From a candidate division WOR-1 bacterium RIFOXYB2_FULL_36_35 (GTDB lineage: Bacteria > Margulisbacteria > WOR-1 > XYC2-FULL-46-14 > XYC2-FULL-37-10): a stretch of DNA of 33,775 nucleotides. Positions 1-33,775 of the stretch are shown here, one piece after another. Under the pieces are notes generated by a model, which had not been told where the DNA came from, ran no database searches, and saw only the letters and a program-made list of their open reading frames with translations. Every line of letters begins with the position of its first letter. Position 1 is the stretch's first letter. The translations under genes were made by a program, and so were the position numbers. The stretch lies in the NCBI GenBank assembly GCA_001771505.1, contig MEUA01000063.1, forward strand, positions 5,497-39,271. The letters run 5' to 3'.

Positions 1-3000
1 TTCAAGATAAACGCAGTCTCCCCGTCAGACAAAAAGTTCAGCACCCTCGGTGCTCCCGACCGAGTCTCAATCTTCTACAATGTTTCAAAGGACTCGATTG
101 TGAATGCAAATGTCTACCGTCAAGATGGAACTTTTGTATCGAATATAGCTCAAGGTAAAGAGGTCTTAGGCAAAACAATCCCTCTCCCCCCGGGAGAGGG
201 TGGCTCATCTACCAGTTCTCAAAACTCCTCAAAGTTGGGTGAGGGCTTGTATTGGAGAGGAAATTATCCCGACAGCCAATCAGGCCAAATCGTTACTGGT
301 GGCAACTATAAAATTGTCCTAACCGCCTCGGCTAAAGACGGATCATCAAGTAAAACAGAGATAATTGACGGCATATCGATAGATACTTTTTCCATAAACG
401 ACTCTCTTGCAAAATTAAATCCTATCGGAGAAGAAACTTTTTTCAATAACCAAAAGATTCGATATGCGGAAGGTGAATCGCCATATTACTTTGAAGCAAA
501 AGGGATTGGTAAATATTTCCCGCAACAGGATTTTGATTACACACTCACCGCAACAGGCGAGCAGATAATTACCGCGTATCCATATGTCCCTTTTACAGGT
601 TTAATGCATAGGTGGTTTGATGAGGTTAATTGTAAAGCTATTGTAAGAGCAGAAGGTCAATGTACAGACCATTGGACAGATTATAATATTTTTGGGGCAG
701 AACACCATGACGCAAAATCTTATGAGAAAGAGATAAGAGCATATGCTGTTAATTTATCAAAAGATAAAACGAGCATAACAGTTTCGGGCGAAGGATATGT
801 AAACGATTGGTACGGAGGAACTTCTGGCAGTCGATCAACATACAGAACTTTTGATACCTGTACTCTATACCTCAACATGAAAGACAAAAATGGAAGTTTT
901 ACTCTCGAAGCGCTTGAAGTTACAATCCCTAAAATTGAAACAAGCTACAACCTTAATGTCCCTGCAAATATAGGTCAGCCTCTCAATAAAACCCTGGAAG
1001 AATATGTAAGAGAGAAACTGGCAAATGAAATAACATTAAATTCAACTCCTACAATGCCTGCTGTAACAGGCGGCCGAGGGATATTTGATATCTCTATAGA
1101 AAAAACAGGTAAACCAACCCTTCGATGGGAACTTGTTTATACAACTACCCAGAAAAATCAATATACTCTGCAGGATGAACCGGTCTCATATCTCTATAAA
1201 GTTTACATAACTCGCCCAAATACTCTAAATAAATATGACCTGAATTTTGCTTTTAATCTTAAACTTAAATCAGAAATAGAATTTTCAAGACTTACAAACA
1301 GGTTTATCCCCTATGTCGGGTTTGTAAGATATGGAGCGCCATATATGGAAGATTTTTCTGATGCCATGGAAGATATTGCTACAGGACTCGCTTTCCCAGG
1401 GAGATTGTTTTTTGAGGATACTGATGCATACTTGGGTAAACCGTATAAATCAAAAGAGATGATGATTTCTGACATAAATAGTTCGGTGGATAATAGTGGA
1501 GGAGGATCAAAAACCTGGGGCTCTGTCAAAAAAGAGATCTCGGAAAGTAATCTTTTTAAATATGATGGGAGTAAAAACGCAACTTTAGGCTATGAGGATT
1601 ACTTGTCTTACGATCACATCCAATTTATTCCTATAACAGAACCAGATGGAGGGAAAATCGAATACCAAAACAATTCACCTATTGTTAAAGCGTACACAAA
1701 CCTGGTATACCCTGCACAAGGAAAAGAGGGAGTGATTTCTGACTTTAAAATCAATTGGCCGCTTGATTATGTTGAACTTGATAATTTAAAAAAGCAACAA
1801 TCTGACAAGAAAAAAGAACTTGATCCTAAAACAGGCAATCCTCAAAAATATACAAGCGCATCAAAAGACGGAACATACTGGGATTTTAACCAAGAGGAGC
1901 TTAATGAACGAGGGAAATATACAAACAACACAAAAGTCGGGATAGGACGGCTTGTATATAGCAATTCTTCCAACCGGCTGGAATGGTCGTTTCCCAAGAC
2001 ATCAGGCCAGCTTATCGATTTAAACAATCTCTCCTTTACTGTTATTGATCCTTATTACTCCGTTTCAACAAATACTCCGGGTGTAAATGTATCGCTTTCC
2101 TCAACATCGCCAAACGGAAAAATTAGCGCCTACAAAAATATTTCAGGCGATGATTGGACAACTGCTGATGACATAAACCTTGTTTCATCATACGGCGTTA
2201 TCAAAACTCCTTTACTTAAATTTAATGAAGATAAATTCCTGGGTAAAAGAGAACTTGAAATTTCTGATTTCTACCAGACCGCAGATGATTATCAATCTGC
2301 TGCCGCTTCAAAATATACATTTTTAAAATATGACCCTTTTAACAACAATGGAGAGACTCCTGTCGATAACCCGAATATCAAAATTGAAGAATGGAATGTA
2401 AAAATAAAAGATAAAAATGGCGAGACAAACAAGGATATAGCGCTTAAAGATATATCGAAGAAAGATAAAAGAGTAAACGATGCGATAACGCTCAAACTCA
2501 AACTCGATTCCGCGGAAAAACGATATGTACAAATATCAGGAAAAGTAAACGGCTCCTACGAACTCTCTTACTTTGATGGTGAAACTTGGAAAAGAATTTA
2601 TGAGGGGAATAATCTTGAAACCTCGAACCCTGGGAACCTTGATACCTTAGCTTGGTGGGATGTTTCGCGGTTGAATGGAAAATATACAGTCCTCCTAAAA
2701 TCCGGTGGATATATTGCACAAGAAAATATTTCTATAGGAACCTTAGTTCCAAAAGGGACTGCTAAAACAGTCTATAGCGCTTACAAACGCGCAGAGCTTG
2801 ATTTTCCACAAAACGCTTTTGTTGATGAAAACAAAAATCCAATCGACCAGCTTGTAACTGTTACTCCCGTTTCTATGAATGAGATATATGTCAGAAACAG
2901 GCCGATTATCATGACTCAAGGCCCGATTGTTGAAATATTTCCTTCACCATGGAAGTTTGAAGTAAATAAGGAGACCGGAGTTGATATGCGTCCGACACTT

Positions 3001-3720
3001 AAATTTATCTATACACAAGATGATCTCTTTGAACTTGGCCTTTGGGATAGATCAAAAGGAAATTTGGAAGTAGGCAAAGATTATGGATTTCCTCTAAACA
3101 TCCATCAGATAACAAAAAGCGGTGATCTCCAAATCGTTTCAGAAAATAAACAGGATGTTGAGCTAAATAACGGAGAATATCAGTATGTTTTCTCTGCCCC
3201 TCTAGACCACTTTTCCACATACACATTATTGAAAGGAAAGTTTTCTCTCTCCGCGCCCATTGTTTTCGCTGATCGGTATATGACAAATAAAGATACTGTA
3301 ATTATCTACGGAACAGCAGAGCCTAACTCTATCCTAAATGTTTATGTTTACAAAGAACCAGTAAATACCCCTCTCCTTCTGGGAGAGGGTGAATCTCCTA
3401 CCAGTTCTCAAACTACCTCGAACTTGGGTGAGGGCTTGGCAACAGCGGGAGAAGATGGCAAGTTTAAATTTGAAAATATTCCTCTCTCAACAGAAGGAGA
3501 TAACTATATATATGTAACGTCTCATCCTAAAGGAGATGAGAATGTTGTAACCTACAGTGATGTTGTCGTTACAAAAGACACAATCCCTCCTTCTCTTGAA
3601 GGCAGCAAAACCTTGTCAACTTTCTCCCCCAACAACGACGGCAAATTCGATGAGATCAACTTTAAACTAAAGTCAAATGAAAAAGGGACGATTTACTTTA
3701 AGTTGGAAAAAGTAAGGTAA
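1..3720 (+). CDS. Large Ig/FlgD-like surface protein, 5' end outside window
   Basis: The frame is open from base 1 to the TAA at 3718-3720, so 1239 residues are visible and the true start lies upstream; the GTG at 100 is only an internal codon. The first ~120 visible residues look like a FlgD-type Ig domain (FYNVSKDSIVNANVYRQDG, later YWRGNYPDSQSG and GGNYKIVLTASAKDG). The middle is long, beta-rich and unrecognised. Near the C-terminus an Ig-like segment (NKDTVIIYGTAEPNSILNVYVY) is followed by the opening of a second FlgD-like domain (FSPNNDGKFDEINFKLKSNE) that stops about 30 residues in. Two 70-bp palindromic repeats are translated in frame (peptides PLPPGEGG... and PLLLGEGE...). An extracellular or cell-surface role is inferred; no signal peptide or anchor is visible because the N-terminus is missing. 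It is followed by the atp promoter and seems a separate transcription unit. Confidence 0.85.
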   Translation, partial: FKINAVSPSDKKFSTLGAPDRVSIFYNVSKDSIVNANVYRQDGTFVSNIAQGKEVLGKTIPLPPGEGGSSTSSQNSSKLGEGLYWRGNYPDSQSGQIVTGGNYKIVLTASAKDGSSSKTEIIDGISIDTFSINDSLAKLNPIGEETFFNNQKIRYAEGESPYYFEAKGIGKYFPQQDFDYTLTATGEQIITAYPYVPFTGLMHRWFDEVNCKAIVRAEGQCTDHWTDYNIFGAEHHDAKSYEKEIRAYAVNLSKDKTSITVSGEGYVNDWYGGTSGSRSTYRTFDTCTLYLNMKDKNGSFTLEALEVTIPKIETSYNLNVPANIGQPLNKTLEEYVREKLANEITLNSTPTMPAVTGGRGIFDISIEKTGKPTLRWELVYTTTQKNQYTLQDEPVSYLYKVYITRPNTLNKYDLNFAFNLKLKSEIEFSRLTNRFIPYVGFVRYGAPYMEDFSDAMEDIATGLAFPGRLFFEDTDAYLGKPYKSKEMMISDINSSVDNSGGGSKTWGSVKKEISESNLFKYDGSKNATLGYEDYLSYDHIQFIPITEPDGGKIEYQNNSPIVKAYTNLVYPAQGKEGVISDFKINWPLDYVELDNLKKQQSDKKKELDPKTGNPQKYTSASKDGTYWDFNQEELNERGKYTNNTKVGIGRLVYSNSSNRLEWSFPKTSGQLIDLNNLSFTVIDPYYSVSTNTPGVNVSLSSTSPNGKISAYKNISGDDWTTADDINLVSSYGVIKTPLLKFNEDKFLGKRELEISDFYQTADDYQSAAASKYTFLKYDPFNNNGETPVDNPNIKIEEWNVKIKDKNGETNKDIALKDISKKDKRVNDAITLKLKLDSAEKRYVQISGKVNGSYELSYFDGETWKRIYEGNNLETSNPGNLDTLAWWDVSRLNGKYTVLLKSGGYIAQENISIGTLVPKGTAKTVYSAYKRAELDFPQNAFVDENKNPIDQLVTVTPVSMNEIYVRNRPIIMTQGPIVEIFPSPWKFEVNKETGVDMRPTLKFIYTQDDLFELGLWDRSKGNLEVGKDYGFPLNIHQITKSGDLQIVSENKQDVELNNGEYQYVFSAPLDHFSTYTLLKGKFSLSAPIVFADRYMTNKDTVIIYGTAEPNSILNVYVYKEPVNTPLLLGEGESPTSSQTTSNLGEGLATAGEDGKFKFENIPLSTEGDNYIYVTSHPKGDENVVTYSDVVVTKDTIPPSLEGSKTLSTFSPNNDGKFDEINFKLKSNEKGTIYFKLEKVR
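180..249 (+). repeat. 70-bp REP-like palindromic element, in-frame copy 1
   Basis: It starts with a perfect 9-bp inverted repeat (CCCTCTCCC, 3-nt loop, GGGAGAGGG at 180-200), continues with a spacer containing CTACCAGTTCTCAAA, and ends TTGGGTGAGGGCTTG. It lies inside the first large CDS and begins at codon position 3. It encodes a peptide starting PLPPGEGG and ending KLGEGL, placed in what looks like a loop of a FlgD-like Ig domain, just before the YWRG strand. Its twin is at 3369-3438. Confidence 0.85.
3369..3438 (+). repeat. 70-bp REP-like palindromic element, in-frame copy 2
   Basis: Same length, same codon phase and same ends as the copy at 180-249. The stem CCCTCTCC / GGGAGAGGG has loop TTCT, followed by CTACCAGTTCTCAAAC and the tail TTGGGTGAGGGCTTG. 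It encodes PLLLGEGE...NLGEGL between an Ig-like beta segment (LNVYVYKEP) and AGEDGKFKFENIP, again a plausible loop. The internal spacer has diverged at several positions, so this is not a very recent duplication. Confidence 0.85.
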
Positions 3721-3733
3721 CGAAAGGTGGGAT

Positions 3734-3761
3734 TTGATATTTCATGCTGTAGGTGTATAAT
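3734..3761 (+). promoter_or_regulatory. Sigma70-type promoter of the atp operon
   Basis: TTGATA (3734-3739), a 16-nt spacer and a perfect TATAAT (3756-3761). Predicted transcription start is near 3768, giving a leader of about a dozen bases that is mostly the ribosome binding site GAGGTGAGGGA before ATG 3780. Its position decides the atpI start, because the upstream in-frame GTG at 3753 lies inside the -10 region. Confidence 0.75.
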
Positions 3762-3779
3762 CGTAGAAGAGGTGAGGGA

Positions 3780-3983
3780 ATGCCTAAAAAAGATATCTCC
3801 TTATTTGAAGGCGTTTCCTTAGGGATTGAAATTGCCGCTTCTGTTTTCCTGCTTTCTTTTTTGGGATATAAAGCAGATAGGTTGTTTCAAACATCTCCTT
3901 GGCTTATGGTTGTGGGAGTTGTTTTTGGTGCGGCTGTCGGCATGTGGAATGTTTATAAGATATCAGTTAGGAAGTTTAAATGA
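3780..3983 (+). CDS. atpI: AtpI/AtpZ-like small ATP synthase accessory protein
   Basis: A 67-residue membrane protein with two predicted transmembrane helices (about residues 13-31 and 36-58) and a basic C-terminus (YKISVRKFK). Size, the double hairpin with GYKADRLF between helices, and first position in the atp operon fit the AtpI/AtpZ (ATPase gene1) family, which helps c-ring assembly and/or Mg2+ supply. ATG 3780 is chosen over GTG 3753 because it follows a good ribosome binding site (GAGGTGAGGGA) and the GTG overlaps the -10 box. Its stop overlaps the atpB start by 4 nt (ATGA), implying translational coupling. Family assignment rests on size, topology and context rather than a catalytic motif. 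Confidence 0.8.
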   Translation: MPKKDISLFEGVSLGIEIAASVFLLSFLGYKADRLFQTSPWLMVVGVVFGAAVGMWNVYKISVRKFK

Positions 3984-4708
3984 ATATTTTTTCGCATATT
4001 TCCGAACGAATTGTTGTGCCTCTTAAAATAGCAGGAATTGATCTTTCAATTACCAATGAAATTCTAGTCATGTGGATAGCAATATTTTGTATTATTCTCT
4101 TTTTTTACTTTGGATCAAAAAAAGTTTCTATTGTCCCAAACCGTTTCCAGAATTTGGTTGAAATGTATGTGCTAACCCTTTGGGAAAATATTGAGCCTAT
4201 CGTTTTGAATCGCGCATGGCTCCCTTTTTTTTGCGGACTTTTCTCTCTTATCCTTTTTTGCAATCTTTTGGGAGGTATTCCTGGAATTGTGCCGCCGACA
4301 GTAAATATAAATTTTACGGCAACGCTTGCTGTGTGTATATTTTTAATTACACAAATTGTCGGAATAAAACAAAATGGAATAAGAAAATACTTTTTATCTT
4401 TTGTTCCTAGTAATGTTCCTTTTGGAATATTAATATTTATAATTCCTATGGAGGTTCTGAGTCAATTTATTAGACCTTTTTCTCTTTCGATAAGACTTTT
4501 TGCGAATATTTTTGCAGGACATGCAGTTACACTTACAATAATAAGCCTTATTTTTATTTTTAAATCTTATTGGGTTATACCTGGTTCTTTAATTGGGCAT
4601 CTTCTTATTTCCGTTTTTGAAATATTTGTAGCTTTTATACAGGCTTTCATATTTACTTTTTTGTCTGCTTTTTACATAGGGTCGTCTTTAAATTTGGAAA
4701 AGCATTAA
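3980..4708 (+). CDS. atpB: ATP synthase Fo subunit a
   Basis: Subunit a forms the stator half-channels that carry protons past the c-ring. The protein has 242 residues with five or more hydrophobic helices. The signature LSIRLFANIFAGH contains the invariant arginine (R172, equivalent to E. coli R210) that faces the c-ring carboxylate, preceded by the expected helix with FIRPFS. The family motif PGIVPPTVNIN is also present around residues 101-110. It overlaps atpI by ATGA and is followed after 21 nt by atpE. The length is at the short end for the family, typical of bacteria without an extended periplasmic N-terminus. Confidence 0.96.
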   Translation: MNIFSHISERIVVPLKIAGIDLSITNEILVMWIAIFCIILFFYFGSKKVSIVPNRFQNLVEMYVLTLWENIEPIVLNRAWLPFFCGLFSLILFCNLLGGIPGIVPPTVNINFTATLAVCIFLITQIVGIKQNGIRKYFLSFVPSNVPFGILIFIIPMEVLSQFIRPFSLSIRLFANIFAGHAVTLTIISLIFIFKSYWVIPGSLIGHLLISVFEIFVAFIQAFIFTFLSAFYIGSSLNLEKH

Positions 4709-4729
4709 ATTTGAAGGAGGGAATAAAAA

Positions 4730-4948
4730 ATGGGAGAAGCGTATATTGGAGCTGGAATTGCTATTGGTTTAGCGGCGTTAGGAACAGGTTTGGGGGTTGG
4801 GATTTTAGCGGCAAAAGCAATGGATGGCATTGCAAGACAACCTGAGGCTCAAAATTCTATTCGAACAAGCATGATTATTGCAATTACTTTTATTGAAGCG
4901 ATTGCTTTATACGCGTTGGTCATCGGCTTGATTTTGGCAACAAAGTAA
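4730..4948 (+). CDS. atpE: ATP synthase Fo subunit c, H+-type
   Basis: A 72-residue two-helix proteolipid that forms the rotor ring. The polar loop ARQPEA (residues 35-40) is canonical. The ion-binding carboxylate is E56 in FIEAIALYALV. The Na+-ring signature (Gln in helix 1 of GVGQG and Ser/Thr after the Glu) is absent: the corresponding sequence is GLGVG in helix 1 and E-A in helix 2. Proton coupling is therefore inferred. The glycine-rich helix 1 (GLAALGTGLGVG) is typical. A strong Shine-Dalgarno (GAAGGAGGGA) precedes the ATG, fitting the high synthesis rate needed for a multi-copy subunit. Confidence 0.97.
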   Translation: MGEAYIGAGIAIGLAALGTGLGVGILAAKAMDGIARQPEAQNSIRTSMIIAITFIEAIALYALVIGLILATK

Positions 4949-4955
4949 TTTAAAA

Positions 4956-5432
4956 ATGTTTGAATTTGAACCAGGACTAATAATTTGGACATCTATATCT
5001 TTCGGGATATTGATACTCTTTTTTTATAAACTGCTTCTTCCTCCACTGCTTGATATTATAGATAAAAGGGAGAGACAGATATCATCTTCCTTGGAAGAGG
5101 CGCATAAAACCAAAAAAGAGGCGGCGGAGCTTTTTTCTGATTACAAACAAAAGATAGAAGTAGCGCATATAAATGCCCGCCAAATAATTGATAACGCAAA
5201 AGTTGAATCTCAAATTATTGTTAAAAAAGCCCTTGACGCCGCCAAGCTTGAGACAAAAGATATTCTTAACCAGGCAAAGCTTGAAATTGGAGCTCTGCGT
5301 GGCGAAATGATAAAAGAGGTGAAAGAAGCAAGCGCAGATCTTATTGTTTCTGTGGCAGGCAAGGTTTTGGGGAGAGAGGTTTCGATAGAGGATAATGTAA
5401 ATATTATCAGGGAAACCTTAAATGAAAGTTAA
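4956..5432 (+). CDS. atpF: ATP synthase Fo subunit b
   Basis: 158 residues: a single N-terminal membrane helix (about residues 8-28) followed by a long charged, alanine-rich coiled coil (SSLEEAHKTKKEAAELFSDY onwards) that forms the peripheral stalk and contacts delta. Length is normal. Only one b-type gene is present, so a b2 homodimer is expected rather than the b/b' pair of phototrophs. It lies 7 nt after atpE and overlaps atpH by 11 nt. Confidence 0.95.
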   Translation: MFEFEPGLIIWTSISFGILILFFYKLLLPPLLDIIDKRERQISSSLEEAHKTKKEAAELFSDYKQKIEVAHINARQIIDNAKVESQIIVKKALDAAKLETKDILNQAKLEIGALRGEMIKEVKEASADLIVSVAGKVLGREVSIEDNVNIIRETLNES

Positions 5433-5940
5433 TAATTTTGAAATTGATATCGAAAAACTTTATCTGCTTGCCAAAAACATGGGAGAGGCGGCTAGACTTG
5501 AAAATGATTTTTATATGATAAAAAATTTTCTTGAAAGCAATTATGAGATAAAATTTTTTTTTGAAAGCCTTTATGTTCCAAATGATTTCAAACTCAAAAC
5601 TTTAAAAGAGAGATTTCCTGCCTTTTCAAGGTTGTTTTGGGAGATTTTAAGTTTTTTAATTGACAGGGATAGCATTTCTTTTGTTCCTCTTCTTTCTGAT
5701 AGTTATACCCGTTGTTTTTCAGGAAAAGAGAACATAGAAATCGCGGAATTAATATTTTCGCAAAATGCTCCAAAAGATATAATTGATTCTATTTATAAGC
5801 ATTTTAAAAACATATCTTTTAAGATTTTAGTGGATCCTTCTATTCTGGGGGGATTTATCATTAGGAAAAGTGATGGGACTGTTATTGACGGCAGTTTGAA
5901 GGGCCGCTTAATGCAAATGAAAAGAGGTTTGGAAAAATGA
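5422..5940 (+). CDS. atpH: ATP synthase F1 subunit delta (OSCP)
   Basis: 172 residues, the usual length for delta, which joins the peripheral stalk to the top of alpha3beta3. The helical N-terminal domain is divergent. The C-terminal signature is clear: [20 protein letters not shown] followed by [10 protein letters not shown], matching the family pattern D-x-x-x-x-G-G-F...D-G-S...L. The ATG at 5422 overlaps the end of atpF by 11 nt, and the stop overlaps the atpA start by ATGA, as expected in a coupled operon. Confidence 0.94.
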
Positions 5941-7437
5941 AAAATGATATGCCAAGCATTTCCGATATTCTAAAAAAGAAAATTTTGGAATTTGAAGCTG
6001 AAACAAAAGCCGAATATGTGGGAAAAGTCATAGAATCGGGAGACGGGATCGCTCATATAAAAGGGCTTCCTCAAGCCATGGCGGGAGAGATGATAGAATT
6101 TCAGAGCGGGATTTTTGGGCTTGTTTTTAACTTAGAGCGTGATCAGATGGTAGCGGTTATTTTAGGCAGCCACACTTCAGTGAAAGAGGGGATGTGGGCA
6201 AAATGTACCAGTCGTGTTATGGAAGTTCCTGTAGGGGAAGCTTTGATAGGGCGGATTGTAAATGGTGTTGGTATTCCTGTGGATGGGAAAGGAGATATTG
6301 TTACCGACAAGCACAGGCCCGTTGAAAGGCTTGCTCCGTCGGTTGTCGACAGGGTTCCTGTTGACAGGCCTTTGCAGACTGGTATTAAATTGATCGATGC
6401 TCTTGTGCCTATCGGGAGAGGGCAGAGAGAACTTATAATAGGGGATCGTTCAACTGGGAAATCTGCTATATTGGTTGATACTATCCTTAACCAGAAAAAA
6501 GAGGGGGTTATATGTGTTTATGTTTCAATAGGCCAAAAAACCTCTGATGTTGTCCAGATGACTGAAAAATTAAGGCGAGCAGGAGCCATGGATTATACAA
6601 TCGTTGTTACAGCGTCAGCTTCGGATCCAGGAGCTCTTCAGTACCTTGCTCCGTTTACAGGGTGTGCCATGGCGGAAGAATTTATGTACAATGGCAAAGA
6701 CGTCCTCATAGTTTATGACGATTTAACAAAACATGCCCAGGCTTACAGGATGATTTCAATCCTTTTAAGAAGGCCTCCTGGAAGAGAGGCTTATCCCGGA
6801 GATGTTTTTTATCTTCACTCAAGACTTCTTGAACGGTCCGCTCAGCTTTCTCCAAAATTGGGAGGAGGATCAATGACAGCCCTTCCTATTATAGAAACAC
6901 AGCTTGGGGATGTAAGCTCTTATATTCCCACTAATGTAATATCCATAACAGACGGCCAAATATTTTTGGAGTCTGATCTCTTTAATGCGGGAATTCGTCC
7001 CGCTGTAAATGTCGGTATTTCTGTTTCCCGTGTTGGTGGCAATGCTCAAACCAAAGCCATCCGCAAGCTTGCTGGAAGGCTTAGATTGGATTTGGCCCAA
7101 TATAGGGAAAAGGCCCAGTTTTCCCTTTTTTCAGAAGATGTTGACAAAGAGACAAAAGCCCAGCTTTTAAGAGGACAAATTGTAACTGAGGTTATGAAGC
7201 AGGAAAAAAACCAGCCGATGGGGATAGAAGATCAGGTTGTTGTTTTATTCGCGGCCGTTAACGGATTTTTTGATAATGTTCCAATTGCAAATGTTCGTAC
7301 GCATGAAAGTGAGCTTTTAAGTTTTATACATCGGTCTTACCACGAAGTTCTGGAGAGTATAAGAGAGAAAAAAGAAATTGATGAAGAGGCGAGAGGTAAA
7401 ATAACAGAGGCTATTTCGAAGTTTAAGGAGTTGTTTA

Positions 7438-7445
<8 letters not shown>
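5937..7445 (+). CDS. atpA: ATP synthase F1 subunit alpha
   Basis: 502 residues, standard for alpha, which forms the non-catalytic nucleotide sites. The P-loop reads GDRSTGKS (residues 169-176) instead of the usual GDRQTGKT: Q to S and T to S, both still compatible with phosphate/Mg binding. The arginine-finger region [10 protein letters not shown] is intact, as are [18 protein letters not shown] and the Walker B context [17 protein letters not shown]. The start overlaps atpH by 4 nt and the end overlaps atpG by 8 nt. Confidence 0.98.
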
Positions 7446-9658
<2,213 letters not shown>

Positions 9659-9687
9659 ATGAAAAATGACCTAATGAAGAATGACTA

Positions 9688-9960
9688 ATGATAATGAACT
9701 TATTTAATTTAAAGATATGGGGAGTTGAGAGGGAAGTTTTTGACGGGAAAGCTTCTCTTCTGAAACTGAAAGCGGTTGATGGAGAACTTGAAATTTTAGC
9801 CGGGCATATTCCTTATATCAACGCGTTAAGTTCAGGCAAAATAGAATTTCAAAAAGAAGACGGCCATAAAATTGTTTTGCATGCCGATTCGGGTTTTATA
9901 AAAGTTGAAAAAAATAACCGTGTTTATGTATTTATTCAAACGCCTATTTGCGTAAGTTGA
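9688..9960 (+). CDS. atpC: ATP synthase F1 subunit epsilon, short form
   Basis: A 90-residue protein matching only the N-terminal beta-sandwich of epsilon (LKIWGVEREVFDGKASLLKL, then GELEILAGHIPYI). The family is usually about 130-140 residues with a two-helix C-terminal domain; here it stops after the last strand (VYVFIQTPICVS). The helices are the part that inhibits ATP hydrolysis in many bacteria, so that control is probably absent. The gene starts 29 nt after atpD, with no clear Shine-Dalgarno, in a run of closely spaced ATGA motifs. ATG 9694 is an alternative start. Confidence 0.88.
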   Translation: MIMNLFNLKIWGVEREVFDGKASLLKLKAVDGELEILAGHIPYINALSSGKIEFQKEDGHKIVLHADSGFIKVEKNNRVYVFIQTPICVS

Positions 9961-10052
9961 ATTCCTCACTCTTTTAATAAAAAGATGAAATTTATTTAAA
10001 ATCTTACAGATAAAAGCCTATAGGAACTGTCGCCCCAGACTAAAAGTATTTT

Positions 10053-10077
10053 AACCCCGATTAGGATAATCGGGGTT
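10053..10077. repeat. 25-bp dispersed palindrome, loop GGA
   Basis: Perfect inverted repeat AACCCCGATTA / TAATCGGGGTT around a GGA centre, between atpC and the first TPR gene. Weak flanking complementarity (GTCGCCCCA at 10028-10036, TGGGGGAC at 10081-10088) could extend a hairpin. No T-run follows, so a classical intrinsic terminator is not evident, although the position after atpC is where one would be expected. Confidence 0.9.
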
Positions 10078-10109
10078 AATGTGGGGGACTCATTTTAAAG
10101 GGTGTATGT

Positions 10110-10970
10110 ATGAAATTGACGCGATTGCTGGAAAATAGAAGAGTTTCTCATAGCTTTAGATTAAGAGGAATCAATGACAGGCTGAAAATTTCTGCAAAGG
10201 CTTTAGAAACAACAAAAACTGCTTTAATTAACATTTACTTAAAAAAAGCAAATGATTGCATAGGAGATGTAATTATAGTTGATGATAAAAATCCTTCACG
10301 GATGGATCTTTCCATTGCGTATTGCGATAAAGTTATAGCTTTGGATCCTGGGTTAGCAGAGGGTTGGCATGAAAAAGGGAAGCGTTTACTTGGAATTGAA
10401 GATTTTAAAGGGGCGATTGATTGTTTTAATAAAGTAGTAACCCTTAATGCTGAACCGGATATTAAGGCGGAAGCTCTTTACTATATAGGGCGGTGGGGCA
10501 CTGATCTTTATGAATCAATAACTTGTTTTGATGCGGCTTTGGTTTTGACGCCTAATGATACAAGATTGTTATATGCTATGGCCCAAAAGCTTTTACAGGT
10601 AGAGTGTTATGATCAAGCGATTTTATTTTATGGGATGGCAATTAATGTTGACGAAGGAATCATAAGGATTGCTTCTTTGATAGAAAGAGGGGCCATCCTT
10701 CTTTTGCAAAATCATTATTCTGAAGCTCTTTTGGATTTTAATCGAGCTATACGATTGATTGAAACAGGGAGGCATAGTTTAACAGAGGATGATGTCAATT
10801 ATCAAGATCTTCCGACATTTCTTTCTAATGCTTTAAACAATAAGATTCTTGCTTTGTTGGGATTAAACAGGAAAGATGATGCGCTATTATGTTTTAATTT
10901 GTTACTAAATAGAAGTCTTAGCCTTTTTGAAGATGTTGTTTGCGCTATCGGTTCGATTAACCATGAATAA
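10110..10970 (+). CDS. TPR-repeat protein
   Basis: 286 residues with several degenerate tetratricopeptide repeats, for example IALDPGLAEGWHEKGKRLLG with EDFKGAIDCFNKVVTL (about residues 80-115), AALVLTPNDTRLLYAMAQKL, and HYSEALLDFNRAIRL. No signal peptide, membrane helix or enzymatic domain was seen, so a cytoplasmic scaffold or adaptor role is likely but no partner can be named. It sits between two 25-bp palindromes. The TAA stop (10968-10970) shares its final base with the downstream palindrome. It is followed after 45 nt by a second, larger TPR gene on the same strand, so the two may be related or co-transcribed. Confidence 0.85.
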   Translation: MKLTRLLENRRVSHSFRLRGINDRLKISAKALETTKTALINIYLKKANDCIGDVIIVDDKNPSRMDLSIAYCDKVIALDPGLAEGWHEKGKRLLGIEDFKGAIDCFNKVVTLNAEPDIKAEALYYIGRWGTDLYESITCFDAALVLTPNDTRLLYAMAQKLLQVECYDQAILFYGMAINVDEGIIRIASLIERGAILLLQNHYSEALLDFNRAIRLIETGRHSLTEDDVNYQDLPTFLSNALNNKILALLGLNRKDDALLCFNLLLNRSLSLFEDVVCAIGSINHE

Positions 10971-10994
10971 ACCCCGATTATCATAATCGGGGGT
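10970..10994. repeat. 25-bp dispersed palindrome, loop TCA
   Basis: AACCCCGATTA-TCA-TAATCGGGGGT; one mismatch in the outer stem (G for T). Its first A is the last base of the TAA stop of the upstream TPR gene, and its end is 21 nt before the next start codon. Confidence 0.88.
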
Positions 10995-11015
10995 AAATAA
11001 TGAGGAGATTTTCTA

Positions 11016-12788
11016 ATGGATAAAGTAATCTTAACAGTTCCGGGCTTAAAAACCGGAAAAATTTTAGGCCCAGACTGGAAAAAAAATGAAACACCGACTA
11101 ATATTGTCTTGCGCAACGCGTGTCTGATCTCTGAACGGTTAAACCTTGGGGTTTATGTGACAAGAAAGATAGAAATTTCCGCTGAGGTGTTGTTTGGGGC
11201 TTTTTTTGAAATAACGTCTTTTCCCACCGATTTGATTAAAAAGTTTGTATTTGAAAATGATTCTTTTTTTCATGAAAATGGTATTTTTATTGATCCTAAA
11301 GCAAACGACTCAGGGCTGGCAAGTTATATGGCTGCTTTTCTTGCTTATGATAGTTTTAATATTTCAGACCCTGAAATTTTGCGGGCTATAGCGCATTTTG
11401 AAAGTGGCCCTTTACCTTATATGTATTTTGATTCTTCTATCATTGAAAAAGTCTTTTTGCTTGCAAATTATATTGATGACTGTTGTCTTGACCATGAAAA
11501 ACTTGCTTTATCAGCTTTGACATCTACACAAAACCTTGATTTTGCCTTGTTTATAGTTTTGACGGGAGAAGTTTTGAATGAACTTAAGAGTTCTGATACT
11601 CCTGATATTAACAGGAATATTTTACATTTATGGCGTACGTTATACAGCAATAGGGACAAAATATTTGGAGATAGGTCTGGCTCCGGCAATAAATATGTTG
11701 ATTATATCAGAAGATCTTCAGATGAAATAAACAAGTTGCTTGGAAGCTTTTTAACAAAACAGATTGGTAAAGTCCCTAATTATGAAATAGCATATTTTCA
11801 TAATTTTGTTGGGGAGGGGAAACTTATTGAAGCGCGCAGAAGACCACTTCTTCAAGAAGCGTTGGCCAAAGGCGCTTTAGCCTGTTTTGAACAGGCTCTT
11901 AAATTTGATCCTTCGTATTATGTTGCGACTAAAGGAAAAGGAGATGCTCTTATTTATTTGGGGCGTGAGGATGAGGGGAGAAGATGTATTGCAGAGGCAT
12001 TGGGAAATATAGGGCTTGATTTTAAAAAGAAGGGATATTCAGCTATGGCTGAGCAATTTTTTAGAGATGCTATTAAGGCTTGTCAAAATTATTATCCTAT
12101 CTGGCTTGAATTGAGTGAAATTGAGGGGAATAGGCATAATTACGCAGGAGCAATATCTTGTTTAGATGAAATTATCAAAGCCATAGATGTTGATTTGGCG
12201 CTTCGAGCAAAAGCTTATGGGCATAAAGGGGGTTATATTAGTTTGCAATCTAGGATTTTAGAAGCAACGTATTCAACGATGATTAATTTATTGCCAAAGC
12301 AGGGCGAAACGTTATTAACAGAAGAGAGAGATTATAAAAAAGAGGCTATTTGTTGTTATGATGCTGCAATTAAATGTAACAGACAAATAATCATCTTAGA
12401 TGGAAGTCTTGAAGAAGTTTTAAATGCTTATCTATCTATGATTCAACTGCTTTCTGCTAAGGCAGAGATTGAAAATTATACCACAAATCTTGTTGAGGGG
12501 ATAAGTTTGTCAGAAGAAGCTTTGAGCTTAATTCAAAGCTTTCCAGTCGTATTAAGAAGAAGGGATCAAATTAAACTTCTACATAGTAGAATCTTAGCGT
12601 TTCAAGGTAGCGCTCTTTATTCTTTGGGCTTTGAAAGAGAGGCGCTTGATGTATTCAACCTTGTTAAAGCTTTAAAAGTAAATGGTCCTAGCGTTGAACG
12701 CTCTCTTCATATGGCAAAGAGGATATCCTTAAAACTTGAAATGGATTATGTGGAAGGGCTTATTTCCCCTCCACAGCCTTTGGCATAG
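11016..12788 (+). CDS. Large TPR-repeat protein
   Basis: 590 residues. The N-terminal ~250 residues are unrecognised; the remainder has TPR-like helical pairs (ALACFEQALKFDPSYYVATK, AEQFFRDAIKACQNYYPIWL, YAGAISCLDEIIKAIDVDLA, KKEAICCYDAAIKCNRQIII). A good ribosome binding site (GAGGAG) precedes ATG 11016. No export signal is visible. Its position right behind another TPR gene, separated only by a 25-bp palindrome, suggests a functional pair or duplication-derived neighbours, although the two proteins are not obviously similar outside the repeats. No specific role can be assigned. Confidence 0.85.
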   Translation: MDKVILTVPGLKTGKILGPDWKKNETPTNIVLRNACLISERLNLGVYVTRKIEISAEVLFGAFFEITSFPTDLIKKFVFENDSFFHENGIFIDPKANDSGLASYMAAFLAYDSFNISDPEILRAIAHFESGPLPYMYFDSSIIEKVFLLANYIDDCCLDHEKLALSALTSTQNLDFALFIVLTGEVLNELKSSDTPDINRNILHLWRTLYSNRDKIFGDRSGSGNKYVDYIRRSSDEINKLLGSFLTKQIGKVPNYEIAYFHNFVGEGKLIEARRRPLLQEALAKGALACFEQALKFDPSYYVATKGKGDALIYLGREDEGRRCIAEALGNIGLDFKKKGYSAMAEQFFRDAIKACQNYYPIWLELSEIEGNRHNYAGAISCLDEIIKAIDVDLALRAKAYGHKGGYISLQSRILEATYSTMINLLPKQGETLLTEERDYKKEAICCYDAAIKCNRQIIILDGSLEEVLNAYLSMIQLLSAKAEIENYTTNLVEGISLSEEALSLIQSFPVVLRRRDQIKLLHSRILAFQGSALYSLGFEREALDVFNLVKALKVNGPSVERSLHMAKRISLKLEMDYVEGLISPPQPLA

Positions 12789-12807
12789 CTTATATTTATT
12801 ATGGGAC

Positions 12808-12962
12808 CGTTGCGAAATGGTCATTCCCGTGAAAACGGGAATCTAGTTCTCAGAAAACAACCCCGATTATTATAATCGGGGTTAAGATGGAGCCCCGCTT
12901 TCCTGCTTGCCAGTAGGCACGGCGCGGGGCTGACAAATTTCAAAAACTGGCATCAGGCAACA
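12808..12962 (-). mobile_element. MITE-like core element carrying a nested palindrome
   Basis: Ends are CGTTGCGAAATG and CATCAGGCAACA, degenerate versions of the TGTTGCGTAATG / CATTACGCAACA termini of the copies at 15651-15759 and 20739-20872, in opposite orientation. It has the same two internal hairpins (TCATTCCCGTGAAAACGGGAAT, and a longer GC-rich AGCCCCGC...GCGGGGCT with an enlarged loop). A 25-bp palindrome sits between GAAAAC and AAGATGGA. It ends 4 bp before the stop codon of the KS-alpha gene. No coding capacity; presumed non-autonomous. Confidence 0.75.
12859..12883. repeat. 25-bp palindrome nested in a MITE-like core, loop TTA
   Basis: Perfect AACCCCGATTA-TTA-TAATCGGGGTT. Read in the core's orientation, it is inserted at exactly the same site (AAAAC / AAGATGG) as the copy at 20797-20821, and the loop is the reverse complement of that copy's TAA. 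Confidence 0.9.
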
Positions 12963-12966
12963 GCCC

Positions 12967-14262
12967 CTAAGAGTATTTTTTAAGGACTACAGCGGCATTT
13001 TTTGATCCGAAGCCTATGCTGTTTATTAGCGCAGTTTTTACTTCAATTTTTCTTCCGGTGTTTGGCACATAATCAAGGTCGCATTCCGGATCTTTTTTTT
13101 CGTAATTTATGGTTGGAGGGATAAAATTGTCTTTAATTGCCATTGCGCAAGCTGCAATGCTCCCCGCGGATGCGCCTCCAACCGCGTGTCCAATCATCGA
13201 TTTGATTGAGCTTACAGGGACAAAATAGGCGTGTTTTCCTAAAGCTGTTTTTATTGCAAGTGTTTCCGTTTTATCGTTTAATGGAGTAGATGTTCCGTGT
13301 GCGCAGATATAAGATAATTCTTCGGGCATAATATTTGCATCTTGAAGGGCCATTTGTATTGCCCGCGCATCTTCTTCTCCCGTTGGAAGTGGTTTTGTTG
13401 CGTGATATGCGTCGCATGTGGCGCCAAACCCAGCAACTTCAGCGTAAATAAAAGCTCCTCTTTTTAACGCATGTTCTTCGCTTTCCAGAATAAAAATCCA
13501 TGCGCCTTCCCCGATTACAAAGCCGTCTCTGTCGATATTAAAAGGGCGACAAGTACTTTTTGGATCATATTTGTTGCTTATTGAAAGGGCCCCCATGCAG
13601 CTGAAGGCTTCTGCTATACTAGAAGTTATGCATGCGTCTGCTCCCCCTGCAAGTGCAACTTCTAAAATCCCTGAATTTATCATGTTTGTCGCAATTCCTA
13701 TGGCATCATTTGCGCTGGTGCAACCATTAGAAAACAATAAACTCGGACCGTCAATTCCTAATATATTTCTTATGTTTTCAAGGAGCGCTCCGGCAAAAGA
13801 GGCAGACATTGTGTCTTCGCTTACATTCTCTGAAATGTTTTGAAAAATTTTTGAGATCTCTTTCTCATAAAAGCCTAATCCTCCCGCACCACTCCCCAAA
13901 AATATCCCAATTTTGTTTTTTTCATGGTTTTTTAGGATGAACTTCCCGTCTTCTATTGCTTCTATGGCAGCTGATGTTGCCAATTGTGATGCCCGAGCCA
14001 TTTTTTTGGACTTTTCTTTGGGGAAGTAGTTTGTGCCATCAAAGTTTTTTATTTCAGCCGCAATTTTTGTTGGATGATTTGATGTATCGAAAAAAGTTAT
14101 AAAATCAATGCAATTTACTCCTGCTTTTAATGATTTCCAAAAAGACTTTACCCCTATACCGTTTGGAGCGATAGCTCCAATTCCTGTTATAACAATTTTG
14201 CCCCGATTATCATAATCGGAGCTTGAAATTCCTCCTTTATGTTTTTTAATTGTGTTTAACAT
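12967..14262 (-). CDS. Beta-ketoacyl synthase (FabF-like), catalytically intact
   Basis: 431 residues, thiolase-fold ketosynthase that would condense acyl and malonyl units on an ACP. The triad is complete: C181 in SNGCTSANDAIG, H322 in CAHGTSTPLND and H359 in SSIKSMIGHAVGG. The core starts at KIVITGIGAIAPNG (residue 22), where most KS proteins begin. The first 21 residues are extra, and residues 14-21 (SSDYDNRG) are encoded by a dispersed palindrome. The ATG at 14262 overlaps the end of the upstream ketosynthase gene by 7 nt, indicating coupling. A GGAGG motif lies inside the extension, suggesting the original start was displaced. No ACP, ketoreductase or acyltransferase gene is nearby, so this is more likely an orphan type II PKS/FabF-like pair than housekeeping fabF; this is inference. 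Confidence 0.92.
   Translation of the reverse strand: MLNTIKKHKGGISSSDYDNRGKIVITGIGAIAPNGIGVKSFWKSLKAGVNCIDFITFFDTSNHPTKIAAEIKNFDGTNYFPKEKSKKMARASQLATSAAIEAIEDGKFILKNHEKNKIGIFLGSGAGGLGFYEKEISKIFQNISENVSEDTMSASFAGALLENIRNILGIDGPSLLFSNGCTSANDAIGIATNMINSGILEVALAGGADACITSSIAEAFSCMGALSISNKYDPKSTCRPFNIDRDGFVIGEGAWIFILESEEHALKRGAFIYAEVAGFGATCDAYHATKPLPTGEEDARAIQMALQDANIMPEELSYICAHGTSTPLNDKTETLAIKTALGKHAYFVPVSSIKSMIGHAVGGASAGSIAACAMAIKDNFIPPTINYEKKDPECDLDYVPNTGRKIEVKTALINSIGFGSKNAAVVLKKYS
14200..14222. repeat. Dispersed palindrome inside the KS-alpha reading frame
   Basis: GCCCCGATTA-TCA-TAATCGGAGC, one stem mismatch. On the - strand it is translated as residues 14-21 of the ketosynthase. It is immediately followed by GCTTGAAATTCCTCC (14221-14235), a flank also found beside repeats at 18338 and 23120. 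Read on the - strand that flank supplies the GGAGG near the KS gene start. Confidence 0.8.
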
Positions 14263-15494
14263 TTATATTTTTTTAGTATTATTACAGAACAGCCTGAATT
14301 CAAGCCCAAGCTTAAAGATAAAACTGTTGTTATTTTTAATGGGATCCCGTTGTTAGGTGTATAATTAAGATCGCAATCTGGATCAGGTATGTCAAAATTG
14401 ATGGTTGGAGGGATAAAATCATTTTCAAGAGCTAATATTGATGAAGCAACATTTGCTGACCCTCCTGCGCCTAAAGGATATCCAATCATGGATTTGATGG
14501 AACTTATAGGAAGTTTATATGCTTTTTCTTCAAAAACTTCTTTGATGGCTTTTGTTTCAACAACATCATCAGATATTGTTGATATCCCATGAGCGCAAAT
14601 ATAATTTATCTCTTCTTTGTTTAAGTTGCTCTCTTTAAGGGCAAGTTTTATGGTGTCGGATACTTCTTTTGTACGGTTGTTTTTATTATTAGGAGCGCAA
14701 TTAATTCCATATCCTGTGATTTCCGCGTAGATATGGGCTCCTCTTTCAATTGCATGGTTTAGTTCTTCCAGAATAAAGATCCATCCCCCTTCTCCAAGTA
14801 CAAAGCCATCACGGTTTAGGCTAAATGGACAAGAAGCTTTTTGGGGATCTGAATTTTTTGAGGTAGATATGCTCCCCATTTGACAAAGCGAGGTTAGTAT
14901 TCCCGGAGTAATACAAGCTTCTACTCCTCCCGCAAAAGCTGTTTTTATTATTCCACTTTTTATCATTTGTAAGGCCAGGATTAAGCTATCGCTTCCACTT
15001 GTGAGGCCGCTTGATACGGTAAAACTTGGGCCTTTAATATTTAAAGCGATGGATACATCTCCTGTTATTCCTCCTGAAAAGGTTCCCGTAACAGTATAAG
15101 TGCTCATTCTTTTTTGCTCTGCCGAGTAAAATTTTTTCATTTCCTCTTCTCCAAAACTTACTCCTCCACAGTTTGTTCCTATGATTACTGCGATATCTTT
15201 TAGTTCTGAATCTTTTATAGTGAAGGCTCCATCCGCAATAGCTTCCATAGCTCCTGCTACTGCAAAATGATTTGCCCGTCCTACTTTTTTTACGTCCTTT
15301 AGAGAAAGATATTTCGAAGGATCAAAGGCTTTTGCTTCTGCTGCGATCTGTGATGATAAATTTGATGGATCAAAAGAGGTTATTGTACTTACAAAACTTT
15401 GTCCTTGGCTTATTCCATTCCAAAATCCATTTTTTCCAATACCTGTTGGCGCAATAATTCCCAAGCCGCTTATTACTATTCTACGTGAGTTCAT
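14256..15494 (-). CDS. Ketosynthase homologue lacking active-site Cys and one His (CLF-like)
   Basis: A 412-residue ketosynthase fold starting MNSRRIVISGLGIIAPTG. At the catalytic cysteine it has leucine (L164 in SSGLTSGSDS, this numbering). The first histidine is kept (H302 in CAHGISTISDD) but the second is tyrosine (Y339 in SSIKSMIGYPLG), so it should not form an acyl-enzyme. A dead KS next to a live one is the arrangement of KS-alpha/KS-beta (chain length factor) heterodimers of type II polyketide synthases, although CLFs usually carry Gln at the Cys position and follow KS-alpha. The open frame extends to a TTG at 15572, but that codon is part of a TTGACA box, so a downstream start is preferred; ATG 15509 is an alternative. 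Neither has a good Shine-Dalgarno. Confidence 0.88.
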   Translation of the reverse strand: MNSRRIVISGLGIIAPTGIGKNGFWNGISQGQSFVSTITSFDPSNLSSQIAAEAKAFDPSKYLSLKDVKKVGRANHFAVAGAMEAIADGAFTIKDSELKDIAVIIGTNCGGVSFGEEEMKKFYSAEQKRMSTYTVTGTFSGGITGDVSIALNIKGPSFTVSSGLTSGSDSLILALQMIKSGIIKTAFAGGVEACITPGILTSLCQMGSISTSKNSDPQKASCPFSLNRDGFVLGEGGWIFILEELNHAIERGAHIYAEITGYGINCAPNNKNNRTKEVSDTIKLALKESNLNKEEINYICAHGISTISDDVVETKAIKEVFEEKAYKLPISSIKSMIGYPLGAGGSANVASSILALENDFIPPTINFDIPDPDCDLNYTPNNGIPLKITTVLSLSLGLNSGCSVIILKKYKC

Positions 15495-15544
15495 GTTTTT
15501 ACCACGCATATTGACTTTTATCTGCTTTTTGCCGACTTTTGTAT

Positions 15545-15572
15545 ATGGTAGTACGTTTTTTTTATTTGTCAA
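15545..15572 (-). promoter_or_regulatory. Candidate promoter of the ketosynthase pair
   Basis: On the - strand, TTGACA (15572-15567) is a perfect -35 box, followed after 16 nt by TACCAT (15550-15545), a 4/6 match to the -10 consensus. CATATA a few bases further is an alternative. It would give a short leader before ATG 15509 or 15494. The -35 is convincing; the -10 is weak. Confidence 0.45.
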
Positions 15573-15605
15573 GTAACAGAAAGCAGCAAAAATAATTTAT
15601 GATTT

Positions 15606-15794
15606 AACTCCGATTATTCATAGACGAACAGAATTCTAGCATGGTGGGCTTGTTGCGTAATGATAGTTTTTGCAATTTGTCATCCCCGCGAAAGCGGGGA
15701 TCCATCTTGTTTTTTGAGAAATAGATTCCTGTTTTCACGGGAATGACCATTACGCAACAGACCCATGGTGTTGGAAATTTGAATAATCGGGGTT
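15606..15794. mobile_element. 189-bp composite MITE-like element, copy without nested palindrome
   Basis: Outer 15-bp inverted ends AACTCCGATTATTCA (15606-15620) and TGAATAATCGGGGTT (15780-15794) enclose a 109-bp core (15651-15759) with 12-bp inverted ends TGTTGCGTAATG / CATTACGCAACA. The core holds two hairpins (CCCCGCGAAAGCGGGG and TTCCTGTTTTCACGGGAA). About 97% identical to 20694-20907 (five substitutions by eye) but 25 bp shorter. The TAA stop of the downstream - strand methyltransferase gene overlaps its right end. No ORF inside. Confidence 0.85.
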
Positions 15795-16590
15795 AACTCT
15801 CTTTTTGCAAAATTGCGATATAATCCAGCATTGATTCTGCAAATAGCCGTTCTTTTGGGTAAAATTCTGCAGATAAAAAGGGATGCAAATATCTGGCTTG
15901 TTCGGGATAATGGGTTGGAAATTCGTTTTGCATAATATGGATACCGCCTGGTTTTAATACACGATAAACTTCCTTGAAAACACTTTTTAAGAAGATCGGA
16001 CAACCTAATCTTGGATTTAAGCCATTGGCAGAATCAATTATACTGCAATACATAAAATCAAGAAAATGATTTGTGAAAATTAGATCTAAAGATGAATCCT
16101 CGAAGGGTAATTGTTTTGCATCATGTTGTAGAACTTTAATTCCAAGTTCGTTAGCATATGAAATAGCAATAGGATCGATATCAATTCCTACTATCCCTTG
16201 TATTTCTCTTACTCTTTGAAGAAAAAACAGGTAGGGACCATAGTTTGAGCCTAATTGAGCGCCTAAAATGTCTTTTCGGTCGCCAAAAACAATGCGTATC
16301 GTAATATCAATCGGTCGGAATATTGCTACAGATGAAAACTCATAATTATCGGGATTGGTTAAAAGAAAACAGGCATGTTCTTTTAATTGCCAAATACCAT
16401 CACCCAATGCCTTAATACGATTAAATCTGTTTTGCATTTCATAGAAATTACGATATCCGCTCAATCTTGCAATTTGTTCGGGCGCTTTTTTTATTTCCGG
16501 AGGGTTGTAATCGTATAACTTATTTCCGGCATTAATTGCCTGTCGGACTTGTTCGGATGAAATATTTTTCAAACTTATTCTTGATAACAT
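15793..16590 (-). CDS. SAM-dependent class I methyltransferase
   Basis: 265 residues. An unrecognised N-terminal segment (~100 residues) is followed by a Rossmann-type methyltransferase (Methyltransf_11-like). Motif I is LGAQLGSNYGPYL, the motif II acidic region is VGIDIDPIAISYANE, then VLQHDAKQLPFEDSSLD and the post-motif EVYRVLKPGGIHIMQNE. The substrate is unknown. No clear Shine-Dalgarno precedes ATG 16590, and a 25-bp palindrome lies 34 nt upstream. The TAA stop is made from the right end of the composite element at 15606-15794, so the present C-terminus (AILQKES) may have been set by that insertion. Confidence 0.88.
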   Translation of the reverse strand: MLSRISLKNISSEQVRQAINAGNKLYDYNPPEIKKAPEQIARLSGYRNFYEMQNRFNRIKALGDGIWQLKEHACFLLTNPDNYEFSSVAIFRPIDITIRIVFGDRKDILGAQLGSNYGPYLFFLQRVREIQGIVGIDIDPIAISYANELGIKVLQHDAKQLPFEDSSLDLIFTNHFLDFMYCSIIDSANGLNPRLGCPIFLKSVFKEVYRVLKPGGIHIMQNEFPTHYPEQARYLHPFLSAEFYPKERLFAESMLDYIAILQKES

Positions 16591-16623
16591 TTTAAATATG
16601 TCGGTTTTTTATGTGAATCATTT

Positions 16624-16648
16624 CATCCCGATTAGGATAATCGGGGTT
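16624..16648. repeat. 25-bp dispersed palindrome, loop GGA
   Basis: CATCCCGATTA-GGA-TAATCGGGGTT, with one G-T wobble and one outer mismatch. It lies between the divergently transcribed methyltransferase (start 16590) and deiminase-like gene (start 16720), so it occupies the shared upstream region, unlike the copies at gene ends. Confidence 0.85.
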
Positions 16649-16719
16649 CAAGTGATTTTGATTTGTGTTGTTTTCTGATGTAATTTTTCTGTTTTTTTAA
16701 CGATAATTATTAAAATATC

Positions 16720-18291
16720 ATGTTAAGTACTGTACAATCTTATTCATCTGTGGGGAATACAAATTTTAAAGTAAACTCTTTCCCTTGTTTGCATCAAGAA
16801 AGGGCTTCTTCAAGCCCTGCTTCTAATTGCGAGGGGAAGATTAAAGAAATCTTTTTTTATCCCTATCATTCTTCTTGTTGTTTTTATGATGAAATTTATG
16901 ACAGAACGCCTGGGTTTGCCAAATATGTCAATATTCAATTACTGCTTATTAAGGAATTTTTACGGATTTTTGACTGCGATGTGAGCTTGTCTCTGTTAAT
17001 TCCGACTAAAGGGAGAAAAGATTTTATTATTGAAGAGTTTGTAGGTTGTTGTGAGTCTATGGGCATACCTTCCTATGGACGGATTAATTTTATTGACTTT
17101 CCGATTACGGATATGTCTTGGATTTACCTGAGAGATAAGGCTCTTGCCAAATCTATGAGGGGGATGATTTGGCCAAATAAATTTTCTAAAAATATTGATG
17201 TTTTAAAAGCTTTTGATGCAGAATCTATCCTTTCTCCTTTTTCTTTTGAAGGAGGAAACGTAAGATGTGCTGACGGGTTTATGTATATTGGAAGTGATAC
17301 AGTTAGTTTCAATAGGGATATTTTGGCCATAAAAAGTGGTTCTGAGCAGGAAGTATTTGACGGCGTTAATAGGATGTCAGACTGGTTTCAATCTCAAGTG
17401 GTTATGTTTGGGGATGCTTCTTTGGTATTATCAAAACAACCAATAAAGCATATAGATTTATTTTGTACTTTTTTGGGTGGTAGAAAGGTGGTTGTTGGCG
17501 ATGTAAATTATGCTATTGATATAATAACAAAACGAAAAGATTGGGAATCTATATTGATGTCCAGCGTTTTTGATATAGATAGGTTAGTTCATAAACAACA
17601 GATGGGTAACGAGGACTTTTATTCTTATAGTCCTTTTAATGCTATAGATCCAATAAGTTTTAAACGTAATCCAACGGCAGTAAAAACTTATGTGGCTTTT
17701 CTGGCTTATATATTAAGACAATATAGAAATAGATATATTTATCGTCAGCGTGATGCTGATTTTAAAGAAATTTGGGATGATGGCTCTTTAGGAGAAGGTG
17801 AATTATCTGTTGAAGAAGGATTAAAAATGTTTTCTCTGCCGTTTTCGGACGAAACCATTAAAGATATTTTAGGTGGTTATAATAATGCAGCTGTTTATAT
17901 GGATAGTGTAGCGACACAGTTAAGACAAAGTGGATATGAAGTTTTTCGGTGCCCGTTGTTGCCTCATATTCCTCGTCTTTTAAACGGAATTGGCAGGGAG
18001 ATGAAGGCCCCTCTTATAACTTATAATAATGCTTTGGTTGAATGCTATGATTCTAATAGGATTGTTTATATGCCTGAATATGGACTGAAATTCCCGACAG
18101 TAAATTATAATGGTTATGTTGTCGGGAATGTGTTAAATGAACTTGATATTGAGGCAAGGCATGTGTTTGAAAGAGCTGGAGCTGTCGTGAGAGGAATAAA
18201 TACAGGATTTAACCTGACGACGTTACAGTCGCAGGTAAATTGCATGACCCTTGAAAGAAGAGAAGCATTTAATCCCGATTATTCACGGTAA
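16720..18291 (+). CDS. Guanidine-modifying superfamily enzyme (deiminase/amidinotransferase-like)
   Basis: 523 residues. It shows the scattered motifs of the peptidyl-arginine/agmatine deiminase fold: WIYLRDKA (residues 134-141, the W-x-x-x-R-D element), FEGGNVRC with E177, KHIDLF with H244 and D246, and SQVNCMTLER with C508 as the nucleophile. The Glu/Asp-His-Cys set appears complete, so hydrolysis or transamidination of an arginine-like group is expected; the substrate cannot be told. It is longer than agmatine deiminases (~370), with an N-terminal extension and an insert around residues 330-400. The last residues (NPDYS) and nearly the stop are encoded by the terminal repeat of the element at 18271-18373. 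The start has no evident Shine-Dalgarno; the leader is AT-rich. Confidence 0.78.
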   Translation: MLSTVQSYSSVGNTNFKVNSFPCLHQERASSSPASNCEGKIKEIFFYPYHSSCCFYDEIYDRTPGFAKYVNIQLLLIKEFLRIFDCDVSLSLLIPTKGRKDFIIEEFVGCCESMGIPSYGRINFIDFPITDMSWIYLRDKALAKSMRGMIWPNKFSKNIDVLKAFDAESILSPFSFEGGNVRCADGFMYIGSDTVSFNRDILAIKSGSEQEVFDGVNRMSDWFQSQVVMFGDASLVLSKQPIKHIDLFCTFLGGRKVVVGDVNYAIDIITKRKDWESILMSSVFDIDRLVHKQQMGNEDFYSYSPFNAIDPISFKRNPTAVKTYVAFLAYILRQYRNRYIYRQRDADFKEIWDDGSLGEGELSVEEGLKMFSLPFSDETIKDILGGYNNAAVYMDSVATQLRQSGYEVFRCPLLPHIPRLLNGIGREMKAPLITYNNALVECYDSNRIVYMPEYGLKFPTVNYNGYVVGNVLNELDIEARHVFERAGAVVRGINTGFNLTTLQSQVNCMTLERREAFNPDYSR

Positions 18292-18373
18292 AACCAGAAA
18301 TTAACCCCGATTAGGATAATCGGGGTTCAAACAGGCAGCTTAAAAATTCCTCCCAGCATGAATAATAGGGGGT
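18271..18373. mobile_element. Composite repeat element overlapping the end of the deiminase-like gene
   Basis: Left end AATCCCGATTATTCA (18271-18285) lies in frame within the CDS, giving N-P-D-Y-S. Right end TGAATAATAGGGGGT is at 18359-18373. A 25-bp palindrome (18303-18327) is nested between them, followed by GCTTAAAAATTCCTCC (18338-18353). Same layout and nearly the same length as the element at 33327-33427. Ends are slightly degenerate. Confidence 0.65.
18303..18327. repeat. 25-bp palindrome nested in a composite element, loop GGA
   Basis: Perfect AACCCCGATTA-GGA-TAATCGGGGTT, identical to the copy at 10053-10077, 12 nt after the stop of the deiminase-like gene. Confidence 0.9.
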
Positions 18374-18395
18374 AATGCTGACTTTTCTGTTAGCT

Positions 18396-18425
18396 AACAT
18401 AGCCGCTGAAAGGCTTATGTTTTTA
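18396..18425 (+). terminator. Possible intrinsic terminator
   Basis: AACATAGCC pairs with GGCTTATGTT (one bulge) around a short loop GCTGAAA, followed directly by a T-run (TTTTT). It is about 105 nt after the stop of the deiminase-like gene, and would end its transcript if the palindrome upstream does not. Confidence 0.4.
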
Positions 18426-18724
18426 ATGGGAATAGGTCATAAATTTAAATTAAGTAGATTTTTTTAATTGTTATAAAAAAATAAGCGAGGCAAATCATAA
18501 TGTCATCAAAAATATCAGGAATAGTTGTTTATCCCTCATAAAGGGATTTTGTTCATTTAAATTCCTCTTAGGCGTATTTTTTACTTGTAAAACTTATCGT
18601 TTGTTTAATATGAAAATTTCGCTTAAATTTGTATGTTGTTGGTCTATAGAAATTTATTAGTATTTTTTTCGATATATAGATAGGAAATTATAGTAAGATT
18701 TGCAGTTTAAATGAGGGATAAAAA
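18426..18724. other. AT-rich intergenic region, no gene seen
   Basis: About 300 nt of AT-rich sequence upstream of the MidA-like gene. A 13-codon ATG frame at 18500 is too short to support. A small hairpin ATCCCT/AAGGGAT followed by TTTT lies near 18530-18550. The last ~20 nt carry the ribosome binding site (GAGGGAT) of the next gene. No convincing -35/-10 pair was found. Confidence 0.5.
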
Positions 18725-20695
18725 ATGCTTTTGCCTTGTAATGGGCCTATTCATACTAATCATACTAGAGCTAAACCTACTCCTAACGTTGAGCCTTCTT
18801 TTCAAAAGAAGCCGCTATTATGTGGAACGCTTATAGATCAAATTACTCAGGAGATTAGAAGAAGTCCTGATCGGCGCATCTCTTTTGCCCGTTTTATGCA
18901 AAGGAGCTTATATCATCCACATTATGGTTATTATTCCTCAGGAAAAGTTAATATAACTCACATAACTTCTGGAGGGCATTTTATTACTCATCCTGAAGAT
19001 TTTTATCCTAGATATAGCTATGGTTTGGCAGAAAACCTGTTATGGATGTGGCAGACCATGGGAAGGCCTGCAAAATTTGATGTAGTAGAAATGGGGGCCG
19101 GAAATGGTAGGATGGCTAAAGCTTTTTTGGATTATTCAAGAATTTATACTCCGGAGTTTTATAAGGCTGTGGATTATCAGATTGTAGAGATAAGCCCTTT
19201 TTTAAGATTAAAACAAACTCAAATATGCTCAGATCACAACGTTAAACATATTAACGGATCAGCTATTAATCCTAATATTAAGGGGATTAGGGGTGTTCTT
19301 CTTTCCAATGAACTAATTGACGCTTTTCCTGTACACAGAATTATTTATCATTCTAACCTTAACTTGGTTAAGGAATTATATGTAACAGAAGGAGATGGGA
19401 CTTTCCATTTAGTAGGGGGAGGGATTTCTGATCCTGAGATATTAGATTACTTGCAAATGATAGATTCTTGTCCCCCCAATGGCACAAAGCGAATTGTTAA
19501 TCTGAATATGTTGAGATGGCTTGATAGATGTGTCGCAGCGCTGGAAGAAGGCTATATATTAACTATGGATTATAGCAGCACATTTGCTTTTCCGGGGCAG
19601 GAGCTTAGGTGTTACGGGATTGAAGGAAATGGGCCTTTGGCTTGGGGGTGCAAATATCCGGGGGAAGTTGATATAACAAGTGATTTGCATTATGATGTTT
19701 TGCTTAAGGCCGCAGAGAGAAGGGGTTTGCAACAGGTTTTTTTTGGAACAGAACAAGATTTTTTTGCGCCTATAGGCGCGCTCTGGCCAAAGAATATAAT
19801 CCCTTTTGCTGCTTTTCTTTTTTCGAAAAATGTTCTTAGCTCTACAAAAACTAACCCTACTAAACTTATTATTCTGGATAAAAAACCTATTTTTGAAATG
19901 GGGTGGTTTTTCTTGCCGATTGCTGAAAAATTATTTTCTTATTATGGTAGGGCTGTTTTTTCTTTAGAGAACAGTGATTGTGAATCGCTGGAAGAATTAG
20001 CATGTAAAATTGCTTTTATTTTTCAAAGGGAATCAGGGGTTTATGATTTTAGCAAGGAACGGCTTGAGCATTTTAAAAATGTTGTCAAGTGGTTGGAAAT
20101 AGATGATTTGATCATGGGAGAATTATTTTTATTGTTTGAGGAGGGACTTGAAGGGATAAAAACTGGCCAACGCTCAAAAGGAAGTTTTTTCCACATAGAA
20201 GAGGTTCGACCTGAGTTTTTGCGTTCATATCTTGGAGATAACTTTAGAGACGCATTGTTTAATGAAGATGAAAATGAGAAGAAAAAGAGAGTTGAAAAAT
20301 TAATCTCGAAGGGGAATGTAGCAGCCTTGATCAGGCTTTTTGCAGAGGATTCTTCTTTTTATTATAAAACTCCATTTTGCTTAACAGATGCTAATTTGTC
20401 TAAAATGTTTGATTTGGTGGTTAATGCTGTTGTTGACAGTCTATTAACTTTTGATGATAAAGAAAGATCGCAAGTTTATCCTGGCCTAGAGTATGAGACT
20501 TACTTCATTATTTTAGATAAGTTTCTTATAGCGGCAAAGGCAAAAGCCGGTTCTTTGCTATTATCTAAATTTCGAAGTTTGCCAAGACAGAGGAAACTTG
20601 ATATTATTAAACACACGAAAAAGTTTGGATGGATAGAAGAGGTTGTGCAAAGAAATTCTTGGATACTGGCAATAGATTTACTGGCATGTTTTTAA
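18725..20695 (+). CDS. MidA/NDUFAF7-like SAM methyltransferase with extra C-terminal domain
   Basis: 656 residues. Residues ~33-380 match the MidA-type (COG1565) protein-arginine methyltransferase family: RISFARFMQRSLYHPHYGYY (51-70), HFITHPEDFYPRYSYG (85-100), SAM-binding VVEMGAGNGRM (120-130), SNELIDAFPVHRI (194-206) and ILTMDYSS. Such enzymes methylate an arginine in respiratory complex I subunits in mitochondria; the bacterial substrate is uncertain. The C-terminal ~270 residues are a charged, probably helical region not usual for the family and not recognised. GAGGGAT gives a good ribosome binding site. The TAA stop (20693-20695) overlaps the left end of a composite repeat. Confidence 0.82.
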   Translation: MLLPCNGPIHTNHTRAKPTPNVEPSFQKKPLLCGTLIDQITQEIRRSPDRRISFARFMQRSLYHPHYGYYSSGKVNITHITSGGHFITHPEDFYPRYSYGLAENLLWMWQTMGRPAKFDVVEMGAGNGRMAKAFLDYSRIYTPEFYKAVDYQIVEISPFLRLKQTQICSDHNVKHINGSAINPNIKGIRGVLLSNELIDAFPVHRIIYHSNLNLVKELYVTEGDGTFHLVGGGISDPEILDYLQMIDSCPPNGTKRIVNLNMLRWLDRCVAALEEGYILTMDYSSTFAFPGQELRCYGIEGNGPLAWGCKYPGEVDITSDLHYDVLLKAAERRGLQQVFFGTEQDFFAPIGALWPKNIIPFAAFLFSKNVLSSTKTNPTKLIILDKKPIFEMGWFFLPIAEKLFSYYGRAVFSLENSDCESLEELACKIAFIFQRESGVYDFSKERLEHFKNVVKWLEIDDLIMGELFLLFEEGLEGIKTGQRSKGSFFHIEEVRPEFLRSYLGDNFRDALFNEDENEKKKRVEKLISKGNVAALIRLFAEDSSFYYKTPFCLTDANLSKMFDLVVNAVVDSLLTFDDKERSQVYPGLEYETYFIILDKFLIAAKAKAGSLLLSKFRSLPRQRKLDIIKHTKKFGWIEEVVQRNSWILAIDLLACF

Positions 20696-20907
20696 CCCCG
20701 ATTATTCATAGACGAACAGAATTCTAGTAGAGTGGGCTTGTTGCGTAATGATAGTTTTTGCAATTTGTCATCCCCGCGAAAGCGGGGATCCATCTTAACC
20801 CCGATTATAATAATCGGGGTTGTTTTTTGAGAAATAGATTCCCGTTTTCACGGGAATGACCATTACGCAACAGACCCATGGTGTTGGAAATTTGAATAAT
20901 CGGGGTT
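20694..20907. mobile_element. 214-bp composite MITE-like element with nested 25-bp palindrome
   Basis: Outer ends AACCCCGATTATTCA (20694-20708) and TGAATAATCGGGGTT (20893-20907); core ends TGTTGCGTAATG (20739-20750) and CATTACGCAACA (20861-20872). It matches 15606-15794 throughout except five substitutions and one insertion of exactly 25 bp (20797-20821). The element lies between convergent genes and contributes to the stop codons of both: TAA of the MidA-like gene on + and TAA of the unknown gene on -. Confidence 0.88.
20797..20821. repeat. 25-bp palindrome inserted in a composite element, loop TAA
   Basis: Perfect AACCCCGATTA-TAA-TAATCGGGGTT between CCATCTT and GTTTTTTGAG. The related element at 15606 has CCATCTT joined directly to GTTTTTTGAG, so the unit's edges are defined to within a couple of bases. 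Confidence 0.93.
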
Positions 20908-21589
20908 AATCTAATATTCCATGAAGGAAAAGAATAACATTATTTATGTCATTGCTTAAGATTTTTGCTGACATATACATTGTTGTTGCTCCAGTTTCGT
21001 TTTTTTCTGTTTTTACCTCTCTTCCCTCAATTCCACTTAATTTTTCGTGTGTAATAATAATTTTTGAAATTCCCCTTTTTGTCAGCAAGGGAAGTATATT
21101 GTATTGAGGATTAAATATTTGATTTAATCTTTTTAGTTGATACGGGCTCAGAGGTTCTGAAGAAGCAACTTTTATGCCACAAAGAACCTCAGTACAAAGA
21201 CTAATATCTTCTAAGGTTGGGTTTTGAGTAAAATCCATTCCCATCTCATTTAATAGTGCAAGCTCAGGTTTATTTGTGCCTGACAAACTGTAAAAGACTG
21301 GATTTTCGTCATCGCCAAAGGTATGGATATCCAAGCTTTTGGATGCAATGGCCATTGCTAACTCTTTACTTAATACGCGAGTGCTAGCAAAGTTATCATC
21401 TAATTTCATCAATAAAGCTGGGTCTTTGTCAAGTACACACAAAGCATGGGGAGTAATTAAATAAAACATTCGTAAAACATTGGGAAAGCTTAAAACATTT
21501 TTTACATCTTTAACTTCTACATTTGCAGCATCCAATTTAGTCCAAATCCGTTGATGAAGATCAATTCTTCTTACACTCGCATTACTCAT
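20906..21589 (-). CDS. Hypothetical protein, 227 aa
   Basis: Not recognised. A soluble, mixed alpha/beta-looking protein without signal peptide, membrane helices or Cys/His clusters. It ends NDINNVILFLHGILD. The start at 21589 is well supported by a strong Shine-Dalgarno (TTAGGAGGT). The stop codon TAA is formed by the right end of the adjacent composite element. It is divergent from the radical SAM gene with 170 nt between starts. The shared AT-rich spacer must hold both promoters, but no clear consensus boxes were seen. Divergent pairing could mean a functional link to the radical SAM enzyme; this is only context. Confidence 0.75.
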   Translation of the reverse strand: MSNASVRRIDLHQRIWTKLDAANVEVKDVKNVLSFPNVLRMFYLITPHALCVLDKDPALLMKLDDNFASTRVLSKELAMAIASKSLDIHTFGDDENPVFYSLSGTNKPELALLNEMGMDFTQNPTLEDISLCTEVLCGIKVASSEPLSPYQLKRLNQIFNPQYNILPLLTKRGISKIIITHEKLSGIEGREVKTEKNETGATTMYMSAKILSNDINNVILFLHGILD

Positions 21590-21759
21590 ATGAAACCTCC
21601 TAATGCATGTTACAGTTTACAATTCTTGGGTAGGATTGTCATTATCCCGTAATAAGCATTTGAAAAAATATCTGCATATTATAAAAAAAATTTCACTATA
21701 TTTTTTTCAGAAGAATTGTTTATTGAAATTTTATATAGTACAAAACGAGAAGTCTTTAA

Positions 21760-22959
21760 ATGTGTATGCTAAAAAGGATTGATGAAAAGGCGATTGAAAC
21801 AATAAATCCTTTAACAAGATTTGCAAAAAAAGGCAAAAAAGAATTTAATCATGAGGCAAATTTATTAACCAGACACTGGGGGAATGTCAAAGCTGTATTA
21901 CAAGGTAAGGTTATTCCGCCTTTTGAAATAGAGCTGCAGACTTCCAGCCGATGCAATCTGACTTGCAATTTCTGCATCGGCAGTGCCACTCAAAAGGGAG
22001 AGGGGGTAACCCGTTTGCCAAATAATATTGATGCAGCTAATATTTTAACCTTGGCTAGTGGCATAACAGATTATTCTGTGGACACTTTTAGGGTGGAAAG
22101 AGTTAAGTTTTCTGGTTTTATAGGTGAACCATTAGTAAACAAGCCTGCCACCTTATTGGGAATGAAACATTTTTTGCTTCATGGAAGGGAAGTTGGGTTG
22201 TTTACAAACGGAGTTTTAATAAATGATGATGAAACTCGAGATGTTTTATTAAACACAGATTATGTTCATATAAGTTTGGATGCGGGAAGTCCTGAGACGT
22301 TTAGATTATTGAAACAGCCCAAGAGTAAAGAGAATAAATTTGAAGGAATCCTGGAAAATATTTCCGATATTGCCACTCTTAAAGCACAACGGCGCGGAAA
22401 AATAAATATTGTTGTCGGATTTGTAATTACTCCTTATAATGTCCATGAAATTTATAGCATTGCCATGCGCCTTAAAAATATAGGAGTAGAGGTTCTCCGA
22501 TTTAAACTTGATATTTCCTTAACATTTCCTCTTAGTTATTCACAAATATCTTTAGCAAAGCAGCAAATTGAAAGAATTAAAAAAGAATTGGAAGATGATA
22601 AATTTGAAGTAATAGCAATTCATGATTTAGAAGACAAAGAAAGAGGAAAACGCGATTTTTCGGAATGCTTTGCACATTTTTTTTGGGGAACAATTGGCTC
22701 TGATGCAAATGTATATCCTTGTGATCATAATACTTTTCCTGGCGCGCCTGGTTATGGGAATGCTATAAAAAGACCATTTGGGGAAATTTGGGAAGGGAGA
22801 TTGCGCCGAGTGCTTGTTGAAGGAAATATTTTTCCTGAGGTATGTCCTCCTGTTTGCTCTCCTTTTGGCGCCTGTGTTAATCCTTTTATGGCATTCCTTA
22901 AAGTGTTGGAAAAGAATGAAGGCATTGGAAAAATAGAACGCTATTTAGCATTGCCTTAG
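21760..22959 (+). CDS. Radical SAM protein with C-terminal cysteine cluster
   Basis: 399 residues. The [4Fe-4S]-SAM motif C65-N-L-T-C69-N-F-C72 lies in ELQTSSRCNLTCNFCIGSA. Further family features are FSGFIGEPLVNK (the GGEP-like strand), VGLFTNGVLIN and YVHISLDAGSPETFRLLK. The C-terminal part has extra cysteines (DFSECFAHFFWG, NVYPCDHNTF, PEVCPPVCSPFGAC) and GNAIKRPFGEIWEG, the usual pattern of SPASM/twitch domains that bind auxiliary Fe-S clusters and often act on peptides or small metabolites. No precursor peptide gene was identified nearby. Its TAG stop touches the left end of a composite repeat (AGCTCCGATTATTA). Confidence 0.88.
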   Translation: MCMLKRIDEKAIETINPLTRFAKKGKKEFNHEANLLTRHWGNVKAVLQGKVIPPFEIELQTSSRCNLTCNFCIGSATQKGEGVTRLPNNIDAANILTLASGITDYSVDTFRVERVKFSGFIGEPLVNKPATLLGMKHFLLHGREVGLFTNGVLINDDETRDVLLNTDYVHISLDAGSPETFRLLKQPKSKENKFEGILENISDIATLKAQRRGKINIVVGFVITPYNVHEIYSIAMRLKNIGVEVLRFKLDISLTFPLSYSQISLAKQQIERIKKELEDDKFEVIAIHDLEDKERGKRDFSECFAHFFWGTIGSDANVYPCDHNTFPGAPGYGNAIKRPFGEIWEGRLRRVLVEGNIFPEVCPPVCSPFGACVNPFMAFLKVLEKNEGIGKIERYLALP

Positions 22960-23263
22960 CTCCGATTATTAGATGGTGTATAAATAGTTGTGTAAATTGT
23001 CATTCTGACGAAAGTCAGAATCCATTTCTCTAGTAAAACATAGATTCCTGCTTCCGCAGGAATGACATAAATAGAATTTACACAACATTCTTGACACTAT
23101 CGATTATATTATAATCGAGGCTTAAAATTCCTCCTAGTGTTTGTGGTCATTCCCGTGAAAACGGGAATCTATTTCTCATAAAACAATATGGATCCCCGCT
23201 TTTGCGGGGATGACAAATTGCAAAAACTATCATTACGCAACAGGCCCTCCTAATAATCGAGGT
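22958..23263. mobile_element. Composite repeat region with two different MITE-like cores
   Basis: Outer ends AGCTCCGATTATTA (22958-22971) and TAATAATCGAGGT (23251-23263). Inside: core B (22987-23086) with inverted ends GTTGTGTAAATT / AATTTACACAAC and hairpins TTCTGACGAAAGTCAGAA and TTCCTGCTTCCGCAGGAA; a degenerate palindrome (23100-23118); the flank GCTTAAAATTCCTCC (23120-23134); and core A in reverse orientation (about 23139-23242), right end CATTACGCAACA, left end eroded. It fills the whole gap between the radical SAM gene and the lipoprotein promoter. No ORF. Confidence 0.7.
23100..23118. repeat. Degenerate member of the palindrome family
   Basis: TCGATTAT-ATT-ATAATCGA: 8-bp perfect arms and 3-nt centre. 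It keeps the GATTA/TAATC inner arms but not the CCCC/GGGG outer part. Confidence 0.55.
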
Positions 23264-23325
23264 AAATTTTTCAAACAGCAGAAGTTTTCTACTGTTAATT
23301 TTTTTTATTTTTACGAAAACATGGT

Positions 23326-23353
23326 TTGACAATCTGATCTGCTTTGATATACT
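23326..23353 (+). promoter_or_regulatory. Strong sigma70-type promoter of the lipoprotein gene
   Basis: TTGACA (23326-23331), 16-nt spacer, TATACT (23348-23353) with an extended -10 TGA just before it. Predicted start is around 23360, about 28 nt before ATG 23388. The best consensus match seen in the accessory part of the window. Confidence 0.75.
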
Positions 23354-23387
23354 CTAAGTCGGAAATTACTACTTAGGAGTGATAAAA

Positions 23388-24965
23388 ATGAATAAGAGAT
23401 TAATATTTTTTCTATTAATAGGGCTTGGATTTTGTTTTTTGGGTATCTTTTTAAGTGGTTGCGGACAGACAACACAATCTGATTCTTCCTCGAGCACTTC
23501 TTCTATAGGAATAATTTCTATTAGGGGGACTTTAACATCAGGGCAAATACAAAGTTCAGCAATTACCGCAAAAAGTGGAGTAAAAATTTTAGCGGCTTCG
23601 GCTTCTGCTGTTCCGGATTATACCGTTGTTGCTATAGGCAAAAACAATGGCGGAGTATTTTTTGCTGACAGTAAAACTGACAATTCAGGCAATTTTACAA
23701 TCGGGAACCTCCCATCTGGTGAATCTTTTTATATAGAAATACTTGATAGCAACAACAGGTTGACTGCTCCAGTTGCTTTTGGGGATTCTTCAGGCAAAGC
23801 AATTATGGCAGTAACTCCGGAAGCACAAACTACTATTGAAGTTGGAGATATCGTATTTGATAGCGACAAATCTGCCGCTGCAGCAGCAACAGAACCGACC
23901 TCTTTTCTTGACAATAATGCGCAAGCAAGAGTTAAGGATGGAGAGATAACGGTGCCTGTCGGTGCGGGGAATTTTGGCAAGGGGACTGGAGAAGCAAAAT
24001 ATTCCGGCGCTTATAATTCTCAAAAGATTGATGGAGATGAAGATGGTCTTCCTAATATATTTGACGCAGATCTAAACGGTGATGGAATTGTGAATGAAAT
24101 AGACGGTTTATACACAATGGAGTCATTTACAAAAACTGATAAAGATAAAAGCAGCTCTGTTTATGTCTTTTCAAATCTAAAAATTGAATATAGTAATTCG
24201 AATTCTTTTGATTATGAGCAATATTTGCATCTTGCTATGGGAATTACGCCCGATCCGGATAAAGTTAATAGTATTTCTTCGGTAAATTTAGTAAGTGGTC
24301 CATCGTGTATTAGTAAAATGAAAGTCTTTTCTGTCCCAGGAACAACTCTTGAAGCAATTCCAGCCCCGGGAACTTTATGGAGTAATACTTCATATAAACT
24401 TTATAAGTCTGAAAATGGCGGAGCAACAGCAGGATGGGCCATATCTGTTAACGGCGTAGAGCCTTATATTAATGGCAGTGGTGATCTTAAAGCCGGTGAT
24501 ATTTTTAAATTTAAGATAACCTACACAGATGGCTCTTCTGAATATATAACAAAAATGTTAAATTTTATTTTTACAGATATTCCTCGTCTTGTAGAATATA
24601 GTTTTAATAATGGGAGTGCCTGGAATACCCCTCCTGCCATATTAGAGGGAGGGACTAGCACAATGACAACAGCTTCAACAAGTGAAATCACGCTTAAATG
24701 GTCCAGGCCAAAAGATGAAAACGGGGCTGAAATAATAGGCGCGGATTACACCTTTGAATACAGCCCTGCCAAAGGTGTTTCAGATGTCCCTGAAATTACA
24801 AAAATAGAAAACGACAGCGGCAGTTCTACTTATTTGGAGGCAACACAAGATTTCGCAGGCTTATTAGATCCGGGCTCAAGTTTTCTGATCGGCATTTGCA
24901 TAAGAAGCGTCGCAAACGACAATGCCGCGCAAAATATTTGGTTTAACAGGGATGGTAGCTGGTAA
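23388..24965 (+). CDS. Secreted lipoprotein with Ig-like/EF-hand-like segments
   Basis: 525 residues from ATG 23388, chosen over GTG 23379 because the Shine-Dalgarno TAGGAG overlaps that GTG. The N-terminus is a lipoprotein signal: MNKR, a hydrophobic stretch, then lipobox L-S-G-C with C25 as the lipidated residue, followed by a Ser/Thr-rich linker. Residues ~40-150 resemble a carboxypeptidase-regulatory-like beta domain (TDNSGNFTIGNLPSG). An acidic segment DEDGLPNIFDADLNGDGIVN resembles a dockerin/EF-hand calcium site. The rest is beta-rich with fibronectin-like features. Likely an envelope-anchored surface protein; function unknown. Expression is probably high given its promoter. Convergent with the next gene, 33 nt between stops. 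Confidence 0.87.
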   Translation: MNKRLIFFLLIGLGFCFLGIFLSGCGQTTQSDSSSSTSSIGIISIRGTLTSGQIQSSAITAKSGVKILAASASAVPDYTVVAIGKNNGGVFFADSKTDNSGNFTIGNLPSGESFYIEILDSNNRLTAPVAFGDSSGKAIMAVTPEAQTTIEVGDIVFDSDKSAAAAATEPTSFLDNNAQARVKDGEITVPVGAGNFGKGTGEAKYSGAYNSQKIDGDEDGLPNIFDADLNGDGIVNEIDGLYTMESFTKTDKDKSSSVYVFSNLKIEYSNSNSFDYEQYLHLAMGITPDPDKVNSISSVNLVSGPSCISKMKVFSVPGTTLEAIPAPGTLWSNTSYKLYKSENGGATAGWAISVNGVEPYINGSGDLKAGDIFKFKITYTDGSSEYITKMLNFIFTDIPRLVEYSFNNGSAWNTPPAILEGGTSTMTTASTSEITLKWSRPKDENGAEIIGADYTFEYSPAKGVSDVPEITKIENDSGSSTYLEATQDFAGLLDPGSSFLIGICIRSVANDNAAQNIWFNRDGSW

Positions 24966-24998
24966 ACAATCAGGCAATAATGTAATTTGCGGTGTTTT

Positions 24999-25721
24999 TT
25001 AGCTTGTTAAAAAAGCAAACTTTTCCGGATTTTGAATAGGAATAATCAATTGTTGTTTTTTCTGATTTTTTTCTGATGTAGCAGTAATATTTTTTTCATC
25101 AAGTTGAGCATCGATAATTTCACCACCGGTTTTTAAGTGAAAAATCCATTCAAGGATACTATCCCGCAGCAAAACGACAATACTATCATTCGGATTTTGG
25201 CCTTTACCAAAAAACAGCCTATAGTTTTGATAGTTTTCATCGCCGGTAATATTATATCCCTGCCAATTTTCCGCTTTCAAATCGGCATTATCTTGTTGAA
25301 TGGTGATTTTTTCGCCAGCATAACATTGGCCATCAGCATTTGTATAAATTGGCGCCATGGTATCATCCCAAAATAAAATGCCATCGAATTGACAATAGGC
25401 GTAGCCGTAATCCGAGCGGGACAAAACCAACCCTTGTTTAAGCCACGAACCACGACCATGATACATATCGCAGGATAAATGAAAAATCGAACCACATTGT
25501 TTACACTGAAAAGTGTAAGCAATACTGCCATCCTCCAATATGTCTTCAGGAAGTTGATCGAAAGGTAAATCAAGTGTTCCTATGGTCTTTTCTTCTTTTA
25601 CAATAAATTCATTTGCCTGTACTTTTTGCTTGGCTAACCTGATAAACTTTCTTAGTACATCAGGATAGTCTATCGGATCTCTTACGGGGACAGTCCCGCA
25701 AACTTTACATGTGTTAGGCAT
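24999..25721 (-). CDS. Hypothetical protein with two CxxC motifs
   Basis: 240 residues, no recognised family. Cysteines C5-K-V-C8 near the N-terminus and C73-K-Q-C76, with C84 close by, suggest a zinc-ribbon-like site. The remainder is mixed alpha/beta and ends in a Gln/Lys-rich then IIPIQNPEKFAFLTS tail. No signal peptide. No Shine-Dalgarno is obvious before ATG 25721, so the start is less certain. By eye its codons are richer in GC-ending choices than neighbouring genes, which could indicate separate acquisition. No repeat element flanks it. Confidence 0.7.
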   Translation of the reverse strand: MPNTCKVCGTVPVRDPIDYPDVLRKFIRLAKQKVQANEFIVKEEKTIGTLDLPFDQLPEDILEDGSIAYTFQCKQCGSIFHLSCDMYHGRGSWLKQGLVLSRSDYGYAYCQFDGILFWDDTMAPIYTNADGQCYAGEKITIQQDNADLKAENWQGYNITGDENYQNYRLFFGKGQNPNDSIVVLLRDSILEWIFHLKTGGEIIDAQLDEKNITATSEKNQKKQQLIIPIQNPEKFAFLTS

Positions 25722-25841
25722 ATTCTTATATTAACATAAATAAGTTGTGTTTGGGTGTTTTTATTGAAATTTATGGCTATGTTTTGAGAAATATATATAA
25801 TAGGTCATTAAAGAATATGATTTGTTAAAAAGGAACAAAAA

Positions 25842-27014
25842 ATGGTTACTAGAATTGTGTCTGATCCTATTAATGTGTTTAATAATTTGAAGGAAAGACA
25901 GCTCTATAATTCGATACGTAATATGTTTTCTCTTTTAGTTCAAAGAGGTTGTTTCCAGCATTGCAGTGGTTGCCATGCTGGCTCTTATAAGGTTACGTCT
26001 GATGCTTCGTGGGATCAAACAAAAAAAGTTGTCCTGGGTATGGAATCTGCAATGAAAAAACTTGAAGTAGAACCAGATGCTCCGATTATCGAAGTTTTTA
26101 GGGATGGGGATCCATCATGGATAAGATTTCCCGATCATCCACAAAAGGGTGTTGGTGATTTGGCTAAAATGCTATATCAACATTTAGGCAGAAAATCAAA
26201 AGTTATGACTTCTGGAATTCGGCCTGATATGATAGATTGGGTTATTGATCAATATGTTAAAGGGGCGCCTTATTTTTCTTCAGCCTCTGTATCGGCTTCA
26301 ATACAAACAATTACTCATATTCAGGATCCTGATGCAGATGTTGATTCCAGAGCAAGAATATTAGATACCTTTATCCAAAAAAATCCATCTGAGACACAGT
26401 CATATTTGGATTTCATGTTTTATACGCCAAAAGGGGAAGACACTTTAACTAAACGTACAGTTCAGCTTGTAAGAAAGATTATTTATGCTTCCAAACTCTT
26501 TCCTAAGAGATTAGCCGAAATTGATTTTGAACAAATTGATGGAACGAAAAATCAAAAATTTATGGTTGGCAATGTGGGGTTAAGAGCTTCTCCCTTTCTT
26601 TCTCTTTCTACATATGGACGTGGTGTTATTAAAGGTGGCCAAAAATTGGATAGTGTAGGTATTACAGATTGGCTTTCAATTGTGGATGGGAGAGATGTTG
26701 TTTTACAGGTTGGGGACGAATTTTTTACGCGAAAAGAGTTAATCGCGGATTACGATAGAAGGAGTTTTTTTATTGACGGATTAAGAGGTCTATCTGTTAA
26801 TAATGGCTGGTTAATTGGTGATACTGCAGTTCCTAATATTGATGAGGTTTTTAGAACAGAGTTTGATATAACTCCGGCATTGGTTATTAAGAGTCAACGA
26901 ATTGGTCTTTTTTATCAGGGGTTAACACTTGGGCCTACCATCAATTTCTTGATAAGTAATCCGGCTAGATTAGAATTGCAAGAAGTTCTTCCTTGGGTAA
27001 GACTCAATGTTTAA
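25842..27014 (+). CDS. Divergent radical SAM-like protein
   Basis: 390 residues. Near the N-terminus RGCFQHCSGCHAGS contains C37-x3-C41-x2-C44, the radical SAM cluster spacing. IIEVFRDGDPSWIRFPDH may take the place of the usual G-G-E-P strand, and VMTSGIRPDMIDWVID follows in the right place for the next barrel strand. The rest does not match any subfamily I can name, and there is no C-terminal cysteine cluster. A good Shine-Dalgarno (AAGGA) precedes the ATG. It is followed after 21 nt by the kinase-fold gene, so the two are probably one operon. Confidence 0.72.
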   Translation: MVTRIVSDPINVFNNLKERQLYNSIRNMFSLLVQRGCFQHCSGCHAGSYKVTSDASWDQTKKVVLGMESAMKKLEVEPDAPIIEVFRDGDPSWIRFPDHPQKGVGDLAKMLYQHLGRKSKVMTSGIRPDMIDWVIDQYVKGAPYFSSASVSASIQTITHIQDPDADVDSRARILDTFIQKNPSETQSYLDFMFYTPKGEDTLTKRTVQLVRKIIYASKLFPKRLAEIDFEQIDGTKNQKFMVGNVGLRASPFLSLSTYGRGVIKGGQKLDSVGITDWLSIVDGRDVVLQVGDEFFTRKELIADYDRRSFFIDGLRGLSVNNGWLIGDTAVPNIDEVFRTEFDITPALVIKSQRIGLFYQGLTLGPTINFLISNPARLELQEVLPWVRLNV

Positions 27015-27035
27015 TGATTAAAAGAAAAGAGTAAT

Positions 27036-28022
27036 ATGATATTAAATAAAACACATTGTCGAGGAATTCTTCCGTCAGAAATGTCATTGAAGCAAGTTCT
27101 AAATGTGATGGCTTATCCTGGCATGGTAAAAAAAACATTAACTACTAGTACTCATTCGCGTGTTTATTTGTTGCATGGTGATTTTGTGCTGAAAAATTTT
27201 GTTTCAGAAAGCCGTGAAAAAACTGATCCTACCTCTTTGGAAATTTATGATATACAAGCAAAAGTTGGAGATCATCCATTCATAGAAAAGCCCTTTTTTG
27301 CTTATAAAGGAGATGAGGGGGAAGTTCTTATCACGGGTTTTAGACAAGTAACCATTGAATTTACTTTAACTGCTGCTATTTTGGAAAAGATTCTTTCTGC
27401 CTTGCTTTATATGGACATGAAGGGGGTTAAACATGAAGATCTTGGGGGCTACAATATTGGTCTTGATAAACAAGGAGATCCTTTTATATATGATTTTGAT
27501 AAGGCATATTATTTTGATTGGCATACGCTTAGCATCGATTCCCGGCTATTGAGTGGCTTTTTTCTTGAGCATTCTAATTATGTAAAAATTGATCCGTTTA
27601 ATATTGATTTGTTGTTAAATTTTTATTTTGCAGATCAATTAATTCAAAGAGAAGAAAATGGAAAAAAATCTGAAGCAATTGAGCTTTATTCCTGCTTTTT
27701 AAAGTATTCTATCCAGTATTTTATTCAATTGCAAAACTTACTTTGTCAACAAGGTCTATCTAGCCGATATATTCAAGCTATTGATCAAAGGATTAGCAGC
27801 ATTGAAGCAGTATTAGGCGTTCCTGAACTTATTATTGCAACATACGAAGACAAAATTTATAAAACTTTGTTTGCTGCGCGAAAATGGGCTGAAGTTAATG
27901 TTGAGCAGAAAGGCCGTAGTGAGCTTCGTTCGTATCTTGAGCTGACACAAAGAAGACTGTTTATGTGGGATGCTTATAAAACTTTGAGACAATCAATTCC
28001 TGAGAAGAATGAAAATTTATAG
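27036..28022 (+). CDS. Protein kinase-fold phosphotransferase-like protein
   Basis: 328 residues. Kinase landmarks are visible: VYLLHGDFVLKNF with K53 as the candidate ATP-binding lysine; the catalytic loop VKHEDLGGYNIGL (H133-E-D135...N140), close to H-x-D-x5-N; and FIYDFDKAYYF with D153-F-D155 replacing D-F-G. The set is compatible with catalysis in a eukaryote-like or aminoglycoside/choline-kinase-like fold. No P-loop and a short N-lobe argue for a minimal or divergent kinase. The C-terminal ~130 residues are helical and unassigned. Second gene of a probable two-gene operon with the radical SAM-like protein. Its TAG stop is only 5 nt from the stop of the converging gene. Confidence 0.75.
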   Translation: MILNKTHCRGILPSEMSLKQVLNVMAYPGMVKKTLTTSTHSRVYLLHGDFVLKNFVSESREKTDPTSLEIYDIQAKVGDHPFIEKPFFAYKGDEGEVLITGFRQVTIEFTLTAAILEKILSALLYMDMKGVKHEDLGGYNIGLDKQGDPFIYDFDKAYYFDWHTLSIDSRLLSGFFLEHSNYVKIDPFNIDLLLNFYFADQLIQREENGKKSEAIELYSCFLKYSIQYFIQLQNLLCQQGLSSRYIQAIDQRISSIEAVLGVPELIIATYEDKIYKTLFAARKWAEVNVEQKGRSELRSYLELTQRRLFMWDAYKTLRQSIPEKNENL

Positions 28023-28027
28023 CGCCT

Positions 28028-28780
28028 TTATATTTTTTCTAATGTTAAAACCGCATTTCCATTCTTAGTGTAATCTTTGTAGAAACTTGGAAATGGCGCA
28101 TCAGTATCGGAATAAAACTTTATATTAATGGTCTTAAATTCTCTTCCTTGCAAGATTCTTAGGAAGATTTTATTTGCGATGGCTTCAGGATCATTGATAT
28201 CCCCGTCGATCTGTAGAAATGATAATGCACCTGGCTTTAACCAACGTGTCCATTCAATTATTTGTTGTTCTAATCCAGAGTCACTAACCCATAATCCAGG
28301 GTGAGGATTTACTATAAAGGCTAGGTCATAAACCGGGTTATCTGGCATTAAGTGAGAAAAACGCGTAAAACAATTAAGATTACCAAAGCCTTTTAATTTT
28401 TGATTTTTTAAAAAAAGATATTCTAATTTAGCAAACATATTGCCTTTGATATCTGTTGAACTTTTTCCCCCGTATTCTACACCTGAAACTGGAAATCCCA
28501 TTTGTGTAAAGATGTATGGTAGGATTAATATGGTTCCATATCCCCAAATTAGGACATTAGTTTCGGCGGGGGTTTTATCTTGTGAGGCAAGATGTGCTGC
28601 AATTTTTGGCATTACATCGCTTGCTATAGTTTTGATGTGTAAAAACTTTTCAGGAGTTTTTGCGTTTGTACGTAAACAAGGCGCTTTATATAACTCAAAA
28701 GGAGGCGACCATAATTTTTTCAATAACGATATTGGAGTGTTGAAGATAGGATTTTCTGCGAGTTTACTTATAGTTGTCAT
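28028..28780 (-). CDS. Methyltransferase-like Rossmann protein
   Basis: 250 residues. VLIWGYGTILILPYIFTQMG (76-95) with PVSGVEYG reads as the first two strands of a class I methyltransferase-type Rossmann fold. YDLAFIVNPHPGLW is at the motif IV position, and EWTRWLKPGALSFLQIDGD resembles the later strand. The glycine motif is weak (W-G-Y-G), so SAM binding is probable rather than certain. The start lies 3 nt after the stop of the GT/transglutaminase gene, whose last codons (GAAGGA) provide its ribosome binding site; it is therefore the third gene of a - strand operon. Confidence 0.68.
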   Translation of the reverse strand: MTTISKLAENPIFNTPISLLKKLWSPPFELYKAPCLRTNAKTPEKFLHIKTIASDVMPKIAAHLASQDKTPAETNVLIWGYGTILILPYIFTQMGFPVSGVEYGGKSSTDIKGNMFAKLEYLFLKNQKLKGFGNLNCFTRFSHLMPDNPVYDLAFIVNPHPGLWVSDSGLEQQIIEWTRWLKPGALSFLQIDGDINDPEAIANKIFLRILQGREFKTINIKFYSDTDAPFPSFYKDYTKNGNAVLTLEKI

Positions 28781-28783
28781 TTG

Positions 28784-31465
28784 CTATCCTTCATTTTCAT
28801 TTAATAATCTTTCAATTAATGTTAATTTCGGTTTTACATCTTTGCAATAAAATAATAAGCGAACATTTGTATAGCCGTATTCCTCTGCTTTAAATCTGTC
28901 TTCTGGATTACGGGTCAGCAAATATCTAAAATAATAAGCTTCCGCAAATTTTGGATAAATGTTTAAAATACGATCGATACCTTGCAATAATTGAGAATGA
29001 TTCATTAAGCGATCTTGAATAAATACGGATAATAGATAGTTCAGTTGGAAAAATATATTATGGCTTTCTTTTTGTATGGCGGTTTCATAAAAATGTTGAG
29101 CAGCCTGATATTGTCCTAATTGAAAATATATATCTCCATAATCATTATGTATTTCTGCGATATCTGAATCGATTGTTAATGCCGCTTCCAATAAAACTTT
29201 TTTTCTCATAGTATCTGTTTCAACTTCGCTGGCCTGACGACATAAAAAGAGTGCAAGTATTTGTTTGTGCGTAAGATTTTTTACTTTGCGGCCTGAATTT
29301 TTATGTATAATTTGGCCGTTTGAAGGGTGATAATCGGTTGCTAATACATTATCTGAATAAGCTTGGTCAACTGGAACTTCATTGTGTAAGTCATGCATTG
29401 ATAGAAATGTGTGGTATATGTCCATATAATAACGTACAGGTTGTCCAAGATATTTACAAATCATGAAAAATATATATGTTAGATTGTTGCAATCTCCAAT
29501 AAGACCAGCCTGATTAAATAAATTTTGAAAGGCTCCTATAAGTGGAACATAATCATGCGTGAAAGAGTCTTCAAAGGTGATTCCCATAAAGCCGCGAATT
29601 TTTCTCGCTTTTTCTTCAAGTGTTAAAGAGTGAAAACTTGAATAAAAAGATCCTGATGTTGGCTGTAAAATCCCTTTTTTGAAACTATTTAATGTTGCGG
29701 ATATTTTTTCTAGATCAGGTGTTTGTATTGTAAGCGCCATTAAAAGAAGGGCAAAATCCTCACCATATTTTAAACGAAGATCATTATACAGATCAAGTAT
29801 ATTATATCTATTTGTTAATATTGAAGCCAGGCTGCATTCATCTATTCCATTTTCTTCTAGCCATTGTTTAGTGTCTCTGTCGGCATAAGTTGGCCACATT
29901 GGGGGAAGGGATGGTTCTTCGTAGGAATTGGCTCTGTGAATAGCTAATTTGAGAAAATCGTTTATATATCTGAAAGGATGAAACCTTGAGGTTAGACGTT
30001 GATAGGCAGCTTCACCGATTTGCTTAAGATCACTTCGGCCTGCAATATCCAAGTAAAGTGCTGCCAACTCACTAGCACTGTTTTCATAGGTAGAAAAACC
30101 GGAAATTCCATCCTCTACTTGGTCAATCATTCCGCAGCTTGCATGGACCAAGGGGACATTTCTGTGGGACATGGCATCAAAAACGGCATTTGGTAATCCC
30201 TCCGCATCCGAAATATTAAGTTGGACATCGGCAATATTTTGAAAAGATTCATTAAACAGACGATTCATACCCATCCCATCTACTTGCATTGGTATAAAAT
30301 AAATAAAAATATGTTTTTTTGTTTCATTGTCAAGCAGTTGATAGATGTTGAAAATTTCTTCTACAACAGAATGAATTGCTGCCATTTCCACCGCATTATT
30401 AAGTTCAGATGGTGAAGGCATCATTAAAACCAATGAAGTTTGTCCCATTTTTACAGGATCTTGATTGTAAGCTTTTGCATAAGCTTGTAATATTAGGCTA
30501 AAGTTTTTTGTTTTATCAATACGTGCTGCTGCATAAAACAGCCTGTGATTTCTAAGTGGTAGAGCTACCTCTGGTTTTTCAGAGAGCATTAATGGTTTCT
30601 CATGGATTTGCGGCCGACTGACAAAGTCTGAAAATTGATCAGTTGTTTTGCCATAAGCTAAAATTGACTCAATATTTATCCATGCTTCTTCTGGGGTTAT
30701 TTGACAATTGTGTGGATCTGCAAAGTTACAAAATCCACCGATGCTTATTTCTTTATAAGGATCAGTAATAAAACTATCATGTAAATGTTGTATTATATCC
30801 AGCGACTCGTAAACCCCGATTCTTCTTAAAAATTCTAATGAACTTTGATAAATAGGATTTTTTGCTGACCTACCTATTCTTAGGTTATCCATAAGCAAAC
30901 TTGGCCTAAATGTCCCTTGCCTGAGATACTTTGCTAAACCAATAACATTGATATCAAGCAATAATATCTGATCTCCGTCTTTAAGTTGTGCGGATGAAAT
31001 TAACCTATTAGCTGATTCTTTAAGGATCCTTTCATAGTGTCTAAGTTGTTCTTGAAATAAGGAAAAGTTCCTACCTACCCCGATTTCTGATTCTCCTTTT
31101 ATTCCAACATAAAGATCATAACAGATTTGATGATATGCTAGACCAATCGGATCATCACTAACGTCTACTGTCCACCATTCTAAAGGAAGCTTGTATTCAT
31201 TTAATAATCCATAAAATGTTCGTAAAAGAAGCGATCCTCCTAAATTTTCATTTCCTATCCATGGATCACTTACCATTACTAATTTTGCCCCTTTTGGCAA
31301 CCTGGTCTTCCATGAAATAATGTTTTCTGATAAAGCGGTTTCCATGTTGCTGAAAGCCGTTCTATCTGTGATATTTCTTAATTTTTGACTACAGGTACGA
31401 TTATAGGCAGGATTGGCTTTTTTTACAGTCACACAATTTGATATAGAGGTTGATAACTCGATCAC
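28784..31465 (-). CDS. Glycosyltransferase (GT4-like) - transglutaminase-like - TPR fusion protein
   Basis: 893 residues, starting at GTG 31465 with Shine-Dalgarno AAGGAGA. Residues ~60-500 are a GT-B glycosyltransferase. YAAARIDKTKNFSLILQAYA opens the C-terminal Rossmann lobe, and ISDAEGLPNAVFDAMSHRNV holds the nucleotide-sugar motif (E-x7-D in place of E-x7-E), followed by GMIDQVEDGISGF. Residues ~640-695 resemble a transglutaminase-like thiol domain: LIGDCNNLTYIFFMICKYLG with C659 and YYMDIYHTFL with H685. Residues ~755-850 are TPRs (AEIHNDYGDIYFQLGQYQAA). No export signal. An unusual combination; perhaps a modifying enzyme with its own scaffold. It is 10 nt after the phosphoesterase gene and 3 nt before the methyltransferase-like gene. 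Confidence 0.82.
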   Translation of the reverse strand: MIELSTSISNCVTVKKANPAYNRTCSQKLRNITDRTAFSNMETALSENIISWKTRLPKGAKLVMVSDPWIGNENLGGSLLLRTFYGLLNEYKLPLEWWTVDVSDDPIGLAYHQICYDLYVGIKGESEIGVGRNFSLFQEQLRHYERILKESANRLISSAQLKDGDQILLLDINVIGLAKYLRQGTFRPSLLMDNLRIGRSAKNPIYQSSLEFLRRIGVYESLDIIQHLHDSFITDPYKEISIGGFCNFADPHNCQITPEEAWINIESILAYGKTTDQFSDFVSRPQIHEKPLMLSEKPEVALPLRNHRLFYAAARIDKTKNFSLILQAYAKAYNQDPVKMGQTSLVLMMPSPSELNNAVEMAAIHSVVEEIFNIYQLLDNETKKHIFIYFIPMQVDGMGMNRLFNESFQNIADVQLNISDAEGLPNAVFDAMSHRNVPLVHASCGMIDQVEDGISGFSTYENSASELAALYLDIAGRSDLKQIGEAAYQRLTSRFHPFRYINDFLKLAIHRANSYEEPSLPPMWPTYADRDTKQWLEENGIDECSLASILTNRYNILDLYNDLRLKYGEDFALLLMALTIQTPDLEKISATLNSFKKGILQPTSGSFYSSFHSLTLEEKARKIRGFMGITFEDSFTHDYVPLIGAFQNLFNQAGLIGDCNNLTYIFFMICKYLGQPVRYYMDIYHTFLSMHDLHNEVPVDQAYSDNVLATDYHPSNGQIIHKNSGRKVKNLTHKQILALFLCRQASEVETDTMRKKVLLEAALTIDSDIAEIHNDYGDIYFQLGQYQAAQHFYETAIQKESHNIFFQLNYLLSVFIQDRLMNHSQLLQGIDRILNIYPKFAEAYYFRYLLTRNPEDRFKAEEYGYTNVRLLFYCKDVKPKLTLIERLLNENEG

Positions 31466-31475
31466 TTTTATCTCC

Positions 31476-33212
31476 TTAATACGTTATATCAGGGTCATTG
31501 TATAGTAACTCTGAATTTGGGTCGATTATAATTCTTGGTGTTTCGTCGATAATTATTGTTCCTTCTTTTGTAAATGCCATAATTACAAGTTCTTTATCTG
31601 TATGTTTTGTTTCTTCAAATCTTTTGGCTTTTTTGAGTGTGAGAGGAAATCCAGGTATTCCTTCTTTAGCCAGATATTGTGGTAAAGCAATTTTGTATTG
31701 TTTTTTAAGGTCAAGAGGAACATACTGATCATCTTCTAAAACCATCACACCTTCAATTGAATTATTCTCTCCTATGGAATAAATGAGTCCTGATGGATGA
31801 AGTAATAGAACTTTTGGACTTCCTGGGCATGACGCGGCTACGGCAAATTCCAATGCTTCAATTATTTGAGTTCCTTCAACAGTTACTATTGATAAAGGAG
31901 ATGGCCACGGAAGCATATTTTCAATATCTGTTTCTGTCACTTTTCCTGCGGCTAAATCATTTCTTACATTTCCTGCAAAGGAAAATGCAATATCAGCGTC
32001 TGAATATTTACGATAAATATCGGTAATCAGATTAAATAATGCACTTGGTTGTGTTGACTTGTATTTTATGGAAACCGGCTTGTTAATTTGTCCTATTACT
32101 CTTGGTTTATAGATTAAATTTTTAGAGCTTACTCTTCTATATTTATGGGATTCTGGTTGGCTTTCGATATCCAGAAGACAAGGATTTACAACTAGGTTTC
32201 CGTTGCTTAATCCTATATCGACAACTCCGATGGCTTGTCCTTTTAATCCTGTATGAATTATAGGAATACCTCTTTCCTCCGGGCTGCCGACCATTTTATA
32301 GACTGTATTATGAGTATGACTGCCAAGGATGAGGTCAATATTAGGCACTGACTTGGCAACTTCTATATCTTTGGGCAGGCCTAAATGTGATGCAACGACA
32401 ATATAACTCCCATATTTTCCATGTTGTGCCTTAAGTAGCTTTATAGTGCGTATTAACTGGTTTTCTACTGGTTCAGCGTTAACAGAAATTGTTGATTCGA
32501 AGCCTCTTCTCTTATGGTAATCAAATTCATGTGTTAGTGATTCTGTTGTTATTCCAATAAAATAAAAAGACTGTCCACCTTTTTCATATACATAGTAGGG
32601 GAGTATCTTCCTGCCTTTATACTTACTTAGTCTGCTTCCTGGAGCAAAATTTAGGTTCATAGCGAGGAAAGGGAAGTTAGCCTTTCGTATTGCTGTTTCA
32701 AGTACGGTATTCTTTCCGCTGGTAATCACTTTTATTTGAGTTAAAAGCTGTTGCTGTAGATGTCGTATTGTTAAAAGAATATTATTTATATGATTCTTAC
32801 GAAGTATGTCCTTTGATGTGCTTTCTGAGATAGTATTTACTAATTCCTGCCAAAGAGAATATGTTCCTGATAAAATAGAATCATCTTCAAAATCAAACTC
32901 ATGGTTGCCAAACACTGAAAAATCCACTCCCATACCATTACAAACACGTATAATATCAATGAATTGTTGAGGATATTGTCCTCCTTCAATCAAATCTCCA
33001 AGGTTAACAAGGATATCGAGATGATGTTGTCTTCTTAGGTTATCTACGGTATTTGCTATTTTAAACAGGTTACGATAATCACCATGAAGATCGCCAAAGA
33101 AAACTAATCGCAAATGATGATTTGGCCTATCTTTCAAAGAAGTGACTACCGGTAGTTTGGCTGTAGTTATAATGGTTTGTTTTGGTAAGGCAGATGTAGT
33201 AATGTTTCCCAT
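31476..33212 (-). CDS. Metallophosphoesterase / 5'-nucleotidase family protein
   Basis: 578 residues. The two-metal site is complete: GDLHGD (D41, H43), LGDLIEGG (D73), FGNHEFD (N103, H104), VASHLGLP and GSHTHN. The C-terminal 5'-nucleotidase-type domain is present (ADIAFSFAGNVRNDL, then MLPWPSPLSIVTVEGTQI). Members hydrolyse nucleotides or related phosphoesters, normally outside the cytoplasm, yet the N-terminus (MGNITTSALPKQTIITTAKL) is not a signal peptide, so it is probably cytoplasmic here. TATAAT lies only 5 nt before the ATG and there is no Shine-Dalgarno, so a very short leader or leaderless transcript is possible. First gene of a three-gene - strand operon. Confidence 0.88.
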   Translation of the reverse strand: MGNITTSALPKQTIITTAKLPVVTSLKDRPNHHLRLVFFGDLHGDYRNLFKIANTVDNLRRQHHLDILVNLGDLIEGGQYPQQFIDIIRVCNGMGVDFSVFGNHEFDFEDDSILSGTYSLWQELVNTISESTSKDILRKNHINNILLTIRHLQQQLLTQIKVITSGKNTVLETAIRKANFPFLAMNLNFAPGSRLSKYKGRKILPYYVYEKGGQSFYFIGITTESLTHEFDYHKRRGFESTISVNAEPVENQLIRTIKLLKAQHGKYGSYIVVASHLGLPKDIEVAKSVPNIDLILGSHTHNTVYKMVGSPEERGIPIIHTGLKGQAIGVVDIGLSNGNLVVNPCLLDIESQPESHKYRRVSSKNLIYKPRVIGQINKPVSIKYKSTQPSALFNLITDIYRKYSDADIAFSFAGNVRNDLAAGKVTETDIENMLPWPSPLSIVTVEGTQIIEALEFAVAASCPGSPKVLLLHPSGLIYSIGENNSIEGVMVLEDDQYVPLDLKKQYKIALPQYLAKEGIPGFPLTLKKAKRFEETKHTDKELVIMAFTKEGTIIIDETPRIIIDPNSELLYNDPDITY

Positions 33213-33326
33213 ATATATTATATATCGTAAGGAATAAAGTTAGATTTCGGGATATATTATGCTAGAAAATTTAAAAAATGTTTGAAATTATTGGGAAATT
33301 TGTCGAAAAGTAGTACACGAGGTATT

Positions 33327-33427
33327 AACCCCGATTATTCATACCTCGAGTAACTGTTTGACAATTTGTTGGTTATTGATTCTGACGTGAACCCCGATTA
33401 TCATAATCGGGGTGAATAATCGGGGTT
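33327..33427. mobile_element. 101-bp composite repeat element with nested palindrome
   Basis: Perfect 15-bp inverted ends AACCCCGATTATTCA (33327-33341) and TGAATAATCGGGGTT (33413-33427), sharing bases with a nested 25-bp palindrome at 33390-33414. Around the left end, CGAGGTAT (33319-33326) and ATACCTCG form a further hairpin. It occupies the region between the divergent phosphoesterase gene and the partial gene at the right edge. No coding capacity; no other element seen in this ~300-nt gap. Confidence 0.78.
33390..33414. repeat. 25-bp palindrome nested in a composite element, loop TCA
   Basis: AACCCCGATTA-TCA-TAATCGGGGTG; last base mismatched and shared with the outer right terminus TGAATAATCGGGGTT. 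Confidence 0.88.
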
Positions 33428-33515
33428 AAGAGGTTTTTGTGGCGAGGTCTCAAGCTGTGCAAGAAATTAACTTGAAGATATGTTTAAATGTTTTCAAAAA
33501 AGGAAATTATTGATT

Positions 33516-33775
33516 ATGTTGACTGTCGTAGATCGTCTTGCAATAGCTAAGTCGCCTTCTAAAATAGTGTCAGAAAATTTAAGGTCTTATTTATTAAAAG
33601 CTATGCTTTTAAAGTATTGCACACTATTTGACTGTCCTCCCCAAATAATTTATCAGCTAATTTCAGCGGTTGCGCAAAATGATCCCATTCCGGCATCATG
33701 TCTACCGCCTGATACTAAAATAGCCCTATCAAAATATAAAGAAGGACGATATGCAAAACGCGTTAGATCTTTAAT
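33516..33775 (+). CDS. Partial hypothetical CDS running off the window
   Basis: From ATG 33516 the frame stays open to the last base: 86 complete codons starting MLTVVDRLAIAKSPSKIVSE and containing KAMLLKYCTLFDCPPQIIYQ. AAAGGA lies 14 nt upstream as a weak ribosome binding site. No family is recognised from the visible part. Its long leader follows the composite repeat at 33327-33427, repeating the pattern of genes that begin just after a repeat. Confidence 0.6.
   Translation, partial: MLTVVDRLAIAKSPSKIVSENLRSYLLKAMLLKYCTLFDCPPQIIYQLISAVAQNDPIPASCLPPDTKIALSKYKEGRYAKRVRSL

Follow-up and report, generated by a model that had tools for sequence, protein, structure and literature searches.

An ultrashort palindrome, present or absent at one base of a bacterial MITE, is probably a 21-bp non-autonomous transposable element

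Two composite repeats in the window (the whole 33,775-nt stretch of DNA analysed here) raise the question of how a short palindrome comes to be present in one copy of a repeat and cleanly absent from another. The window belongs to G000, a WOR-1/Margulisbacteria-like MAG of 1.95 Mb in 67 contigs, which we compared with G002, a sister genome of the same family. Alignment of 15606-15794 with 20694-20907 spans 214 columns, 25 of them gaps (86.0% identity); 184 of the 189 ungapped columns are the same (97.4%, with five substitutions), and the sole length difference is one exact 25-bp block, AACCCCGATTATAATAATCGGGGTT, at 20797-20821, where the shorter copy reads CCATCTTGTTTTTTGAG. Direct reading and alignment thus bear out the sequence-only reading, which had described two copies about 97% identical at these coordinates that differ in length only by the 25-bp palindrome. 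With TTAA duplications on either side, each copy is a complete transposable unit (185 and 210 bp; Table 1), and both are composites that move as units, in which a family element carries an unrelated MITE of ~121 bp. The outer element is common to both composites, which makes their comparison a valid internal control.

Table 1. Features of the palindrome family and its host repeats in the window
Feature	Window position	Strand	Contig position or basis
Net 25-bp block (11-bp arms, 3-bp loop), missing from the sister composite	20797..20821		direct reading, alignment
21-bp palindromic element CCCCGATTA-TAA-TAATCGGGG in MITE, filled site	20799..20819		direct reading, core pattern search
Palindrome flanks, left TTAA and right TTGT; imperfect 4-bp duplication at this site	20795..20798; 20820-20823
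210-bp composite: 71-bp-type outer element + MITE + palindrome	20696..20905	+	TTAA duplication 20692-20695 / 20906-20909
185-bp composite: 210-bp structure minus palindrome (empty)	15608..15792	+	TTAA duplication 15604-15607 / 15793-15796
MITE core, empty state CATCTTGTTTT, inside 185-bp composite	15645..15766	+
MITE core, filled state, inside 210-bp composite	20733..20879	+
MITE copy, filled (palindrome 12861-12881), further ~22-bp insert in left hairpin loop	12801..12966	-
MITE copy, empty, truncated right end	23144..23247	-
Free 21-bp palindrome, TTAA/TTAA duplication	10055..10075		C63:15551
Free 21-bp palindrome, TCA/TGA loop, degenerate duplication	10972..10992		C63:16468
Free 21-bp palindrome, one end mutated, TTCA/TTCA duplication	16626..16646		C63:22122
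Degenerate palindrome near 5' end of KAS-like (ketoacyl synthase) reading frame	14201..14221		C63:19697
53-bp element, one end formed by palindrome 18305-18325	18273..18325		C63:23769, C63:23801
97-bp element: 71-bp-type (family 2) + palindrome 33392-33412 in terminal-repeat TGAA; outer TTAA duplication	33329..33425		C63:38825

Collecting and classing the core copies genome-wide, as the earlier reading had proposed, yields 18 MITEs with the palindrome and 14 without it, at the identical base; in one pair (L003/L034) the cores are identical except for the palindrome. The palindrome state barely follows the MITE tree (9 changes, with 7-13 in shuffles). Gain or loss of the whole palindrome in one piece, as the earlier reading claimed, is supported, the same block being present or absent at the same base in more than 30 MITE copies. 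The contrary outcome, with 15606 as the single deletion derivative and no filled/empty variation elsewhere, is contradicted by these counts, and further by a second filled/empty series in longer elements and by empty orthologous sites in the outgroup G002. Half-MITE copies ending at the palindrome (L042, L043, L045, L047) were read at first as palindrome-mediated translocations, a reading not retained; in-place events suffice for L045, L051 (a palindrome-free half) and L050 (a right half), because their flanks are syntenic in G002.

The 21-bp core, CCCCGATTA-NNN-TAATCGGGG, has 74 exact copies in G000, one in G002 and none in the 72 other genomes of the phylum that were searched. It is not a chance pattern, since a reversed-pattern control gives 0 copies against 74-76 palindrome matches and since the block toggles at the same base in so many MITEs. 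Among 84,980 genomes the palindrome is confined to G000, G002 (two copies) and one Clostridiaceae MAG. A palindrome census of 1.05 Mb of G002 (partly N-masked) gave no comparable family, viral contigs did not contain the palindrome (five matches to the 16-mer end, about or below chance expectation), and Rfam has no match in the window. The palindrome is the shortest member of a family with identical ends, whose sizes are 21, 33, 53, 71, 95-97, 185 and 210 bp; terminal inverted repeats CCCCGATTA(TTCA)...(TGAA)TAATCGGGG stand at both ends of units from 21 to 210 bp. In sequence stretches taken from the genome, CCCCGATTAGG falls within intact or mutated palindromes in 75 of 75 occurrences and never in the ends of longer elements, and the 21-bp unit therefore propagates by itself. 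One copy is conserved at orthologous G000 and G002 loci, where a promoter-like box lies on one side of it and a ribosome-binding site on the other.

Identical 4-bp flanks are found at 32 of 70 free palindromes (mean 16.8 and maximum 27 in 1000 shuffles), and identical 5-bp flanks at none of the 70; asymmetric duplications number 11, inverted-only ones 5. The 38 free copies lacking exact duplications may reflect age or another origin and are counted against the mobile-element reading. Among elements of 53-97 bp, exact 4-bp duplications flank 42 of 54 (mean 18.1 and maximum 27 in 2000 shuffles), and the 29 that are not TTAA/TTAA include 17 direct duplications and no inverted ones. TTAA is the commonest target, with TGAA/TTCA, TAAA/TTTA and TCAA used too. 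A 2-bp duplication with a 23-bp unit, the model first considered, gave way to the 4-bp model, under which the ends are symmetric and TTCA..TTCA, TGAA..TGAA and TAAA..TAAA are accommodated. These results show a gene-less family (21 to 210 bp), with ends CCCCGATTA...TAATCGGGG, that inserts into TTAA, TTCA/TGAA and TTTA/TAAA with exact 4-bp duplication. The earlier suggestion of no obvious target duplication beyond perhaps TT stands for this MITE site only, with its TTAA on the left and TTGT on the right, and fails for the family.

Orthologous sites in G002 are cleanly empty for 21-, 33- and 71-bp copies: the 21-bp copy C33:8284 (TTCA target), the 33-bp copy C41:31760 (TTAA), and the 71-bp copies C26:5944 (TTCA) and C10:61355 (TTAA; flanks the same over the 86 bases shown). 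The filled copy is longer each time by the element plus 4 bp. Both this and the exact 4-bp duplication of the family mean that the net 25 bp is 21 plus 4, and a mobile unit of 21 bp (20799-20819) with 4 bp added is the better description. The second filled/empty series separates 71-bp from 95-97-bp elements; here the palindrome fills or spares TGAA sites at both ends, in two 71-bp subfamilies, with TGAA duplication. Members of the family are shown to enter each other as well as an unrelated MITE, after which the composites move as units.

It is improbable that the palindrome was original to the MITE and was only ever lost, by replication slippage across a hairpin with a TT..TT base, with nothing mobile involved. 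The flanks are what hairpin skipping would give (TTAA and TTGT in all filled MITEs; TTGT in 13 of 14 empty ones, TTAT in the other), and Haloquadratum supplies a precedent for repeat-guided, trace-free transposon removal (PMC3119063). Insertion is nevertheless shown elsewhere, by the free 21-bp copies with 4-bp duplications and by the orthologous empty sites, and the palindromes in TGAA of 71-bp elements represent entry into other repeats; moreover, TT-anchored deletion should also give imprecise products, yet the empty sites are uniform. Slippage is refuted as a complete account and survives as a loss step. A less likely explanation is that filled and empty MITEs exchange the palindrome by gene conversion or recombination, which would make the toggling neither excision nor new insertion. 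The palindrome state disagrees with 15 of the 16 informative columns; left and right MITE halves conflict in 31 of 55 pairs, and copies differing by the palindrome alone exist. Four-gamete conflicts are common even leaving the palindrome aside, so that recombination among MITEs, whose phylogeny is weakly supported, may inflate the loss count. Such exchange accounts only for spread among MITEs, however, and leaves unexplained the free copies, the insertions into TGAA and the empty sites in G002; the private substitution in 15606 shows no sign of a conversion tract.

The ends and target duplications common to 21-bp and longer elements would also fit an origin in place, with 21-bp palindromes as internal deletions of transposed 71-bp elements and their duplications inherited. 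This is quite improbable in view of the identical 20/21-bp units found within MITEs and within 71-bp elements, and of the GGA/TCC loop. This loop is the commonest, in 29 of the 70 free copies, and it is missing from the ends of longer elements, so that independent deletions would not yield it. Movement as REP-like hairpins, single-stranded and driven by a Y1 (RAYT) transposase, is suggested by the size, hairpin form and intergenic location and by one Y1_Tnp remnant in G000. It is very improbable, and largely excluded, given 4-bp target duplications and a perfect palindrome with neither a GTAG nor a CGTC tag; the only Y1_Tnp match in G000 has an internal stop codon, and its 3.4-kb locus contains no such ends or palindrome. 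The least probable reading makes the palindromes transcription terminators or operators that selection has multiplied, and not mobile DNA. Their position (135 of 149 copies outside reading frames of at least 100 aa), the stem and T-run formed by the filled MITE, and the copy kept upstream of a ribosome-binding site in both genomes all agree with it, but exact 4-bp duplications, nesting, insertion into repeats and empty orthologous sites do not, nor do the mere two copies in G002 despite its synteny with G000. It is refuted as an origin, and function at single sites is possible.

We therefore regard as probable an account in which a 21-bp non-autonomous transposable element and a 4-bp duplication together make up the 25-bp palindrome, the element being moved by a transposase acting in trans, with later loss or exchange at the MITE site. 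Insertion is well supported as the route of gain, and what remains of the filled/empty pattern is explained by precise secondary loss or by exchange between MITE copies. The ends would be recognised by a DDE-type transposase with a piggyBac/IS1380-like taste in targets, able to insert even a minimal end pair with 3 bp between. All filled MITE copies have the same imperfect flanks and therefore probably descend from one insertion, after which the filled MITE would have multiplied. The palindrome may then have been precisely removed several times, by hairpin- or duplication-guided deletion or by excision, or else recombination may have exchanged it among MITE copies; 15606 would be one of the copies so emptied. 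The 15606/20694 pair may have changed in either direction: 15606, rather than never having been filled, may have lost the palindrome precisely or been converted. An autonomous partner would be bounded by CCCCGATTATTCA...TGAATAATCGGGG. Transposase profile searches of the 67 contigs of G000 gave 0 matches to PF13701 and 0 to PF01609 (DDE_Tnp_1); a PF13843 search also gave 0 matches, and was uninformative, as its positive control likewise matched nowhere. The parent transposon may have been lost, or may be missing from the assembly. A classical DDE transposase should have difficulty in synapsing ends that lie 3 bp apart. We offer only tentatively, as something quite possible, the stronger proposal that the 21-bp unit, consisting of two 9-bp transposon ends and the 3 bp between them, is by itself a fully mobile cut-and-paste element, with 4-bp duplication, traceless removal and perhaps a hairpin intermediate, near the minimum possible size for a transposable element.

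Bacterial MITEs, cyanobacterial SDRs and the GC clusters of mitochondria are the nearest precedents. The cyanobacterial SDRs described by Elhai et al. in 2008 are said to be units of 21-27 nt in high copy, lying in minitransposons and in copies of themselves, and present or absent at otherwise identical sites; an RNA intermediate has reportedly been proposed for them. The repeated 21-bp units, embedded here both in the MITE and in the TGAA of 71-bp elements, match this definition. They come from another phylum (SDR1-8 being from Nostoc relatives), probably differ in sequence, and are not restricted to cyanobacteria; a DNA transposase is suggested here by the exact 4-bp duplications and by the ends common to longer elements. 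Bacterial MITEs of the RUP, Correia/NEMIS and ERIC types, in the examples of a review (PMC2229807), are ~105-168 bp with mostly TA targets. They share with this family terminal inverted repeats, target duplications, a gene-less and intergenic character, composite or nested insertions and filled/empty sites, whereas the smallest member here is 21 bp, essentially two ends alone, with 4-bp TTAA-like duplications. REP/REPIN sequences are also small intergenic palindromes (20-40 bp), with doublets reported to excise as a unit (PMC3116915, PMC3733652); the palindromes here differ in having flanks of the TTAA/TTCA/TAAA type in place of a GTAG/CGTC tag, no linked RAYT, and target duplications. Yeast mitochondrial GC clusters are likewise palindromic units (42 nt), whose short direct repeats are putative target duplications, and they are rapidly gained and lost and merge into composites (PMC4478555). 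They are, however, organelle DNA, of longer units, 2-3 bp duplications and unrelated sequence. IS1380 and piggyBac combine a 4-bp TTAA target duplication with seamless excision, classic piggyBac ends beginning CCC (PMC7351741, PMC10140906); with a relaxed target here (TTNA/TNAA) and no IS1380 transposase (PF13701) found in G000, this is resemblance only. Haloquadratum has small mobile repeats (SMRs) and MITEs without an intact matching transposase and with frequent nesting, similar to the mobile, nested repeats here, except that its SMRs make no target duplication (PMC3119063).

Few mobile DNA units for which empty sites can be demonstrated are as small as the 21-bp palindrome, which sets a very low length floor for a unit with both proper target duplications and verified empty sites. 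It ties ultrashort mobile palindromes of so far obscure mechanism, such as the cyanobacterial SDRs, to ordinary transposon ends, and its natural filled/empty pairs make insertion, precise loss and exchange distinguishable. Insertion beside the T-run of the MITE makes a terminator-like hairpin, and gains of the palindrome may therefore alter gene expression.

The two window copies, which the sequence-only reading had set apart by a single 25-bp length difference, do differ in this way: 15606-15794 (189 bp) and 20694-20907 (214 bp) show five substitutions and one extra block in the longer copy, AACCCCGATTATAATAATCGGGGTT (25 bp, 20797-20821, by direct reading and alignment). Each copy consists of an outer 71-bp-type element with a MITE (ends GGGCTTGTTGCGTAATG and CATTACGCAACAGACCC) inside it. 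Because each is bordered by its own TTAA duplication amid unrelated surroundings, the two are transposed composites.

The block belongs to an element family of the source genome, G000 (1.95 Mb in 67 contigs, the window lying on C63). The exact core CCCCGATTA-NNN-TAATCGGGG has 74 copies there, and 149 copies with at most two mismatches occur in the 273 kb of stretches examined. The same end pairs give discrete lengths of 21, 33, 53, 71 and 95-97 bp, with composites of 185 and 210 bp, and 4-bp duplications appear in every length class. The duplication is exact in 32 of 70 free 21-bp copies (shuffle mean 16.8, maximum 27), none of the 70 reaching 5 bp, and in 42 of 54 longer elements (shuffle mean 18.1, maximum 27). 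The flanks are not a mere palindromic extension, since the asymmetric duplications of the longer elements are direct and never inverted: among the 29 longer elements not flanked TTAA/TTAA, 17 have direct-repeat flanks and none inverted ones. Insertion with a 4-bp duplication, shared ends, nesting, and composites bounded by their own duplications are shown for this family.

The 21-bp unit itself appears to move. Its loops sort into GGA/TCC, TCA/TGA and TAA/TTA lineages. In-place deletion of longer elements does not explain the CCCCGATTAGG lineage, because all 75 occurrences in the stretches examined lie within 20/21-bp palindromes or their mutated forms. The unit is found inserted both in the MITE and in the terminal-repeat TGAA of 71-bp elements. 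Two 71-bp subfamilies have it at the right end in most of their copies, three copies have it at the left end, and C16:54501 and C24:52716 differ solely by insertion of this unit in a 71-bp-type element. The filled/empty variation that the sequence-only reading sought elsewhere thus exists beyond the MITE.

The palindrome also occurs in a same-family genome, G002, on a 35,475-base contig matching MEUB01000035.1 (candidate division WOR-1 bacterium RIFOXYB2_FULL_37_13). The two genomes are syntenic at many loci, compared here as MAG assemblies with this one partly masked outgroup. At C33:8284, G000 reads GCGTTCTTCA-[21 bp]-TTCATAAGGC and the orthologous empty G002 site GCGTTCTTCATAAGGC (downstream identity 89%); at C10:61355, G000 reads TTTTTTATATTAA-[71 bp]-TTAACCCC and G002, with identical flanks across the 86 bases compared, TTTTTTATATTAACCCC. 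Further sites are tabulated. One palindrome, downstream of an argF-like (carbamoyltransferase) gene, is common to both genomes at an orthologous place and is an old copy. There (G000:C29:46258, G002:C29:36553) it has a -10-like box on one side and a ribosome-binding site on the other, and domestication as a regulatory hairpin is possible. At G000:C13:365-1636, about 1.27 kb stand against about 14 bp in G002; the G000 segment contains an ORF, with a MITE and palindromes on one side. In a collection of 84,980 genomes, which may omit records very near the window's genome, exact matches to the 25-bp palindrome came from just two sources, the WOR-1 genome and a single Clostridiaceae MAG.

Orthologous empty sites in G002, and a reading frame in the window
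Feature	Position	Detail
Orthologous empty site	C26:5944	71-bp element, TTCA
Orthologous empty site	C41:31760	33-bp element, TTAA
Orthologous empty site, weaker case	C33:18078	TTAA
Ketoacyl-synthase-like reading frame	12967-14262	minus strand

Ultrashort mobile palindromes have precedents in kind, reportedly in cyanobacterial SDRs and also in yeast GC clusters. New here is a 21-bp member, from an uncultured phylum, whose ends and target duplication connect it with longer MITE-like elements and for which there are orthologous empty sites.

Of the MITE copies collected genome-wide and entered into the tree, 18 are filled and 14 empty. The filled L003 and empty L034 show no difference besides the palindrome, which is likewise the sole difference between L026 and L046 over their common length. 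On the weak MITE tree, filled/empty state requires nine changes by parsimony (shuffles 7-13, mean 10.9). Repeated independent insertion at this site is unlikely, because filled copies read CATC-TTAA-[21]-TTGT and TTGT is present in 13 of 14 empty ones; a single insertion fits better, with the palindrome afterwards lost precisely and repeatedly, or exchanged between copies. Filled/empty state conflicts with 15 of 16 informative columns, but many MITE columns also conflict with one another; loss and exchange are inseparable in these data. Loss may proceed by duplication-guided deletion, a route proposed in PMC3119063, or by transposase excision.

Among the filled MITEs the 3-bp loop is TAA or TTA, i.e. 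in either orientation; the tree has six changes between the two, a hint that loops were inverted or palindromes re-inserted. Left-half copies (L042, L043, L045, L047, L051) stop at CATCTT; precisely at this end, three of them have a palindrome with another type of loop (GGA or TGA/TCA), flanked by TTAA/TTAA, which suggests that one spot has taken insertions repeatedly. Two MITE copies (window 12801-12966; L037, C28:14300-15300) have, in the loop of the left hairpin, a second palindrome-like insert unrelated to the first: CCGTGCC...GGCAGGCAGGA, 22 to about 39 bp long and possibly another tiny mobile unit.

The ends would be served in trans by a DDE-type transposase. The family resembles piggyBac/IS1380 in its TTAA-like target and CCC start (PMC7351741, PMC10140906). 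We do not claim membership, because no PF13701 or PF01609 genes were found in the G000 genome, and a PF13843 search gave no matches but its control also matched nowhere. MITEs mobile without an intact transposase have precedent (PMC3119063).

With reading frames of at least 100 aa counted as coding, 81% of the stretches is coding, and 135 of the 149 palindromes fall in the remainder. The filled MITE has a 12-bp stem followed by TTTTTT (20796-20822), which reads as a predicted intrinsic-terminator-like site and is absent from the empty copy. A degenerate palindrome at window 14201-14221, adjoining GGAGG, lies just inside the 5' end of the ketoacyl-synthase-like frame and may have reshaped the start of that gene.
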